Of a stretch of DNA of 64,000 nucleotides, positions 1 through 64,000 are shown piece by piece. Position 1 is the first letter of the stretch. Each line of letters opens with the position of its first letter. Source of the DNA: Polyangium fumosum. GTDB lineage: Bacteria > Myxococcota_A > Polyangia > Polyangiales > Polyangiaceae. Below the pieces are notes generated by a model. That model made no database searches. It saw only the letters and a list, made by a program, of their open reading frames with translations, and had not been told where the DNA came from. The stretch covers positions 1 to 64,000 of the forward strand of contig NZ_SSMQ01000058.1 of assembly GCF_005144585.1 (NCBI RefSeq), read 5' to 3'. The translations under genes and the position numbers were made by a program.

Positions 1-749
1 CGTATCGGGAGCCGGGCCAGACGAGGCGACGCGGTGGCACGGGCGCGGGGGTCTGCACGAGGGTCCTCGTCCACCGGGCGCGCACGGAGCAGGTTGTCGC
101 GGAGAACCAACCTCGCCCGGTCGAGGCGCCCGCGCCCGTACCGAAGGACCCGAGCGAGGTGCGACCGGGTGAGGTATGGCGGTACGAGACCTGGAGCCAA
201 ACCCCGGAGGAGCTGGCGCGGCTCGATCGGGCCTACGAGTGCCTCCAGGGCGTTTGCCATGCGAGGCACAAGAACTTCCAGCCGAAGGACCCGAAGAAGC
301 CCGCCGGGAAGCACAATGGGCAGTCCTTGTCAACAGGGAGTGGCTCGCCGCAGCCGGCGCCGAAGTCGACGGTCAAGACGAGGACCAAGCCGAACGGGAA
401 GCCGAACGGGGGTGCGGCAGGGCAGGGGGGCAAGGGGAGCGCGGCGGACACGCCACCGCCGGCCAAACCGAAGCGGGGAGGCGAGACGCCGGCGACCAAG
501 CGCGGGAGGGAGGTGCACAAGGAGTTCAAGAAGAAGGTCGAGGAGAAAGAGGCAAAGGGGTGGAGAGCCGAAAAGCGCATCATGGGGCCGGATGGTAAAT
601 ACGTGGTACCCGACGCGCTCACGCCAAAGAGGAACCCGATCGAGTTGAAGCCGAACACGCCGACGGGCATAGAAGCAGGAAAGCGCCAGATCAAGAAGTA
701 TGAAGCCGCCACGGGCAAGAAGGGACGGGTGATCTATTATGACCCCTAA
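1..749 (+). CDS. C-terminal part of a PD-(D/E)XK nuclease-type polymorphic toxin (5' end outside window)
   Basis: The reading frame is open from the left edge to the TAA at 747-749, so the N-terminus is probably outside the window. A GTG at 159 is the first internal candidate start, but nothing favours it. Counted from that GTG, the last 60 residues carry the signature of a restriction-endonuclease fold: a PD pair at residues 151-152, an E-L-K at 162-164 and a Q-x3-Y at 177-181. A Lys/Pro/Gly-rich linker precedes it. This layout, a variable C-terminal nuclease after a low-complexity linker, is typical of contact-dependent or type VI-delivered polymorphic toxins. The next gene overlaps it by 11 bp and looks like its immunity protein. 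The nuclease role is inferred from the motif; the delivery module is not visible. Confidence 0.6.
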   Translation, partial: YREPGQTRRRGGTGAGVCTRVLVHRARTEQVVAENQPRPVEAPAPVPKDPSEVRPGEVWRYETWSQTPEELARLDRAYECLQGVCHARHKNFQPKDPKKPAGKHNGQSLSTGSGSPQPAPKSTVKTRTKPNGKPNGGAAGQGGKGSAADTPPPAKPKRGGETPATKRGREVHKEFKKKVEEKEAKGWRAEKRIMGPDGKYVVPDALTPKRNPIELKPNTPTGIEAGKRQIKKYEAATGKKGRVIYYDP

Positions 750-1398
750 GCGAGTTCTGCAGAACCGAAGGAGCCACATCTTCAAGACGTGGGTCACGCC
801 TACGCTCCATGCGGCGGGCTTCAAGAAACGAGGGATCGTCTACGTGCGGGACATGGGGAGCGTCCAGCACCTCTTCAATCACGAGGGGAGTTCCTACAAC
901 ACGGCCGACGAACATAGCTTCACCACGAATTGTGGGGTTTACGTGCCAGGGCTCTTCCAGGCGTTCGCCAATCCGAGCCTCGAAGAACCCAAGGCACCAG
1001 AGGCAGCGGCCGGACTCCCGAACGTGCGGCCCGGAATGCTGACGCCGACGGGCGACAGGTGGTACAATCTCACGTCCTCCGATGGGCCCGAGAAGGACGA
1101 CGAGGTAGGGCAGGAACTGCGGAGGCTCGTAGAGGTCGCGGCCCTGCCCTTCTTCGATCGGTTCCGGGACGAACGAGCGGTCGCGGAGTTCTTCTCGCAG
1201 CCCCGCAGGAAGGAGGACCGGTTCATCGATCCTGGTGAAGATACGTTCGAGCTTTGCTATGCCGCGATCCTCTGGAAGCGGCTGGGGTGCAAGGACAAGT
1301 GCCGGGAATGCATCGAGCGGGAGAGGTCGAAGACCAAGAAGCGTTATAGCGACTGGCCCGAGAAGTTCCTCGCGCGCTTCTCGTGTGACGACGACTGA
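739..1398 (+). CDS. DUF4304-type immunity protein
   Basis: This protein of 219 residues starts with ATG inside the last codons of the upstream toxin frame (11-bp overlap), so the two are probably translationally coupled. The N-terminal half fits the DUF4304 pattern: a short basic helix, then 'LHAAGFKKRGIVYVRDMG', a hydrophobic strand and 'FTTNCGVYVPG'. DUF4304 proteins are commonly encoded next to polymorphic toxins and act as cytoplasmic antidotes. The C-terminal half (residues 110-219) is charged and helical and contains a C-x3-C-x2-C cluster near residues 190-196. It has no signal peptide or membrane segment, consistent with a cytoplasmic antidote. The family call is from recall of the pattern, not a search. 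Confidence 0.6.
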   Translation: MTPKRVLQNRRSHIFKTWVTPTLHAAGFKKRGIVYVRDMGSVQHLFNHEGSSYNTADEHSFTTNCGVYVPGLFQAFANPSLEEPKAPEAAAGLPNVRPGMLTPTGDRWYNLTSSDGPEKDDEVGQELRRLVEVAALPFFDRFRDERAVAEFFSQPRRKEDRFIDPGEDTFELCYAAILWKRLGCKDKCRECIERERSKTKKRYSDWPEKFLARFSCDDD

Positions 1399-1546
1399 CA
1401 CATTTGCCGCGAAGCGCCGGCCCACGGGCGCGCACGTGGGCCGGCCCCCCTGCAATGGAGCGGGAGTCTCGCATGACCGGACAAACAGGTGGTGACGCGG
1501 GAAAACCCCCTTGACGCGCAGACAAACCTACGGCAGCGTCCGGGGA

Positions 1547-2191
1547 ATGAGGCCCCTGCCGCTTGCCGTCGTGCTCTCGGTTCTCCTCGCGACCCGGTTC
1601 GTCCGCGGCGAAGAGCCCACGGCCAACCGCCTGATACCGGACGCTCCGACCATGCTCGCGGTCGGGGCCGGGCCGAGTCTTCTGTTCGGGGGGCACCTTC
1701 CGAACCTTGTGAGCGCTGGGGGCGGCGCCCGGATCGGGGCTCGCTACGAGGGCGGCGGGTTCTGGTTCTTCGGCTCCTACCATCGCACGGTTTCGCCTGC
1801 GACGTTGTACGGCCTGCCCATCGAGGGCGCGCACGTCGCTGTCGGGGGCGATCTGGTGCTCGCGGGATTTCCGCTGGGGGTCGTCGTGGGTTTTTCCCTC
1901 AGCGGCGGCGCGTTCTTCAACGATCGACCTGGGGCCCCGTGGAACCATGGCGGGAACAACTGGTTTCACGCGCGCCTCGGGCTCGATAAGGTGTTCCACC
2001 TGGGGGGCCGCTTCTGGATCCGGACGGCCGTGACCGCGCAGATCCCGGACAGCGTGCACACCCTCATCGTGAATCAGCGCGAGGACCAGCGCTGGTCATC
2101 GACGCCCATCTCGGGTGTCCTGTCGGTCGAGGTGCTCGCCGATCTGACGACAATCAAAAAGATCGCCGAAGACGGTTCCGTGCTGGAGTGA
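1547..2191 (+). CDS. Secreted outer-membrane-like protein of unknown function
   Basis: The product has 214 residues. I chose the ATG at 1547 because it gives a clean signal peptide ('MRPLPLAVVLSVLLATRF' then a cut near RG-EEP); a TTG at 1511 would add 12 residues in front of it. The mature part alternates glycine-rich and aromatic stretches ('GGGARIGARYEGGGFWFFG', 'HARLGLDKVFHLGGRFWIR') in the manner of short beta-hairpins, so a small outer-membrane beta-barrel is plausible. No family is recognised. It lies between the immunity gene and a cysteine-rich lipoprotein gene, with 148 bp upstream and 19 bp downstream, and could be co-transcribed with the latter. Confidence 0.6.
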   Translation: MRPLPLAVVLSVLLATRFVRGEEPTANRLIPDAPTMLAVGAGPSLLFGGHLPNLVSAGGGARIGARYEGGGFWFFGSYHRTVSPATLYGLPIEGAHVAVGGDLVLAGFPLGVVVGFSLSGGAFFNDRPGAPWNHGGNNWFHARLGLDKVFHLGGRFWIRTAVTAQIPDSVHTLIVNQREDQRWSSTPISGVLSVEVLADLTTIKKIAEDGSVLE

Positions 2192-2210
2192 CGGGGCCAG
2201 GGAGGTATTC

Positions 2211-3281
2211 GTGACCAATCATCGAACAGCAATCATCTGTGTTTTCATGGGTTTGGCCTGTAACGCGTGCTGGGACGCGGACGACGAGGACAACACGTCG
2301 TACGTCTTTACCTGCGAGGATCCCGACTACGACCACAAGGACAAGGACGGTAACCCCGATCCCTGCCACGAAAACGACGAGAAGAAGCCCATGGCCTGCG
2401 GCGCGACGTGCGCCGACGTGGCCTTGGGCATCAAAGCCGTCCCGGTGGCGCTCTGGTTCGGCGAAGAGCGCGTGGTGCCCGCCTGCCCAACGGGGTTGCC
2501 CAAGGCGGACTTCAACGGCGGCGCGGGCATCGTGGCGCCGCACGCGTGCCCCGAATGCCGGTGCACCGACCCGGTCTGCTCCTTCGGGCCCGTCCACGCG
2601 CGGGGAGGCGACGCGTGCACGGGTCCGATCCTCGGCGCGGCGGATCCTCCCCCCGCATGGGACGGCGCTTGTCAAGCCTCTTCGATTCCCATTTCGAACG
2701 TCGGCTCCTATTCCTTCGAGCCGACCGAGGTAGGCGGATGCGCCGTCGCGGAGGATCCGCTCCCCCCACCGCCGCATTTCGGCTCGTCGTCGATGTGGGA
2801 GACGACGGCGCGAGCATGTCGCCATGCGGACGATGCGATGTGTCCGCCTGGTGAGCCCTGCGGCATTCGCGAGGACGAGCTGCCGTCGCGGTTCCGCTCG
2901 TGTGTGCGGCTCGAAGGCGCGACGCCGGAGGGGGCGATGTGCCCTGCGGGATTCCCGGAGTCGTTCGTTTTTTATGCGGATGTCGACGAAGGGAGAGGAT
3001 GCACGCCTTGTGAATGCGCGCCGGCCGGGGATGCGGTGTGTCTTTCGGTCGTGAGCCTGCATCAGCAGGCGGATTGTGGGGATGTGACCATGATTGCCGC
3101 GCCCGTGGACGAGATGGGCTCGTGTGCGGATCCAGGCATGTCGACAAACATCCAGGGTGTCAGCGCGTCCTGGGCCCAGAACGAGCCCGGGACGTGTGTC
3201 GCCTCGGGCGGCGCGGTGACCGGGGAGATCAAGGCGATCGATCCGGCGGTGTTCTGCTGCAAGCCGGTGGTGGCTGAGTAA
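2211..3281 (+). CDS. Cysteine-rich secreted protein or lipoprotein
   Basis: This 356-residue protein starts with GTG at 2211 behind a good GGAGG at 2200-2204. The N-terminus is a hydrophobic secretion signal ending in a cysteine pair ('FMGLACNACWD'), so lipidation is possible although the lipobox is imperfect. The mature protein carries more than 20 cysteines in pairs (for example 'CGATCADV', 'CPECRCTDPVC', 'CTPCECAP') separated by Pro/Gly/Asp loops, indicating a disulfide-stabilised extracytoplasmic protein. No catalytic motif is visible. Myxobacteria encode many such proteins, mostly uncharacterised. A convergent cysteine-rich lipoprotein gene ends 15 bp after its stop. Confidence 0.7.
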   Translation: MTNHRTAIICVFMGLACNACWDADDEDNTSYVFTCEDPDYDHKDKDGNPDPCHENDEKKPMACGATCADVALGIKAVPVALWFGEERVVPACPTGLPKADFNGGAGIVAPHACPECRCTDPVCSFGPVHARGGDACTGPILGAADPPPAWDGACQASSIPISNVGSYSFEPTEVGGCAVAEDPLPPPPHFGSSSMWETTARACRHADDAMCPPGEPCGIREDELPSRFRSCVRLEGATPEGAMCPAGFPESFVFYADVDEGRGCTPCECAPAGDAVCLSVVSLHQQADCGDVTMIAAPVDEMGSCADPGMSTNIQGVSASWAQNEPGTCVASGGAVTGEIKAIDPAVFCCKPVVAE

Positions 3282-3296
3282 GTCGAACGACCCCGA

Positions 3297-4397
3297 TTAC
3301 AGGTCGAAGTCGCGAATCGCGGGGCTGCACGTTCCTTTTTCAGCGTTGCAGCTATCGAAGCCCAGGCTCTTGCAGTCGATTTTCTCGATGCGCCCGGCGT
3401 TGCATACGACAAGGGAATCCCCCTCGCACGTCGCTACCCTGGGGTCTCCTGGTTGACACTCCGACGCCAGTCCGCAATACGCGTACTGTCGTTGCGCGAG
3501 GTCCTTGGCCGGCTGGCACGTGAAGCCTTCGCCGACGGCCGTGCAATCGCGCGGCAACTGGCTCCGGTTAAAACACGTCATCACCGTGGCGGAATCGACG
3601 CAGCTCAGGCCGCTATGCCAGTCGAGGACTCTGAATGCGCCCTCGGTCACGACGTCGCCACAGTTCCCCTTGAACGGAATTCCACAGCCAGCCGTATCGT
3701 AAGGGCCCTCCGTGGATGCGTAACACTGGAGCCCGTAGGCGGGACAGTCGAGTCCACGGGTGACTCGCTCGTACCGGCACTCGTAGGGCACGCCATCCTT
3801 GCAATTGGCGGCATAGGTCGAATCGCACGGCTCACCAGCGGAGTAGCACCACGGGCTTTCACCACGGCATTCCAGGCCGAGCCATTCGCAATCCAGCAAG
3901 TCGTCGAGTCCGGTACCCTCGGAACAGCGGGTCGCGACGCCGTCGACGCATGCGAAATCGCTGCACGGGTGCCCCATCCTCTTCGCGACGCCGAGGCACT
4001 CCTCTACGGCCTTGCACCCGTTGCTCTTGTCCTTGAAGCATGAGACCCGCTCATCGAGCGCGCGCTCCAGAGGATCGTATTGCACGATATCATAGATCTC
4101 CATGATCCTCCGGTTGACTTCAGGAGGCGGATAAACGCTGAGAAAGTAGCAGCTCTCTCTGAAAATCGCGGCCTTGACGACTGCGTCGGGATCCCTGGGG
4201 CCCGGTGGATCGGGAGGCGCGTACCCTCCAGCTCCCACGATCACCTCGTCGACGCCCTCTGTCCCCCCCGCTCCTCCTGCCCCGCTGCCGGACGCAGTCG
4301 CAGCGGATGAATCAGGGCCGCCGCACGCAGATGCGGTGATCGACTGGAGGGAAAAGAGAACGAGAGCCGGCACCAAAGTCTCGCGCCATCGGGACAT
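3297..4397 (-). CDS. Cysteine-rich lipoprotein
   Basis: Translation from the ATG at 4397 gives 366 residues; the frame stays open upstream to 4502, but the extra residues are charged and non-signal-like. The N-terminus 'MSRWRETLVPALVLFSLQ' leads to a lipobox-like 'ASAC' and a Gly/Ser linker (residues 30-55), a typical myxobacterial lipoprotein layout. The body has about 25 cysteines in short repeated modules of the type C-x(5-8)-C-x(3-6)-'GLxC' (for example 'CEWLGLEC', 'CPAYGLQC'), suggesting duplicated small disulfide domains. Function is unknown. It is convergent with the previous gene and divergent from the STAS-like gene. Confidence 0.7.
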   Translation of the reverse strand: MSRWRETLVPALVLFSLQSITASACGGPDSSAATASGSGAGGAGGTEGVDEVIVGAGGYAPPDPPGPRDPDAVVKAAIFRESCYFLSVYPPPEVNRRIMEIYDIVQYDPLERALDERVSCFKDKSNGCKAVEECLGVAKRMGHPCSDFACVDGVATRCSEGTGLDDLLDCEWLGLECRGESPWCYSAGEPCDSTYAANCKDGVPYECRYERVTRGLDCPAYGLQCYASTEGPYDTAGCGIPFKGNCGDVVTEGAFRVLDWHSGLSCVDSATVMTCFNRSQLPRDCTAVGEGFTCQPAKDLAQRQYAYCGLASECQPGDPRVATCEGDSLVVCNAGRIEKIDCKSLGFDSCNAEKGTCSPAIRDFDL

Positions 4398-4521
4398 GAG
4401 ATCCGTATCTATCACTTCCGGGGGGCCGACGTTTGGTTGTGTGGCCCATTCCCGCTGCCTGTCTCGGGGGCCCTGCACGCCTGCGAACCACCTGGCCGTC
4501 ACTCATGCTACAACCGGTGTA

Positions 4522-4971
4522 ATGGCTGACACTTATGGCTTGTGGGAGCCAGGGCACTCCCTCGACGCCCCCATCGACCTCATTCCGGGTGTCGCTCGGT
4601 TCGAGCCGCCCGACATCGTCTCGTTTCGCCTCGTCCGTGAGCTGAGCACCGACGAAATCAAGCGTGTCTTCGCGTTCACCCACGAGGCCGCAGCACGGAC
4701 CGGCGGGCTCTTCTCCATGACGGACGCCTCCGTGCCCTTCACGCGTATCAGCATCAGCGCCGGCCTCGAGTTCAACCGACAGTTCAACCCGCGCATGGTC
4801 CGCGCCGCGGCCGTCATCGGGGCGAGCTACAGCATGCGCATCCTCTCCGAGACGCTCGTCCGCGCCGCGCGCCTCCTCAAGCTCGAAATCGCGGACGCCC
4901 CCGTGCGTTACTTCGACGACGACGTCGCCGCCCGCGCCTGGTTCGACGCGCTCCGCCAAGGCGCCGCCTGA
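4522..4971 (+). CDS. STAS/SEC14-like (SpoIIAA-type fold) protein
   Basis: A small soluble protein of 149 residues starting at the ATG at 4522. The pattern, a beta strand with 'FEPPDIVSFRLVRELSTDE', a helix with basic residues, a strand 'GGLFSMTDAS', a long helix, 'RAAAVIGASYSMRILSETL' and a C-terminal 'VRYFDDDVAARAWFDALR', matches the STAS-like domain proteins common in myxobacteria. These resemble anti-sigma-factor antagonists but usually lack an adjacent kinase. No phosphorylatable serine is obvious and no partner gene lies alongside. The fold is inferred from the pattern and the role is unknown. An ATG is the only good start that leaves the upstream divergent promoter region free. Confidence 0.6.
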   Translation: MADTYGLWEPGHSLDAPIDLIPGVARFEPPDIVSFRLVRELSTDEIKRVFAFTHEAAARTGGLFSMTDASVPFTRISISAGLEFNRQFNPRMVRAAAVIGASYSMRILSETLVRAARLLKLEIADAPVRYFDDDVAARAWFDALRQGAA

Positions 4972-5147
4972 CGGATCACTCCCCCCGCCTCTGTCAAGCA
5001 AAACCCGTCGCGCGCCCGCCCACGTCCACGCCTCCCGTCGTCCTCACGCCACCCGTCTGACGCTCGCGTGACAGGGCAAGCGTGCCGTCCTTCCTGGCGG
5101 CTTTTCTTTTCCGTTTGCCCTGCCATTCCGGTAGCTTCCCCCTTCCG

Positions 5148-5915
5148 ATGGACACGTTCGACACGCTCGTTTCCAAGGCGAAGGCGAGCCACTCCGGCCG
5201 CCTGCGCGGCCTGCTCCGCCGAGGGGCCGTCGCGCTCGTGCTCTTGACCGTCCCAGGCGTTGCGTTTGCCGCCGTCACGGCCAAGGGCAAGCTGAGCGGA
5301 GCCGACAAGCTCCTGAACCCCGTGTGGAACGAGGCGAAGGACCCGAACGCTCGTCGCTACACCTTCCGCGAGCCCTCCCCGACGGTGCGGCCCGACGTGC
5401 GTACCCTCACGGGGCATCTGCCGAAAGAGCTCGCGATCGTCGCGCTCGGCGACAAGGGCACACCGCAGAAGGTGCCCGTCTCCGTCAGCATCGCCGGCGG
5501 CCGCACGAGCCCCGTCACGATCGTCGTGCCCGAGGGCCAGCAGATCAACTTCGAGAACAAAGACCCCTTCCCGCACAAGCTCTACGACACGGGAAACAAG
5601 GGCTTCGGCGCCGTCGAGACCGCGCCGAACAAGAGCCGCTCGTGGACCCCGCCCGGGCCCGGCAAGTACGAGATTCGTGATCAGTTCGCGCCGAGCGTCC
5701 GCTCGTGGGTCGTCGTCGAGCCGCGCGCGATCGCCTCGACCTACCCCGATCGCAAGGGCGACTTCGCGATCGATCTCGAGCCCGGCCCGCACAAGCTGCG
5801 CGCGTACTTCAACGGCGAGCCCGTGGGCCAGGAGCTCGACGTCGTGATCACGCCCTTCCCGACCGAGCAGCCCCTCAAGGCGCCCCTCGTCGTCGCTGTG
5901 ACCCCGAGCAAGTGA
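5148..5915 (+). CDS. Periplasmic cupredoxin-like protein
   Basis: Translation from the ATG at 5148 gives 255 residues. An upstream ATG at 5082 is in frame but adds a tail unlike a signal peptide. Residues 24-42 form a signal or anchor segment ending 'VPGVAFA'. Residues about 115-195 have a cupredoxin-like beta-sandwich pattern: 'VTIVVPEGQQINFENKD', 'FPHKLYD', then 'PPGPGKYEIRD' and 'VRSWVVVEP'. The usual second copper cluster (Cys-x3-His) is absent, so copper binding is doubtful. The C-terminal 60 residues form another strand-rich segment. It is followed after 16 bp by the sensor-like gene and then the FadL gene, probably one transcript working at the envelope. Confidence 0.65.
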   Translation: MDTFDTLVSKAKASHSGRLRGLLRRGAVALVLLTVPGVAFAAVTAKGKLSGADKLLNPVWNEAKDPNARRYTFREPSPTVRPDVRTLTGHLPKELAIVALGDKGTPQKVPVSVSIAGGRTSPVTIVVPEGQQINFENKDPFPHKLYDTGNKGFGAVETAPNKSRSWTPPGPGKYEIRDQFAPSVRSWVVVEPRAIASTYPDRKGDFAIDLEPGPHKLRAYFNGEPVGQELDVVITPFPTEQPLKAPLVVAVTPSK

Positions 5916-5931
5916 AGGCGGAGACGAGCCG

Positions 5932-7596
5932 ATGATCCTGTCCCGTTTCTGGTACCTCGCCCTCGCCATCCTGCTCGGCGTGTCGGCGTTCACGCTGATG
6001 CTCGCCGCGCAGATGTACAACCGCTCCGGCCTCCGCGCGATGAGCGACTCGCTCGCCGCCGATTCGAGCGCCGTCGGTTGGTACCTCAAAGACGACGCGC
6101 GCAACCGTTCGAGCGCGCTCATCCCGATCGCGCTCGCGCCCGAGCTCCGCGGGCAACTCGCGAAGGCCACGCCCGAGGCCAAGCCGAGCCGCGAGATCCG
6201 CGACGAGGCCAAGAAGTCGCTGAAGAAGCTCGACGGCGACGTCCCCGCGGACCTCAAGTTCGACGCGCTCTGGGCCGTCGACGGGAGCGGCCGCGTCATC
6301 GCCTCCGTCGGCATCGAGCACGCCGAGGACTGGGAGCTCGGCGGCTACCCCGTCGTCGCCGACGCGCTGCACGGCTGGATCCGTGACGACGCGTGGGTCT
6401 GGAAGGGCCGCATCTATCGCGTCGTCGCGCGCCCCGTCGAGGCCGAGGTGAACGGCGAGCCCGTCGGCGCGGTCATCGGCGTGAAGATCGTCGACGACAA
6501 GTTCGCGCAGGGCGTCTCGAAGCGCACGGGCTCCGCGGTCGGCTTCTACGCCGACGGCGCGCGCGTCGCGTCGTGGGCCCCCGAAGGGTTCGACAAGGCG
6601 AACCTCGATCAGATCACGCAGGATCTGAAGCAGCTCGAAGACAACAAGGACTACCAGGAGAAGGGCCGCAGCGAGCCGCGTGTCATCGCCTCGCACCTCG
6701 GCGTCGTCTACGCGCGTATGCCCGGCGAGGCCTGGGATCTCGGCGCGGGGTATGCCGTCGGTCGCCTCGCGGTCGCCGTCGACTCGCCGCTCGACTTCCT
6801 CAACAAGGCCGACGACACCGACAAGAAGAACGTCCCGACGATCTTCGTCATCGTGGCGATCCTCGCGCTCGCGGGCGTCGGCGTCTTCTTCTCGGTCCTC
6901 GAGCACACGCAGCCGCTCGCGACCTTCGGCAAGGAGGCCATCCGCCTCGCGAAGGGCGAGGTCGACGTGCTCGCGCCGAGCAAGTTCCGCGGCGCGTACA
7001 AGAAGATCGCCTCCGACATCAACGACGGCATCGACAAGATCGCGGCCAAGGGCGGAGCGCCACGTCGCGCCGCCGATCTCGAACAGGTCCTCGGCCCGAT
7101 CCCGGCCGCGCCCACGATGAGCGCGTTCGCCGTGCCCGGCCCCGGCGAGACCTCGTCGACCGCGATCCCGGTCCCGAACAGCGCTCCCGCTGCGAAGCCG
7201 CTGCCCAAGGCGCTCCCGAAGCCGAAGCCGCGCCCGGGCTCGACGACGCAGGACCCGGTGGAGTCGATCCCCGAGCCGGAGCCCGAGGCCGCGCCCGCGC
7301 CGGCCGCGGCGCCGCCTCCGCTGCCGAAGGCGGCCGCAGCCGAGCCTGCGGCGCCCGCGGCGGAGGGGGACGAGGTCGACGAGCTGACCGAGTGGCAGAG
7401 GGTCTACGAAGAGTTCGTCGCCATGAAGCAGCAGTGCGGCGAGCAGACGGCGGGCATGACGTTCGAGAAGTTCAAGTCGACGCTGCAGCGCAACAAGGAC
7501 GCGCTCGTGCAGCGTCACGGCGTGACGCGCGTGAAGTTCACGGTGTACGCGAAGGAAGGCAAGGCTGCGCTGAAGGCCTCGCCGGTCAACAAGTAA
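5932..7596 (+). CDS. Two-transmembrane sensor-like protein (MXAN_5187-like)
   Basis: The 554-residue product has a membrane segment at about residues 7-29, an extracytoplasmic domain to about residue 298 with a Cache-like pattern ('DLKFDALWAVDGSGRVIAS', 'YRVVARPVEAEVNGEPVGAVIGVKIVDD'), a second membrane segment at about 300-322 and a HAMP-like helix pair to about 375. A Pro/Ala-rich linker (residues 390-480) leads to a compact C-terminal domain of about 70 residues ('WQRVYEEFVAMKQQC', 'MTFEKFKSTLQRNKDAL'). That end matches my memory of the myxobacterial MXAN_5187 C-terminal domain. There is no kinase or methyl-accepting module. It probably senses an envelope signal and passes it to an unknown partner, in an operon with its neighbours. 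Confidence 0.65.
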   Translation: MILSRFWYLALAILLGVSAFTLMLAAQMYNRSGLRAMSDSLAADSSAVGWYLKDDARNRSSALIPIALAPELRGQLAKATPEAKPSREIRDEAKKSLKKLDGDVPADLKFDALWAVDGSGRVIASVGIEHAEDWELGGYPVVADALHGWIRDDAWVWKGRIYRVVARPVEAEVNGEPVGAVIGVKIVDDKFAQGVSKRTGSAVGFYADGARVASWAPEGFDKANLDQITQDLKQLEDNKDYQEKGRSEPRVIASHLGVVYARMPGEAWDLGAGYAVGRLAVAVDSPLDFLNKADDTDKKNVPTIFVIVAILALAGVGVFFSVLEHTQPLATFGKEAIRLAKGEVDVLAPSKFRGAYKKIASDINDGIDKIAAKGGAPRRAADLEQVLGPIPAAPTMSAFAVPGPGETSSTAIPVPNSAPAAKPLPKALPKPKPRPGSTTQDPVESIPEPEPEAAPAPAAAPPPLPKAAAAEPAAPAAEGDEVDELTEWQRVYEEFVAMKQQCGEQTAGMTFEKFKSTLQRNKDALVQRHGVTRVKFTVYAKEGKAALKASPVNK

Positions 7597-7630
7597 AACC
7601 AGCATCGAAATCGGCAGGAGCGGCAGAGCG

Positions 7631-9178
7631 ATGGGCGCGAGGAATCTCGTCGTGGGGGCGTTCGTGGGGTCGGTCTTGCTGGGGGGCGCGGGCGTCGCGC
7701 GCGCCTCCTCGGGGCTCGACTCTCCCGACAATGGCGTCGTGCAGCTCGGCCGCGGCGCGACCTACGTCGCGCGGGCCGACGATCCGCTCGCTGCGTACTT
7801 CAACCCCGCGGGCCTCGCGTTCCAGAAGTCGGGCGTGCACGTCGGCGCGCACCTCATGTTCATGAACACCTGCTTCTCGCGCAGGGACGTGAACGGCCAG
7901 CCCGTCTCGCCGGGCGGCGGCATCCCGGGCCCCGGCGCGGCGGGCGGCCCCTCCGACCCGGTCTGCTCCGACACCTCGCCCTTCCCGAACCCGCAGATCG
8001 CCGCGAACTTCCGCATCACGCAAAAGCTCGCGATCGGCCTGTCCGTCATGGGCCCGCACGGCGTCGGCAAGATCGTCTGGCCCGAGTCGATCCCGTACAC
8101 GAACCAGCTCGGCCTCGCGACCACGCAGCCCGCGCCGCAGCGCCACCTGCTCATCGAGAGCGACTCGCTCATCTTCAACCCGACGCTCAGCGTGAGCTAC
8201 GCGATCAAGGATTGGCTCAGCGTCGGCGCGGGCTTCATCTGGGGCGTCGCCTCGATCGATTTCGTCAACTTCACCGAGGCGACCTCGCAGATCCCGAGGG
8301 ACGACTTCGCCGGCAACCAGGAGGTGAAGTCGACGCTCTCGGCCTTCGACGGCTTCGTGCCCGGCGTCGTCGTGGGTGTCCTCGCCTCACCGCACAAGCG
8401 CCTCGACCTCGGCGCGTGGTTCAAGTGGCAGGACGCGATCTCTACGCGCACCGGCGTGAAGCTCGAATCGCTCTACTGGCGCGCGGGCGGCCAGAAAAAC
8501 GACAACCCCTGTCCGGCGGGCCCGGCGAACTGCAACATCACCGAGGACGAGGACGCGGGCACGCTCAAGTTCAGGATCCCGCTCGAAGCGCGCCTCGGCT
8601 TCCGTTACCACCACCCGCTGCGCGCGGGCTCGCTCGTGCCCAAGGTCGGCGCCAAGGTGCGCGATCCGCTCGCCGAAGACCTCTTCGACATCGAGGTCGA
8701 CTTCACCTACGCGCACAACAGCGTCGTCGACAACCTGGAGGTCCGCTTCGATCCGGGCATCCGCGTGAACGGCACGCCCGGCGAGATCCCCCAGAACGCC
8801 GACATCCCGCACAAGTGGAAGAACGTCTTCGGCGTGCGGTTCGGCGGCGACTTCGTGGTGATCCCGGGCTTCCTCGCGGTGCGGGCCGGCGGGTTTTTGG
8901 AAACGAACGGGCAGGACCCTGCCTACCTGAACCCGGATTTCCACCTCGGAGCCCGTGTCGGCGTGGGGGGCGGCGGCAGCGTGCGCCTCGGGCCCGTCGA
9001 CGTATCGCTCGCCTACCAGCACACCTTCTTCGAGCCGCTCGACAACGGCGGCCGGGGCGAGGTCTACGGCCTCTCCGGTGACGCGACGACGAATTATCGC
9101 AGCCCTCACAACGTCAATGGCGGGCGCCTGGAATCGAGTCTGAACGAGGTCGCCCTCGGCGCCACGTACCGATTCTGA
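7631..9178 (+). CDS. OmpP1/FadL-family outer membrane transport protein
   Basis: The product has 515 residues, within the usual FadL range. It has a signal peptide ending 'GVARASS' and then the family hallmark near the mature N-terminus: glycine-rich strands and 'DPLAAYFNPAGLAFQKSG', the N-P-A-G-L motif of FadL/TodX channels. The rest shows alternating amphipathic beta strands and ends in 'ALGATYRF', a C-terminal Phe as expected for Bam-inserted barrels. FadL proteins carry hydrophobic substrates such as long-chain fatty acids across the outer membrane; the substrate here is unknown. The gene starts 34 bp after the sensor-like gene, suggesting one operon with the cupredoxin-like gene. Confidence 0.85.
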   Translation: MGARNLVVGAFVGSVLLGGAGVARASSGLDSPDNGVVQLGRGATYVARADDPLAAYFNPAGLAFQKSGVHVGAHLMFMNTCFSRRDVNGQPVSPGGGIPGPGAAGGPSDPVCSDTSPFPNPQIAANFRITQKLAIGLSVMGPHGVGKIVWPESIPYTNQLGLATTQPAPQRHLLIESDSLIFNPTLSVSYAIKDWLSVGAGFIWGVASIDFVNFTEATSQIPRDDFAGNQEVKSTLSAFDGFVPGVVVGVLASPHKRLDLGAWFKWQDAISTRTGVKLESLYWRAGGQKNDNPCPAGPANCNITEDEDAGTLKFRIPLEARLGFRYHHPLRAGSLVPKVGAKVRDPLAEDLFDIEVDFTYAHNSVVDNLEVRFDPGIRVNGTPGEIPQNADIPHKWKNVFGVRFGGDFVVIPGFLAVRAGGFLETNGQDPAYLNPDFHLGARVGVGGGGSVRLGPVDVSLAYQHTFFEPLDNGGRGEVYGLSGDATTNYRSPHNVNGGRLESSLNEVALGATYRF

Positions 9179-9199
9179 ACGTTCTGGGTGCGGAGAACA

Positions 9200-9248
9200 T
9201 TGACATCCGGCGTGCCGGCGCGCTTCGATGCGACGGTTATCGTCGCAT
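9200..9248 (+). promoter_or_regulatory. Possible promoter with perfect palindrome in the leader of the next gene
   Basis: TTGACA at 9200-9205 is a consensus -35 hexamer, but the matching -10 (about 9224-9229, TTCGAT) is weak. Just downstream, ATGCGACG (9228-9235) and CGTCGCAT (9241-9248) form a perfect 8-bp inverted repeat around a 5-base centre. Its position over the expected transcription start suggests an operator rather than a terminator, since no T-run follows. Confidence 0.35.
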
Positions 9249-9275
9249 GGGGACGAACTTGTCCGGGAGGAAGGG

Positions 9276-10076
9276 ATGAACGCGCGTGCATCGTTGATGG
9301 TGGTTGGGCTGGGTTTGGCGGTTGTCGGCTGTGCCATTCCCAAGCCGCCGCCGACGGCCCCGGACGAATACGACTATAAGTTTGAGCACAAAAAGACGGG
9401 CGAACCCCTGAAGGTCGAGGGCGAAAGCTTCACGTACACGACCACGGAGCGCGTCGAGCTCGGCGAGCAGGAGGTCCGCGACGCGTCGGGTCGCCTCGTC
9501 GGATCGAGCCGCATTTACGGCAACCAGCAGGTCGCGCGCCGCGGCTACTCCTGGGGCGTCTACCAGGGCCGGCAGCAGATCGACGTGCTCAGCGCGCTGC
9601 ACATCGCGCGCGACCAGGCGTTCGAGGGTGCGTTCGAGGAGCGCATCCTGGAGATCCGTGAGAACCACGCGGACTCGATGTCCGTCTACGAGAAGGGCAT
9701 CAAGGAGAACGCCGGCAAGCGATCCACCGGCATGATCGTGGCGGGCGTCGGCTACGGCATCATGGGTGGCTGGGCCATCGCCGCGGCGGTCACGAAGGAT
9801 GATCCCATCATCCCGACGGCGGGCTCGACGGCCATCATCATCGGCGGCGTCATCGTCGGCGCGATCGGCACCTGGATCTACCAGAGCGCGCTGAACGGCA
9901 TGCGCCGCGAGGCGGACAAGGCCCATCGGATGGCCACCGACAAGATCTCGGCCTCCGACTTCCCGAAGCTCACGACCGAGTCCTACCTCCACGACGTCGC
10001 CCGCGAGTACAACGGCGGCCTCGCCCCCGAGCCGCCGCCGCCGCCGAAGGACACGAAGAAGAAGAAAAAGAAGTAG
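9276..10076 (+). CDS. Lipoprotein with internal transmembrane hairpin and basic tail
   Basis: The protein of 266 residues starts at the ATG at 9276 behind GGGAGGAAGGG; an in-frame upstream start at 9228 would lie in the palindrome and is less likely. The lipobox 'LAVVGC' is clear. Residues 30-75 are extracytoplasmic and charged. About residues 155-205 contain two hydrophobic Gly/Ala/Ile stretches ('MIVAGVGYGIMGGWAIAAA' and 'AIIIGGVIVGAIGTWIY'), an unusual feature for a lipoprotein. The C-terminus is a Pro run followed by a Lys run. No family is recognised. The gene stands alone between the FadL gene and trxB. Confidence 0.65.
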   Translation: MNARASLMVVGLGLAVVGCAIPKPPPTAPDEYDYKFEHKKTGEPLKVEGESFTYTTTERVELGEQEVRDASGRLVGSSRIYGNQQVARRGYSWGVYQGRQQIDVLSALHIARDQAFEGAFEERILEIRENHADSMSVYEKGIKENAGKRSTGMIVAGVGYGIMGGWAIAAAVTKDDPIIPTAGSTAIIIGGVIVGAIGTWIYQSALNGMRREADKAHRMATDKISASDFPKLTTESYLHDVAREYNGGLAPEPPPPPKDTKKKKKK

Positions 10077-10159
10077 TCCTCGGCCCCGATCGGCCGCTCC
10101 TTCCCGCCTCCGTTCGTCCGGGTGGCGCGCGCGTATCGACGCGGCCGCGCGCCTTCGCT

Positions 10160-11137
10160 ATGACCCGGGCCAGCATGACCGACACACCCGTCCGCAACGT
10201 CATCATCATCGGCTCGGGCCCTGCGGGCCTGACTGCGTCCATCTACGCCGCGCGCGCGAATCTGAAGCCGCTCTGCATCGAGGGGTTCAACGCGGGCGGG
10301 CTCATCCCCGGCGGTCAGCTCATGTTCACGACCGACGTCGAGAACTATCCGGGCTTTCCGCAGAAGGTCACGGGCCAGGAGCTGATGCAGCGCTTCCGCG
10401 ATCAGGCGGAGCACCAGGGCACCGAGATCGTGACGGCGGACGTGACGAAGGTCGATCTCTCGGCGCGGCCGTTCAAGGTCTGGGTCGAGGAGACGCTCTA
10501 CCTCGCCAAGACCGTGATCGTCGCGACGGGCGCGCGCGCGAACTACCTCGGCCTGCCGAGCGAAGAGGCGCTCAAGAACAAGGGCGTCAGCGCCTGCGCC
10601 GTCTGCGACGGTGCGCTCTACCGCGGCCGTGACGTCGCCGTCGTCGGCGGCGGCGACACCGCGATGGAGGAGGCGAGTTACCTCGCGGGCCTCTGCTCCT
10701 CGGTCACGCTCGTGCATCGCCGCGACGAGTTCCGCGCGAGCAAGGCGATGATCGAGCGCGTCGTTTCGAACCCCAAGATCAAGATCCTCTACAGCCACGT
10801 CGTCGACGAGGTGCTCGGCGTCGACAAGGACGAGGTCACGGGGATCGTCGCGAAGAACCTCAAGACGGGCGAAACGTCGTCCATTCCGGCCGCGGCGTTT
10901 TTCGTGGCGATCGGCCACACGCCGATGACCGAGCTCTTCGTCGGGCAGCTCGAGACGCACCCGAACGGCTACTTGAAGACCGTGCCCGGCTCGACGCGCA
11001 CGAGCGTGCCCGGCGTGTTCGCCGCGGGCGACGTGCAGGACTGGACGTACCGGCAGGCGGTCACGGCCGCGGGGACGGGCTGCATGGCCGCGCTCGACGC
11101 CGAGCGGTTCTTGCAGCAAGAAGGTGGAAGTCACTGA
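10160..11137 (+). CDS. trxB: Thioredoxin-disulfide reductase
   Basis: This is a cytoplasmic flavoenzyme of 325 residues that transfers electrons from NADPH through FAD to thioredoxin. The FAD-binding 'GSGPAGLTASIYAAR' is near residues 18-32, the redox pair 'CAVC' is at residues 146-149 followed by D-G, the NADPH motif 'GGGDTAMEEA' follows, and the second FAD motif 'GVFAAGDVQD' is near the end. The length is that of low-molecular-weight bacterial TrxB. A second ATG at 10175 would remove five residues and is equally possible. The uracil-DNA glycosylase gene starts 12 bp after its stop, so they are probably co-transcribed. Confidence 0.95.
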   Translation: MTRASMTDTPVRNVIIIGSGPAGLTASIYAARANLKPLCIEGFNAGGLIPGGQLMFTTDVENYPGFPQKVTGQELMQRFRDQAEHQGTEIVTADVTKVDLSARPFKVWVEETLYLAKTVIVATGARANYLGLPSEEALKNKGVSACAVCDGALYRGRDVAVVGGGDTAMEEASYLAGLCSSVTLVHRRDEFRASKAMIERVVSNPKIKILYSHVVDEVLGVDKDEVTGIVAKNLKTGETSSIPAAAFFVAIGHTPMTELFVGQLETHPNGYLKTVPGSTRTSVPGVFAAGDVQDWTYRQAVTAAGTGCMAALDAERFLQQEGGSH

Positions 11138-11149
11138 CGCAGGCCTTCG

Positions 11150-12082
11150 ATGGACGAGCCCCACGCCGATCCGCGCGACGAGCTCTTCGAGATCGCGACC
11201 TCGGTGCGCGCGCTCGTCGAGTGGTACGACAGTACGGGCGCGTGGGGTTTGCCTCTCGCGCCTGCGCGTGACGTAGAACCTGCGTATCCCGCGGCCGAAC
11301 CACACGCCGCGCCGCCGCCGCCCAACCCGCGCGCGGCTGCGCCTGCCGCGGATCGTCGCCCCGTCCCCTCGGACTCTACCTTCGCGCAGCCCGCGCAGTT
11401 CACGCCGCCGCCCGAGCGCGCGCAGGTGCCGCAGTACGTGCCGCCTGCGCCGCCCGCCGAGAGGCCGCAGCGCCCTGCCGCAGCGCGCCCCGAGGCCCGC
11501 ACGCCCGAGGCGCGTATCGAGCAGCTCCGCGTCCTCGCCTCCGAGGTCGCCTCCTGCACGCGTTGCCGCCTCGCCGAGCGGCGCACGCAGACCGTGTTCG
11601 CCCGCGGCAACCCGCTGTCCGAGCTTTGTTTCGTCGGCGAAGGACCGGGCGTGGAGGAAGACCTCGCGGGTGAGCCGTTCGTCGGTCCTGCGGGGCAGCT
11701 CCTCGACAAGATGATCGCCGCGATGGGGTATCGGCCGGGCGAGGTCTACATCTGCAACATCGTCAAGTGCAGGCCTCCGGAGAACCGCAAGCCGCAGCCC
11801 GACGAGATGGAGGCGTGCAAGGGCTACCTCGCCTCGCAGCTCGAGCTCGCGCGGCCGAGGTACATCGTCGCGCTCGGCGCGACGGCGATCCAGGGCCTGC
11901 TCGGCACGACCGAGGGCATCACGAAGCTGCGCGGCAAGTGGAAGATGTACCGCGGGACTCCCGTCATGCCGACGTTCCATCCGGCCTACCTGCTCCGGCA
12001 GCCGTCGGCGAAACGCGAAGTATGGACCGACCTGCAGGAAGTGATGGCGCGCCTCGGCAAGAAGCCGCCCGCGCGGGGCTGA
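11150..12082 (+). CDS. Family-4 (Fe-S) uracil-DNA glycosylase
   Basis: The product has 310 residues; the first 120 are a Pro/Ala-rich extension and the catalytic domain begins near residue 121. The four cluster cysteines of type-4 enzymes are present at 136 and 139 ('CTRC'), 207 ('VKCRPPENR') and 223 ('EACKGYL'). Catalytic motif 1 reads 'GEGPGVEED' and motif 2 'PTFHPAYLL'. The enzyme removes uracil from DNA after cytosine deamination. Many family-4 enzymes are near 200 residues, so the long disordered N-terminus is unusual and could mediate partner contacts. It follows trxB by 12 bp and overlaps the next gene. Confidence 0.9.
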   Translation: MDEPHADPRDELFEIATSVRALVEWYDSTGAWGLPLAPARDVEPAYPAAEPHAAPPPPNPRAAAPAADRRPVPSDSTFAQPAQFTPPPERAQVPQYVPPAPPAERPQRPAAARPEARTPEARIEQLRVLASEVASCTRCRLAERRTQTVFARGNPLSELCFVGEGPGVEEDLAGEPFVGPAGQLLDKMIAAMGYRPGEVYICNIVKCRPPENRKPQPDEMEACKGYLASQLELARPRYIVALGATAIQGLLGTTEGITKLRGKWKMYRGTPVMPTFHPAYLLRQPSAKREVWTDLQEVMARLGKKPPARG

Positions 12083-12534
12083 CGCTCGAGCGTGTCCTCC
12101 GCGGGCTGCTCTGCTTCGTCGGCGTCGCGCCGTTCCTCGCGCCCTTCGCGCGCCGCGTGACGAGCCCCGAGACGGGCGAGCTCCTCTACCTGCTCTTCGC
12201 GCCCGTGTGTCACCTCAAACCCGAGCGCACGCTCGCGCTCGCCGGCGTGCTGATGCCGCTTTGCAGCCGTTGCGCCGGCATCTTCGCGGGGTTCGTGACG
12301 GCGGGGTTGTTCCCGCGGCCGCGATGGAGCGTGCGTGCGTGCCTCGGCTACGGGTTCATCGCGAGCGTGATCATGCTGGCCGACGTGATCACGCAGGACC
12401 TCCGCCTGCGCCCGCTCTTCCATCCGGCGCGGCTCGCGACGGGCGTCTTGTGGGGGCACGTGTTTGCCCTGGGGATCCTCGCGCTCGCGCGCGAGCACCT
12501 CGCGAGGCCTGCGCGCGTCACTTCTTCAGCGTGA
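12022..12534 (+). CDS. DUF2085 membrane protein
   Basis: This membrane protein of 170 residues has the DUF2085 signature: a first membrane segment ending in 'LLYLLFAPVCHLKPERTL', then 'LCSRCAGIFAGFV' and a terminal region with 'LRPLFHPARLATGVLWG'. The conserved C-H and C-S-R-C residues suggest metal or redox chemistry, but no function is established. The ATG at 12022 lies inside the glycosylase gene (61-bp overlap); no ATG, GTG or TTG nearer the first helix is in frame. It overlaps the convergent lipoprotein gene by 17 bp at its 3' end. Confidence 0.7.
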   Translation: MDRPAGSDGAPRQEAARAGLTLERVLRGLLCFVGVAPFLAPFARRVTSPETGELLYLLFAPVCHLKPERTLALAGVLMPLCSRCAGIFAGFVTAGLFPRPRWSVRACLGYGFIASVIMLADVITQDLRLRPLFHPARLATGVLWGHVFALGILALAREHLARPARVTSSA

Positions 12535-13294
12535 CGGCCCTGCCTGCGACGGGGGCTTCGCCGAGGAGCACGAGCGTATCGATCTTCTTCTTGTCGCTCT
12601 TCTCATCGACGACCTTCAGCGTGCCCGCGAGGTTATAGGCCATCTCCCACGAGACCGTGTCGTCGGCCGAGAAGAAGGCGAACGACGAGTCGCAGATCGC
12701 GAGGTCCTTCTTGATCGCGTCGCCCGTGTTCGAGAGATCGGGCCCCGCGAACCCCTTGCGTTGCTTCTTGCCGAGCCCGCCTTTGAACGGCCACACCGCG
12801 GTCGAGAGGTCCTTCAGCACCATCACCGTCACCGAGCAGCCGGGCGGGTTCGACACCTTGTCCGGCGGCGTGACGAGCAGCTCCTTCGGCACGTCGTCGC
12901 GGCCGTCGGTCTTGATCAGGATCGTCGGCGCGCCTGCGCGGCCGAGCTCGGCCACGACCGCGGCGACGTCCGGCGTGCGCGCCTTCTTCTCGGCGATCAG
13001 CGTGACCTGCTGCCCGTTGATCGGGAGATCCTTCACCGCCGCCGTGAGCTTCTCCGGCCACTTCTCCTGCTTCATGTCGACGCGGATCTGGCCGATGTAC
13101 GGGCCGAGCGAGTCGACGATCAGCGCGGGCATCGTCTTCGGCTTGGGCGGCGGCGCGGGTTCCGTCGGTGCTGCTGCGGCGGAGGCGGTCGCGCTCGGGG
13201 CGGCGCCCGTCTTGGACTTGTCGTCGCCGCAGGCGGTCAGCGTCGTCGCGACGAGGAGCGCGAGCGAGGCGAGGACAGGGACGCGAGAGTGCAT
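12518..13294 (-). CDS. Lipoprotein with two ExbD/TolR-like periplasmic modules
   Basis: The ATG at 13294 gives 258 residues with a clear signal and lipobox ('LLVATTLTAC') and a short Ala/Pro linker. The mature part appears to contain two ExbD/TolR-like periplasmic modules. In the first, 'INGQQVTLIAEKKARTPDV' leads to a helix and 'PTILIKTDG'; in the second, 'FAFFSADDTVSWEMAYNLA' leads to 'IDTLVLLGEAP'. Both follow the strand-helix-strand plan of ExbD, where a residue pattern like 'ADxxxxYxxVxxxxxxxxxAGxxxVxLxT' is usual. No membrane helix of true ExbD is present. Similarity is by eye only. The gene is convergent with DUF2085 and divergent from the acyl-CoA synthetase. Confidence 0.55.
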   Translation of the reverse strand: MHSRVPVLASLALLVATTLTACGDDKSKTGAAPSATASAAAAPTEPAPPPKPKTMPALIVDSLGPYIGQIRVDMKQEKWPEKLTAAVKDLPINGQQVTLIAEKKARTPDVAAVVAELGRAGAPTILIKTDGRDDVPKELLVTPPDKVSNPPGCSVTVMVLKDLSTAVWPFKGGLGKKQRKGFAGPDLSNTGDAIKKDLAICDSSFAFFSADDTVSWEMAYNLAGTLKVVDEKSDKKKIDTLVLLGEAPVAGRAVTLKK

Positions 13295-13418
13295 GGCGGC
13301 GGAGTGTACCGAAGCCGAAGCCCCGGGAGAAAGGAAGCGGCGTCCTCGGGGCGACGGGGCGTGGTAGCTTCCGCGCGGACAGGCCGTTCGGCCCCTCGAA
13401 TCGAGCCCCGAGTTCACG

Positions 13419-14960
13419 ATGCCCTCTCCCTTCGTCACGCGCCTCGCAAGCTTCCAGCACGAAGAGCGGCTCGCCGTGGAGGACGACGCGCGGAGCCGCA
13501 CCTTCGCCGAGCTGTGGGATCGCGCCCAGCGCGTCCGCCTCGCGCTCACGGAGGGCGCGCCTTCGCTCGAAGGCCGCGCCGTGGCCATCCTCGTCTCGCC
13601 CGGCGCGCTCTGGCTCGAAGCCTTCTTCGGCACGATCCTCGCGGGCGGCGTGGCCTTGCCGCTCTCGCCGCTTTATCCGCCCGCCGAGCTCGCCTGGTTC
13701 GGCGAGGACGCGCGCGCGGCCGCGGTGATCGTCTCCGAGGATCAGCACGAGCGTGGCGCCTTGCTCTGCGAAGGCCGCCGCGTCCTCTTCGCGGAGACGC
13801 TCGCCGACGGCCCGCGGCCCGAGGGCGACGCGGCCCCGCTCGAACCCGACGACGTCGCGCTCCTGCTCTACACGAGCGGCACCACGGGCAAACCCAAGGG
13901 CGCGATGATCACGCACGCGAACGTCGACGTGCAGGCCGCGATTTTGCGCGAGGCGTGGGCGTTCGGCGAGGGCGATCGGCTGCTCCACGCGCTGCCGCTG
14001 CATCACCTGCACGGCCTCGGGATCTCGCTGCTCACCACGCTGCTCGCGGGCGCCGCGGCGCGGCTGCTCCCGCGCTTCGAGGCGCGGCGCGTGTGGGAGA
14101 CGTTTTGCAGGCCAAACCCGCCGACGGTCTGGATGGCCGTGCCCACGATGTACCAGAAGCTCTTCGAGGCGTTCGACGCGGCCGACGAGCCGACGCGGGC
14201 GCGGTGGGCGAGCGGCGCGCGTGGTTTGCGCCTCGCGACGAGCGGCTCGGCCGCGCTCCCCGTCACCCTGGCCGAGCGCTGGCGCGCCGTCACGGGCACG
14301 ATCCCCCTCGAGCGTTTCGGCATGACCGAGATCGGGGTTGGCGCGACGAACACCCTCGATCCTTCGGGCCGGCGCTCCGGCTCGGTGGGTTTGCCTCCGC
14401 GCTCGGTCGAGGCGCGGATCGTCGACGAGGCGGGCAATGACCTCGAACGGGGCCCTGGCGAGCTCTGGATTCGCGGCCCCAGCGTGTTCAAGGGGTACCT
14501 CGGCCGCGAGCAGGCCACGCAGGACGCGTTTGCCGAGGGCCGCTGGTTCCGCACCGGCGATGTGGCCGAGCGCGCCGAGGATGGCTACCTACGTTTGCTC
14601 GGGCGAACCAGCGTCGACATCTTGAAGAGCGGCGGGTACAAGCTTTCGGCCCTGGAGATCGAGGAGGCGCTGCGGGAAAACGCGGCCGTCGCCGAGGTCG
14701 CGGTCGTGGGGTTGCCCGACGAAGCGTGGGGCGAGCGTGTCGTCGCGGTCGTCGTCGCCGCGCCGGGTCGCGCCGCGGAATGCGCGCCGGAGGTGCTGCG
14801 TGGCTGGGCGAAAGAGCGAATGGCGCTGTACAAGGTTCCGCGCGAGGTCATCGTGGTGATGTCGCTTCCGCGCAATGCACTCGGAAAGGTCGTCAAGCCC
14901 GAACTCGTGAAGGCAATTGTGAGGGGGACGGTCGCAAATATGTCGCGGACCGAATCGTAA
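13419..14960 (+). CDS. AMP-forming acyl-CoA synthetase, malonyl-CoA synthetase (MatB/ACSF3)-like
   Basis: A 513-residue adenylate-forming enzyme. The phosphate loop 'LLYTSGTTGKPKGAMITH' is at residues 149-166, followed by 'LHALPLHHLHGLG', the adenine motif 'ERFGMTEIG' and the hinge 'YLRLLGRTSVDILKSGGYK'. The phrase 'SVDILKSGGYKLSALEIE' and the short length resemble MatB and mammalian ACSF3, which activate malonate or methylmalonate to the CoA thioester. The acid-recognising residues cannot be confirmed by eye, so a medium-chain substrate remains possible. The invariant catalytic Lys near the C-terminus is in 'RNALGKVVK'. It is divergent from the ExbD-like lipoprotein gene. Confidence 0.8.
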   Translation: MPSPFVTRLASFQHEERLAVEDDARSRTFAELWDRAQRVRLALTEGAPSLEGRAVAILVSPGALWLEAFFGTILAGGVALPLSPLYPPAELAWFGEDARAAAVIVSEDQHERGALLCEGRRVLFAETLADGPRPEGDAAPLEPDDVALLLYTSGTTGKPKGAMITHANVDVQAAILREAWAFGEGDRLLHALPLHHLHGLGISLLTTLLAGAAARLLPRFEARRVWETFCRPNPPTVWMAVPTMYQKLFEAFDAADEPTRARWASGARGLRLATSGSAALPVTLAERWRAVTGTIPLERFGMTEIGVGATNTLDPSGRRSGSVGLPPRSVEARIVDEAGNDLERGPGELWIRGPSVFKGYLGREQATQDAFAEGRWFRTGDVAERAEDGYLRLLGRTSVDILKSGGYKLSALEIEEALRENAAVAEVAVVGLPDEAWGERVVAVVVAAPGRAAECAPEVLRGWAKERMALYKVPREVIVVMSLPRNALGKVVKPELVKAIVRGTVANMSRTES

Positions 14961-14970
14961 CGACGTTACG
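14956..14970. promoter_or_regulatory. 15-bp perfect palindrome upstream of the cysteine-rich lipoprotein gene
   Basis: CGTAACG and CGTTACG flank a single A. The palindrome overlaps the stop codon of the synthetase gene and lies about 95 bp before the next start, where a protein-binding site controlling the lipoprotein gene would be expected. No terminator features are present. Confidence 0.3.
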
Positions 14971-15062
14971 CATGGGAAGTTTTGACCTTGACGCCCCCTC
15001 GTGTCAGGGAGCGGCGTCGGTAGACATCCGTGGAATGACCACGGATTCAAAGGAGACTTCAC

Positions 15063-15665
15063 ATGCGAATGCTTTCGATTCTTGCCGTGGTTTCTATGAG
15101 CTTCTTGGGCCTCGCCGCGTGCGGCGACGATACGGGCGGCTCGGGCGGCAGCGGCGGCTCCGGCGCGACGGGCGGCATGGGCGGCGGCGGCGGCATGGGC
15201 GGCGGCGGCGGCATGGGCGGCGGCACGCCTTCGGGCGGCTACTGCGGCAAGTCGTGCGCGATGGCCGTGGATTGCTGTCCGATGGGCCTGCCGAACTGCC
15301 CCGGCATGGACTACCCGAACAACTACACGTGTGACAACGGCGTGTGCGGCGCCCCGCAATGCAAGGCGGACGCCGATTGCACGTTCAACGGTGCGCTTCC
15401 GGACAACAAGTGCCTGACCGAGAACGACTTCAAGATCTGCGCGGAAGGCTGCGCGGCGGACGCCGATTGCACGGCGCCCCTGAAGTGCATCGGCGAGGAC
15501 GACAACGGCGCGAAGTACTGCACCGCCGAGCCGATGATGACGGGCGGGTGTAAGATGGACGCGGACTGCAACGGCTACGGCAAGTGCAACACCACGAGCG
15601 GCGCGTGCGAGTGTACGGCGGACGCCGATTGCACGGGCGCCGGCGTCGACAAGTGCGTGCAGTGA
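15063..15665 (+). CDS. Cysteine-rich lipoprotein with Gly-rich linker
   Basis: The product has 200 residues and starts with ATG behind AAGGAG. The lipobox is 'FLGLAAC', followed by a linker of repeated G-G-M-G-G-G units (residues 25-60) and then four small modules each containing the pattern K-x-D-A-D-C or A-D-A-D-C ('CKADADCTFNG', 'CAADADCTAP', 'CKMDADCNGYG', 'CTADADCTGAG'). These are short disulfide modules found in many myxobacterial surface proteins, with acidic residues that could bind calcium. Function is unknown. The upstream leader is about 100 bp and includes the palindrome at 14956-14970. Confidence 0.75.
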   Translation: MRMLSILAVVSMSFLGLAACGDDTGGSGGSGGSGATGGMGGGGGMGGGGGMGGGTPSGGYCGKSCAMAVDCCPMGLPNCPGMDYPNNYTCDNGVCGAPQCKADADCTFNGALPDNKCLTENDFKICAEGCAADADCTAPLKCIGEDDNGAKYCTAEPMMTGGCKMDADCNGYGKCNTTSGACECTADADCTGAGVDKCVQ

Positions 15666-15693
15666 TCCTCGGTTGAGGTGAGGGAGAGACGCG

Positions 15694-16773
15694 TCACGCC
15701 GCGGCGTGGCGCGTCTCGATGATCCCGATCCGCGCGAGCATCCGACGCACCGCGCGGAACGCGTCCGCCCGGCCGAACTGCAAGAGGTGGCCGCCGTGGA
15801 ACGTCTCCAGCGGCGCGTGAAAATGCTCGGCCATGCGCCGCGCGTGATCGAGCGGCGTGATTTGATCCCCCGCCGCCCCGACGACGAGGAATCGCTCGGG
15901 CGGGATCGACGTGGGCCGCCCGAGCGGGCTGACCACGCGTAACGTCGCTTCGATCGCCTGGTGCTGCGCCGCCTGCTGCTCCGGCGTGCCGACGAGCAGC
16001 CCCACCGCGCGCGCCACGTCGGCGATCGACGCGCACGGCACGATCGGCACCGCGAACGCGAGCGTCGGGTCGATCGTGGCCCAGAGCCCCGTCGTGTAGC
16101 CGCCGAGGCTCATGCCCATCACGCCGACCGACGACGCGCCCCGGTCGCAGAGGAGCGCCGCGAGCGCGCGGAGATCCATGATCGCCTGGCGAAACCCCTC
16201 GATCGTGAAGCGCATGTCCGGCGAGGGAAAGAGCGCCGTCCCCTTCGGCGCGCGGCACGCGTGGAAGGGCAGGACCGCCATCGCCACGTCGAGCCCGAGC
16301 TCGAAGATCCAGGGCACGGGCCAGAGCCGCTCCTCGAGCGCGAACGCCCCGCACCGGTAGCCGTGCACGAGGATCACGACCGGGCGGGGCGTAGCGTGCA
16401 AAAACAGCCGCGCCGTCGCGGTGCGATTCAGCGTGTGGCCGAGGTAGTCCGTGCGCACGCTCGCTTCGAGCGGCTCGAACTCGCTCGGCCACGTCGCGTC
16501 GAGCACCATGCCGGGATCGGGCCCGCCGAGGAGGCGCACCCGGGCGAGCTCGACGTGGGGGATCGTTGGTTCCCCAAAGAACGAGCTCGGCGCCGTGAAG
16601 AACTCGGGCTTGTCGTAGATCGCGCGGATCGTGGAGAGCAGGTCGATGCGGGCCTCGGGGCCGAGGCCCGCGGGATCGAAGGAGCGGATCATGTCCCCCC
16701 GCACGAGCATCGCCGTGCCGACGGTCTTGTCGAACCCGGACGCAGCGCTCGTGAGGATGCGGCGCAGGACCAA
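15694..16773 (-). CDS. Alpha/beta hydrolase (dienelactone-hydrolase/acetyl-esterase type)
   Basis: The product has 359 residues. I chose the TTG at 16773 because AGGAGG lies about 6 bp upstream and the frame continues upstream only as antisense of the acylase gene; an ATG about 20 codons later is the alternative. The oxyanion strand 'PVVILVHGYRCG' is followed by the nucleophile elbow 'GVMGMSLGGYTTG' and a late acid/base region with 'VVGAAGDQITPLDHARR' and 'FHGGHLLQFGR' (Asp and His). No signal peptide is present, so it should be cytoplasmic. It lies 20 bp after the penicillin acylase gene on the same strand, so they form an operon. Confidence 0.7.
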   Translation of the reverse strand: MVLRRILTSAASGFDKTVGTAMLVRGDMIRSFDPAGLGPEARIDLLSTIRAIYDKPEFFTAPSSFFGEPTIPHVELARVRLLGGPDPGMVLDATWPSEFEPLEASVRTDYLGHTLNRTATARLFLHATPRPVVILVHGYRCGAFALEERLWPVPWIFELGLDVAMAVLPFHACRAPKGTALFPSPDMRFTIEGFRQAIMDLRALAALLCDRGASSVGVMGMSLGGYTTGLWATIDPTLAFAVPIVPCASIADVARAVGLLVGTPEQQAAQHQAIEATLRVVSPLGRPTSIPPERFLVVGAAGDQITPLDHARRMAEHFHAPLETFHGGHLLQFGRADAFRAVRRMLARIGIIETRHAAA

Positions 16774-16793
16774 CCCGCCCTCCTTTGGGGAGG

Positions 16794-19661
16794 CTACTTC
16801 CGCGTCACGACCATTCGTGACTCGGCCGCAGCCACCACCTCGGGAAGCAAGAAGGGGACCCGCCGCGTCTGGTTCTTCCGCCAGAGCTCGGCTTGGTCGC
16901 GGAAATGCGGGCTCTGCGAGTCCCACACCACGCCCCCCGGCAGCGCGTTCCATGCACGCGGACCTTCCGGATCGAGGTCCACGACGAGTCGCTGCGTCGG
17001 GCCGAAATCGTAGTCGTAGCGCGGCGTCACGTCGAGCCGGGCGGTGAGGGAGAAGTCGGACGAGTCGACCGAGAAGTTGTCGCCGTGTCGCGGAAAACCG
17101 TCCGGAAAAACCGGATCGCCGAGCGGCGGGATCGAGAGCTGACCGAGGACCGGGAGGATCGCCTCGAAGCGGACGCGGTGCCGTGCGCCCCAGCGGTAGG
17201 CGCCGATGTCGGCGCCGACGTCCTCCGCGAGCGTCCCGAGCGCGTCGAGGAGCGCGCGCACGATCCGCTCGTGCTTCGTCTCGATCGCCGGCGTCGCCAT
17301 GTCGTCCCAGAGCGCGCTCTCCTTCGTGATCGGGTCGTACGTCGGGAGCGTCGCGGGTGTGTCGCGCGTGATCGCGAGGATCGCCTTGGCCTTTTGATCC
17401 CGCGGCACGAAGGGCCGGCCCGCATGCTCGAGCTCGTCCCCCAGGACGCGCTCGACGAGCCGCAGGAGCCACGCGTTGAACACGAGCGTCGCCTGCGCCG
17501 CGCGCGCCTCGATCGCCGTGTCGCCCTCCTCCGGGAGCGGCTTGTTCGTCTCCGGATCGATCCCGCTCGCGGCCTCGTAGCCGGCTTCCGTGCCCCACGC
17601 CGTGAGCAGCGCGTGCACCTTCTGGATCGCCGCCGCGTCGTAGCTGGGATCGGCCACCACGGCCGTGAGATCCGGGTGCGTCCCAGGCGTCTTGCGCTCC
17701 GCTTCGGCCCGATCGATCGCCTCGATCAGCGCGGGCGTCAGGCGCGAGCCGAGGGCTGATTTCGCGTCCCCCTGGATCTTCGCGAGATCCTCGGGCGTCG
17801 CCTTGTCGAGCCCTGCGAGCCGCTCCTGGATGCGACCTTCGCGGAAGCCGATGTCCCAGGAGCACCCGAGGTACATCGGCGTGCCGTCGGGGAGCGCGCC
17901 GTTCGAGGGATCGCCGTCGAGCGAGTCGCCGATCGGATCGTTGTTCGCCGTCGCGAGGAAGCCCGCGGCGGGGTTTTTCTCCCAGGGAACGAGGTGATCC
18001 GGCAACGCGCCCGTCCACTCGGCCGAGCCATCGCCCGGGAGCACGAGGCACGGGATCGTGCCCGAGAACGTCGCGGGGCTCCACGCGACGGCCGCCGGCG
18101 CGCGGGTCGGCAGCTTCGCGTGCGAGGTCCAGAGCACGTTGCCTTGCGTGTCCGCGATCATCCAGTTCTGCGCGCCGACCTGAAACCCGTCGAGCGCGAG
18201 CTTCGCCTCGTCGACGTTCTTGGACCTCAACAGGTGGAGGATCGCCGCGAGCTCGTTCGTCGGTTCGTCGCCGGTCCAGCGCACGCTGACCGCGCCCTTC
18301 GCCGGGTCGAGCGGCGCCACCGTGTGATCCGGCAGGATCTCCGGCAGCATCGCCCCGTGGTGCGGCACGACCGGGACCTTGTAGGTGTACGGTGCGCCGG
18401 CCTGGATCTGGATCACCTCGTCGATCGTCTCGATCGCGACGTTCTTCCCGCCGAACACGACCGACTTGCCATCCGGCGTGATCGTCTCGGCGTAGAGATC
18501 GGTCACGTCGTAGCCGGCGACCGTCGCGCCCCAGGCGATGTGCTCGTTGTGCCCCAGGATGATCCCCGGGATGCCGGGGAACGCGAGCCCCGAGACCTTT
18601 ACCCGCGCGGATGGATCCTTCGGCGTCACCTCCATCGCGACGGGCCAGAAGATCGAGGGCGCGGCGAGCGTCAGGTGCGGATCACTCGCGAGCAGCGCGT
18701 GCCCCGTGTCGCTCCTCCCCGCCGCGACGGCCCAGTTGTTCGAGCCGAATCCTTCGGGCGCAAACAGATCCTTCACCTTGCGCAGGGCCTCGCGGTACCG
18801 CTCCGTCCGCGCGCCGAGGTCGGGCAGGAGAGGGGAGGGCGCGGGGTTTTTCGCGCCGCCTTGGCCCATCGGATACCCCGTGGTCGTCGTCGCCGGCTCG
18901 TAGGGCGCGAACCGGTAGAGTTCGCGGAGGATGCCGCTTCGCGCCGCGACCAGCGGATCACCCGCGTTGTTCGGGAACGCCTTCCCGAGCGTCTGGATCG
19001 AGATCGTGTCCGCGAGCTCTGCGTCGGCCGAGTGCGAGAGCAGGTACGACTGGAGCCGCGCGATCGCGAGCGCGTCCGGGCCCGTGAAGTCGGTGAACGC
19101 ATCGACCGGGACGAGGAAGGCCGCCGCGGGCAGCGCCGCCTCGCGGTTCCGGAGCGCGCGGAAGTGCTGGGTGATGCCATCGGCGAACGCGTCGACGAGG
19201 GTTTTTTCCTCGGCCCCGAGCGTCTCGTACTGCTTCTTCGCGACCCGGTGCAGGCCGAGGCTGCGGAACACGATGTCGTTGTCGATCACGCTCGCGTCCG
19301 CGTCGGCGAGGATCTCGGCGAGCCGGCCCTCGGACACGCGGCGGTAGAACTCGATCTGCAGGTGCCGATCCTGCGCCACGAGGTAGCCCTGCACGCGCAT
19401 CGCGTCCTCGAAGCTCGACGCGAAGATGTGCGGCCGCCCGTCCGTGTCACGCACGACGTCCACGGGTGAAGCGAGGTTCTCGATCTGGACGCGCTCGCTC
19501 ACGGGCAGATCGGCGCGCTCGCCGATCGGCCCGAAGGGATCCCCCGCGGGCGGGGGGGGCGTCTGGGCGGGGTCGTCCGAGCAGCCGGCGGCGAGGGGCG
19601 CGAGGGTCAGGGCGACGAAGCTGAAGAACCGGGCGATCGGGAAGCGTCGAGGCTCATGCAT
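16794..19661 (-). CDS. Penicillin acylase family lipoprotein (Ntn hydrolase)
   Basis: The precursor has 955 residues. The N-terminus carries a lipobox ('LAPLAAGC'). The alpha-chain region has 'PVDVVRDTDGRPHIFASS' and 'VQGYLVAQDRHLQIEFYRR', typical of penicillin/AHL acylases. The autoproteolytic site with the N-terminal nucleophile of the beta chain is 'GFGSNNWAVA', Ser at residue 307. 'PGIPGIILGHNEHIAWGAT' follows, carrying the oxyanion residues. Such enzymes hydrolyse amides, including beta-lactam side chains, acyl-homoserine lactones or lipopeptides; the substrate cannot be told. The lipid anchor places it on the cell envelope. At 955 residues it is longer than typical acylases (about 750-850). 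Confidence 0.85.
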   Translation of the reverse strand: MHEPRRFPIARFFSFVALTLAPLAAGCSDDPAQTPPPPAGDPFGPIGERADLPVSERVQIENLASPVDVVRDTDGRPHIFASSFEDAMRVQGYLVAQDRHLQIEFYRRVSEGRLAEILADADASVIDNDIVFRSLGLHRVAKKQYETLGAEEKTLVDAFADGITQHFRALRNREAALPAAAFLVPVDAFTDFTGPDALAIARLQSYLLSHSADAELADTISIQTLGKAFPNNAGDPLVAARSGILRELYRFAPYEPATTTTGYPMGQGGAKNPAPSPLLPDLGARTERYREALRKVKDLFAPEGFGSNNWAVAAGRSDTGHALLASDPHLTLAAPSIFWPVAMEVTPKDPSARVKVSGLAFPGIPGIILGHNEHIAWGATVAGYDVTDLYAETITPDGKSVVFGGKNVAIETIDEVIQIQAGAPYTYKVPVVPHHGAMLPEILPDHTVAPLDPAKGAVSVRWTGDEPTNELAAILHLLRSKNVDEAKLALDGFQVGAQNWMIADTQGNVLWTSHAKLPTRAPAAVAWSPATFSGTIPCLVLPGDGSAEWTGALPDHLVPWEKNPAAGFLATANNDPIGDSLDGDPSNGALPDGTPMYLGCSWDIGFREGRIQERLAGLDKATPEDLAKIQGDAKSALGSRLTPALIEAIDRAEAERKTPGTHPDLTAVVADPSYDAAAIQKVHALLTAWGTEAGYEAASGIDPETNKPLPEEGDTAIEARAAQATLVFNAWLLRLVERVLGDELEHAGRPFVPRDQKAKAILAITRDTPATLPTYDPITKESALWDDMATPAIETKHERIVRALLDALGTLAEDVGADIGAYRWGARHRVRFEAILPVLGQLSIPPLGDPVFPDGFPRHGDNFSVDSSDFSLTARLDVTPRYDYDFGPTQRLVVDLDPEGPRAWNALPGGVVWDSQSPHFRDQAELWRKNQTRRVPFLLPEVVAAAESRMVVTRK

Positions 19662-19753
19662 GGGAAGGTCTCCTCTTTCCCGGACTAGCCTGCCGGGTCT
19701 TTGGCTCGCCGAAAATTCGTCCGTTTCTCGTCCTCTCTGGCAAGGGACCCTTC

Positions 19754-21637
19754 ATGCGCTTGGTGCAGGCCCCCGCGCCTTCGGGCTCCCCCTCTCCGCC
19801 CGTGCGACCGTCGTTTGGCGCGTTTTTCGTCGCCGCTCCCCGCAAAGCCGAGCTCCTCTCGGAGCTGCGCGGCCGCGGCTACGTGGTCGCCAGCATCGTG
19901 CGCCCCCCGGCGCCCGGACGGCTGCGCCAGGCCGTCGAGGAGGCCGTCGAGAGCGCCCTCGCCATGCGCGGCGCCCCCCCGCCGTCCGTGAGCGCCGACG
20001 TCGACGGCGCCGCCTCCCTGCGCGATCAGGTCGTCCGCGCCCGTGGCCTCGGCTCCTTTGGCCTCGCCCTCGCCTTGCCGCCGCTCACCACGCTCGCCGA
20101 CACCTCGGGCGACGCCCCCGCGCTCGGGCCCTCCGACAGCGCCGTGCTCTCGGTCTTCAACGAAGCGGCCCAGGCTGGCCCCGTGGCGCTCGTCCTCGAC
20201 GAGGGCGACCGTGGCCTCCGGATCCTCGCGCCCGTCCGCCTCGACGAGCTCGTCGCCGAAGCCGCCCCCACGCGCCGCGCCCTCCCCGAGCACTCGCGCG
20301 TCGTCGCCCGGCCGCCCCTCACGCCGCCCGCGCCGCCGCCCGAGGCCGAGCCGAGCGACGTGCGTCCCATCACGATGCATGACTCCGGCCCGCCCGAGGC
20401 CGACGCGGCGCCCGAGCGCGCGCCGATCGGCCGCCTGCGTGGCCTGAAGTCGGGCCCCCGACCGACGCCGACCCCGATGCCCACGGCGGACGGCGCGCCG
20501 CGCGCGTTCAAGTCGACCCCGCCGCCGCCCATGGACGCGGCGTCCGCGGAGCCCGCCGCCCCGGCGCCGCGCCGCACGCCCTCCTCGCCCGCGCTCGAGG
20601 CCACGCGCGACCGTGAGCCCCTGCGGGACCGCGAGCCCCCGCGCGACCGTGAGCCCCCGCGCGACCGTGAGCCCGAGGCCGCCGCCGCGCCTGCGGCGAG
20701 AAACGCCCCTGCGGCCGACACGCTCCCGCCGCCGCCGCCCTTGCCCTCCGACCTCGCGCCGCCCTCGCCGCCGGTCGCTCCCTCGCCGGTCGAGCGGGTC
20801 CTTTCGGCGGCCGAGTGGCGCGCCTTCGCGATGGACCTCGACAACGCGCGGGGCCCCAAGCCCGCGGGCGTCATCGATCGGCTCTTCGCGACCCGTTACA
20901 TGCCCCTCATCGGCGCGCTCTCGCGGGGCCACGCCGACGGCTCCGTCCAGCGCGTCGTCGACGGCTTCCGTACGGCCTTCGAGCACAGCTACACGGAAGG
21001 GTTCGCCGCGATCCGCGCGACCGGCAAGCGACCGCTGATGGTCCTCGACGCGCCCGACGTGGCGGCGCGGATCGCGCGCCTCAACAACGCCCGCGCCGTG
21101 CGCCTGCTCCTCGTCGACTCCCTCCGCTTCGACCTCGGCGAGCGTGTCATGGCGCGCCTCAAGCCGACCTTGCAGGGCCGCGCCGTTTGCGTCGACCGCA
21201 CCTTGCTCTGGAGCGCGCTCCCCACGACCACGCCGGCGCAGGTCGCGCTCCTCGGCCGTGGCCCCGAGGGCCTACGCGACCCCTTGCCCGAGCCGGGCCC
21301 CGAGCCCGACATCGTCCGCGGCCGCGCCCTCTCCACGATTCGCCGCGAGCGGTACGGCACCAAAGAAGTCTTCAAGCTCGACCTCGTCGAGGCGCGCTTG
21401 CGTGGCGTCGGCCCCGGCTTCGACGAGCGACTCGGCGGCATCGCGGACGAGGCGGCGCAGGTGATCTCGCGTTTCGTCGAGAGCTCGCCGCCGCGCACGT
21501 TGCTCTTCGTCTTCGGCGATCATGGCTTCCGGCTCTCGTGTGACGCGCGCGGCACGGCGCCTGCGACCCAGGGCGGCGCGAGCCCCGAGGAGGTGCTCGT
21601 GCCTGGGTATGCGTGGCTCGTGGGTGGGGTGCATTGA
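19754..21637 (+). CDS. PglZ-like (alkaline-phosphatase superfamily) protein with Pro-rich linker
   Basis: The product has 627 residues. The N-terminal 170 residues form a mixed domain of unknown kind, followed by a Pro/Ala/Arg-rich linker containing four copies of a five-residue D-R-E-P-(L/P) unit near residues 285-305. Residues about 450-620 resemble a PglZ domain: 'LLLVDSLRFDLG' with the metal-binding Asp (residue 454), 'LPTTTPAQVALLGRG' with a candidate Thr nucleophile near residue 490 as in PorX, and the terminal 'VFGDHGFRL' with the Asp-His pair near residue 588. PglZ domains cleave phosphoesters, including in PorX signalling and BREX defence. No BREX genes are adjacent, so a signalling or phosphodiesterase role is more likely. 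Confidence 0.6.
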   Translation: MRLVQAPAPSGSPSPPVRPSFGAFFVAAPRKAELLSELRGRGYVVASIVRPPAPGRLRQAVEEAVESALAMRGAPPPSVSADVDGAASLRDQVVRARGLGSFGLALALPPLTTLADTSGDAPALGPSDSAVLSVFNEAAQAGPVALVLDEGDRGLRILAPVRLDELVAEAAPTRRALPEHSRVVARPPLTPPAPPPEAEPSDVRPITMHDSGPPEADAAPERAPIGRLRGLKSGPRPTPTPMPTADGAPRAFKSTPPPPMDAASAEPAAPAPRRTPSSPALEATRDREPLRDREPPRDREPPRDREPEAAAAPAARNAPAADTLPPPPPLPSDLAPPSPPVAPSPVERVLSAAEWRAFAMDLDNARGPKPAGVIDRLFATRYMPLIGALSRGHADGSVQRVVDGFRTAFEHSYTEGFAAIRATGKRPLMVLDAPDVAARIARLNNARAVRLLLVDSLRFDLGERVMARLKPTLQGRAVCVDRTLLWSALPTTTPAQVALLGRGPEGLRDPLPEPGPEPDIVRGRALSTIRRERYGTKEVFKLDLVEARLRGVGPGFDERLGGIADEAAQVISRFVESSPPRTLLFVFGDHGFRLSCDARGTAPATQGGASPEEVLVPGYAWLVGGVH

Positions 21638-21890
21638 GCCGAGGGCGCGCCGCTGGGAGCGCCTGACCTCGCTCGCGGGACCGTTCACCCGCCCGCCCGA
21701 TCCTCCGAGCCTCGCTCGAAGCCCTGGTCGGCACACGCTACGCAGGCCTGCGCTGGCCCAAGGCCCTGGTCCGTCGCCGCCCGAGCCCCCAGGCATCACC
21801 AGGTCGGCCGGGAACCGCCCCTCCCACGTGCCCAAGCGACGCTCGGGGCCTTGGGAGGGCTGGTGACCGGCCCCGCTGCCGACGCTCGGG

Positions 21891-22628
21891 TTACGCGTCG
21901 CCCGCGTCCTCGTCCGTATCCTCGGCCTCGCGCGCGTCCGGCTCCTCGGCCGGGGGTCCGGTGACCTTCGTGCCGGCGGGGACCTGGAGGTCGTAGAAGT
22001 AAAGGCGGAGCTGTTCGACGCGGCCGAGGTGGCGGAGGAGGCTCTCGCAGAGCGCCTTCGCGGCGACATACCCATTGAGCCAGACTTGCCTCGTCGTCTC
22101 GACCTCGGGCGTGAGGGATTGCCTGTCGACGCGGGCGTCGTCGGCGAACGCGACGACGGGCGTGAGCGACTTCGTCATCGCATCGAATCGACCGTGCCAA
22201 TGTGCTGCCTCGCGCACGGCGCAGCCGGGCGCGGTGAGCTTCGTCGTGATGTGGGCGACGGCGAGGACCACGTCGGCGGCGGCCTTTCCGACACCACCGG
22301 CGGTGCCGTCTTTCGTGAAAAACACCTTTCGGTCGACGGCGCCGTTGTCGTGCGCGCCGAGGTGGGTGCTGAATTTGCCGAGGAGGGTGCGGGCCTGCTT
22401 GAGGAGCGGCGCCTTGCTCCGTGCGCCCTGCCTGCGCGAGGCGTCCGTGCCGCGCGCGGCCTCCACGGCCCATTTCACGGCGGTGGTGTGGGCGTCGATC
22501 TGGTCGGCGGCGTAGTTCAATGCAGGATCGTATTCGGGGATGAGGCCGAGGAGCTTCTTGCGGATCTTGTTCGAGGCATAAGGACCGTAAATCGTGACCT
22601 CGTCCTGATCGATGAACCTGTCTGCCAT
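21891..22628 (-). CDS. Conserved-looking hypothetical cytoplasmic protein
   Basis: This protein has 245 residues and no signal peptide. It is largely helical with an Ala/Lys-rich core. The N-terminal motif 'MADRFIDQDEVTIYGPYASN' and a Tyr/Leu segment 'EQLRLYFYDLQVPAGTKV' suggest a bundle followed by a short beta piece, and the last 25 residues are strongly acidic. I do not recognise the family. It is divergent from the small cysteine-containing protein gene, with about 130 bp between starts. The approximately 250 bp downstream up to the PglZ-like gene contain only a weak 8-bp hairpin and no visible gene. Confidence 0.6.
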   Translation of the reverse strand: MADRFIDQDEVTIYGPYASNKIRKKLLGLIPEYDPALNYAADQIDAHTTAVKWAVEAARGTDASRRQGARSKAPLLKQARTLLGKFSTHLGAHDNGAVDRKVFFTKDGTAGGVGKAAADVVLAVAHITTKLTAPGCAVREAAHWHGRFDAMTKSLTPVVAFADDARVDRQSLTPEVETTRQVWLNGYVAAKALCESLLRHLGRVEQLRLYFYDLQVPAGTKVTGPPAEEPDAREAEDTDEDAGDA

Positions 22629-22760
22629 TCTCGACTTCCTTCGATGAGGGGACGGTCGACGCTAGCGGATACGACGGGGACGATCCATGCCACGAAGGTG
22701 GACTCGCGCCCGTGGGGCGGATCGTGTAGAGTGGCCGCGACGAGCACGAGGGAGCCGCTG

Positions 22761-23237
22761 ATGACCCGCCGAAAGAAGCTCTTCGCCGCAGCCATCGCTT
22801 TGCCGATCGCCGTCGCCGTGGGGGTGGGCTTGAAGGTCCGCCGCGCGTCGTCGGACACGCTGGGGGCGGATGCTTGCGATAAGGACCTCGCGGCGGTGTT
22901 CGAGCTGTGCGAGGCAGGGGGGGAGATCTGCAACCCGGACAAGGGGCTGGAGGAAGCGTGCCAAGCCGGCTGCGTGATGTCCCGGTGCCCGAACCACGTG
23001 GCGTGCACGGAGCTGGATTCCATCTGGTGCAAGCCGTGCGAGGATGAAGAGGGGGCGCTCCATTGGCGGATCTTGTACGAGGTACACGAGCAGTGCAGCC
23101 CTTCGCCTGATCTCGACACATGGAGACATGCGGACTGGAAGGCTTACAGTGATTGCTACATTGCGGAGGGGGAGCGGAGGTGCCCGGCGCTCAAAAACAA
23201 GCCGCAGTGGTATCGGCCGCCTCGTACGAGGGATTGA
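22761..23237 (+). CDS. Exported cysteine-containing protein
   Basis: The product has 158 residues and starts at the ATG at 22761, preceded by GAGGGAG at 22748-22754. The N-terminus 'RRKKLFAAAIALPIAVAVG' is a signal anchor. The outside part contains ten cysteines in a C-x(7)-C-x(4)-C spacing ('CEAGGEICNPDKGLEEAC', 'CVMSRCPNHVAC', 'CKPCEDEEG'), indicating a small disulfide-rich domain. The upstream frame is open for a further 240 codons but is antisense to the 21891-22628 gene, so the internal start is preferred. Function is unknown. Confidence 0.65.
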   Translation: MTRRKKLFAAAIALPIAVAVGVGLKVRRASSDTLGADACDKDLAAVFELCEAGGEICNPDKGLEEACQAGCVMSRCPNHVACTELDSIWCKPCEDEEGALHWRILYEVHEQCSPSPDLDTWRHADWKAYSDCYIAEGERRCPALKNKPQWYRPPRTRD

Positions 23238-23258
23238 GGCTCTTTCCCGAGGGTCGTC

Positions 23259-23758
23259 CTAAAATCCGCCCTGGCCCCCCGCGCCGTCCTCGCCGCCCTG
23301 GCCATCCGTTCCGCCCATCCCCTGCGGCTCGCTCTTGAAATCGCCGCTGGCCGCGCTCCCGACGATGATGACGGTGCCGTCCCCGGGGCTCGAGCCGCAG
23401 CCGTTTGAGCCGGGGGGGTCGAGGCAGATATCTGGGGGGAGACCTCGATCTTGTGGCAGGAACTCGAGATTCCGCGGTCCTTGGCCCTTTCGATGCACGC
23501 GTCTTCGTTCTCCCAGGCGCTTCTGCGGTCGATGATCTGCGCGTCCTCCGCTCCCTGCAAGGCGTCTTGATGGTCACCCCCGCCTTGGAATCCTGAGGCG
23601 CAGGTCAAGACCACGTTGCATTGAACGAGAACCCCCTCCCTCGCGCCGGCCTCGCCGTTCGGCGGCCCCCTCTTCGGGTTCTTGCACTCGGGATCCCAGC
23701 ACGCCGGTCCGAGCACGACGAACCACACGAAAACCAAGCCAACGACGAGCGATCGCAT
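23259..23758 (-). pseudogene. Cysteine-rich secreted protein gene with a frameshift in a G homopolymer
   Basis: Translation from the ATG at 23758 gives a signal peptide ('VVGLVFVWFVVLGPAC') and a cysteine-containing body up to 'SSCHKIEVSP'. The frame then becomes shadow-like (Ala/Arg-rich, no cysteine). The neighbouring frame continues sensibly with 'DICLDPPGSNGCGSSPGDG' and a Gly/Gln-rich tail ending at 23259. The two join if one base is added to the G6 run at 23434-23439 (C6 on the coding strand). This is either a real inactivating or phase-variable frameshift or a sequencing error. Without correction the frame would run to about 200 residues with an unrelated tail. Confidence 0.5.
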
Positions 23759-23845
23759 GCCAGGTCTCCGCGCCGAATCATTCTAGAGGACCGAGCTCAG
23801 GCGGCACAAGATTGGAGCGGTTCCGGAGCAAGGCAGCCCGTCCCG

Positions 23846-24565
23846 TCACCTGTCTGATGCATAGATGAGATCGGAGCGCACCGCATACTTCACGCCGGCC
23901 GTGACCTCGGCGCCCTCGTGCAAGAGCAGGTGGTCGAACACGACGACACTCCCCGGGGCCGGACGCACCGCGAATCGCACGCGATTGTTGAATTTGCGCC
24001 CTCGCCCCTCCCCGCGGCGGCTCTTCTTGTCCTTCTCCTCGAAGAAGCGCGTCGAGCCGCCCTCGAAGCCTTCGTTCAAATAAATCATGAGCGACGCGCG
24101 CGTCTCCCCCCGCGGCACGGCCGTGCGCACGTCGACGTGCGGGGAGAAGCGCTGGCCGACCTCGTATCGATAGACCCGAAAGCGATCGTTCAGGCCTACG
24201 AGGGGCGAGGCCTCGTGCTCCGTATCCACGTGGCCACGAATGCGTGCCCAGAGCCCTTCGGCGAGCGGCGGCGCGTCGAGCACGACGCGCAGGTTGTTGC
24301 GGGCCGCGAGGTTCACCCGGTACGTGTCGTTGCCAATGGCGAGCCCCGCGTGCGTGAAGCCGATCGCCTCCGCCGTGGTGATCAATCGCTTGCATTCCTT
24401 CGGCGACATCACGCCGTGCAAGACATAGACCCCCTTCTCGACGTCCTCGCGCCGGACCGCGACGGCGCGGTCTTCGTCGAGCAAGACCTCGTCGAGGCGA
24501 TGCGGCACGGCGCGGAAGGTCTCCTCCCTGCGGAAAGAAATGTGGGTTCGGGATTTCATGGACAT
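23846..24565 (-). CDS. 2-oxoglutarate/Fe(II)-dependent prolyl-hydroxylase-like oxygenase
   Basis: Translation from the ATG at 24565 gives 239 residues. An upstream ATG at 24637 would overlap the prfB start and is rejected. The double-stranded beta-helix motifs are present: metal ligands in 'SPHVD' (His-x-Asp) and the distal His in 'LLLHEGAEV', and a basic residue in 'GVKYAVRSDLIY' for the cosubstrate carboxylate. The 'HGVMSPKECKRLI' segment is the usual P4H N-terminal strand. P4H-type enzymes hydroxylate proline in proteins. The gene is divergent from prfB with about 60 bp between starts, so both may share one regulatory region. Confidence 0.8.
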   Translation of the reverse strand: MSMKSRTHISFRREETFRAVPHRLDEVLLDEDRAVAVRREDVEKGVYVLHGVMSPKECKRLITTAEAIGFTHAGLAIGNDTYRVNLAARNNLRVVLDAPPLAEGLWARIRGHVDTEHEASPLVGLNDRFRVYRYEVGQRFSPHVDVRTAVPRGETRASLMIYLNEGFEGGSTRFFEEKDKKSRRGEGRGRKFNNRVRFAVRPAPGSVVVFDHLLLHEGAEVTAGVKYAVRSDLIYASDR

Positions 24566-24587
24566 GTCCTCGGCAGCCTGGTCGCCT

Positions 24588-24616
24588 TTGACGAAGGGAG
24601 CGCCGTCATGTATACG
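24588..24616 (+). promoter_or_regulatory. Sigma-70-type promoter of prfB, giving a probable leaderless mRNA
   Basis: TTGACG (24588-24593) and TATACG (24611-24616) are separated by exactly 17 bp. A start site about seven bases after the -10 falls at the prfB ATG (24624) or within two bases of it. No Shine-Dalgarno sequence is visible before that ATG, consistent with leaderless translation. Confidence 0.6.
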
Positions 24617-24623
24617 ATGATGC

Positions 24624-25713
24624 ATGAATTCTCCCATCCTCGAACGCCTCGCCGAGCTTCGTCGACGCCTGACCCGGCTCCGCGACGGTCTTTGACCTTC
24701 CCCGGCAGGCGCGGCGCCTCGCCGAACTCGACTTCCTTCTCAGCGAAACCGACCTCTGGCGCGACCGCGAACGTGCGGAGCAGCTCCTTGCGGAGCGAGC
24801 ACGTCTCGGCGCCCTGAACGATCGGATCTCCCACGCCGAGCGCGCGCTCGACGAGACGCATCCGTTTGTTTTGCTCGCCCTCCACGAAGGCGACGCGGAC
24901 GCGCTCGCCGCGGCCGAAGCTGATCTCGCAGGTATCGAGGTCGAGCTTCGCGAGGCGGAGCGATCGTGCGCGCCACCCGAACCGGAGGGGTGCATGGGCG
25001 CGATCGTGTCCCTTCAACCCGGCGCGGGCGGCGTCGACGCCAAAGACTTCGCGGCCATGCTCTTGCGGATGTATCTCCGCTGGGCGGCGCGGCGGGGGCT
25101 CGTCGTCGAGGAGCTTCACCGGCAGGAAGGAGACGAAGCCGGGATCGACGGCGCCGCGCTCCGGATTCCGGGCGCCGGTGTCTACGGCGCTCTCCGGGGC
25201 GAGACCGGCGTCCATCGGCTCGTGCGCGTGAGCCCTTTCGGCAGAGGGGATCGGCGACAAACCTCGTTCGTCGCGGTCGAGGTCTTGCTCGATATCGACG
25301 ACGCGATTCCCGTCGAGATTCGCGACGATGATCTCGAGGTGACCACGATGTGCGCCGGCGGGCCCGGCGGACAGAACGTCAACAAGGTCGCGTCGGCGGT
25401 CCGGATGCGGCACGTTCCGACGGGGATCGTCATCGTCGCTCGGTCGGAGCGCAGCCAGCTTCAAAACCGCGCGAGCGCGCTCCGGCTCCTCCGGAGCAAG
25501 CTCGTCGAGCTCGAGCTCGAGCGACGCGAACAGGCTGCGGCCGAAAGGCGCGGCGCTCGACCGGTCGCTCGATTCGGGCACCAGCGGCGCAGTTATGTCT
25601 TCGCGCCGCAGCGGCTCGTGCGGGACGAGATCACCGGGGGCGTGAGCCCCCATGTCGAGCGTGTCCTCGACGGAGACCTCGCCGTCCTTCTCGAATCCTC
25701 CCCGAAAAACTGA
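24624..25713 (+). CDS. prfB: Peptide chain release factor 2 with programmed +1 frameshift
   Basis: The first frame begins at ATG 24624 and ends after 23 codons at CTT-TGA (24690-24695). The +1 frame, entered at GAC 24694, runs to 25713, giving a product of 362 residues, close to the 365 of E. coli RF2. Domain 2/4 features are clear: the codon-reading 'SPF' in 'VRVSPFGRGDRRQTSF', the catalytic GGQ in 'CAGGPGGQNVNK', and 'VRMRHVPTGIVI'. The region corresponding to the usual 'WGxQIRSYV' reads 'FGHQRRSYVF', so the protein is rather divergent and might be a paralogue. It terminates at UGA/UAA codons. The frameshift provides feedback: low RF2 favours read-through at its own UGA. Confidence 0.85.
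24690..24696 (+). other. RF2 programmed +1 frameshift site CTTTGAC
   Basis: The heptamer CTT-TGA-C matches the E. coli prfB shift site exactly. The upstream stimulator is weak: the bases before it read GACGGT rather than an AGGGGG-type internal Shine-Dalgarno, so shifting may depend more on slow termination than on ribosome pairing. Confidence 0.85.
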
Positions 25714-25766
25714 TCCACGTCGCCGCGCGCTCGCCTACCCTGGAAGCTCTCCTCGGCGAGCCTCCC

Positions 25767-27281
25767 ATGGAAGACCCTGCGCGCAGCGACGTTCCCACCG
25801 AACCCACCCCGCCTGCCGAATCCGAGGTCATCGCGGACGACGTCCGCCTGCTCCACCGGATGGGGTATGCCCAGGAGCTCCTCCGGCGGATGAGCGGATT
25901 CTCGAATTTCGCCGTCTCCTTCTCGATCATCTGCATCCTCGCCGGCGGCCTCACCTCCTATCACCTCGGCCTCTCCGCGGCGGGCGGCGCCTCCATTGGC
26001 CTCGGCTGGCCGCTCTCCTGCCTGCTCTCCTTTTGCTTCGCGCTCGCGATGGCGCAGCTCGCCTCGGCGTTTCCCACGGCGGGCGGCCTCTATCACTGGG
26101 CGTCCCTCCTCGGCGGAAAGGGCCTCGGCTGGGCGACGGCCTGGTTCAACCTCGTCGGCCTCGTCACGGTCCTCTCCGCGATCAACGTCGGCGCGTATCT
26201 CTTCATCGCAAGCTCGCTCGGCCCCGTCGTGGGTATCGACCCCGCGACACTCGGCCCGGGCCATCAGCTCGCCGCCGTCGTCGTCATCACCGCGACGCAG
26301 GCCCTCTTCAATCACCGCGGCATTCGCCTCACCACGCGCCTCACCGATTTCAGCGGGTATCTCATCTTCGTGGTCGCGACCGTCCTCACGGTCTCCATGC
26401 TCGTTTATGCGCCGCGCCTCGAAGCGTCGCGGCTCCTCACGTTCACGAATTTCAGCGGCGCGGGCGGCGGCGACGTCTGGCCTGCCACGAAGAGCATGGG
26501 CTGGCTCTTTTTGCTCGGCCTGCTCATGCCGGCGTACACGGTCACCGGGTTCGACGCCTCCGCGCATACCGCGGAGGAGACCGTCGGCGCCGCGATGAAC
26601 GTGCCCCGGGCCATTCTGCGCGCCGTGCTCCTGTCGGGCATTTTTGGCTACCTGATGGTGGCCTCGATCCTCCTCGCCATGCCGAGCGTGGAGGTCGCCG
26701 CCTCGAAAGGCCCGAGCGTGTTCTTCTGGGTGATGGGCGAGATCCTCCCGCGCCCCTTCCAGATCTCCCTCTACGTCGGAATCGGCATCGCTCAGTATCT
26801 TTGCGGCCTCGCCACCGTCACCAGCGCCTCGCGCATGACGTATGCGTTTGCCCGCGACGGCGGCCTGCCCTTCTCCGCGTCCCTCCGCCGCGTGAGCGCG
26901 GACCACAGGACGCCCGCCCATGCAATCTGGGTCGTCGCGGCCGTGAGCACGGGGTTCACCGTCTACACGCCCGTGTATTCGACGATCACCGCGGTCTGCA
27001 CGATTTTTCTCTACATCTCCTACGGCATGCCCATCGCGCTCGGTCTCTTCGCGTATGGCCGGACCTGGACCACGATGGGGCCCTTTTCGCTCGGCCCGTG
27101 GTATCGCCTCGTCGCGGGGATCTGCGTGCTCGCCTGCGTGCTCGTCCTCGTCATCGGCGTCGCGGCCCCGAATGACAAGGCTTTGCCGATCACGCTCGGC
27201 GCGCTGCTCCTCACGATCGTCGTGTGGTTCGGCGGCCTGCGGCGTATGTTCAAGGGGCCGCCGGCCGCGGATGCGCGTTGA
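25767..27281 (+). CDS. APC-superfamily amino acid permease
   Basis: The product has 504 residues and starts at the ATG at 25767, 53 bp after prfB. The frame is open further upstream, but that stretch overlaps prfB. It has about twelve hydrophobic segments. TM1 begins at 'MSGFSNFAVSFSIICILAGG' with the G-(x)-S-N helix break typical of the family, and TM2 follows in 'LGWPLSCLLSFCFALAMA'. 'PTAGGLYHWASLLGG' after TM2, and the internal 'GFDASAHTAEET' segment are hallmarks of the APC branch that includes GABA/choline-type permeases. Transport is probably by proton symport or exchange; the substrate is not visible. Confidence 0.85.
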   Translation: MEDPARSDVPTEPTPPAESEVIADDVRLLHRMGYAQELLRRMSGFSNFAVSFSIICILAGGLTSYHLGLSAAGGASIGLGWPLSCLLSFCFALAMAQLASAFPTAGGLYHWASLLGGKGLGWATAWFNLVGLVTVLSAINVGAYLFIASSLGPVVGIDPATLGPGHQLAAVVVITATQALFNHRGIRLTTRLTDFSGYLIFVVATVLTVSMLVYAPRLEASRLLTFTNFSGAGGGDVWPATKSMGWLFLLGLLMPAYTVTGFDASAHTAEETVGAAMNVPRAILRAVLLSGIFGYLMVASILLAMPSVEVAASKGPSVFFWVMGEILPRPFQISLYVGIGIAQYLCGLATVTSASRMTYAFARDGGLPFSASLRRVSADHRTPAHAIWVVAAVSTGFTVYTPVYSTITAVCTIFLYISYGMPIALGLFAYGRTWTTMGPFSLGPWYRLVAGICVLACVLVLVIGVAAPNDKALPITLGALLLTIVVWFGGLRRMFKGPPAADAR

Positions 27282-27290
27282 ATTCGTTCT

Positions 27291-28730
27291 TCAGAGCAAA
27301 AGGAAGATCACGAAAAACCCGATGAGGAAGACGATCGCCGCCCCCACCGCAGCCGCGAGGTAAAACCCCATCTTGCTGACGTCGTTCACGCGTTGCGCCG
27401 GCCGATGGTGCAGCTCCGTCACCGTCATCTGCTGCTGCCGCGCGCCTACGATCGTCGGCGCCGTGGTGCCGGGCGGCGGCGCGGTCGGCGGCGGCGCGGT
27501 CGGCTCGTCCTCGATGTGCGCGCCGGCCATGGGCATCGGCGGCGGCGTGAACACGCCGGACGGCTCGACATAGACCTGCGTCGGCTCCGAATCGCGCGAG
27601 GACCGCGGCGGCGCGACGTACGCCGGTCTGGGCCGCCGCGCCGTCTCCTCGGTCCGCGGCGAAGACGAGGGCGGAGCCATGACCAGCGTGCCGAGCGGAC
27701 CTCCCGACGACGACGCCGAAAAACTCCCCGACGCAGGCGACGACCGAGGCGCGGGCGCGGGCGTGGACGGCGCCGATTCGGCCATGACCAGCGTGCCGAG
27801 CTGGCCCCGCGGCATCGGCGGCTCGTCCAGCATCGGCGCGCGCATCGAGCCATTCGTGTTTTCGTCGTGAACCTTCGCCGGAGCCGCGGGCGCTGCCGGT
27901 TTCCGCCCCTGCGCCGCGAACACTTCGAGCATGTGCGCGACGACCATCGCGCTGCCGATCCGTTTGTCGCGCTCGCGCTCCATGCACCGCGCCACGATCT
28001 CTTCGAGCGCCGGATCCACCGCGGGCGCGAGCTGCGAGACCCGCGGCGCCGGGCCGCTCGAGATCCGCGCCGTGATGTCCGCGCGCCCGCCCTCGAAAGG
28101 ACGCTGCCCCGCGAGCATCTCGAACAGCACCACGCCGAGCGACCAGAGATCGGTCCGCACGTCGAACGACTCGGGCGCGGCGAGCTGCTCCGGGCTCCGA
28201 TACGACGGCGAACCCAGGCCGAGCGTCTCCGCGACGACCGCCGGCACCGCGCGCGCGACCCACAGATCCAAGAGCTTCACGCCCGGATCGTCCGTGCCCG
28301 GTTCTCCCTGCAAGAACACGTTCGCCGGCCGCAGGTCCCCGTGGACGAGCCGTGCCCCGTGCGCGATCGACAGCGCCGTCGCGATGTCACGCCCGATCTG
28401 CGCGGCGAGCGGCGGCGGCAGCACGCGCTCGCGCGCGAGCCGGTCGGCGAGCGTCTCGCCCGCGAGCAGCTCCATCGCGACGAAGGGCTCGCCGCTTCCC
28501 GTCTCGCCCACGTCGTGGATCGTGACCAGCGTGGGGTGCTTGGTGGCTTGCGCCGCGCGCGCCTCCTCGCCGAGCCGCTGCCCGACTTCCAGGTTCGGAA
28601 TGCTGAGGAGCTTCAGCGCGACCTGCCGCGACGCTGTGTGGTCCTCCGCCTCCCAGACGGCGCCGAGCGCGCCCGTCCCGATTTGCCGTACGAGGCTGTA
28701 TCTATCGCCGATGAGTTCGCCGCCGCTCAT
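27291..28730 (-). CDS. Hanks-type Ser/Thr protein kinase with C-terminal membrane anchor
   Basis: The product has 479 residues. Residues 8-270 form the kinase domain: glycine loop 'IGTGALGAVWEAED', ATP-binding Lys40 ('VALKLL'), catalytic Asp132 in 'HGDLRPANV', metal-binding Asp155 in 'LLDLWVAR', and 'SPSYRSPEQ'. HRD is replaced by HGD and DFG by DLW, so activation-loop regulation is not of the RD type and activity is uncertain. Residues 280-440 are a Pro/Ser-rich linker with a repeated 'GTLVMA' motif. A single C-terminal helix ('FYLAAAVGAAIVFLIGFFV') anchors it in the membrane. The 3' end lies 9 bp from the convergent permease gene. Confidence 0.85.
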   Translation of the reverse strand: MSGGELIGDRYSLVRQIGTGALGAVWEAEDHTASRQVALKLLSIPNLEVGQRLGEEARAAQATKHPTLVTIHDVGETGSGEPFVAMELLAGETLADRLARERVLPPPLAAQIGRDIATALSIAHGARLVHGDLRPANVFLQGEPGTDDPGVKLLDLWVARAVPAVVAETLGLGSPSYRSPEQLAAPESFDVRTDLWSLGVVLFEMLAGQRPFEGGRADITARISSGPAPRVSQLAPAVDPALEEIVARCMERERDKRIGSAMVVAHMLEVFAAQGRKPAAPAAPAKVHDENTNGSMRAPMLDEPPMPRGQLGTLVMAESAPSTPAPAPRSSPASGSFSASSSGGPLGTLVMAPPSSSPRTEETARRPRPAYVAPPRSSRDSEPTQVYVEPSGVFTPPPMPMAGAHIEDEPTAPPPTAPPPGTTAPTIVGARQQQMTVTELHHRPAQRVNDVSKMGFYLAAAVGAAIVFLIGFFVIFLLL

Positions 28731-28772
28731 TGCCCTGTCCGACCCGAGATCATGCCCGCTTGCGGAAGTCCT

Positions 28773-29918
28773 TCAAAGCGATCGAATGCGCCGCGCCGCC
28801 TCTTCCAGCACGTCGTCTTCTTTCGCGAAGCAGAATCGAGAGAGCGTCTCGCCCACCGGATCCCCGTAAAACGAGGTGCCGGGCACGCTCGCGATGCGGA
28901 TCCGTTCGAGCAGCAGCATCGCCGCGGCCTTCGCGGTGGGCGCGCCGAGCCTGCGGATGTCGGCGAGCACGTAATACGCGCCCCGCGGCACGTACGGCGT
29001 GAGCCCCGCGTCCGCGAGCGCGCTGCAGAGGATATCGCGCTTCTTCTGGTAGCTCTGCCCGATCGAGGCGAAGTATTCGTCCGGCATCCCGAGCCCCGCC
29101 ACCATCGCGTGTTGCAGCGGCGTCGGCGCGCAGACGTAGAGCAGATCGTGCGCCACCGTGATCCGCCGCGCGGCGTCGGGCGGCGCCGTCAGATACCCGC
29201 ACCGCCAGCCCGTCACCGCGAACGTCTTTGAAAACCCCGAGATCGACACCGTGCGGTCCCGCGCGTGTTTCCGCGTCGCGAGCGGCACGTGCTTCTGCCC
29301 GTCGAAGACGATGTGCTCGTAGATCTCGTCGGTGATCGCCACGAGGTCGTGCCCCTCGATCGCGTCCGCGAGCCAGTCGAGCTCCTCCTCGCTCCACACC
29401 TTGCCGCTCGGGTTCGACGGCGTGCACACGACCACCGCGCGCGTCCGCGGCCCGATCGCCCGCGCAAAAGCCTCCCGATCGATTTCCCACGACGGAGGCC
29501 GCGTCGGCACGAGCACGGGCACGAGCCCGAGCGCGAGGATCGTGTTCAAGTGGTAGCCGTAATAAGGCTCGAACAGGATCACCTCGTCGCCGGGATCGAG
29601 CAGCGCGAGGCACGCCGCCGCGAACGCGCCCGTCGCGCCCGACGTCACCACCACTTCACTCGCCGGATCCACGTCGCGCCCGTAGCGTTTCTTCAGATCG
29701 GCCGCGATCGCTTGCCGCAGCGGCAGGATCCCTTCGGGAGCAGTGTAGATCGCCACGCTCGCGTCGATCGCGGCGTTCGCCGCGCGCGCCACGGGCGGCG
29801 GCGTGGGCAGATCGCACACGCCTTGCCCGAGGTTGATCCCGCCCACCGCCTCACACGCGCGGCTCATCGCGCGAATGTCGGAGATGACCAGCGAGCTCAG
29901 GCGTTGACCGATCCGCAT
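28773..29918 (-). CDS. PLP-dependent class I/II aminotransferase
   Basis: The product has 381 residues, the usual size. The cofactor lysine is Lys231 in 'SISGFSKTF', preceded by '[13 protein letters not shown]' (Asp/Tyr contacting the pyridine ring) and '[11 protein letters not shown]'. 'GWRCGYL' follows. The pattern is that of the kynurenine/methionine/aspartate group (KAT- or YbdL-like) transferring amino groups to 2-oxo acids; the exact substrate is not predictable. The start codon overlaps the start of the divergent MATE gene in the tetranucleotide CATG at 29916-29919. Confidence 0.85.
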
Positions 29919-31464
29919 GGCTGCACCCTACCTCAACACGGACCTGGAAGTCCCCTCCGCTGCACACGGCCGCGACCACGAAGCCCCCGTCCGCCCCTTG
30001 CCGGAAAGCCCGAGCCATGGCACCCCCGGCGCCGTGCGTCCGTCGGCTTCCGCAGAGGCTCGCCTCGTTCGTGAGGGTGATCGCGCCCTCCTGAACGAGG
30101 TGTGGTCGCTCGCCTGGCCGGCGATCACGCACATGCTCTTGATCACACTCGTCTTTCTGGTCGGGCGTCTCCTGCTCGGGCGGTACTCGCCCACGGCGCT
30201 CGCGGCGATCCAGATCGGCGGCGCCACGGTCTGGACGCTCAACTCCGTTTGCACGGCCTTCTCCGCGGGCACCCTCGCCGTCGTGGCCAGGCGCGTCGGC
30301 GCCGGTGACCGTCCCGGCGCGGCCCGCGCTGCTCGCGCCGCGCTCCTCTTTGCGGTCGGGCTCGGCGTCGTCGTCGCGTGTGCCCTCTTCTTCGCCGAAG
30401 GTCCCTTCATCCGAACCCTTTTTCCTCGCGCCGGAGCAGCCGTGCAGGCGCAGGCGGGCGCGTATCTCCGCATCGCGTGCTGGGCCATGCCGCTCACGTT
30501 CGTCGAGGCGATCGCGGCTGCGGCGCTGCAAGCTTCGGGGGACACGCGCACGCCGCTCGTGGTCGCGGGCGTCGGCAACGTCCTGAACCTCGCGCTGAAT
30601 GCGTTGCTCATCTTCGGCCTCTTGGGCCTGCCCGAGCTCGGCATCCGCGGCGCCGCCGTGGCGAACGGGGCGACGATGGCCCTCGAAGGCGTCCTTCTCA
30701 CCTTCGCGCTCTTCCGCCACACGAGCCCGCTGCCCTTGCACAGCGCGAGCTTCGAGGGTGCGGGGGGGATGGGAGGCGCAGCTCCGCGCGCCGGAGCGAA
30801 GCCCCCCATCGTCGACTTTGACGCTTTGATGCGCGTGCTGCGCGTCTCGGGCGCGGCGTTCGGAGAGAAGGCCGCGTATCACCTCGGCTTCATGTTCTAT
30901 GTCGCGGTCATCGCGCTCCTCGGCGAGGTCGCGCTCGCAGCGCATCAGGCGGCGGTCAGCATCGAGTCGATCTCGTGGCTCTCGGCGGACGGTTTTGGAA
31001 TCGCGGCGGGCGCGATCGTGGGCCAGAAGCTCGGGGCGAAGCGGCCCGACGACGCCGCGCGCGCGGGCCGTGTCGCGGCGCTGCTCGCCGTCGCGTGCTT
31101 GAGCGTCGTGGGATTCTCGTTCCTCACGATGGCGCCCTTGCTCATCTCGGCGTTCACGCCGGATCGAACGATCGTGGAGACGGCCGTGCCGGCGATGCGC
31201 GTGGGCGCGTTCGCGCAGCCGTTCATGGGGTTCGCGATGGTCACGGCGATGGCGCTGCGCGGCGCGGGCGACACGCGCACGGTGCTCGGCACGATGATCC
31301 TCTGCGGCTTCCTCGTGCGGGCGAGCGTGACCTGGTTTTGCGCGATCAAGCTCGAGCTCGGGCTCGCCGGCGTGTGGATGGGCAGCACGGCGGACTGGAT
31401 TTGTCGGGCCGTGCTGCTCGGCTGGGCGTATGCGCGGGGGCGGTGGAAGAAGGTCGAGGTCTAG
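29917..31464 (+). CDS. MATE-family efflux transporter
   Basis: The longest form has 515 residues; a GTG at 30034 would remove a 39-residue charged extension that precedes the first helix. Twelve membrane segments are expected, arranged as two homologous halves. The first half contains '[16 protein letters not shown]', '[16 protein letters not shown]' and '[19 protein letters not shown]'. The second contains '[17 protein letters not shown]' and '[15 protein letters not shown]', the MATE family hallmark. These are proton- or sodium-coupled multidrug exporters in the cytoplasmic membrane. The first codon overlaps that of the divergent aminotransferase gene, so the downstream GTG may be the real start. 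Confidence 0.85.
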
Positions 31465-31483
31465 CGGGCGCTCAGGGCGACGG

Positions 31484-32020
31484 TCAGAGGCAGGTGCTTC
31501 CGACGCAGGTCAGGCCGTTCGCGCAGTCTTTGTCCGAGAGGCATTCCACGCCGAGGCATTGCGGTACCGTCGAGCACGCGTCGTCGCCGCAATTGGCGAT
31601 GACGGCCCGCTGGTCGTTGGTGAGGCCCTCGCAATCGGTGCGACACTGGGCCGTATCGGCCGCGGCGAGGCCGCAGGTCTGGAAATGGTCGCAGGCCGCC
31701 TTGCACGCGGCGAGGCTGTCCATGGTCGGGGGGGGCTTGGTGGAGCCGATACATTTCCGGAAGTTGAGCCCGTCCGGATCACAGACCTGCCCCGCGGGGC
31801 AGTTCTCGTCGGTGAGGCAACCCTCCTCGCAAATGGAGACCGTGGGCTGCGCGCAGTGTTGACCGGGCGAGCAGGTGACGTCTCCGCATTCGGTGTAGCC
31901 CGGCCCCTCGGCGGGGGTCTGGGCGTCGCTCGACGAGCAAGCGAGGCCGAACGCGCCGAGCGCGAGGGTGATGAGCAGACCGACCTGGAACGTGGCATAT
32001 CGAGGTGAAGCAAGTTTCAT
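31484..32020 (-). CDS. Cysteine-rich lipoprotein
   Basis: The product has 178 residues. The signal and lipobox are 'LALGAFGLAC', and the mature start 'CSSSD' is followed by a short linker. Modules 'CGDVTCSPGQHCAQ', 'CEEGCLTDENCPAGQVC', 'CKAACDHFQTC' and 'CLSDKDCANGLTCVG' repeat the C-x(4)-D-x2-C theme seen in the lipoprotein gene at 15063. The disulfide-rich modules are probably surface-exposed; function is unknown. Its end is 19 bp from the convergent MATE gene. A start at the ATG at 32020 is supported by AGGAGGCGCCC upstream. Confidence 0.75.
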   Translation of the reverse strand: MKLASPRYATFQVGLLITLALGAFGLACSSSDAQTPAEGPGYTECGDVTCSPGQHCAQPTVSICEEGCLTDENCPAGQVCDPDGLNFRKCIGSTKPPPTMDSLAACKAACDHFQTCGLAAADTAQCRTDCEGLTNDQRAVIANCGDDACSTVPQCLGVECLSDKDCANGLTCVGSTCL

Positions 32021-32119
32021 GGGCGCCTCCTGTTTTGGTGGCCCCTTTCTGCGACGTGCGCATCCGTTTGTCTTCTCGCGTTTTCGCGAAGGACGTTTGC
32101 AGGCGTGCGACCGCCGGGC

Positions 32120-32965
32120 TCAAAGCGCCGCGCGAAACCGCCGCGCGAGCGCGTCCATGAGCACCCGCACGCGTGGGGTCTTGCGCAGGTCGGGGTGGGT
32201 GAGCAGCCACGCGGTCCGTTCGAGCGGCGCGACGCGCTCACGATAGGCGTGCATCTCCACGAGCTCGGGGTGGAGCGCGGCAAGGGCGCGCGGAATGAGC
32301 CCGACGCCCACGCCGCCGGCGACGAGCGATACGAGCGCGCTGAACTGCGCGCGTGCGGCGATGTGGGTGGCGTGCTCGCGCTCCCACGCCGACTCGGGCG
32401 AAGAGCGCTCGCTCAGCGCGCGCGCGACCCATTGCGGCTCGGGCTCGCGCCGGACGGCCGCCGCCGTCCCGAAGATACCGTACGGGAGTTTGCCCAGCCG
32501 GATCCCCCAGCACCCGGGCGGCGGCCGCCGCATGATGCCGATCGCGACGTCGACCTCGCGGTCCCGCACGCTCGGCCCCGAATCGGCGAGGATGAGGCTC
32601 ACGCGCAAGGGGTATTGCGCGGTGAGCTCGGCGATCGGCTCCACGAGAAAGGGGAGCAAGGCCTCCACGGTCGTGAGGCTGACCTCGCCGACGATCTCCG
32701 TGGCCTGTGCATGCACCTGCCCTGCGACGTCGGCGATGGCCTTGCGCATGCGGTGACCGACCTGCGCGAGCATGGCCCCGGTTTCGGTCAAACCGCCGGT
32801 GCCTGGGCCGCGCTCCAGACACGGCGTGCCCACGGCGGCTTCGAGGATGGCAATGCGCCGGTACACGGTCGACACCGACACGCCGAGCTCGCGGGCGGCG
32901 CCGCCCACGCCGCCCGCGCGGGCGACGGCTTCCAGATAACGGACATCTTCCCAGAGAATCGACAC
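32120..32965 (-). CDS. LysR-family transcriptional regulator
   Basis: I chose the GTG at 32965 (281 residues) because it leaves a 20-bp gap to the previous gene and the N-terminal 'EDVRYLEAVARAGGVGGAA' aligns with LysR domains; the longer start at 33061 would overlap that gene. The winged-helix reads 'AARELGVSVSTVYRRIAILEAAVG', with a recognition helix unlike the common 'SQPAVSxQIxxLE' form. The effector domain follows from about residue 90 ('GEVSLTTVEALLPFLVEPI', 'VDVAIGIMRRPP'). It would bind DNA as a dimer or tetramer. No target gene can be named; it lies downstream of the thaumatin-like gene and probably on the same transcript. Confidence 0.8.
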   Translation of the reverse strand: MSILWEDVRYLEAVARAGGVGGAARELGVSVSTVYRRIAILEAAVGTPCLERGPGTGGLTETGAMLAQVGHRMRKAIADVAGQVHAQATEIVGEVSLTTVEALLPFLVEPIAELTAQYPLRVSLILADSGPSVRDREVDVAIGIMRRPPPGCWGIRLGKLPYGIFGTAAAVRREPEPQWVARALSERSSPESAWEREHATHIAARAQFSALVSLVAGGVGVGLIPRALAALHPELVEMHAYRERVAPLERTAWLLTHPDLRKTPRVRVLMDALARRFRAAL

Positions 32966-32985
32966 GGGAGAACCTGCTCGTTGTC

Positions 32986-34404
32986 CTAGGGCGTGATCTT
33001 TGACGGAAAATCGACCGGATCGGGGCAAGCTTGAATGAGGAGCGACGCGCTCGTCGTGCACAGGAACGTCGACGAGTGGTCCTCATAGCCGAACGTGTAC
33101 ACGTACGGACACGCGCCCTTCACGGCGGGGCTGTAATCGGTGCCCGCCTGCACCCCGAGCGCGGTGCAGCCCGCGCTGTCGTACCGGTAGGTAAAACCAT
33201 TGTACGTGTGCACCGAGTCGGGGCAGCAATACTTGAGGCAGGCGTCGTCCCCGGCGCCCACCTTCTGCGTCGCCGTGCAGAGGTCACACCCGCCGAGGCA
33301 CGTATTCGCCTTGCCCGGCTCCGCGTCCGTGCAGCCCGCGGGTCCACACGTGTACCGTCGATTCGCGTGCACCCCCTCGTCGTGGCCGAACCCGACCGCA
33401 AAATCGGGCGCGCCGTTCCACGTCCACTCGGGCCCGCCGATGTTGCCGGCGTTGAACACGGTGCCCGTGGGGATGCGGTTCGCCGAATCGCCGTCCGGGC
33501 ACGTCCCGCACGAGCCGGCGATCACCTTCTTCCCATTGCCATCGATCATCGTGGGGCACTCCTCGCACCCCGCGGGCGCCGGCGCGAACGCGTCCGAGCC
33601 GTCCGGGCATTGCGTGTTCACGTCGAACCGGCACCCCGTCCCGCGGCACCAGAAAATGTTGTTCGGATCCGGCGCGCCGCCCCCGCAGCTCTTCATGCCG
33701 ACCGAGCTCGCCGTCGTCCACGCGTTGACGGCGCTGATGTCGTAGTAGAGCGAACCCTGGCCGGGGTTGTCATACGTGAACTCGAACGTGGCGTTCTTCG
33801 CGGCCTCGTTTCCGACCTCGCAGCCATTGCCGTACGGATTGCACCCCGTCGCGAGCCAGCCCGTCCCGCTCGGGAACGCGGCGTCGTTCGGCATCACGAT
33901 CTCGTGCTGCTCGCCCGGCTCGAGTTCGAAGAACGGGTTGCACGCGCAGGCGCTGCCCTTGCAATACACGAGCCCCGGATCCTCGCCGCCGGCCATGTTC
34001 TTCGCGATCTCCGTGCATTGCCCCACGCCCTCGGGATCGCCGCACGCCGCGCCGTTCCACGCGCACGACGTCGGCCGGGCCCACGTCGGTGTGGTCCGGC
34101 CATCCATCTTGAACCAGCGTGTCTCACTGCAATTGTTCACGAGCTTGATCCGGCGCACGCCGTCGTCCGCCGGACAGAATGCCGTCCCGGCCTCGTACGC
34201 GGGCCCGCGCGAGCCCGCGCCGCCGCCCCCGCCCGCGCCTGCGCTGCCGCCCGCGCCCGCGTCGCCGCCTGCGCCCGCGGATCCCCCGGATCCTCCGGAT
34301 CCCGTCGCATTTGCGCCTGGATCGTCGCCCGAGCAGCCCCAGCAAACGAGCGCCACGGCTGCCGCGGTGCCCCACCCCATCCTCCACGCGACCCGGTTCG
34401 TCAT
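32986..34404 (-). CDS. Thaumatin-like (PR5-type) lipoprotein
   Basis: The product has 472 residues. A lipobox ('LVCWGC') and a Gly/Ala/Ser linker (residues 34-65) precede the mature domain. The thaumatin pattern is present: an early 'RIKLVNNCSETRWF', the acidic-cleft strand 'FEFTYDNPGQGSLYYDISAVNAW' split by a Gly turn, and a terminal 'CPYVYTFGYEDHSSTFLC' that parallels the plant motif of CPDAYSYxxDDxTSTFxC. It has about 24 cysteines. Plant PR5 proteins bind or hydrolyse beta-glucans and permeabilise fungi. A predatory or surface role is inferred. The insert of about 60 residues in the middle is not typical. Confidence 0.7.
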   Translation of the reverse strand: MTNRVAWRMGWGTAAAVALVCWGCSGDDPGANATGSGGSGGSAGAGGDAGAGGSAGAGGGGGAGSRGPAYEAGTAFCPADDGVRRIKLVNNCSETRWFKMDGRTTPTWARPTSCAWNGAACGDPEGVGQCTEIAKNMAGGEDPGLVYCKGSACACNPFFELEPGEQHEIVMPNDAAFPSGTGWLATGCNPYGNGCEVGNEAAKNATFEFTYDNPGQGSLYYDISAVNAWTTASSVGMKSCGGGAPDPNNIFWCRGTGCRFDVNTQCPDGSDAFAPAPAGCEECPTMIDGNGKKVIAGSCGTCPDGDSANRIPTGTVFNAGNIGGPEWTWNGAPDFAVGFGHDEGVHANRRYTCGPAGCTDAEPGKANTCLGGCDLCTATQKVGAGDDACLKYCCPDSVHTYNGFTYRYDSAGCTALGVQAGTDYSPAVKGACPYVYTFGYEDHSSTFLCTTSASLLIQACPDPVDFPSKITP

Positions 34405-34451
34405 GGCGGGAGCCTATCATCGCCCGGCCCTCCCGTGGTATACGCCCCGCC

Positions 34452-36077
34452 ATGGCACAGGTCCACGGCGGCAGGCTCGTATCGAAGGCGCTCGCGCGGC
34501 ACGGGGTCACCCACCTCTTCACCCTCTGCGGCGGGCACATCCAGGCCATTTACGATGGGTGTCTCGACGACGGCATCCGCGTCGTCGACGTCCGGCACGA
34601 GCAGACCGCGGGGCACGCGGCCGACGCCTGGGCGCGCGTTACGGGCAAGCCCGGCGTTTGCGCGGTCACGGCCGGCCCCGGCGTCACCGACACCGTCACG
34701 GCCGTCGCCAATGCCCAGCGCGCCGGCATCCCGATGATCGTGATCGGCGGCGCCGGCCCGCGCTTGCTCGCCGACATGGGCTCGCTCCAGGACATGAACC
34801 ACGTCGAGCTCATGCGCCCCATCACGAAGTGGAGCGTCTCCGTTCCCTCCACCGACCGCCTCCAGGAGTACATCGACGCCGCCTTCCGCATCGCGCAAGG
34901 CAACGTCCCCGGCCCGGTCTTCCTGGAGATGCCGCTCGATCTCCTCATGAACTTCGGCGACGACGCGCCGCCCGCCACGGTTCCTTTCGACGAACCCCCG
35001 CGCCCCGCCGGCAATCCGCACGCGATCGCCCGCGCCGCGGCCATGTTGCGCGAGGCCGAGCGGCCCATGTTCATCGTCGGCACGCAGCTCCGCTGGTCGC
35101 CGCGCAAGGAGATTTTGCGCGCGTTCGCCGATGCGATCGACGCCCCGTATTTCTTGAACGGCATGGCGCGCGGCGGCCTGCCGCACGCGCACCCGAACTT
35201 CTTCGCCCGGTCGCGTCGTGTCGCGCTTGGACAAACCGATCTCTGCGTCGTCCTCGGCACGCCCTTCGATTTTCGCCTCGAATATGGCCGCGCCATCAAT
35301 CCGGGTGCGCGTGTCATCCAGATTGACCTCGACGGCAACGAGATCGGCAGAAACCGCAAGGTCGACGTCGCCATTCACGGCGACAGCGGCCTCGTCCTGG
35401 AGCAGCTCCTCGCCGAGGTGAAGGAGAAGCGCGCGCCCGGCTGGATCGCGGCGATGCGCGCGGCCGAGGACAAGTCGCGGGCCAAGATGCAGCCCGAGAT
35501 CGACGCCACGACCGACCCGCCGAACCCGCTGCGCGTCTGCGACGAGATCGGAAAACGCCTCGGCAAGGAGGACATCGTCATCGGCGACGGCGGCGATTTC
35601 GTGGCCACTGCGGCGAACGTGATCAAGCTCGAATGGCCGCAGCTCTGGATGGATCCGGGCCCGCTCGGCACGCTCGGCGTGGGCCCCGGGTATGCGATGG
35701 CCGCGAAGCTCGCCCGCCCCGGCGCGCGTGTCGTGCTCATTTACGGCGACGGCTCGTTCGGCTTCAACGCGGCCGAGTTCGAGGCGCTCGCGCGGCAAGG
35801 CATTCCGGTCATCAGCATCATCGGCAACGACGCCGCGTGGATGCAGATTCGCCGCGGCCAGGTCGATCTCTACGGCGCGGATCGCTCGCCGGCCACGGCG
35901 CTCGAATACACGCGTTACGAAAAGGTCGTCGAGGCGCTCGGCGGCGTGGGGTATTGGGTCGAGCGCACCGAGGACCTCGGCCCGGCGCTCGACGCGGCCT
36001 TCGCCGCGGACAAACCGTCCTGCGTGAACGTCAAGATCGCCCGCAGCGAGTTCCGCAAGGGCGCGATCAGCGTGTAA
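34452..36077 (+). CDS. Thiamine-diphosphate enzyme, 2-hydroxyacyl-CoA lyase 2 (HACL2/ILVBL)-like
   Basis: Translation from the ATG at 34452 gives 541 residues; the longer upstream frame is antisense of the thaumatin-like gene. The three TPP-enzyme domains are clear: the Pyr-binding segment with catalytic Glu in 'VVDVRHEQTAGHAADAWA', 'GPGVTDTVTAVANAQRAG', and the PP domain 'LIYGDGSFGFNAAEFEALA' with the GDG...N signature. Phrases such as 'TLCGGHIQAIYDG', 'FLNGMARGGL', 'VIGDGGDFVATAANVI', 'GTLGVGPGYAMAAKLARP' and 'NDAAWMQI' closely parallel the human ILVBL protein. That enzyme cleaves 2-hydroxyacyl-CoA into an aldehyde and formyl-CoA. A bacterial function in fatty-acid alpha-oxidation is inferred. 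Confidence 0.8.
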   Translation: MAQVHGGRLVSKALARHGVTHLFTLCGGHIQAIYDGCLDDGIRVVDVRHEQTAGHAADAWARVTGKPGVCAVTAGPGVTDTVTAVANAQRAGIPMIVIGGAGPRLLADMGSLQDMNHVELMRPITKWSVSVPSTDRLQEYIDAAFRIAQGNVPGPVFLEMPLDLLMNFGDDAPPATVPFDEPPRPAGNPHAIARAAAMLREAERPMFIVGTQLRWSPRKEILRAFADAIDAPYFLNGMARGGLPHAHPNFFARSRRVALGQTDLCVVLGTPFDFRLEYGRAINPGARVIQIDLDGNEIGRNRKVDVAIHGDSGLVLEQLLAEVKEKRAPGWIAAMRAAEDKSRAKMQPEIDATTDPPNPLRVCDEIGKRLGKEDIVIGDGGDFVATAANVIKLEWPQLWMDPGPLGTLGVGPGYAMAAKLARPGARVVLIYGDGSFGFNAAEFEALARQGIPVISIIGNDAAWMQIRRGQVDLYGADRSPATALEYTRYEKVVEALGGVGYWVERTEDLGPALDAAFAADKPSCVNVKIARSEFRKGAISV

Positions 36078-36088
36078 CGGGGCGGGAG

Positions 36089-36610
36089 GTGGAGCTCCGC
36101 TTCTGCAACCCCGAGCTCACGAGCCTGGACGATCTCGACACCGAGATCCTCGCGTGCAGCGTGTGGTCGGACGCGCGCCCGGTGCACGGCGCCTTTGGCC
36201 TTTGTGATTGGCGCCTCGCCGGGCATCTCTCCGGGCTGCTCCGGAGCGGCTTCTTGACGGGCAAGCTCGGCGAGGTGTTGATGGTCCCGGCCAAGCCGCG
36301 CCTCACGTTCGACAAGCTCCTGTTTTTCGGAGCGGGACCCCGCGAGGGGTTTGGCGAGGAGGCCTTCCGTCGCGTCGTTCAGCACATGCTCGACGTGATG
36401 GAGGGCCTCGCCGCACGTGTCGCGGTCGTCGAATTGCCGGGCCGCCCGGACGGCCTGATCCCGGCCGAACGAGCGGCGGACATCCTGCTGGCGAGCGCCG
36501 GCCGCAAGCGCGAGCACGACGTCTGGACGCTCGTCGAGGGCGCCGACGGCAAACAACGCATCACGCAACACATGATCGAAGAGCGGCGGCGGGTGCGGCG
36601 GGTGCTCTGA
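36089..36610 (+). CDS. Stand-alone M17 peptidase N-terminal (macro-like) domain protein
   Basis: The product has 173 residues and starts with GTG at 36089, 11 bp after the TPP-enzyme stop. The sequence 'ACSVWSDARPVHGAFGLCDW' followed by 'LSGLLRSGFLTGKLGEVLMVP' and 'LLFFGAGPREGFGEEAF' resembles the N-terminal domain of leucyl aminopeptidases (M17), which is not catalytic by itself. The metal-binding peptidase half is absent. Similar isolated domains occur in myxobacteria. Co-transcription with the HACL2-like gene suggests a regulatory or assembly role, but this is inference. Confidence 0.6.
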   Translation: MELRFCNPELTSLDDLDTEILACSVWSDARPVHGAFGLCDWRLAGHLSGLLRSGFLTGKLGEVLMVPAKPRLTFDKLLFFGAGPREGFGEEAFRRVVQHMLDVMEGLAARVAVVELPGRPDGLIPAERAADILLASAGRKREHDVWTLVEGADGKQRITQHMIEERRRVRRVL

Positions 36611-36613
36611 ACA

Positions 36614-38311
36614 TCAGAGCGCCTGACAACCCTTTTTCCCGTTCGTATTGTAGATGCGCCCGTCGACCTTCGGCGCGAGCGATTGGCCCTGCTTTTTCAG
36701 CGCGTCGAGCGCATTCAGCACGAGCTGCTTCAGATCCGGCCCCTTGGCCACGACCATCGACGGATTCAGCATCGTGTAGCCGTCCTGGTTTCCTTTTACA
36801 TTGGGCGTGATCAAATAAGCGGTCGTCACCGCGTAAATCACGTCCTTCGACTCTATCGTGCGAGGTTTGGCGCCGAGCAACGTCAGCTTCGAGGCCGTCT
36901 TTTCTTTCGGATTGTGCTCGAAGGTGAATCCGGCGATCTGCAGGAAGTGCCCCTGGCCCGTCCAGTCCTCGATGCTGCGGTTCAGCACCTTTTGCAAGGT
37001 TTCCCCGGTGATCTCCAGGAGCCGGAGCTCCGCCGAATACGCGAAGAGCTCCTCGATGCGCCTCCGCGTGATCGGCTCGCCTTTGGGCAGGTTCAAGCCC
37101 AGCCGGAGCGAACCGCTGTTCACGAAGGCGACCTCGGGGCGCTTCTTCGCGTCGGGGAAGGCGCCGAGCGCGAGATCGACGATCCAGTCGCCGAGGTTCG
37201 TCTCGAAGCAACGAATCTCGAGTTCCTCGGCGGCGAGCTCTTCCCCGGCGGTGCCCAGCACCTCGCCGAGGCACCCCGCGCCTGCGGGCGGCGTCTGCTG
37301 CGCGCAGTATTCCTCCTCGTGTTTTCGTAACGTGTCATCGACCCACGCGTTCATCTCGGGATCCTCGGGCACGGCCGCGCCTTCGAGCGGGACCCATTCG
37401 TGGGAGATCCGAAGGTTGCCACTCGAACGATCGATCGTGAGCACGTTTGCGCTCACCGCGTCCGCGTCGGCCTTGTAGATTCCGCGACCCTCGACCATGG
37501 CTTTTTGCTGTTGATGTTCGTGCCCGCCGAGGAGGACGTCCGGCCCCTCGGCGCCGAGCCGTTTGAGCAGCGCATGGTCTGTGGTCATCGACAGGTGCGT
37601 GAGCCCGACGACCACGTCTGCGCCCTCGTTTCGGAGCGCCGCCGTCTGTGTGCGCGCGGCCTCGATCGGGTCGTGGACACTCGCGACGTACGGCGCGTTC
37701 GCTCCAATCGTCACGCCGAAGATCCCGACTTTCAGCGCTCCGCAGGGCACGATCGTCCGCGGCAGCACCTTGCCTTCAGGCCACGTCACCGCGGGCTTGT
37801 TCTGCTCGTTCACCTTGAAATGCACGTTGCTCGACAGCCAGCGGAACTCCGACTCCCCGAGCCGCGCCGTGAGGACGTTCGGATCCTCCTTGTCGAACTC
37901 GTGATTGCCGAGGACCACGAAGAGCCGCTCGTCGCGCCCCTCCCGGCCGTCGAGCCGGTTCATGGCGTCGATCATCTGCCGACCCTTGTACATGTTGCTC
38001 AAGAGTGACGGAAACAGGAGGTCGCCCGCGTGCAGCACCACGAGATCCGGGTGCTTTTTTTCGAGCTCCTTTCGGAGCGTGCGGACACGCGCCATGCCGC
38101 CTCGGTCGCGCGGCAACGATTCGATCCGGTAGGTATCGTTGATCGAGAGCACGGCACAGCCGGCCTTGGCCGCCGTCGTCGTCGTCGCGGGTTCGTCCGG
38201 GCCCTTCGCGGGCGTCTCGGTCGCGGGCGCGCCGCAGCCCGGCGCGAGGGCGAACCCGAGAAGCAGGGCAGGGACGTGTGTCCGGGCACGCTCACGAATC
38301 CGAGGCTTCAT
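36614..38311 (-). CDS. Bifunctional UDP-sugar hydrolase/5'-nucleotidase-type lipoprotein
   Basis: The product has 565 residues with a lipobox ('FALAPGC'). The calcineurin-type metal site is present: 'VVLHAGDLLFPS', 'FVVLGNHEFDKE', 'VGLTHLSMTTDH' and 'VLLGGHEHQQQ'; the first motif is altered ('SINDTYRIE' where the family usually has D-x-H), so the first metal site may be reduced. The C-terminal substrate-binding domain has 'FVNSGSLRLGLN' and 'GFTFEHNPKEKT'. Such enzymes act outside the cytoplasm on nucleotides to salvage phosphate or nucleosides. The gene is divergent from the TonB-dependent receptor and nearly touches the M17-like gene (3 bp). Confidence 0.75.
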   Translation of the reverse strand: MKPRIRERARTHVPALLLGFALAPGCGAPATETPAKGPDEPATTTTAAKAGCAVLSINDTYRIESLPRDRGGMARVRTLRKELEKKHPDLVVLHAGDLLFPSLLSNMYKGRQMIDAMNRLDGREGRDERLFVVLGNHEFDKEDPNVLTARLGESEFRWLSSNVHFKVNEQNKPAVTWPEGKVLPRTIVPCGALKVGIFGVTIGANAPYVASVHDPIEAARTQTAALRNEGADVVVGLTHLSMTTDHALLKRLGAEGPDVLLGGHEHQQQKAMVEGRGIYKADADAVSANVLTIDRSSGNLRISHEWVPLEGAAVPEDPEMNAWVDDTLRKHEEEYCAQQTPPAGAGCLGEVLGTAGEELAAEELEIRCFETNLGDWIVDLALGAFPDAKKRPEVAFVNSGSLRLGLNLPKGEPITRRRIEELFAYSAELRLLEITGETLQKVLNRSIEDWTGQGHFLQIAGFTFEHNPKEKTASKLTLLGAKPRTIESKDVIYAVTTAYLITPNVKGNQDGYTMLNPSMVVAKGPDLKQLVLNALDALKKQGQSLAPKVDGRIYNTNGKKGCQAL

Positions 38312-38360
38312 CGTTCAGAGCGTACACGCCTCTGCGAGCCGAAATCCAGCATCGCATCCT

Positions 38361-38390
38361 GTTGACTTTCAATTTCAACAACAGTACAGG
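38361..38390 (+). promoter_or_regulatory. Promoter with Fur-box-like operator before the TonB-dependent receptor
   Basis: TTGACT (38362-38367), a 17-bp spacer and TACAGG (38385-38390) form a plausible sigma-70 promoter 23 bp before the ATG. The region 38361-38380 is an AT-rich imperfect palindrome with arms GTTGA and TCAAC that resembles a Fur box (7-1-7 type) overlapping the -35, a position for repression by iron. Confidence 0.5.
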
Positions 38391-38413
38391 GCATTTTCTT
38401 CCACGAGAACCGC

Positions 38414-40669
38414 ATGCGCCCTCGCACCCTGCTCGGCTCGTTTTTGCTGCTCGCCTGCGCGACCCCGGCCTTCGCCGACGAGGCCAAACCCGCGCCCCCC
38501 GCCCCGGACGCCCCGCCAAACGAGGCGCCCGCGAAGGCCGACGCCGCGAAGGACGCGGCCCCCGCGCCGCCGAAAGAAGGCGAAACCGCGGCCGAGGGGC
38601 AGGCCAAGCCGCCCCCGCCCGAGGTGATCGAGGTGAGCGTGCTCGGCCGGAGCGACGACGCGCTCCAGAAGGTCCCGGGCTCGGGCACGTTGATCGGCGC
38701 GAAGGAGATCCGCCGCGCGATGCCCGCGGAGACGGGCGAGATCCTGCGGCGCGTGCCGGGGCTCGTCGTGCGCCCCGAGGAGGGCCTCGGCCTGCGCCTC
38801 AACGTCGGCATGCGTGGCCTCGATCCGACGCGCAGCCGTCAGGTGCTCATCCTCGAAGACGGCATGCCCGTCGCGATCAACCCGTACGGCGAGCCAGATC
38901 TCTACTACTCGACGCCCGTCGAGCGCATCCGCGCGGTCGAGGTCGTGAAGGGCTCGGGCAGCATTTTATTCGGACCTCAAACCATTGGCGGGGTCGTCAA
39001 CTTCCTCACGGCGCTGCCCCCGGACAAACCCGAGTGGTCGCTCGAAGCGCAGGCCGGGCAGCGCAACTACTTCAAGCTCTCGGGTCTCTACGGCGGTACG
39101 GCCGGCGACGCGCGGTACGTGCTGCAATTGACGCGCAAGCAAGGCGACGGCTTCCGCGGGATCGAGTTTCACGCGACGGATTTCCTCGGCAAGATCGCGT
39201 TCCCGACCTCGCCGCGCGGCGAGGCCACGTTCAAGATCGCGGTGTACGACGAGTTCTCGCGCTCGACGTACGTGGGCCTGACGCGTCGGATGTTCGAGCT
39301 CGACCCGCGCATGCCGTCGATCGCGCCGCACGACGGGTTCAACGTGCGCCGCTACGACGCCTCGCTCACCCACGAGTACCGCATCAGCGAGGCGACGCGG
39401 CTGCGCACGTTCATTTACGGCTACATCACGGATCGCGTCTGGCGCCGGCAGAACTACGACCGCGAGGCCCGGCCGGACGTCACCTACGAGCGGGTCGTCG
39501 GCGATTCGTCGGTCTCGGGCGCCGCGATCTATTTCCGCAATACCTCGATGGTCCGGGATCGCGAATACGAGGTCCTCGGCATCGAGCCGCGCGTCGAGCA
39601 CCGCTTCGAGACGGGCCGGGTGCGCCACACGATCACGGCCGGCATGCGCGGGCACATCGAGACCGCCGACCGAAAACAATTCCAGGGCGACATCATCGAC
39701 ACGGGGGCCGGGAACGTCCAGGACCGGGAGCACCACCGCACGTTCGCGTTCGCCGCGTACGCCCAGGACCGCCTCGCGTTCCGGGACGATCTGCTGGTCA
39801 CGCCCGGCGTCCGCGTCGAATACGCGGCGAACCTGCGCAACGTGGATCGAACGTCGGAGAGCGGCACGGCGAAGGACGTGAACAACCGCGGCACGAGTGA
39901 TTCGGTCGCGGTGATGCCCGGCATCGGAATGGTGTACGGCACGCCGAAGCTGAATTTCTTCGGCGGCGTGCACGTCGGGTATGCGCCGCCGCGCGTGTCG
40001 GCCGCGATCTCCCCCGGCGGCCAGGACACGCAGCTCGACGCCGAGGAGAGCACGAACTATGAAATCGGCATGCGCCTCGCGCGGCCGAAATGGATTCGCG
40101 CCGAGGTCACGGGGTTCGTCATGAGCTTCCGCAACCAGATCGTCACGGGCACGGAGGCGAGCGGGTCCCAGAGCGAGCTCGCGAATGGCGGACGAACGCT
40201 GCATCGAGGCGTCGAGGCCCAGGTCACGTTCGGCGTCGGCCAGGCGCTTCATCTGCCGCTGACGGTCGACGTGACGGGGCGATATACGTTTTCCGTGGCC
40301 ACGTTCCGCGGCGGCCCCTTCGACGGCAATCGATTGCCATATGCGCCGCTCCACACGGCGAGCGCGACGCTCGACGTCGAGCACCGCATCGGGATCGGGG
40401 CGCAGGTCGCGTGGAGCTACCTGAGTGATCAATTCGCCGACGAATACAACACGGTGCTCGTGGACCCGACGGGCCGCCTGGGGCTCGTGCCGTCGTACCA
40501 CCTCGTCGACGTGGCTTTGCGGTATCGCCACGCGAAGACGGGGCTCGGCGCGCTCCTCACGATGAAGAACGCGCTCGATCAGGTGTTCGTGGCGACGAGG
40601 TTGCCCGACGGCATTCAAACGGGAGGATTCCGTCAGATCAACGTCGGGCTGCGGTGGGATCACCGATAG
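38414..40669 (+). CDS. TonB-dependent outer membrane receptor (FecA-like)
   Basis: The product has 751 residues. Signal peptide: residues 1-21 ('LLLACATPAFA'). A Pro/Ala linker precedes the plug domain at about residues 75-205: 'VLGRSDDALQKVPGSG', 'ILRRVPGLVVRPEEG', 'VGMRGLDPTRSRQVLILED' and 'RAVEVVKGSGSILFGPQTIGG'. The 22-strand barrel follows to the terminal 'INVGLRWDHR'. The plug resembles ferric citrate receptors, but the N-terminal signalling (STN) domain of FecA is absent. The last residue is Arg rather than the usual Phe. It imports an iron chelate or other ligand with TonB-ExbBD; the promoter has a Fur-like site. Confidence 0.85.
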   Translation: MRPRTLLGSFLLLACATPAFADEAKPAPPAPDAPPNEAPAKADAAKDAAPAPPKEGETAAEGQAKPPPPEVIEVSVLGRSDDALQKVPGSGTLIGAKEIRRAMPAETGEILRRVPGLVVRPEEGLGLRLNVGMRGLDPTRSRQVLILEDGMPVAINPYGEPDLYYSTPVERIRAVEVVKGSGSILFGPQTIGGVVNFLTALPPDKPEWSLEAQAGQRNYFKLSGLYGGTAGDARYVLQLTRKQGDGFRGIEFHATDFLGKIAFPTSPRGEATFKIAVYDEFSRSTYVGLTRRMFELDPRMPSIAPHDGFNVRRYDASLTHEYRISEATRLRTFIYGYITDRVWRRQNYDREARPDVTYERVVGDSSVSGAAIYFRNTSMVRDREYEVLGIEPRVEHRFETGRVRHTITAGMRGHIETADRKQFQGDIIDTGAGNVQDREHHRTFAFAAYAQDRLAFRDDLLVTPGVRVEYAANLRNVDRTSESGTAKDVNNRGTSDSVAVMPGIGMVYGTPKLNFFGGVHVGYAPPRVSAAISPGGQDTQLDAEESTNYEIGMRLARPKWIRAEVTGFVMSFRNQIVTGTEASGSQSELANGGRTLHRGVEAQVTFGVGQALHLPLTVDVTGRYTFSVATFRGGPFDGNRLPYAPLHTASATLDVEHRIGIGAQVAWSYLSDQFADEYNTVLVDPTGRLGLVPSYHLVDVALRYRHAKTGLGALLTMKNALDQVFVATRLPDGIQTGGFRQINVGLRWDHR

Positions 40670-40717
40670 CCCGCACCACCGGCCCCTCGCGGGAGAGGGG
40701 TGTGTCCGGTCAAACGC

Positions 40718-42034
40718 TCATTTGGGGACCGGCGGGATCGGCACCGTGCCGACGGTGGTGCCGGCCTCGGCGCTCCACTGCCAGTTGTCGATGACGGCCG
40801 TCGAGTCGAGGGAGCCGTCGCCCGAGTCGTAGGCGCCCCAGCGAATGCGAATGGTGCTTCCCGGCGTGACGGGCGCCTGCGTCTTCAGCCAGCTCGTCGC
40901 CGCGTGGTCCTCGAAGCCGGTGCCAAGGAGCTCCGCCGTGCCGAGCGGGCACGCGAAACTCTTGCCGCCCGCAGTGCAGGGCGGGCCGCCCGAGCAGCCG
41001 CACACGTTCATGAACGCGTTGTTCACGCTGATGGGATTGCCCTGCATGTCGAACGAGATCTGCCCGTCGGTCTGGCCTGCCGGGATCGGCGAGAGGATCG
41101 CGACGAAGAAGTCGTTGTACTGGCTGCAAATGAAGACCGGCCACTCGTACGTGTAGAAGTTGAAGTCGAACGAAAAGCCCTTCGCGTTCTGCGGCACGCG
41201 AATCTCGAGTTCGACCGCCGTGGCGTCCTTGGGAACACCCGTGACCTTGCCCGGGCACGCCGGCGACTCCTTCGGGAAGCCCTGGGGATGGCCGCTGTTG
41301 TAGCCTTTGCTGAATCCACTCGGGCTCTGGTAGCCCGGGTCCGTCGGCTGTCGCGCCGCGCCGCTCGAAACGCTGAAGATCTTGTTGCCCGCGCGCGGCG
41401 TGACGTTCGGGCCGAAGCCGCTGAGGATGCCGTGGCCGAGGTGGTAGTTCGCGTTGCTCGTGGCCGGGCTGCCGTCGGCCATGACCCATTGCGCGCTGAC
41501 GACGCCCCAATCGTTGCCGCCCGGCGTCGCGATTTTGCAGAGCTCCACCGCGCGCGCCGCGTCGAATGCATCCATGCTGTCGACCGCGAGGGCCCCGTCG
41601 CAGGTCTCGACCGGCTCGTCGACCACCATGTTGCAGTTCTCGTCCGACGGCTTGTACTCGGGGTTCATCACGTCGCCGATGACCTCGACCGAGTTCGGGC
41701 TGACGTTGGGGTCGCAATCGTTGCAGTCGCCCTGCGCCTCGCTGAACCCGTCGCCGTCGTCGTCCACGTTGACGTCGGTATCGCAGACAGGGGCGCCGCC
41801 TCCGCCGCCGCCCGAGCCGACGAACGTGCCGCCGACGCCGTCGGGGTTCGAGCCGGCGGTGCCGCCCTGCCCGATGCCGCCCATGCCGCCGTTCGCGCTC
41901 CCGCCCGTCCAGTCCTCGCCCCCGGAACCCCCGTCTCCAAAGACGTTTCGGCCGCCCGTGGCCGTGCACGCGACGCCCAGCACGGTGCTGCCTGCAAGGC
42001 CGACGAGCCCGATCCACTTCACCAAGTTCCGCAT
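40718..42034 (-). CDS. Choice-of-anchor/MopE-type surface lipoprotein
   Basis: Translation from the ATG at 42034, behind AAGGAGTGGCC, gives 438 residues. The signal and lipobox ('STVLGVAC') lead to a Gly-rich linker. 'DDDGDGFSEAQGDCNDCDPN' is the MopE-type putative metal-binding motif. The body from about residue 150 ('GGNDWGVVSAQWVMADG', 'GHGILSGFG', 'FSFDFNFYTYEWP', 'IRIRWGAYDSGDGSLDST') is the choice-of-anchor L-type beta-sandwich, a domain found in surface proteins that can end in sorting signals. Function is unknown. It is convergent with the TonB receptor gene, with a 6-bp hairpin (40683-40700) between them. Confidence 0.75.
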   Translation of the reverse strand: MRNLVKWIGLVGLAGSTVLGVACTATGGRNVFGDGGSGGEDWTGGSANGGMGGIGQGGTAGSNPDGVGGTFVGSGGGGGGAPVCDTDVNVDDDGDGFSEAQGDCNDCDPNVSPNSVEVIGDVMNPEYKPSDENCNMVVDEPVETCDGALAVDSMDAFDAARAVELCKIATPGGNDWGVVSAQWVMADGSPATSNANYHLGHGILSGFGPNVTPRAGNKIFSVSSGAARQPTDPGYQSPSGFSKGYNSGHPQGFPKESPACPGKVTGVPKDATAVELEIRVPQNAKGFSFDFNFYTYEWPVFICSQYNDFFVAILSPIPAGQTDGQISFDMQGNPISVNNAFMNVCGCSGGPPCTAGGKSFACPLGTAELLGTGFEDHAATSWLKTQAPVTPGSTIRIRWGAYDSGDGSLDSTAVIDNWQWSAEAGTTVGTVPIPPVPK

Positions 42035-42228
42035 GGCCACTCCTTGAAAAGCTGATCCGCGTCGAGACCCCGGGCCCCGAGGAACAAGGGGGCCGCGCGG
42101 CCGCGAGCAGTCTACAGGCAAGGTGCGTCCGTCGTGCAGCAAGAAATCCGCGAAGAGACGCAAAGAACGAGGCCCGTCGTCCGGACGATCGCTGGACCTC
42201 CAACGGTCGTCTGCCTGCCCTCCCGCGG

Positions 42229-44562
42229 CTAACGTGTCCGCGCGGTCTCCATCATCGCACGCCAAAAGCGCTCGAGCCGGTGTTCGATCGCGCCGAACAC
42301 CGTGCCCGCAGGGTAATGGCCGGTGTCGTCCGCGATACCTGCGGGCGAGCCTGTGAGCAGCTCGATACCTTCTTCCACCGCAGAAACCACGTGAACGTGG
42401 AATTGTTTACGCTCGATAGCTTCGACCACATCGCTGCGCAACATCAGCGCATGCTGATTCGTGGCCGGGATCAGGACGCCCTGGTTGCCCGTGAGGCCTT
42501 TGGCCGCACAAAGATCGTAAAATGCCTCGATTTTTTCATTGAGGCCGCCCACGGGCAAGACGCCGCCTTGTTGATCGACGCTGCCCGTCACGGCGAGGTC
42601 CTGCCGGAGCGCATACCCGGAGAGCGCCGAGAGCAGCGCGTAAAGCTCGCTCGACGAGGCGCTGTCGCCGTCGATTGCCTCGTACGTCTGCTCGAAGACG
42701 AGCGAGGCGCCGAACGAGAGGGGGCGGAGCTGCGCGAACCGGAGCGACAAGAAGCCCGACAAGACGAGCACGCCCTTCGCGTGGATGGGGCCGCTCATTT
42801 CGACCTCGCGCGCGATGTTCACGGGCCCCTCGGTGCCCGGATACACGACGGCCGTGACGCGGCACGGCCGGCCAAATGTGACCGGTCCGTCGCTCAAGAC
42901 CGAGATCGCGTTGACCTGGCCGACGCGCCGGCCCGTCACCTCGATGCGGATCGTGCCGTCGGCGAGCAGTTCGTGGACCTGGTCGCGGAAATGATCGCTG
43001 CGCCTGCGCGCCGCCGCGAGCGCGCCGACGATCTCGGCGCCGTCGATGACGCGTTTGTCCTTTCGCGCCGCGCGGTAGCTCGCCTCCGTCGCGACCTCCG
43101 CGAGCAGGCCGAGCTGCGCCGTGACCTTGCGCTGGCTTTCGGCGAAGCGGCCGCCGTAGAAGAAGAGCTCGGCGACGGCGTCGGCCGTGAGCGGCAAGAG
43201 GCGCCGCTCGCGCACGATGTCCGCGAGGAACGAGGGGTACGTCGCGAGCGCCGCCCCGAGCGGCATCGTGCCCTCGAAGCGCGCCTGCACCTTGAAGAGC
43301 TGGGAAAACTCGGGGTCGGCCTCGTGCAGGTCCTGGTAGAGGTCGGGGCTCGCGATGAGCACGACCTTCAGGTCGAGGTGCATCGGCGGGAACATGAGCT
43401 CCTCGCTCGTGCCGCGGTAATACGTGGGGTTGTGCTCGGGGACGATGAACTTGCTCGCGAGCAAGCACGCCTTGAGCTGCTCGTAGAGCGCCTCGTTCTT
43501 GAGCAGCGCGTTCGCCGGCAGGATCAAAAATCCCCCGTTCGCCAGGTGCAGCGCGCCCGCCACGGCGAACCCCGGCTCCGGCGGCGTGCCCGTGTCGGGC
43601 GGGGCGTAGCTCCGGCCGAAGAGCGCAGACAAGGTCGGGTAGGGGACCTCCACGACCGGCGCGCCCGACCCAGGCTTGTGCTCGGTGAGCAACGTCGGCA
43701 CCACGATGCCCCGCACGAGCACCGGCTGTTCGTCGTTGCCGGGTTCGTCCACGAGCAGGCGCGTCTCGCGCGTGACGAGCGTCTCCACCTCGCCGAGGAA
43801 CGCGAGCAGCTCCTCCCGGCCCTCGAAGCGGGCGCGCACCGGCGAGAAGCACGCCTTCACCGCGTCGCCGAGGAGCTGCTTCGTCGTCGCGCGGAGCTCC
43901 GAATCGGCCTCGTCCTGCACCTCGGCGAGCCGCTCCTCGAAGGCCTCGATCGCCGTCGTGATCAGCCGGATCGACTCGCTCGGCGGGTTCTCGTCGACGA
44001 GCGGTGTCACCTGGAACTCGCGCCCCGCGCGCACCACATCGAGCCCGAGCCCCTTCGCCTGCGTGCGGAGCTCCTCTTCGAGCCGCGACTCCTCCGCCTC
44101 CACGCGCCGCTGTCCCCGCGCCCGCGCTTGTTTCCACCGCTCGCCTTCCGTCGCGCCGTGGATCGACTCCAGGAGCTTTGCGTAAAGCTCCTCCATCGCC
44201 TCCGTGAACGGCCGACCCTCGCCCGCGGGGAGCGTCAGCACGGTCGGCTCGCTCGGGCGCCGCGGGTTCGGCAGGAGCAACATGTCGTCCGGGGTGGACA
44301 GCGTCGCCGCGAGTCGCCGCGCCACCTGACGCGCGCAGAAGGTCCGTCCGCAGCCGGGCGGACCCACGACGACCACGTGAAACCGGGACTGTCGGATATC
44401 CAGCCCAAACGAAAGCGCTGCGAGCGCGCGCTCCTGCGCCGCGATGCCCGAGACGGGCTCCACCTCATCGGTCGTCTGGAAAGACAACTCCGCGGGATCA
44501 ATACGTTTCAGGCACTCCGCTGCGGTCAGCTCACGTGCGGGCATATCTCCGGAAGATACCAC
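42229..44562 (-). CDS. Lon-like ATP-dependent protease (LonH/YcbZ type)
   Basis: The product is up to 777 residues from GTG 44562; an ATG at 44544 is an alternative with GGAG only 2 bp ahead. It resembles Lon-related proteases lacking the N-terminal Lon domain: Walker A 'VVGPPGCGRTFCARQ' (the usual Lys is Arg), then a helical segment and a sensor/AAA part ('ILPANALLKNEALYEQLKA', 'LIASPDLYQDLHEADPEF'). The C-terminal peptidase has the nucleophile Ser in 'AIDGDSASSSELYA' (about residue 633) and the general-base Lys in 'VGGLNEKIEAFYDLC' (about residue 676). It would degrade or process cytoplasmic proteins; targets are unknown. It probably stands as a single transcript. Confidence 0.85.
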   Translation of the reverse strand: MVSSGDMPARELTAAECLKRIDPAELSFQTTDEVEPVSGIAAQERALAALSFGLDIRQSRFHVVVVGPPGCGRTFCARQVARRLAATLSTPDDMLLLPNPRRPSEPTVLTLPAGEGRPFTEAMEELYAKLLESIHGATEGERWKQARARGQRRVEAEESRLEEELRTQAKGLGLDVVRAGREFQVTPLVDENPPSESIRLITTAIEAFEERLAEVQDEADSELRATTKQLLGDAVKACFSPVRARFEGREELLAFLGEVETLVTRETRLLVDEPGNDEQPVLVRGIVVPTLLTEHKPGSGAPVVEVPYPTLSALFGRSYAPPDTGTPPEPGFAVAGALHLANGGFLILPANALLKNEALYEQLKACLLASKFIVPEHNPTYYRGTSEELMFPPMHLDLKVVLIASPDLYQDLHEADPEFSQLFKVQARFEGTMPLGAALATYPSFLADIVRERRLLPLTADAVAELFFYGGRFAESQRKVTAQLGLLAEVATEASYRAARKDKRVIDGAEIVGALAAARRRSDHFRDQVHELLADGTIRIEVTGRRVGQVNAISVLSDGPVTFGRPCRVTAVVYPGTEGPVNIAREVEMSGPIHAKGVLVLSGFLSLRFAQLRPLSFGASLVFEQTYEAIDGDSASSSELYALLSALSGYALRQDLAVTGSVDQQGGVLPVGGLNEKIEAFYDLCAAKGLTGNQGVLIPATNQHALMLRSDVVEAIERKQFHVHVVSAVEEGIELLTGSPAGIADDTGHYPAGTVFGAIEHRLERFWRAMMETARTR

Positions 44563-44637
44563 CCGACCCCGCCCCCCGCCCGGCCCTCCTCGCGATGAGG
44601 CGCCGACGTCCTCGGCGGCGGGACGCTCGACATCCCG

Positions 44638-45546
44638 TCAGCCGCAACGCAGCACGAGCACGGGGCACGTCGCCTTACGCAGGACACGCTCGAAGACCGC
44701 CCCGTGCTCCTCGCTGCGGAGCCCATGCCACACGAGCACGGTGAGATCCGCGGCGAGGACGTCGGCGAAGCGGAGGATCTCGTCCGCGGGGTCGCCGGCG
44801 CCGAGGAAAAAGCGCGTCGGCACGTCCTCGGGGCAGTGGCCGATGGTCTTCGCGAAGCGGTGCACGAACTCGGCCGAGAACGCGGGCCACTCGTGATGCG
44901 GCTGGTCCACGTACTGCGGCGCGCCCATCGCGCCCGGCTCCAGGTGGGGGCCGTGTTGCGCCTCGCCCACGAGCACGAGGTCGAGCGACGCGCCCGCCCG
45001 CCGCGCGAGGGCTCCCGCCGGCTCGAGCGCGCTCGCCGTGCTCGGCGTCCCGTCGAGGGGCACGAGGATCCGCGCGAGCGAGAGCCTCTCCTCCGGCCTC
45101 ACCACGATCACCGGCGCGTGCGACCGCTCGAGCGTGTGCGCCGCGAGGTCGCCGATCCCGAGCCCACCCTGCCGGCCGCGCTCGGCCCCCACGATCACGA
45201 ACGCCGTCGGGTGGGCCTCCGTGAAGGCCACGATCCGCTCCACGGGCTCGCCCACCTCCACGTCGAGCACCACGCCGTCGAGCGCGTGCGTGGGCAGCCC
45301 GAGGAGCCTCGACAGATCGCCCGGCGCGACCTTCGTGTCCGCCACGAAGATCCCGTGCAGCGGCTCGTGCAGCGTCCTCGCCACGAGCTGGCCCATCGCG
45401 ATCGCCGCCGCAGCCGCGGCCGTGTCCGCGCCGTTCAGGGCCACGAGCACCCGTTGCCTCTTCGGCCGCGCCTCGCTGCGCGGTCCTTCCTCGGCGCCTC
45501 GATCGACGCCGTGGGACGTCCTCTCCGCGACATCCGCCGGCTTCAT
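44638..45546 (-). CDS. Tandem universal stress protein
   Basis: The product has 302 residues, two UspA-like domains. The ATG at 45546 overlaps the stop of the GH65 gene (ATGA), so they are translationally coupled. Domain 1 (residues 30-155) has 'VLVALNGADTAAAAAAIAMG', 'VIVGAERGRQGGLGIGDLA' and 'APVIVVRP'. Domain 2 (155-300) has 'ILVPLDGTPSTASALEPAGA' and ends 'KATCPVLVLRC'. Domain 1 keeps a phosphate-loop-like stretch ('GAERGRQGG') for nucleotide binding; domain 2 lacks a clear G-x2-G-x9-G(S/T). Usp proteins accumulate in stress or stationary phase. Pairing with a sugar phosphorylase suggests stress-linked glycan metabolism. Confidence 0.8.
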   Translation of the reverse strand: MKPADVAERTSHGVDRGAEEGPRSEARPKRQRVLVALNGADTAAAAAAIAMGQLVARTLHEPLHGIFVADTKVAPGDLSRLLGLPTHALDGVVLDVEVGEPVERIVAFTEAHPTAFVIVGAERGRQGGLGIGDLAAHTLERSHAPVIVVRPEERLSLARILVPLDGTPSTASALEPAGALARRAGASLDLVLVGEAQHGPHLEPGAMGAPQYVDQPHHEWPAFSAEFVHRFAKTIGHCPEDVPTRFFLGAGDPADEILRFADVLAADLTVLVWHGLRSEEHGAVFERVLRKATCPVLVLRCG

Positions 45547-48386
45547 GGCTCGATCTCCTCCCACGCCAAATACCTATCGTCCTTGCGCCGCGCCACGTAG
45601 GCCCGTCCCGGGTCGGCGCGCGTCGTGTGCCTCGCGCCCGCCTCGCCGCAGACGACGAGCCCGATCGGCGCAGCGCCCTCGACCACGTGCACCTCGACTG
45701 CGCCCGGCAGCGCGTGCACCCGCAGCGAGCGGCCGCGGAGCTGCATCGGCAAGGACACGCGCCGCATGCCCGGCAGGAGCGTCGGCTCGACGATCAGCGT
45801 CTCCGGGTCCTCGGGCGTGGTCCGCAGGCCCGCCACGCCGAAGGCGACGGCTTGCCACAGGCTCCCGAGCCCCGCTGCGTGCACGCCGCCCGCGGCGTTG
45901 CCCATGTTGTTGCCGAGATCGATCGACGCCGTCTGCTCGAGGTACCGCGTGGCCGTCGCGAGCAGCCCGAGCCGCGCCGCCACGAGCGCGTGGATCCCCG
46001 GCGAGAGCGAGCTGCCGTGCGCGGTGCGGGGCTCGTAATAGAGAAAGTTCTTCCGCCGCGCATCGGGCGAGAACTCGTCCCACAAGAGCGCGAGGAGCTG
46101 CACGACGTCCGCTTGCTTCACGACCTGCGAGCTCCGCGTCCGCTCCCGTCCGAGCAGCACGTCGATCGGCACCGTGCGCGGCGAGTACGCGGCCACGTCC
46201 ACGTACGCGAGATCAAAAAATCCCTTGTGCTGTTCGAGCAGCCCGGTGCGTGGATCCTCGCCCAGGTACATCCGCGCGGCGATCTCCTCCCAGCGCGAGA
46301 TCTCCTCCGGCGTGACCCCGAGCGCCGCTGCCTTCGCGCGCCCCACGCCCCGCGCGATCGCCACGGCGTACCGCAGGTTCTGCCGCGCCATCCAGTTCGT
46401 GAAGGCGTTGTCGTCCACGCTCTCGTGGTACTCGTCGGGCCCGATCACCCGGTCGATGTGGAACTTGCCGTCGGCTTTGACGGCGCCGCGGCTCACCCAG
46501 AAGCGCGCCGTCTCCACGAGGATCTCCGCGCCCTCCTCGCGCAGGATCCGCTCGTCGCCCGTGCTCTGCGCGTAGGCCCAGATCGCGTAGGCCACGTCGG
46601 CGCTGATGTGGTGCTCCTCCAGCCCCGACAGGATCGGCACGATCTCGCCGATCGGGCTCCGCACGAACTCCGGCGTCGTCTCGTCCCCCGTGTCCGCCGA
46701 CTCCCACGCGTACAGCGCGCCCTCGTAGCCGAGCTTCTTCGCCTTGCGCCGTGCTCCATCGAGCGTGAGGTGCCGGTAGAGCAGGAGCGTCCGCGCCGCC
46801 TCGGGCCACGTGTGCACGTAAAACGGCACCATGAAGATCTCCGTGTCCCAGAAGACGTGACCGCGGTACGCCTCGCCCGAGAGCGCGCGCGCGCCGATCG
46901 AGCAGCGCGGATCGTGCGGCTGCACCGTCGCGATCAGGTGGTAGAGCGCGAACCGGAGCGCCCGCTCGATCCACGGCATGCCGTCGATCTCCACGTCCGA
47001 CTGCCTCCACCGCGTCTGCCACGCCGCCACGTGCTCCCCGAGCAGCGCGCCGAACGACGTCGCCGCCGCTTCCCGTTCGAGCAACTCGACCCGCTGCACC
47101 GGCACCGTTCCGTCACGGGACGTGAACAGACCGACGACACGATGGAGCACGCTCGGCTCGCCGAGCCGGACGTGCAGCGTGCACCGCTCCATCGCCGACA
47201 CGGGCCCGATCTCCCGCTCGCAGCGCATCTCCAGCGATCCCGGATCGGCCGCCGTCGTGTGCGACGCGAGCGCGAGCTCGAGCCCCCCGTGGGTCTCGCC
47301 CACGAGGATCGGCCCCACGAGCCCCTGGCGCGGCGCGAACCCGGCCCAGTGCGACGAGCCGCTCCCGCTCTTCACGTCGCCCGACAGCACCGCGTCGACG
47401 ACCACCATGCCCGAGAAATTCTGCGGCGTGATCTCCACCGCCTCCAGCAGCAGGTGCCGGTTCGCGAGCGACGCGAGGTGCGCCGTCCGGATCCGCGTCG
47501 CGTGCCCGCCCGGCCCCGTCCCGAGCCCTTCGCGCAGCAGGAGCCCGCGCCGCAGGTCGAGCGTCCGGTGGTGCCGCTCCATCGCTGTCGTCTCCACCGC
47601 GAAGGGCTCGCCCTCCACCGTGAACCTGAGCCGCCCCCAGTCCGGCGCGATCACGAGCTCCGGCACCGGCGACACGTCCGACGATGGCTCGAACGCGCCC
47701 GCGAGGAACGTCGCCGGCCGCGACACGCTGCTGCCCTCCGCGAGCGACCCGCGCATCCCGAGGTAGCCGTTCGCGATCGTCAGCAGCGACTCGATCTCGT
47801 GCTCGCGCGCCACGTCGAAGCCGCTCTCCACCACGCCCCACGTGGGGTCTCGTGACGGCGCGAACGGCCCCATCTGCGCTTCCAGCGCGAGCTGCTGCTC
47901 CAGGATGTCCGCGAGCCCTGCGGGCCCGAACGCCTCGCCCACGACGAGCACGTCCTCGGGCTCGATCCCGAACGGCCGCGCGAGCTCGCCCATCATGAAC
48001 GAAAGCACGTCCTCGTGGTCTGCCGTGGGGGCGATCTCGACGGGCCTGCCGCGGTGGTCGAACCCGAACATGTGCGCGCCGCCGTCCGCCGCGACGTACA
48101 GCCGTTTCCTTGGCTCTTCCGCGATCGACGCCTCGACCGCTGGCAAGAGCGCGCCGAGGCTCGCCTCCGTCACGATCGCCACCCGCGCGCCTCGTTCGAG
48201 CAGCGCTTCTACGAGGCCGATTGCCCGCGTCGACTCGGGCGCTTGTGCCGACGCGCCTCGCGGGTCCCAGGTTAGCACGAACAGCCGAAAGAGGTGATCG
48301 AGCTCGGGCAGGGCGGACGTCGTGACGAACCCGGACGAGCGACCGGGCGTAGGCTCTCGGATCTCGGCGGCAGCGGTGGACGTCAT
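45543..48386 (-). CDS. GH65 disaccharide phosphorylase with N-terminal degenerate HAD-like domain
   Basis: Translation from the ATG at 48386 gives 947 residues. Residues about 30-170 resemble a haloacid-dehalogenase fold ('VLTWDPRGASAQ', 'RVAIVTEASLGALL', 'VLVVGEAFGP'), but the nucleophilic DxD motif is lost, so it is probably non-catalytic. From about residue 180 it is a GH65 enzyme: 'ESLLTIANGYLGMRGSLAEG', 'GHVFWDTEIFMVP' and the catalytic acid Glu in 'VIGPDEYHESV' (about residue 645). GH65 members phosphorolyse maltose, trehalose, kojibiose or nigerose. The substrate cannot be told. The next gene overlaps its stop codon and encodes a stress protein. Confidence 0.85.
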   Translation of the reverse strand: MTSTAAAEIREPTPGRSSGFVTTSALPELDHLFRLFVLTWDPRGASAQAPESTRAIGLVEALLERGARVAIVTEASLGALLPAVEASIAEEPRKRLYVAADGGAHMFGFDHRGRPVEIAPTADHEDVLSFMMGELARPFGIEPEDVLVVGEAFGPAGLADILEQQLALEAQMGPFAPSRDPTWGVVESGFDVAREHEIESLLTIANGYLGMRGSLAEGSSVSRPATFLAGAFEPSSDVSPVPELVIAPDWGRLRFTVEGEPFAVETTAMERHHRTLDLRRGLLLREGLGTGPGGHATRIRTAHLASLANRHLLLEAVEITPQNFSGMVVVDAVLSGDVKSGSGSSHWAGFAPRQGLVGPILVGETHGGLELALASHTTAADPGSLEMRCEREIGPVSAMERCTLHVRLGEPSVLHRVVGLFTSRDGTVPVQRVELLEREAAATSFGALLGEHVAAWQTRWRQSDVEIDGMPWIERALRFALYHLIATVQPHDPRCSIGARALSGEAYRGHVFWDTEIFMVPFYVHTWPEAARTLLLYRHLTLDGARRKAKKLGYEGALYAWESADTGDETTPEFVRSPIGEIVPILSGLEEHHISADVAYAIWAYAQSTGDERILREEGAEILVETARFWVSRGAVKADGKFHIDRVIGPDEYHESVDDNAFTNWMARQNLRYAVAIARGVGRAKAAALGVTPEEISRWEEIAARMYLGEDPRTGLLEQHKGFFDLAYVDVAAYSPRTVPIDVLLGRERTRSSQVVKQADVVQLLALLWDEFSPDARRKNFLYYEPRTAHGSSLSPGIHALVAARLGLLATATRYLEQTASIDLGNNMGNAAGGVHAAGLGSLWQAVAFGVAGLRTTPEDPETLIVEPTLLPGMRRVSLPMQLRGRSLRVHALPGAVEVHVVEGAAPIGLVVCGEAGARHTTRADPGRAYVARRKDDRYLAWEEIEP

Positions 48387-48516
48387 GGGCCTCGTCCATC
48401 GAGCGAGGACCGTGCCGTCTCCGCGCCCCCGGGCGTATCCCCGAATCCGTGCAGCTCCGTGGCATTTGCATCCCTTGCGCACGGAGCACGAAACGGGCGG
48501 GCGTGCGGGACGCCGT

Positions 48517-48930
48517 TCAGGCGGCCAGCCGCGAAAGCTCGTCGAGCAGTTTTTCAAGATCGAACGGCTTTCGGATCATCGCGCGCACCCGGCGAACGGG
48601 CACATCGAGCCGTGACTCGTTCATCGCGGAGAGCACCATCACGGGGACGTCGATTCCTGCGCGATCGAGCGCGGCGAGGAACGCGTCGCCTTTCATCTCG
48701 GGCATCAAGTAATCGAGGAGAATCACATCGGGCCGGGCGCCTGCTTCCAACCGCGCGAGCGCTGCGCTCGCCACGGTGTGGGCTTCTACGTCGTAGCCTT
48801 CTTCCCGCAGCAGATCGGAAAGCGCTTCGACCAGGGCATCATCGTCATCCACGATGAAAACCGAGGGCCCGGATTTTTTGTCGCAGGGGCTACCGGGCGG
48901 CGCGGCCGGCACGTTCGGGCTCGGGCTCAT
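48517..48930 (-). CDS. Single-domain response regulator
   Basis: The product has 137 residues. After a 20-residue Pro/Ser-rich extension the receiver domain is complete: acidic pocket 'VFIVDDDDALVEAL', the phosphoryl Asp in 'DVILLDYLMPEMKG', the Thr/Ser position 'VMVLSAMN' and the Lys in 'AMIRKPFDL'. There is no output domain, as in CheY-like or DivK-like proteins. It is about 130 bp upstream of the GH65 gene on the same strand and divergent from the NarL-type regulator. No histidine kinase is adjacent, so its partner lies elsewhere. Confidence 0.85.
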   Translation of the reverse strand: MSPSPNVPAAPPGSPCDKKSGPSVFIVDDDDALVEALSDLLREEGYDVEAHTVASAALARLEAGARPDVILLDYLMPEMKGDAFLAALDRAGIDVPVMVLSAMNESRLDVPVRRVRAMIRKPFDLEKLLDELSRLAA

Positions 48931-49169
48931 GGGCCCCTTCCATCGAGCAGGTTCCCCGCGTCGTCGAGCCTCCGGACCCCTTGCCGCCGCTGGCCGATCG
49001 ATTCATACGTTGTGAACGGCTGGCTCGACTTTGTGGGCCCGTTTGTCCAGGTAGAAATCGAGTTGGGGTAGGGACTTTCCGTAGGGCGTGTTCCGCGTGC
49101 GCCCGACCACAGCCGCACTTGACGCGCGAGTCAGGCTGAGGCCCAATTCGATGAAGGGCGGTCCTTGTC

Positions 49170-49829
49170 ATGTCGGACACGAATAACAGCATCCGCGTTT
49201 ACCTCATCGATGATCATCCCGTGTTGCGGGAGGGTTTTGCCAAAGCGTTGGAGGCAGAGCCGGGGATGACCGTCGTCGGGCAAGCGGGCACGGCGGCCGA
49301 TGCGCTTCGGGAAGTGCAGTCGATCAAGCCCGAGGTCGTGCTGGTCGACTTGAACATTCCCGATCGCGACGGCATCGAGCTCCTCGCGGCCCTTCGCGTC
49401 CAGGTGCCTTCTGCGAAGCTGCTCGTGCTGAGCTGCTACGACGACGAATTCCGCGTCGCCGAGGCGCTGCGCGCCGGGGCGCAGGGCTACCTCGTCAAGA
49501 CCAGCGAGCTCGCTGAAGTCATCGACGGCATTCGGCGCATCGCGAGCGGCGGCGCGCCGCTGAGCCAGCGCATCGCGGGCGCTGTCGTCCGCGCGATGCG
49601 CAAACCTGCGCCCGAGGGCACGGGCGGCCTCGACGCGCTCACGCCGCGCGAGCGCCAGGTCTTGCGCCTCCTCGCGGCGGGCATCTCCACCCGCGAGACG
49701 GCTGCGCGGCTCACGATCAGCCCGAAGACCGTCGAGACCCACCGCGTGCGGATCTACGCGAAGCTCGGCTGCAAGAGCGCCGTCGAGCTCACGCGCATCG
49801 CGGTCCGCACCGGCCTCATCGAGGCCTGA
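49170..49829 (+). CDS. NarL/FixJ-family response regulator (LuxR-type HTH)
   Basis: The product has 219 residues. The receiver (1-125) has 'RVYLIDDHPVLREGF', the phosphoryl Asp in 'EVVLVDLNIPDRDG' and Lys in 'GAQGYLVKTSE'. The C-terminal HTH has 'LTPRERQVLRLLAAGISTRETAARL' and 'ISPKTVETH', the LuxR recognition pattern. Phosphorylation by an unlinked histidine kinase should allow DNA binding. It is divergent from the single-domain regulator with about 240 bp between the starts. No strong Shine-Dalgarno precedes the ATG at 49170. Confidence 0.9.
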   Translation: MSDTNNSIRVYLIDDHPVLREGFAKALEAEPGMTVVGQAGTAADALREVQSIKPEVVLVDLNIPDRDGIELLAALRVQVPSAKLLVLSCYDDEFRVAEALRAGAQGYLVKTSELAEVIDGIRRIASGGAPLSQRIAGAVVRAMRKPAPEGTGGLDALTPRERQVLRLLAAGISTRETAARLTISPKTVETHRVRIYAKLGCKSAVELTRIAVRTGLIEA

Positions 49830-49899
49830 CGCCTCGCTCCGCGGGCCCGATCCCCGGGTCGATCCATCGGAAAAACCGAAGATCCTTTCGACGCTCCGA

Positions 49900-50388
49900 T
49901 CAGGTGTCGCCGTCGCGCGGCGCACCAGATCGTTTGTGCTGCAACAACAAATCGATTCGAACTCCATCGATCGTGAGGCCCTCGATCGCGCAGTTCGTGA
50001 TCGTCACGCCCGCGAGGTTCACGTCGTCGAGCGATGACCCCTCTAACGAAGCGTTGTGAATCTTCGCCTGCGCGAACGTCACGTCGTCGAACGTCGCGGA
50101 CTCGAACGACACGTTCTTCATGCTCGCCCGCGCAAAGCTCGCGTCGTCGAGCCTCGTGTCCTCGAACGACGCGTTGTGGATCGTCGCCTTGGAAAAACTC
50201 ACGTCGTCGAACGACGCGCCTTCGAACGTCGTGTCGTGCACCTTCGCGTCGGCCATCGTGACGTCGTCGAGTTCGATTTTTTCGAACGACGCGTGCGAAA
50301 CCTTCGTCGGCAACGTCGGTGTGTTTCCGGACTTGGCTCCGGTCGTCCTCGCAGGGCCGGTGGGCTTCGATCGCGCCTTCTTCTTCAT
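49900..50388 (-). CDS. Pentapeptide-repeat protein
   Basis: The product has 162 residues. After a Lys/Thr-rich N-terminal 30 residues, about 110 residues follow the A(D/N)xxF-like cycle: 'ASFEKIELDDVTMADAKVHD', 'TTFEGASFDDVSFSKATIHN', 'ASFEDTRLDDASFARASMKN'. Every fifth residue is F, L, V or I, giving a right-handed quadrilateral beta-helix, and longer units repeat every 20 residues. Members include gyrase-protecting Qnr/MfpA proteins and many of unknown role; nothing shows a gyrase link here. Its start is about 60 bp from the divergent hydrolase gene. Confidence 0.8.
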   Translation of the reverse strand: MKKKARSKPTGPARTTGAKSGNTPTLPTKVSHASFEKIELDDVTMADAKVHDTTFEGASFDDVSFSKATIHNASFEDTRLDDASFARASMKNVSFESATFDDVTFAQAKIHNASLEGSSLDDVNLAGVTITNCAIEGLTIDGVRIDLLLQHKRSGAPRDGDT

Positions 50389-50450
50389 GCGTACATGCTA
50401 CCCCTCTTCGCCGACTCGGGCTTCCCCCGTGCGGTCACATCCAGGACGCC

Positions 50451-51287
50451 ATGCACGAGCCTGCCACGCTTCCCCATCACGCCATCGTCACCGCGCCCGG
50501 AGCTTCGCCTTCGCGCTGCATGCTCGTGCTGCACGGTATCTTTGGCTCCGGCGGCAACTTCCGGACGTTCACGCGCGCGCTTGCGACGGCCTGCCCCGAT
50601 TGGACCTTCGTGCTCGTCGACCTTCGCGCGCACGGCCTCTCCACCTCGCTCCCACCTCCCCACACGCTCGCGGCCGCGGCGGACGATCTCGTTCGGCTCG
50701 GCGCTGCGCTCCCGCTCGACGTGCGCGGCGTGATGGGCCACTCCTTCGGCGGAAAGGTCGCGCTCGCGTACGCCGATCGCAGGCGCGGCGAGCTCGATCA
50801 GCTCTGGGTCCTCGACTCGACGCCGAGCGCGCGTCCTTCGGGCATGGACCGTGTCGGCGCGGCGAAGATCCTCGCCATGCTCGAATCCTTCCCCGCCGAG
50901 CTTCCGTCCCGCGAGCGATTCCTCGAGCTCGTCACCTCGCACGGCGTCTCGCGCGCCGAGGCCGACTGGCTCGCGATGAACGTCCGCCGCGAGGGCGACG
51001 CCTTCCGCTTCCGCCTCGACCTCGCCGCGATCCGCGACCTGCTCGCCGACTACTTCGCCCAGGACCTCTGGCCGGTCCTCGAGCGGCCCGACGGCCGTCG
51101 GCGCACCGGGTTCGTCATCGGCGGCCGTTCCGACACGGTCAGCGCCGACGATCGGACGCGCCTCGCCTCGCTCGCTGCCAAGGATCCGACGCTCAGCGTT
51201 CACATCCTCCCGGACGCCGCTCACTGGGTGCACGTCGACGACCCCGAGGGCCTCCTTCGCATCCTTGGCGCGGCCCTCGGCGGCTGA
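50451..51287 (+). CDS. Alpha/beta hydrolase (YbfF-like)
   Basis: Translation from the ATG at 50451 gives 278 residues. The oxyanion region 'LVLHGIFGSGGNFRTF' and the nucleophile elbow 'VMGHSFGGKVALAYA' (Ser) are typical of the YbfF/PNPase-type esterases; the acid is in 'LWVLDSTP' or later and the His in 'HILPDAAHWVHVDDP'. It lacks a signal peptide and should be a cytoplasmic esterase or thioesterase of unknown substrate. It precedes the exonuclease III gene by 42 bp. An upstream in-frame start at 50319 overlaps the divergent pentapeptide gene and is rejected. Confidence 0.8.
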   Translation: MHEPATLPHHAIVTAPGASPSRCMLVLHGIFGSGGNFRTFTRALATACPDWTFVLVDLRAHGLSTSLPPPHTLAAAADDLVRLGAALPLDVRGVMGHSFGGKVALAYADRRRGELDQLWVLDSTPSARPSGMDRVGAAKILAMLESFPAELPSRERFLELVTSHGVSRAEADWLAMNVRREGDAFRFRLDLAAIRDLLADYFAQDLWPVLERPDGRRRTGFVIGGRSDTVSADDRTRLASLAAKDPTLSVHILPDAAHWVHVDDPEGLLRILGAALGG

Positions 51288-51329
51288 GGACTTTGCGCGA
51301 GGGTTTTTCCGGGCTACGGAGGGGAGGCC

Positions 51330-52115
51330 ATGCGAATCGCCTCCTGGAACGTGAACTCGATCCGTGCCCGCCTCGAACATCTCCGCACCTTCCTCGGCAG
51401 TGCGAGCCCGGACGTCCTCTGCATGCAGGAGACCAAGGTCGAGGATGACAAATTCCCCGAGGAGGCCCTCGGCGACGCGGGCTATCGCGTCGTCCATTTC
51501 GGCCAGAAGACCTACAACGGCGTCGCCATCGCCGCGCGGTACGGCCTCGGCATCGAGGACGTGAAGAAGAACCTCGACGGCGACGAGGACGACGCCCCGC
51601 GCAGGTTCCTCGCCGCCACGATCGAGGGCGTCCGTATCGTCAACGTCTACGTGCCCAATGGCCAGGCCGTCGGCACCAAGCCTTTCGCCTACAAGCTCGC
51701 CTGGTTCGAGCGGCTCGGGCTCGACCTCGCCACGCACCACAAGCCCGACGAGCCCTTGCTCGTCTGCGGCGACTTCAACGTCGCGCCGACGGACCTCGAC
51801 GTCTACGAGCCCAAGCGCTGGGAGGGGCAGGTCCTCTGCCATCCGGACGAGCGCGCCGCCCTCGGGCGCCTTCTCTCCTGGGGCCTCGTCGACGCCCTGC
51901 GCGAGCGCCGCCCCGAGGAGAAGATCTACTCCTGGTGGGACTACCGCATGGGCGCTTACCGCAAGAACCATGGCTTGCGCATCGACCTTGCCCTCGTCAC
52001 GCCGCCGCTCCTCGCGCGCACGAAGGACGTCTGGGTCGACCGCAGCGTCCGTGAGCTCGAGCGGCCCAGCGACCACGCCCCCGTCCTGATCGACATCGGC
52101 GAAAGTCAAGCCTGA
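51330..52115 (+). CDS. xth: Exodeoxyribonuclease III
   Basis: The product has 261 residues, as for ExoIII. Metal-binding and catalytic motifs are all visible: 'ASWNVNSIRARL', the Glu in 'MQETKVEDDKFP', Tyr/Asn in 'VNVYVPNGQ', 'VCGDFNVAPTDLD' (Asp, Asn) and the terminal 'ERPSDHAPVLIDI' (Asp-His). The enzyme cleaves at abasic sites and degrades one strand of duplex DNA, working downstream of glycosylases such as the type-4 uracil glycosylase in the same window. It begins 42 bp after the hydrolase gene. Confidence 0.95.
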   Translation: MRIASWNVNSIRARLEHLRTFLGSASPDVLCMQETKVEDDKFPEEALGDAGYRVVHFGQKTYNGVAIAARYGLGIEDVKKNLDGDEDDAPRRFLAATIEGVRIVNVYVPNGQAVGTKPFAYKLAWFERLGLDLATHHKPDEPLLVCGDFNVAPTDLDVYEPKRWEGQVLCHPDERAALGRLLSWGLVDALRERRPEEKIYSWWDYRMGAYRKNHGLRIDLALVTPPLLARTKDVWVDRSVRELERPSDHAPVLIDIGESQA

Positions 52116-52117
52116 CT

Positions 52118-52217
52118 TCGGACAATCCCCGTCCGATCGGACCAAAAACGACCGCCCTCAGATCGGACATACCCTGTCCGATCTGCCCCCATTTCGCCTC
52201 CGATCGAACCGTTCGAT
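52118..52217. repeat. Cluster of perfect palindromes between xth and the next gene
   Basis: Three perfect inverted repeats lie in this 100-bp gap: GTCCGATCGGAC at 52131-52142; AGATCGGACA (52160-52169) with TGTCCGATCT (52175-52184) around 5 bases; and ATCGAAC-C-GTTCGAT at 52203-52217. A fourth, TCGGAC (52118-52123) with GTCCGA (52131-52136), shares the same half-site. The TCGGAC-type element occurs five times in both orientations. No T-run follows, so these look more like protein-binding sites than terminators. Confidence 0.6.
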
Positions 52218-52237
52218 TTGCTAGTTTTCTCCGCGTG

Positions 52238-52675
52238 ATGCGGCTCAACCTGGATGGTTATTCGCTCGACCTTCCCCCCGAATGGTCGGGTCTCGAAGAC
52301 GTGACCTATTCCGATCCGAGCACCCTGCCTCCGGTCGCGCTCGCGGCTGAAGGAGGCACGGGCCGGCTCATGGTGGCCGAGATGCTCTTCGACGACGACG
52401 ACGAGCAACCCGGCGGCGAGCCCGAAGAGCTCGAAGCCCTCGCGCGCGCCTGGGGCAAACGCCGCAGGCTCGAACCCCTGGAGATGGGCACCCACGAGCG
52501 GCCCGACGGCGTCGTCGCCACGGCCACCTACCTCGTGCGCGGCTGCTTCGTGCAGATCTGGTTCCTCTCGAACGGCGACCGCGTCGTGCAGGCGAGCTAC
52601 GTCTGCCCCTGGGACGAACGTGACAACGAGGAGGCCGATCGCGAGGCGATCGTGCGCTCTCTCCGCTGGTCGTGA
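52238..52675 (+). CDS. Hypothetical protein preceded by clustered palindromes
   Basis: The product has 145 residues from the ATG at 52238 (a GTG one codon earlier is in frame). It is soluble and beta-rich: 'LNLDGYSLDLPPEWSGLEDV', 'GRLMVAEMLFDDDDEQPG', 'VATATYLVRGCFVQIWFLSN' and 'RVVQASYVCPWDERD'. The N-terminal 'YSLDLPPEW' and alternating strands recall small PsbP/Mog1-like (DUF1795-type) folds, but this is not secure. It has no signal peptide. The leader carries four clustered palindromes, so it is likely under specific control. Confidence 0.6.
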   Translation: MRLNLDGYSLDLPPEWSGLEDVTYSDPSTLPPVALAAEGGTGRLMVAEMLFDDDDEQPGGEPEELEALARAWGKRRRLEPLEMGTHERPDGVVATATYLVRGCFVQIWFLSNGDRVVQASYVCPWDERDNEEADREAIVRSLRWS

Positions 52676-52679
52676 AGCG

Positions 52680-53717
52680 TTAGCGGCCGGGCGCGCCGCC
52701 CTCGTCTTTGTCGGCCTTCGTGGCCACGGGCGGGGGCGGCGCCGCTTCCTTGGCTTCATTGCCTTCCTTCGCTTTGCCTGCCTCTTCCTTCGGCGCAGCT
52801 TCCTTCGACGCAGCTTCCTTCGACGCCGCTTCCCCCTTCGCGTCCTTGCTCGCCGCGCTCACCGCGCTCACCGCGCTCACCGCGCTTCCCCCGCCGCCAC
52901 GCAGGTACGACTCCTCCACGCACGTCGGCCGCATCTTCTCGGGACAGGCGATCCGCACGTGGAAGTGATCGTCGTGCACGTCCGCGTCCGCGGGGCTCAT
53001 CAGCGCCGCTGCCGCCTTCGTGTAGAGATCCTTCGGCACGTTTTTCTTCGCCGCGTACTTGAGCAGCCGCGTGCGCAGGCCTGCTGACACGAACAGGTAC
53101 CGCACGTCGGTCTTCGTGTCGGTGAGCAGCGCCTCGACGAACGCCCAGTTGCGCTCGTCGTCGAAGCGCACGACCTCGCCGCCGCGGGCGCGCCCGTCGC
53201 TGCCGAACGCCACGAACCGGTGCGGGTTCACGTGTTTGCCCTTCTCGCTCACCATGTAGAAGCCGACGTCCGCGTCGCGCCCCGACTGATGCGAGTTGTG
53301 CCCGAAGAGCGCCCCGCCGCTCTTCGCCGACAGGTCGCCCACGTACAGCACCGACCCCTTATGCTTCCCGCTCACCTTGGCCGCTGCGCGCCGGAGCACC
53401 CGCACGAGGTCGGGCAGCGCGTACGCGTGCCCGCCGCCGCGCACCTCGACCGACTTGCTCGACGCGAGCTTCTCGCCCCCGTACAGCCTGCCCTTGTTCG
53501 GCGCGCCCGCCGACAGCGCGCCTTTGGGCTTCCGTTCCTTCTCCGCGCCCTTCTTCGGCTCGCTCTTGTCCTTCTTGCCCTTGTCCTTGTCCTTGTCCTT
53601 CGAGGGCTCGGACTTCGCCGCCTTGGCGCCTGGCGCGGCCTCGGCGGCGCGCGGGCCTGTGGCGACGAGCGCGAGGCCGAGGAGGAGGGGCGCGGCGATC
53701 CGGGCGAGCAGGCGCAT
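52680..53717 (-). CDS. mepA: MepA-type (M74) murein endopeptidase with Lys/Ala-rich tails
   Basis: The product has 345 residues: signal peptide, then a Lys/Asp-rich linker (residues 32-68), then the peptidase domain at about 70-260. Metal-binding residues are visible in 'GHNSHQSGRDADVGF' (His and Asp) and 'VHDDHFHVRIACP' (His). 'GALFGHNSHQSGRDAD' is the M74 signature of penicillin-insensitive DD-endopeptidases that cut cross-links between stem peptides. The C-terminus adds tandem Ala/Ser repeats (coded by four 9-bp and three 15-bp DNA repeats near 52860 and 52800) not found in E. coli MepA. It acts in the periplasm. Confidence 0.85.
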   Translation of the reverse strand: MRLLARIAAPLLLGLALVATGPRAAEAAPGAKAAKSEPSKDKDKDKGKKDKSEPKKGAEKERKPKGALSAGAPNKGRLYGGEKLASSKSVEVRGGGHAYALPDLVRVLRRAAAKVSGKHKGSVLYVGDLSAKSGGALFGHNSHQSGRDADVGFYMVSEKGKHVNPHRFVAFGSDGRARGGEVVRFDDERNWAFVEALLTDTKTDVRYLFVSAGLRTRLLKYAAKKNVPKDLYTKAAAALMSPADADVHDDHFHVRIACPEKMRPTCVEESYLRGGGGSAVSAVSAVSAASKDAKGEAASKEAASKEAAPKEEAGKAKEGNEAKEAAPPPPVATKADKDEGGAPGR

Positions 53718-53854
53718 GATGCCGCGGACGTTAGCGCGCTCGTGGCGCGCGGGGGAGGGGATGCGAGCGACCGATCGTGGGGTTTTGCGCGACCGACCTC
53801 AGCCACATCGAGACCATGAGCTGGCCCACAAGAAAAAAGAATGCATTCAGGTGC

Positions 53855-53883
53855 TTGACATGGGCCATGGGGACGGGTAGAAG
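53855..53883 (+). promoter_or_regulatory. Sigma-70 promoter of the tRNA-Arg/tRNA-Lys pair
   Basis: TTGACA (53855-53860), exactly 17 bp, then TAGAAG (53878-53883). The start site would be about 27 bp before tRNA-Arg. The GC-rich stretch between -10 and the tRNA could act as a discriminator, as in stringently controlled promoters. Confidence 0.6.
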
Positions 53884-53916
53884 CCTCGTCGCGTCCCACC
53901 CGAGGGCGGCGCGGAT

Positions 53917-53990
<74 letters not shown>

Positions 53991-54056
53991 CCGGGTTCCG
54001 AGTCGACTCTACCCAGGGGAGCTCGGGAGGCCGTTGAAAATCGAAGCAGCAAAACC

Positions 54057-54129
54057 GGGCCATTAGCTCAATTGGTAGAGCAGTGGACTCTTAATCCATT
54101 GGCTGAAGGTTCAAGTCCTTCATGGCCCA
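54057..54129 (+). tRNA. tRNA-Lys (anticodon CTT)
   Basis: The 73-base gene has acceptor GGGCCAT/ATGGCCC, D-arm GCTC...GAGC, anticodon stem GTGGA/TCCAT with loop CTCTTAA, and T-arm GAAGG-TTCAAGT-CCTTC. The anticodon CTT reads AAG, the dominant Lys codon in this GC-rich genome. CCA is not encoded. It is 66 bp after tRNA-Arg and 20 bp before the terminator. Confidence 0.95.
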
Positions 54130-54148
54130 CCCGGTTCCAGAACGAAAA

Positions 54149-54187
54149 GGCCGGTACGCTCCCCGCGTGCCGGCCTTTCGGTTTTTG
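54149..54187 (+). terminator. Rho-independent terminator of the tRNA transcript
   Basis: An 11-bp stem (GGCCGGTACGC at 54149-54159 with GCGTGCCGGCC at 54165-54175, one G-T pair) with a 5-base loop is followed by TTTCGGTTTTT. This is the clearest intrinsic terminator in the window. Confidence 0.8.
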
Positions 54188-54215
54188 TCCTCCGAGGCCG
54201 CGCTTCCCCCCGACC

Positions 54216-54920
54216 TCACCGGTTCCTTCGTCGCCCCACCTTCTGCGCGCGCCGCCGCGCCTTCTTCTTGTTCCGCTCGACGCGGGACGGCGCCGTCGGA
54301 AGTCGCGGAGCCGCCTCCCGTCGCGCGCGCTCTCGGATCGCGTAGAGCAGCGCTACCGGATCGAACAACGGCCCCTCGTCGTCGTCCTCCTCCCACGCAT
54401 CGAACTCTTCACTCGACCGCAGCACGTGCGTGAGCGCGAGCGCCATTCCCTTGTCGAGCACCTCCACACATTCCTTTGCGTGGGGCAGCCCGAGCTCGCG
54501 GTCTGCGAACGCGAAGAACGCCCGTAGGGTCGACACGAACATCGGCGCGAGGTCCGAAGGCAGCACCGACTCCATCGCGGGCACGCCGTCGAGCAGCGCT
54601 GCCACGAGGTCCTCCGGCACGAGCCTCGTCAGCACCACGTCCTGTTCGAGGCGCAGGATCCGCAGCACTGCCCTTGCACAGAGCCCCTTCGGATCCTTCA
54701 CGCGAAGCGCTGCCGCCTCCGGCGACGCACCGAACCGCAAGCAGAGCGCGTCCTCGATCGTCGTCGCCTCCTCGTCGAGGATCCGCCCGTCCGCCGACAC
54801 CATCCGCTCGTCCAGCGCGCGGCGCTCCGAGCCTTCCGGGAAGTCCTCCGCCCACCTGGCGTCGCGCGTGGCCTCGTACGTCGTGGGGTTCGTCCGGTCC
54901 GACCGTTCTGTGTGTTCCAC
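54216..54920 (-). CDS. Hypothetical cytoplasmic protein
   Basis: The product has 234 residues. The GTG at 54920 is preceded by GGAGG about 7 bp upstream, supporting this start. The sequence is helical and acidic ('TTIEDALCLRFGASPEAAALRV', 'VVLTRLVPEDLVAALLDGVP', 'STLRAFFAFADRELGLPHAK') and ends in a strongly basic tail ('RVERNKKKARRRAQKVGRRR'), which might bind nucleic acid. No family is recognised. A perfect 9-bp inverted repeat (54958-54983) lies just upstream. Confidence 0.65.
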   Translation of the reverse strand: MEHTERSDRTNPTTYEATRDARWAEDFPEGSERRALDERMVSADGRILDEEATTIEDALCLRFGASPEAAALRVKDPKGLCARAVLRILRLEQDVVLTRLVPEDLVAALLDGVPAMESVLPSDLAPMFVSTLRAFFAFADRELGLPHAKECVEVLDKGMALALTHVLRSSEEFDAWEEDDDEGPLFDPVALLYAIRERARREAAPRLPTAPSRVERNKKKARRRAQKVGRRRNR

Positions 54921-54957
54921 GTAAAACCTCCACGCCTGCTTTACGCGAACCGAGGTA

Positions 54958-54983
54958 GTTTGTCTACGGAACCATAGACAAAC
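54958..54983. promoter_or_regulatory. Operator-like perfect 9-bp inverted repeat upstream of the hypothetical gene
   Basis: GTTTGTCTA (54958-54966) and TAGACAAAC (54975-54983) are separated by 8 bases and are perfectly complementary. It sits about 40 bp before the GTG of the minus-strand gene, where an autoregulator would bind. No T-run follows, so it is not terminator-like. Confidence 0.5.
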
Positions 54984-55115
54984 CGTCTTCGCGGCCGGCA
55001 GCGAGCGAGGGGGAGGGCGGTCGGGCGTGGGGGGGGAGGGAGGATCGGGGCCGCGGCAGGGCGGCCCCGGAGCCGGAGGGCGCTCGTCAGGGACCGACGG
55101 AGAAGGAGCCGTCGC

Positions 55116-56516
55116 TCAGAACCACTGGCCGACGAGCTTTTTCTTGCGCTCGAGGCTCCTCAGGTGGTGGAGCTCCAGCTCCCAGAGCTCCGTCTCCTTG
55201 ATCACCGCCTTCGTGTCCGTGGGCTTCTTCTTCTCGTGCTTCTTCACGAACGCGTAGCCCGTGAGTTTGTCGCCGACCTGGATCGTCACGCCCTCGGGCA
55301 TCTCCCCGAGCGTGATCCGCATCGTCCGCTCGCGCGTGTGCTTGCCGGTCTTGCAGATCTCGCGGTAGACGATCCGCCCATCCCGAATGCTGTGGATCCG
55401 GTTCGTCTCCACGCAATCGTAGGGGTACTCGCTCGTGTAGCTGTACGCCATTTCGAGCTCGGTCTTCCCGCCGTTCTGCGTGATTTTCTTCACCTCGTCG
55501 GTCTCCGAGACATAACCGAGCTTCGCGTGCCCGGGCATCTCCTTTTTGCCCTCCGCGATGTCCTGGATGTACACCTTGTCGATTGAGGCCGGACGCGCCT
55601 CGTCGGCGAACTTCTTCGACTCCTTGTCGCGGAGCCCGTCGAGCTTCTTCCGTGCCTCCTCGGAGAAGAGAGGCTTCACGTACTTGGCGCCGTGCTCCGT
55701 GTACGAGTTGCTGAACAAGGACGCCCCGCCCGAGGATGCGTGGAAGCAATACAGGTCCCGCTCCGTCGTGGCGTCGAGCCGGGCGCGGATCTCGGCATTG
55801 CTCGACCCGGGGCCCTCGATCGCGTACAGGTAATCACGATCCGTGGCCTCGTATGCCCGCTTGATCGCGATGCGCAGGTCCCTTCGAAATCCGACGTACG
55901 CCAGGAGCTTGTCGGCGTATTCATTGGTCTTCGGCGCCGCCTCGTCGGCCGTCTTCTGCAGGCCGAGCAGCGCGCCGATGCGCCCGTACGGGTTCGGGAT
56001 CTTCGACGCATCCGCGATCTCCGTCGCCCACTTCGCGTCGAGCGCCCGCGCCTCCTTGTCGATCGCGGCGTAGTCCGCGTGGCACTTCGCCAGCCACGTC
56101 TTGCGCATGGCCGCCACGATCAGCGCCTGGTACGTGATGTCCGCCGTGTTGGAGTGCTCGTCTTCCGACAGCTTGTCCCACTCCGTGAGCCACGTCGGAT
56201 CCGGGTTCTTCAGCGTCCGGCGCGGGTTGAACTGGTAGACGTACGTCTGCTTGTCCTGGTACTCCTTCACGCCCGCTTGTTTCTTGAAATCGTTCACGCA
56301 CTTGTGGAGCTCGCAGGACGTGTGATTCCACGACTTGAACGTCGCGAGCACCGCCTTGCCCACCTCCTCCTCGTCGTACGGCAACATGCCGAACGGCCCC
56401 ACCTGCGCGGGCCCTGACGACTCCCCCGACAGGCCCGGGATGTTCGTTTGAAGGTTGACGAGACCACATCCGGAGGCGAGCAGCCCGGCGACAAACAAAA
56501 TCGCGTAGTTTCTCAT
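55116..56516 (-). CDS. Large lipoprotein of unknown function
   Basis: The product has 466 residues with a lipobox ('FVAGLLASGC'). The mature protein is charged and lysine-rich, with helical segments (residues 60-260) and a beta-rich C-terminal third ('ELEMAYSYTSEYPYDCVETN', 'IVYREICKTGKHTRERTMRI'). Only five cysteines follow the lipid-anchored one, unlike the cysteine-rich lipoproteins elsewhere here. The end 'ELHHLRSLERKKKLVGQWF' is basic. No family is recognised. It is likely anchored in a membrane facing the periplasm. Its start is about 60 bp from the ABC-F gene end on the same strand, so they may be co-transcribed. Confidence 0.7.
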   Translation of the reverse strand: MRNYAILFVAGLLASGCGLVNLQTNIPGLSGESSGPAQVGPFGMLPYDEEEVGKAVLATFKSWNHTSCELHKCVNDFKKQAGVKEYQDKQTYVYQFNPRRTLKNPDPTWLTEWDKLSEDEHSNTADITYQALIVAAMRKTWLAKCHADYAAIDKEARALDAKWATEIADASKIPNPYGRIGALLGLQKTADEAAPKTNEYADKLLAYVGFRRDLRIAIKRAYEATDRDYLYAIEGPGSSNAEIRARLDATTERDLYCFHASSGGASLFSNSYTEHGAKYVKPLFSEEARKKLDGLRDKESKKFADEARPASIDKVYIQDIAEGKKEMPGHAKLGYVSETDEVKKITQNGGKTELEMAYSYTSEYPYDCVETNRIHSIRDGRIVYREICKTGKHTRERTMRITLGEMPEGVTIQVGDKLTGYAFVKKHEKKKPTDTKAVIKETELWELELHHLRSLERKKKLVGQWF

Positions 56517-56575
56517 TGTTCCAGTCGCCAGCTACCACGCGACCGCGAGGGTTGGCAACCTCATCGCGTAGCGGC

Positions 56576-58507
56576 TTACGCGCCTTCGGCGAGCTCCTTC
56601 TCGATGGCCTCCCACTCCCCCATCAAGGCCTCGATCTTCGTATCGAGCTCCTTTTGCTGCCGATCCAGCGCCGCCACGTCCTCTTTGCTCGTCCGCTCGA
56701 AAAACCCCGGCTCGCAGTAGCGCGACTCCAGTTCCCGTTTCTGCGACTCGGCCGCCTCGATCGCCGCCACCACCTTGTCCCGCCGCCCCGGCAGCTCCTT
56801 CAATCGATTGCGCTTCTTCTTTTGCTCCTCCCACGCCGAGCCCGTCACCTGCGCGGCCGGCTCTTGCGCCTTCGCTGCGGTCTTCGCGGCCTTGTCCTTC
56901 TGGACCACGGCCTCCGCGTCGAGATGATCGTCCCCGCAGCGCGCGAGGTATTCCTCGAACGTCCCCTGGAAATCGTTCCGGCCGCTGGGCAGCACCTCCA
57001 GGATGCGCGTCGCGATCTTCGAGACGAACCAGCGGTCGTGCGACACCAGGATCAGCGTCCCCTCGTAGGCCACGAGCGCCTCCGCGAGCGCCTCGATCGC
57101 CTCCACGTCGAGGTGGTTCGTCGGCTCGTCCAGCAAAAGCACGTTCGGCTCCTCCACGAGGATCCGGCAAAACATGAGCCGCGCCGCTTCTCCGCCGGAC
57201 AGGAGCCCCACCTTCTTGTTCACGTCGTCGCCCGAGAACAGCATCCGCCCGAGCCGCCCCCGCACCGCGCTCTCCGGCTCCGTCGGGCACGCCGCTTTCA
57301 TGATCCCGAGCGGCGTCGCCTCCGGGTCGTCGAGGATCTCCCTGTGATCCTGGGCGAAATACCCCACCCGCGCCTCGTGCCCCCAGCGCACCGTGCCCGC
57401 GTCCTTTTCGAGCTGCTCCGCGAGGATCTTGAGCAGCGTCGACTTACCGATCCCGTTCGGCCCGATCACAGCCACCCGCTCGCCCCGCCGCACGGCCAGC
57501 GACACCGCGGTGAGCACCTTCTTCTCCCCGTACGACTTGTGGATCCCCACGACCTCCAGCACGTCCCGCCCGCTCGGCCGCGCGATCGGCAGCTTGAACA
57601 CCGGCGTCCGCCGCGAGCTCTCCTCCAGCTCCGGCACCTCGATCTTCTCGATCTGCTTCAGCCGGCTCTGCGCCTGCTTCGCCTTCGTCGCCTTGTACCG
57701 GAACCGGTCCACGTACGACTGCTTGTGCGCGATCACCTCCTCGATCCGCTCGACCTCCGCTTGCTGCCGCTCCCGCTCGGCGCGTTTCTCCTTCACGAAC
57801 GCCGTGTAATTGCCGTGGTAGAGCGTCACCGTGCCGTAATCGATGTCGAGGATGTGCGTCGCCACGTTGTCGAGGAAGCGCTGGTCGTGGGAGATCACGA
57901 GCACCGAGCCCTCGTGCGCTTGCAGGAATTTTTCGAGCCAGCGGATCGTCAGGATGTCGAGGTGGTTCGTCGGCTCGTCGAGCAGGAGCACGTCCGGCCC
58001 GCCCACGAGCACCTGCGCGAGCAAGACGCGCAGCTTGAAGCCCCCGGAGAGCGTCGCGAGCGGCCGCTCGTGCGCCTCCATCGGGATCCCGAGCCCCACG
58101 AGGATCGACGTCGCCCGCGCCTTCAGCGTGTAGCCGTCGTAGGCCCGGATCACGTCGGCCAGCTCCGCGAGCCGCTGCGCGTCGCCGGCCCCGTCCTCCA
58201 CGATCCGCGTCTCCTCTTCGAGCGCGTCCCACACGATCCGGTCGCCCATCATCGCGAGGTCGAGGATCCGCGCCTCGTCCTCCAGGAACCGGTCCTGCCG
58301 CAGCACGCCCATCCGGGCGCCCTGGGGGATGTTGAAGCTCCCTTCGGTCGGCGCCTCGTCGCCGGCCAGGATCTCGAGCAGCGTCGTCTTGCCGGACCCG
58401 TTGGCGCCGACGAGCCCGTAGCGGCTCTGGCGGTTGAGCTTCAGCGACACCTCCTCGAAGAGGGTCCGGTCGCCGTACGATTTGCCCAGGTTCGACGTGA
58501 CGATCAT
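56576..58507 (-). CDS. ABC-F family ATPase (YbiT/Uup-like, ribosome-associated)
   Basis: The ATG at 58507 gives 643 residues; the frame upstream is antisense of the next gene and is rejected. Two nucleotide-binding domains are complete: Walker A 'GANGSGKTTLLE' with signature 'LSGGFKLRVLLA' and Walker B 'VLLLDEPTNHLDI' in the first; Walker A 'GPNGIGKSTLLK', signature 'LSGGEAARLMF' and 'VLLLDEPTNHLDV' in the second. The linker between them has 'FVKEKRAERERQQAEVE' coiled-coil features. The last 100 residues form a C-terminal coiled coil. ABC-F proteins act on the ribosomal E site or in translation quality control. Confidence 0.9.
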   Translation of the reverse strand: MIVTSNLGKSYGDRTLFEEVSLKLNRQSRYGLVGANGSGKTTLLEILAGDEAPTEGSFNIPQGARMGVLRQDRFLEDEARILDLAMMGDRIVWDALEEETRIVEDGAGDAQRLAELADVIRAYDGYTLKARATSILVGLGIPMEAHERPLATLSGGFKLRVLLAQVLVGGPDVLLLDEPTNHLDILTIRWLEKFLQAHEGSVLVISHDQRFLDNVATHILDIDYGTVTLYHGNYTAFVKEKRAERERQQAEVERIEEVIAHKQSYVDRFRYKATKAKQAQSRLKQIEKIEVPELEESSRRTPVFKLPIARPSGRDVLEVVGIHKSYGEKKVLTAVSLAVRRGERVAVIGPNGIGKSTLLKILAEQLEKDAGTVRWGHEARVGYFAQDHREILDDPEATPLGIMKAACPTEPESAVRGRLGRMLFSGDDVNKKVGLLSGGEAARLMFCRILVEEPNVLLLDEPTNHLDVEAIEALAEALVAYEGTLILVSHDRWFVSKIATRILEVLPSGRNDFQGTFEEYLARCGDDHLDAEAVVQKDKAAKTAAKAQEPAAQVTGSAWEEQKKKRNRLKELPGRRDKVVAAIEAAESQKRELESRYCEPGFFERTSKEDVAALDRQQKELDTKIEALMGEWEAIEKELAEGA

Positions 58508-58549
58508 CGCGGGGACGGTGGTATATCCTCCCGCAACTGAGGAGGCCAC

Positions 58550-59158
58550 GTGCGCTTTCGAGAGCTCATCCAAGATTCCAGCGCCACCATCGACGCCATC
58601 GCCAGCTACCTCGACGGGCTCTCCGCCGAAGACAGGCTCCACGAGACCCGCACCCTCTCGCGTGACGAGCAACGCAAGCTCTACCAGAGGGCCGAGAAGG
58701 CGCCCCCCATCACGCTCGAGCACTTCGTCCCGGCGGACATCGCCAAGCTCGCGCCGGTCCACCACGACGGCCGCAACACGCTCCCCTTGCCGTCGAGCCT
58801 CAAGCTCTTCCAGAAGCGGTTTTGCCGACCCGAGGACGGCTCCGAGCGCCTCTTCGGGTACAACCAGTCGCCGTTCCTCGGCACCGTGGGCCCGGGTTTC
58901 TTCGTCGCCATCCCGACGAAAGGCCGCCCGGAGTGGGAGGCACGTGGCCAGATCGTGATCGATTACTTCCAGGTCCCCGACGGCCCCGTCGCGGCGGGCT
59001 GGCCCAAGGTCATCCCGAACTCCAAGGGCCTCCAGACCTTCGTCTACAACGGCACGCGCGACTACATGCGCAAGGTCTCGACGCACGTCTCGATCGGCGC
59101 GGCCTACAAGGGCGAAAAGGCCCTCGACCACTACTTCATTCTCTGCCGCGACCGCTAG
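58550..59158 (+). CDS. Hypothetical conserved-looking protein ending in a MITE
   Basis: The product has 202 residues. GTG at 58550 is preceded by GAGGAGG, a strong ribosome site. It has no signal peptide. Residues 55-150 are strand-rich ('NTLPLPSSLKLFQKRFCRP', 'GTVGPGFFVAIPTKGRPEWE', 'QIVIDYFQVPDGPVAAGWPK'), and 'FVYNGTRDYMRKVSTHVSIG' follows. I do not recognise the family. The stop codon TAG lies in the CTAG duplicated at the left end of a MITE. It is divergent from the ABC-F gene with about 40 bp between starts. Confidence 0.65.
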   Translation: MRFRELIQDSSATIDAIASYLDGLSAEDRLHETRTLSRDEQRKLYQRAEKAPPITLEHFVPADIAKLAPVHHDGRNTLPLPSSLKLFQKRFCRPEDGSERLFGYNQSPFLGTVGPGFFVAIPTKGRPEWEARGQIVIDYFQVPDGPVAAGWPKVIPNSKGLQTFVYNGTRDYMRKVSTHVSIGAAYKGEKALDHYFILCRDR

Positions 59159-59285
59159 AAGTGGTCTCATAAACCTACTCGCGCCCCGAATCGTCGGTCG
59201 GCCTCGCTCGAAATCCGCGTAGGATTCCTCGCTTCGCCCTCCCTAGCTTCGGGGCGCTCCCAACGGTTTATGAGACCACTTCTAG
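59155..59285. mobile_element. 123-bp MITE-like element with 17-bp perfect inverted repeats and CTAG duplication
   Basis: Left TIR 59159-59175 and right TIR 59265-59281 are perfect 17-bp inverted copies (AAGTGGTCTCATAAACC in the left orientation), flanked by CTAG at 59155-59158 and 59282-59285 as a target duplication. Inner arms GCGCCCCGAA (59181-59190) and TTCGGGGCGC (59248-59257) extend the hairpin. No transposase is encoded, so a partner element elsewhere is needed. The 4-bp YTAR-type target (CTAG) and TIR size suggest an IS5-type relative. Confidence 0.75.
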
Positions 59286-60661
59286 TCCCGCGGGGGACGC
59301 CTCGCGTCCCCGTCTCGCGTTCGCCCGCTTTTGCCGTGGATGATGCGCTGTACGGCGTAGACGACGAGCGCCGCGAGACCGAGCACGGCCGCGGCGCGCA
59401 ACGCGGTCGTGTCTTGTCTCATGAGCAGGCCGGCGCAGGACGCTACGCCGAGAACGGGAATGGCCAGCGGAACGGGAAAGGCGGCGCGCGGGGCGGCGGG
59501 ATTGCGTTTGATGCGGATCAACGCAATGTGCAGCAGAATGAACACCGCGAGCAGCAACGTGGAGGTGCCGGAAGCCAGGGTCTTGATATCGCGGAAACAC
59601 AGCAGCAAGACGCAGATGACCGTGGCCGCGACCCCTACGCCGACGACAGGTGTGCGCCATACGGGATGCACGTACGAGAGGAGCGGCGGTAGAACCCCCA
59701 GGCCTCGACGTGACATGCCATAGAGAAGACGCGACGTCATGAGCAGGTTGAGCAACGCGGTGTTGAACGCGGCGAACACCGGAATCACGGTGTAAATCCA
59801 CAGCGGAAATCCGGGGGCGGCTTTGCGCACGACGTCGATCAGGGGCGACTGGGATTCGCCGAGGGCTGCCGGGGCCATCACCGACACGGCCACCAGCGCG
59901 ACGAGGCAGTAGACGAGGATCGTGGCGACGACGGACAAGCAGATGCCGAGGGGGACATTGCGTTCTGGATGGACGACCTCCTCGCTGAGGTTGGCGAGAT
60001 CCTCGAATCCGATGAAGGCGTAGAACGCCAAGGACGCCCCCGACACGGCGAGCAGCGCGGCGGGCGTGCCCTGGTACGGCGCTGCGGCCGATGCGAAGTC
60101 GAGGTAGTTCACGGACCCGATGAACCGTGCACCGAGCGCGATGATGAGGAGAAGCCCGGAGACTTCAATGACGGTGCAGACGGCATTGGCGGCGGATGAC
60201 AGCACGATCCCGCGCATGGCGATGGCGCCGAGCAGGAACACGAATACAAACGGAACCAGATGGTCCCGTGCGATGGGCGGGGCGTCGGGGAACAAGGCCA
60301 ACGCATAATTGCCAATGATGCGGGCGCCCGTCGCGGTTGAAAAGACCCCCGACAACCCCACGAAGAACGTCACGAAAAAAGTCACGAACGCATTGTCGTA
60401 CACCATGTGGCAGAAATGGGCGGCGCCGCCGGCCTTGGGATAACGCGATGCCAGCTCGGCATAGGTGAGACCGGTGAGGCTCGCGGTGATCCCGGCGATG
60501 ACGCACGACACCCACGCCGCGGTGCCGGTCATCCCGGCGATGCGGCCCATGAGCCCGTACACGCCCGTGCCGAGGATATCGCCGATGCCGAAGATCGTAA
60601 GGGCGGTGAGCCCGAGCGCGCGCTCGAGCCCCTGCGGTTGCTGGCCGGGGGGCGTCGTCAG
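59282..60661 (-). CDS. APC-family permease with a probable CTG start
   Basis: ATG/GTG starts in this frame are found only at 60562 (GTG) or later, which would cut into TM1. Upstream, the frame continues with 'LGLTALTIFGIGDILGTGV', an APC TM1, back to a CTG at 60661 preceded by AAAGGAG with five bases spacing. Taking that CTG gives 459 residues and twelve membrane segments. 'TYAELASRYPKAGGAAHF' and 'FYAFIGFEDLANLSEEV' are amino-acid permease hallmarks. There is no other ATG, GTG or TTG between the upstream stop and 60562. Its stop codon TAG lies in the CTAG at the right end of the MITE. Confidence 0.75.
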   Translation of the reverse strand: MTTPPGQQPQGLERALGLTALTIFGIGDILGTGVYGLMGRIAGMTGTAAWVSCVIAGITASLTGLTYAELASRYPKAGGAAHFCHMVYDNAFVTFFVTFFVGLSGVFSTATGARIIGNYALALFPDAPPIARDHLVPFVFVFLLGAIAMRGIVLSSAANAVCTVIEVSGLLLIIALGARFIGSVNYLDFASAAAPYQGTPAALLAVSGASLAFYAFIGFEDLANLSEEVVHPERNVPLGICLSVVATILVYCLVALVAVSVMAPAALGESQSPLIDVVRKAAPGFPLWIYTVIPVFAAFNTALLNLLMTSRLLYGMSRRGLGVLPPLLSYVHPVWRTPVVGVGVAATVICVLLLCFRDIKTLASGTSTLLLAVFILLHIALIRIKRNPAAPRAAFPVPLAIPVLGVASCAGLLMRQDTTALRAAAVLGLAALVVYAVQRIIHGKSGRTRDGDARRPPRD

Positions 60662-60892
60662 GGGCGCTCCTTTCGTGGTCCGGTGTGGACAACGCTGGTT
60701 CTGTGTTGCCCGTCCATTCTGAACCTCGCGCCCCCTCGTACGTCACCGCAGTGGCTCGACGAAAACGCGAATCGGTCGAGAAATGAGGATAGCACATCGA
60801 ACGAGCGTCGGCGCGCGGACGCAGGGGGCGAGCAGGCGCTCGTCGTGGCTCGAAAAGACGTCGGGAGCGGAGCCCCCGCACCGGACCTCGGC

Positions 60893-61504
60893 CTATCGTT
60901 CCTCGACAGCCTGTCGATTCTCGTCAGAGACGGGCAACGCGGAGAGCTCCGTCCCTGACGCCGCCTCCAGCCCCACGAACGCCTCCCCGAGCCAATCGAG
61001 GAACGCCGCGTCCCACGCGGGCCCCTCCGGAAACGTCTCTGCGATGCGCGCCGAAAGCGCGGCGTCCCACCGCTCGTACACCGCCCGCAGCGCGCCGTGC
61101 GCCTGCCTGGCCAGCACCGCGCTCCGCTCGCCTTTCCGCTCGCCCCCCTCGATGAACGTATCCTCGCAGAGAAAGTAATTGCAGGTCGCGGGCCGCATCG
61201 ACGGGGCGATCGTGCATCCGCCTGCCCCGTGGAACACGCATTTGCGCTCCATCGGCTCGGTCGGGGCCTCGCGCCGCTTCACCCGCCGCAGCTCGAGCCC
61301 GCCCTCCCTCGGGAGGAGGTCTTTTCTGGCGATACGCGCGAGCAAAAAATCCCGACCGTCGTGGGCGAGGGCGACGACGCGCCCCACGTCCGACCAATCC
61401 ATATGGGGCGGCGCCTTGCAGCAGCCTGCCGGACCCTGCGGGCATTTCGCGCAGAGCGTCGAGCAGAGCTGGGTATGGGCGCCTTGGATGTCGAGCCGGA
61501 TCAT
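60893..61504 (-). CDS. YkgJ-type cysteine-cluster protein
   Basis: The product has 203 residues. The early 'CSTLCAKCPQGPAGCCKAPP' contains the C-x3-C-x2-C and CC arrangement of YkgJ/Fe-S cysteine-cluster proteins, and the late 'CVFHGAGGCTIAPSMRPATC' and 'CNYFLC' supply the remaining ligands. The ATG at 61504 overlaps the stop of the preceding gene (ATGA), so the two are coupled. YkgJ-like proteins bind zinc or an iron-sulfur cluster; roles vary. It is cytoplasmic. The 231 bp to the permease gene contain no visible gene. Confidence 0.7.
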   Translation of the reverse strand: MIRLDIQGAHTQLCSTLCAKCPQGPAGCCKAPPHMDWSDVGRVVALAHDGRDFLLARIARKDLLPREGGLELRRVKRREAPTEPMERKCVFHGAGGCTIAPSMRPATCNYFLCEDTFIEGGERKGERSAVLARQAHGALRAVYERWDAALSARIAETFPEGPAWDAAFLDWLGEAFVGLEAASGTELSALPVSDENRQAVEER

Positions 61505-62151
61505 CGCGTCGCGGCGAGGCGGGACGAGAGCACCGAGCGGACCGAGCGGCCCACGGCATCCGCGTCTTTCTTGAGCTCCTCGGGCATCCAGAAATGGAGC
61601 ACGCGCCCGACGGCCTCCGTGCTCGAACGCAGAAACGCCATTCCACCCGTCTCCGCCCGCTCGGCGCTTTGCGGGAAACACACCTTGCACAGGCACGGCA
61701 AGGGCCCGGCGGCATCGTGTTTCGTCACGTTCACGGCCGGGGCCACGCCCGCGCTCCAGGCGGCGCCGAGCAAGAGCGCGGCCGAGGGCGCGTCGAGCAC
61801 GCGCGGCGTCTGGAGCGACATGCCGAGCGTCCCGGGGGACGCGGTGATGCCTTTTCCGTTCGCGAACCGGATGCGGGGCACGAGCGACGTCAGATCGCTG
61901 ATCGGCACGCGGTTGCGCCCGCTGCGCCATCCCTTGCCGGTGTTCTGCGGGTTTTCCAGCACGGCGACGAGCCAAAGCGTGTCGGCCGGCGGCCGCACGG
62001 TCACCAGGAACAGCCGCCCGCCGCCGGCGAGCGCGGCGAGGCCCTTGCTCTGGCTGTGGTAGGTATCGATGGGCCACACCTTGCCTGGCTTGCGCCCGGC
62101 CGCTTCCTTCTCGAACACGGCCTTGCTGACGATGGCGAGCACGTCCGGCAT
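61501..62151 (-). CDS. Hypothetical protein coupled to the cysteine-cluster gene
   Basis: Translation from the ATG at 62151 gives 216 residues. The N-terminal 'MPDVLAIVSKAVFEKEA' and 'KVWPIDTYHSQSKGLAAL' with 'LFLVTVRPPADTLWLVAVLE' suggest a two-sheet domain like EVE/PUA-type or HicB-like folds, but this is not certain. Two cysteines in 'LPCLCKVCFP' recall a zinc ribbon remnant. The stop overlaps the next start (ATGA). No family is named with confidence; the tight coupling implies a joint function with the cysteine-cluster protein. Confidence 0.6.
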   Translation of the reverse strand: MPDVLAIVSKAVFEKEAAGRKPGKVWPIDTYHSQSKGLAALAGGGRLFLVTVRPPADTLWLVAVLENPQNTGKGWRSGRNRVPISDLTSLVPRIRFANGKGITASPGTLGMSLQTPRVLDAPSAALLLGAAWSAGVAPAVNVTKHDAAGPLPCLCKVCFPQSAERAETGGMAFLRSSTEAVGRVLHFWMPEELKKDADAVGRSVRSVLSSRLAATR

Positions 62152-62201
62152 GCGCGCGACTCTACCAGAACCGCCCTGGGAGGTCAGGGCCTCCGGCGTC
62201 C

Positions 62202-63302
62202 TCAGGTCGACGGTTCGCCGCCCCGTCGCATGGCCGTGAGCTTGTCCCGTATCTCGCAAAGCTCCTTGCGCTGGCGCTCGAGCTCCACGCTCGTTTTCCC
62301 CGGGGGCCGCAAGGGTTCCTTGCACGCTTGGAGCTTTCGCTCGATCTCTGTGATCCACGGCTCGACCACGGCGAGCCCGGCCTCGGGCTCGTTGCTGTTC
62401 AGGCAGGTCTCCACGTACATTTCTGGATACATCCAGCTCTTGTCTTGGCCTAGGCGGACGAACACATCCCAGGCGTCCCGGCAGACGTGGAAGGGCGCGC
62501 GAAGCTCACACGCTGCCCTGAGGATCTCCTCGGCGGTCCTTGCCTTGATAGCGTCAACGCAATCCTCGAACGCCTCGCCTTCGCCCGCGCGCGCCACGAA
62601 TTCCGCCTCGACCCGTCGGTAACCGGCCGAGATGTCGGCGAAGCTCCGATTGTTTGAGTCTCTGAAGGCCTTGTAAGCGGCGCGGTGCGCCTTCCAGAAC
62701 GCGTCGTAGAGCGCGTCGGCCTCCTCTTCTTCGGGGGTGATCGGGGGGGCTGCCTCGTCCGCGCGGCGGGTCTCTAGCCAGGGGATGACCTCGCCCCGCT
62801 TCTGGGCGGCGAGCGCGTCCCGGAGGTTCCCCAGACGCTCCAGCTCGTTTTCGTAAAGGCGCGCGGGGTACTCCACCCCGCTCCCCTTCGTTTCCTCGAG
62901 CAGCCTCTCGAGCTTCGCGAGCAGCGGTTCGAGCACCACGAGCCCCTCGTCGGGCCGCTCGTCGTATGCGCAGCCATCGGCGTAAAACCAGGACATCGAG
63001 CACTCGAGGTCGATGCCCGAGAAGCCGAGGCGAACCAGGTCGTTCCACGCCTCACGGCACGCGTCGAAGGGGGGACGCTTGTCATGGACTAGCAACAGGA
63101 TGGTTTCAGCGATGCGCCGCCGCGTCTCTCTCACTTGAAATTCATTGTAGCTGGCGCGAGTCACGAATTCCGACTCAAGCTTACGAAAATCTTCGACGGC
63201 CTCAGCAAAGCTCCGGGTTCTGTCTAGCGATTTGATCAAGAGCTTGCTATGCGGCTCCACGAACGCACGTTCCTCTGGGTCCATGGTTCTCCCGTGATTC
63301 AT
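62202..63302 (-). CDS. Duplicated-domain protein, probable immunity partner of the effector-like gene
   Basis: The product has 366 residues and is made of two homologous halves. The first has 'FAEAVEDFRKLESEFVTRAS', 'PPFDACREAWNDLVRLG' and 'EGLVVLEPLLAKLERLL'. The second has 'FADISAGYRRVEAEFVARAG', 'APFHVCRDAWDVFVRLG' and 'AGLAVVEPWITEIERKL'. Each half is helical and acidic. No signal peptide is present. It starts 5 bp after the stop of the upstream exported cysteine-rich protein gene, an arrangement often seen for effector-immunity pairs. The internal duplication may give a broader or bivalent antidote. Role inferred from context. Confidence 0.6.
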   Translation of the reverse strand: MNHGRTMDPEERAFVEPHSKLLIKSLDRTRSFAEAVEDFRKLESEFVTRASYNEFQVRETRRRIAETILLLVHDKRPPFDACREAWNDLVRLGFSGIDLECSMSWFYADGCAYDERPDEGLVVLEPLLAKLERLLEETKGSGVEYPARLYENELERLGNLRDALAAQKRGEVIPWLETRRADEAAPPITPEEEEADALYDAFWKAHRAAYKAFRDSNNRSFADISAGYRRVEAEFVARAGEGEAFEDCVDAIKARTAEEILRAACELRAPFHVCRDAWDVFVRLGQDKSWMYPEMYVETCLNSNEPEAGLAVVEPWITEIERKLQACKEPLRPPGKTSVELERQRKELCEIRDKLTAMRRGGEPST

Positions 63303-63307
63303 ATTTG

Positions 63308-64000
63308 TTATTTAAACCCCGGATAGATGCAAGATTGCCCTGTGTCGAGATGATCTGGCCACTGGTTGTATCTGTTGCACACGAGTAAACATGTACCACA
63401 GAGCGTTTCATTCCAATGGTTCCCCATTTCGCGACCCTTGCCTTTGTCTACGCATGCCTCATAACGGTCCACACATGTCGGTTCCTTTTCCTTCCTCCTC
63501 CTCTTCGCCAGCGCCTCCGCCGCCCCTACCGCCACCGTCGCCGTGACCGTGACGCCGACGGCGATCGCAAAGGCCTCGATGATGACCTCGGTGAAGACGA
63601 CCGTGACGACCACAATGGTCACGACCTCCCCGATCGGCCCCCGCTCCGGCCTCACCTGCCCGTTCGCCGCCGCGGACCTCCGCAACATGCCCCTCGCGAG
63701 GACCTCCTCGGGCAGCCTCATCCCTCGCAGGGCGATCCGCATGCAACCCCCGACGTCCGGATTGGGCTGGCCCGTCGTCTCCACCTCCACGACACGACCT
63801 TCCTGGTCGACCTTCACCGACGCGTCGAGCGTGTAGTACCCGGGCTCGATGGTGCTCTTGAGCTCCTCCACGCACGCCCGGAGCCGCTCGGCCGTGGCTT
63901 CAGGCACGCGCGGCCGGTCCTCGGGCGCCGAAGGGCGGTAGATCCTGGCCGACGCGCAGCCAAGTGGCATCAGCGAGAGCGTCAGGCAACCGAGAAGACC
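63308..64000 (-). CDS. Exported lipoprotein with TonB/AgmX-like domain and Cys-rich C-terminus (5' end outside window)
   Basis: The frame is open to the right edge and its beginning lies outside. The first residues visible are a signal ending in the lipobox 'LSLMPLGC'. 'YYTLDASVKVDQEGRVVEVE' with a later conserved Cys resembles the C-terminal AgmX/TonB-like domain of myxobacteria. A hydrophobic stretch ('IGEVVTIVVVTVVFTEVII' and more) follows, then a Lys/Arg cluster and a C-terminal disulfide domain ('CVDRYEACVDKGKGRE', 'ETLCGTCLLVCNRYNQ') that could be the toxic or binding part. The next gene begins after 5 bp. The effector role is inferred. Confidence 0.55.
   Translation of the reverse strand, partial: GLLGCLTLSLMPLGCASARIYRPSAPEDRPRVPEATAERLRACVEELKSTIEPGYYTLDASVKVDQEGRVVEVETTGQPNPDVGGCMRIALRGMRLPEEVLARGMLRRSAAANGQVRPERGPIGEVVTIVVVTVVFTEVIIEAFAIAVGVTVTATVAVGAAEALAKRRRKEKEPTCVDRYEACVDKGKGREMGNHWNETLCGTCLLVCNRYNQWPDHLDTGQSCIYPGFK

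Follow-up and report, generated by a model that had tools for sequence, protein, structure and literature searches.

A second, diverged RF2-like gene in Polyangium fumosum that keeps the prfB frameshift site and has lost the Shine-Dalgarno-like stimulator

The +1 frameshift in prfB, the gene for the release factor RF2, is a textbook example of an autoregulatory circuit. The Shine-Dalgarno-like stimulator of prfB is described as "hyper-conserved" in a survey of 12,753 genomes (PMC12421855), and in Pseudomonas fluorescens, according to another study, disruption of the internal Shine-Dalgarno sequence sharply lowered RF2 (PMC13245932). Here we describe a gene from a 64,000-nucleotide stretch of DNA of Polyangium fumosum (hereinafter the window) in which the heptamer and the stimulator have been separated in nature; this gene is RF2-like, is under purifying selection and is found in two genera. 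It could serve as a natural test of the purpose of the stimulator and of the question whether two RF2 set-points can operate in a bacterium.

Identity and reading frames of the window gene

Five genes encoding RF-1 domains are present in the genome and, judging from a reading of their sequences, correspond to RF1, the standard RF2, the window gene, a PrfH-like gene (L004, G000:C191) and an ArfB-like gene (L005, G000:C167). The standard prfB is located on a separate contig (C134), where it reads CTAAGGGGGCATCTTTGAC and carries the site AGGGGG-CAT-CTTTGAC. Given the presence of this separate gene, the label prfB that the earlier note had attached to the window gene is misleading: the note missed that it is a second, diverged copy.

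The window protein is 46–47% identical to the main RF2 of the genome. It contains the PCRF and RF-1 domains (Pfam matches) and the intact motifs SPF (residues 203–205) and GGQ (residues 248–250), which we take to be functional motifs of the RF2 type. The closest solved structure by sequence is RF2, and RF2 is also on top of the fold matches of the predicted model (1gqe first), a model that is itself only moderate (pLDDT 79.5, pTM 0.60, GGQ loop under 50). The NCBIfam model TIGR00020 (prfB) gives the window protein 353.3 bits, under the cut-off of 370, and the main RF2 470.6 bits. In view of this score and of the moderate structural model, we refer to the protein as an RF2-like paralogue rather than as a proven RF2. 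At the level of sequence comparison, these observations establish that the genome encodes, beside the standard prfB, another class-I release factor of RF2 type, namely the diverged one of the window. In a rough count of 43 heuristically chosen open reading frames (ORFs) of the window, some of them doubtful, the stop codon is TGA in 26, TAA in 9 and TAG in 8, so that the demand for RF2 is probably high.

The window gene spans positions 24624–25713 of the + strand and yields a protein of 362 amino acids once a single base is skipped at the shift site. Its parts are the following:

24624–24695, + strand: zero-frame ORF of 23 codons (MNSPILERLAELRRRLTRLRDGL) with the stop TGA in frame; kept in six of six copies
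24690–24696, + strand: +1 frameshift heptamer CTT TGA C; kept in six of six copies
24694–25713, + strand: body of the paralogue in the +1 frame, residues 24–362, with the PCRF and RF-1 domains and the stop TGA at 25711–25713

This arrangement, in which a short first frame closes with CTT TGA C and the body lies in the +1 frame, is that of a programmed frameshift, and for the first frame, its end and the +1 continuation our coordinates agree with those of the earlier note. Position 24624 is the sole ATG, GTG or TTG start of the zero frame ahead of the shift site, and the first such start of the +1 frame is the TTG at 24871 (codon 83), with the first ATG only at 24994; the full product therefore needs both the start at 24624 and the shift. 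The claim that the RF2-like product depends on frameshifting is further supported by the retention of the heptamer and the first frame in all six copies, one of them at 50% protein identity. Two details had to be corrected, namely that 24871 had been given as the first ATG of the second frame and that 83 residues, rather than 82, were said to be missed by gene callers. Gene finders are expected either to call a start inside the second frame or to lose these 82 residues.

Distribution, divergence and gene neighbourhood

Of the six genomes covered from the genus, five carry a copy of this gene, and a further copy lies in one genome of another genus (G003). The orthologues in G056, G077, G086 and G093 show 92–94% identity to the window protein, and the copy in G003 shows 50%; no orthologue was found in the remaining genome of the genus, G014. 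The profile of the six scores 592–704 bits on five copies, with the next best match at 424 bits, in a draw of 377 genomes of the phylum from which G093 was absent, in which scoring was confined to the top five candidates of each genome and in which 36 genomes had no match at 1e-60. An 18-base pattern of the shift site occurs at 13 places in 12 of 317 genomes of the class, six of these places being the paralogues and the other seven not RF2-like. A wider search by named genomes, which may leave out near relatives, returned at least 80 loci, and among the matches listed all are at most 50% identical, so that its result carries little weight. In G024, there is a partial second RF2-like match at a contig edge (57% over 171 residues). 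No report of such a gene was found in the literature (open papers only).

The six paralogues form a single clade (support 100/99) with long branches. In one tree, this clade is placed next to canonical genes from its own genera and their neighbours; of the 20 same-order loci retrieved for this tree, one (L170) yielded no RF2 frame with the filter used. In a second tree, which includes three of the six paralogues and 18 of 19 same-order sequences, the paralogues branch outside both the family and its sister family, the support being weak (62/55), and a nearer placement is not rejected (p-AU 0.42).

The dN/dS values for the ten pairs of the five genus copies are 0.13–0.30, compared with 0.065–0.20 for 15 pairs of the main prfB, which argues against a pseudogene. 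In an alignment with 63 other RF2s, the window copy departs from the consensus at 12 of the 75 highly conserved columns and the copy from G003 at 10, with seven shared, as against 0–6 in seven other RF2s that were checked. In particular, Y329, K333 and R336, invariant in all 63 other RF2s, are changed in all six paralogues; R243, which 62 of the 63 retain, and E256, which 61 retain, are also changed in the paralogue. Given these changes in residues that are otherwise invariant in RF2, the activity of the paralogue may be reduced or altered.

Two genes adjoin the paralogue in all five genus copies:

23846–24565, − strand: 2OG-Fe(II) oxygenase gene (PF13640), divergent, 58 nt from the ATG of the paralogue
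25767–27281, + strand: amino-acid permease gene, downstream

Neither of them was found within 10 kb around the copy in G003, so the paralogue does not depend on the oxygenase or the permease. Within the genus, the oxygenase encoded head-to-head might modify the RF2-like factor. The best match to this oxygenase in G014, the genome without the RF2-like gene, is 39% identical. Elsewhere in the window, genes for tRNA-Arg(tcg) and tRNA-Lys(ctt) adjoin each other (53917–54131).

The shift site and the predicted leaderless start

Three further features precede or overlap the beginning of the gene:

24588–24593, + strand: −35-like TTGACG; TTGAC(A/G) in six of six copies
24611–24616, + strand: −10-like TATACG, 17 bp past the −35 and 7 nt ahead of the ATG; geometry in six of six copies
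24681–24689, + strand: CGCGACGGT, at the place of AGGGGG and the spacer codon of the main prfB; without stimulator, −3.0 kcal/mol

At the spacing of the E. coli stimulator, the window gene has CGCGAC (24681–24686) followed by GGT, and AGGGGG three nucleotides ahead of CTT is absent from all six copies, each of which retains CTTTGAC and a first frame with RDGL ahead of the stop. In the six paralogues, anti-Shine-Dalgarno pairing just before CTT amounts to −2.6 to −3.0 kcal/mol versus −10.2 to −11.4 kcal/mol in 31 other prfB genes of the family (−10.2 for the main prfB of this genome), all energies being calculated with an E. coli-type tail from which the tail of this genome may differ. This tail was assumed because the 16S of the genome was found neither by a pattern search nor by an rRNA model, which was applied to three genomes. 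The comparison covered 38 loci, including the main prfB loci of the family (L002, L011–L035 and L041–L046), of which L021 was dropped as it gave no usable start. The division into 31 genes with and six without the stimulator is partly a matter of construction, because the stimulator itself was used to separate the paralogues from the main genes; that the six genes coincide exactly with one clade of the tree is independent of this grouping. Thus, what had been noted as a weak internal stimulator is a real loss, conserved in six of six copies. Such a loss could alter the feedback on the RF2 level, and it may leave the gene with hardly any protein output.

Third-position changes are less frequent in codons 1–46 (6/46) than later in the gene (87/316; p 0.046, uncorrected), and codons 13–22 are more alike between the two genera than the comparison set (7/8 identical versus 76/155; p 0.036, one-sided, uncorrected), with 6/8 for two other copies compared between genera. 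These values are weakly suggestive of constraint at the nucleotide level in the early codons.

Transcription is predicted to begin at approximately 24623–24624, within one base of the ATG (24624). The arrangement TTGAC(A/G)-17-(TATACG/CATTGT)-7-ATG is common to all six copies, with CATTGT found in G003 from the other genus; by shuffling, the chance of this geometry is 0–0.0023 per copy (five of the six copies, L037 being left out). The two strands of the window together contain 1,141 ATGs, of which only the one at 24624 has a promoter score of 9 out of 12 at a leaderless distance; none of 27 further putative starts exceeds a score of 6, and many of these show Shine-Dalgarno pairing. Ahead of the ATG at 24624, pairing with the assumed anti-Shine-Dalgarno is only −0.7 kcal/mol. 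It is similarly weak in all copies except L039, where GGAG lies 16–19 nt upstream of the ATG (−7.1 kcal/mol), inside the promoter spacer and too far for a normal Shine-Dalgarno. The promoter-like hexamers and the lack of a Shine-Dalgarno sequence described in the earlier note are hence confirmed, and the leaderless mRNA that it proposed, with a 5' end placed by the promoter at the start codon, is supported as a prediction by the promoter geometry and its conservation.

The main prfB genes of the family carry an AT-rich box between −15 and −10, counted from the ATG, and have C at position −1 (28 of 30 distinct sequences); their best promoter matches are weaker and scattered. The box and the C at −1 suggest near-leaderless prfB mRNAs across the family. 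Given that the AT-rich box also precedes the ATG of the main prfB, a short or absent leader may be an inherited trait of the family rather than a speciality of the window gene. The −35 element lies within a second CTTTGAC (24586–24592), identical to the shift heptamer, which is probably a coincidence because TTGAC is the −35 core.

Possible roles and comparison with known systems

We propose, with a probability of about 0.58, that the window gene encodes a reserve or specialised UGA/UAA release factor that is gated by a high-threshold frameshift and made from a leaderless mRNA. As the conserved geometry implies, the promoter would place the 5' end of the mRNA at or next to the ATG. The full-length protein would then be produced by a +1 shift at CUU UGA C, a step that the reading frames and their conservation make necessary. 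Lacking the Shine-Dalgarno-like stimulator, the site would shift rarely as long as RF2 is plentiful and, by extrapolation from the published stimulator disruption, would do so more often only once the reading of UGA has become very slow. The protein would accordingly act as a reserve or low-level release factor for UGA and UAA that senses the termination capacity of both RF2 proteins. The domains and motifs, the single clade, the purifying selection and the shift site and promoter in six of six copies count in favour of this proposal, as do, weakly, the signs of constraint in the early codons; the changed invariant residues, the presence in only two genera and the chance that hardly any protein is produced count against it.

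A rather less probable reading is that the paralogue has diverged into a new role, e.g., rescue of stalled ribosomes or release at a special signal, with the shift site serving only as a sensor or brake. The long branch, the TIGR00020 score under the RF2 cut-off and the number of changed conserved columns, higher than in the other RF2s checked, all point in this direction, whereas the intact SPF and GGQ motifs and the retention of domain 1, features that set the protein apart from PrfH, speak against it; the genome has a PrfH of its own (L004). A prfB duplicate in decay, with the stimulator simply eroded, would account for the lost stimulator, the dN/dS above that of the main prfB and the missing copy in one of the six genus genomes; nevertheless, it is very unlikely given that the open frame, the heptamer and the promoter persist in all six copies across 50% protein divergence and that dN/dS is at most 0.30. 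It is no easier to believe that frameshifting is normal, with an mRNA hairpin on one side or the other of the shift site substituting for the Shine-Dalgarno. Such a hairpin can be drawn 8–9 nt past GAC in all six copies, and another before the shift site, but 33–57% of synonymous recodings fold equally well for the downstream hairpin and 14–83% for the upstream one. Against plain codon shuffles, the downstream hairpin has z values of −0.06 to −1.84. We rejected these hairpins as replacement stimulators since they are no stronger than synonymous recodings.

Extending the proposal of a reserve or specialised release factor, we tentatively suggest, at odds that we consider unfavourable, a two-tier RF2 circuit. 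The boosted site of the main prfB would provide fine tuning, and the stripped site of the second RF2 would be a high-threshold alarm, the protein being made from the leaderless mRNA only at a collapse of total UGA termination. The sum of both RF2s would read out both mRNAs.

Like PrfH, the window protein is an RF2-related paralogue that exists beside RF1 and RF2. Unlike PrfH, it has an N-terminal domain and its gene has a shift site; the PrfH model gives it 93.7 bits against a cut-off of 166.65, over residues 130–313 only, and the genome holds the separate PrfH-like gene L004. With leaderless mRNAs, the gene shares a promoter that is predicted to place the 5' end at the ATG and the lack of a usable Shine-Dalgarno. 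With prfB and its autoregulatory +1 frameshift, it shares CTT TGA C after 23 codons, the full RF2 domains, SPF and GGQ, whereas it differs from that system in being diverged, in existing besides a standard prfB and in having the heptamer without the Shine-Dalgarno-like stimulator.
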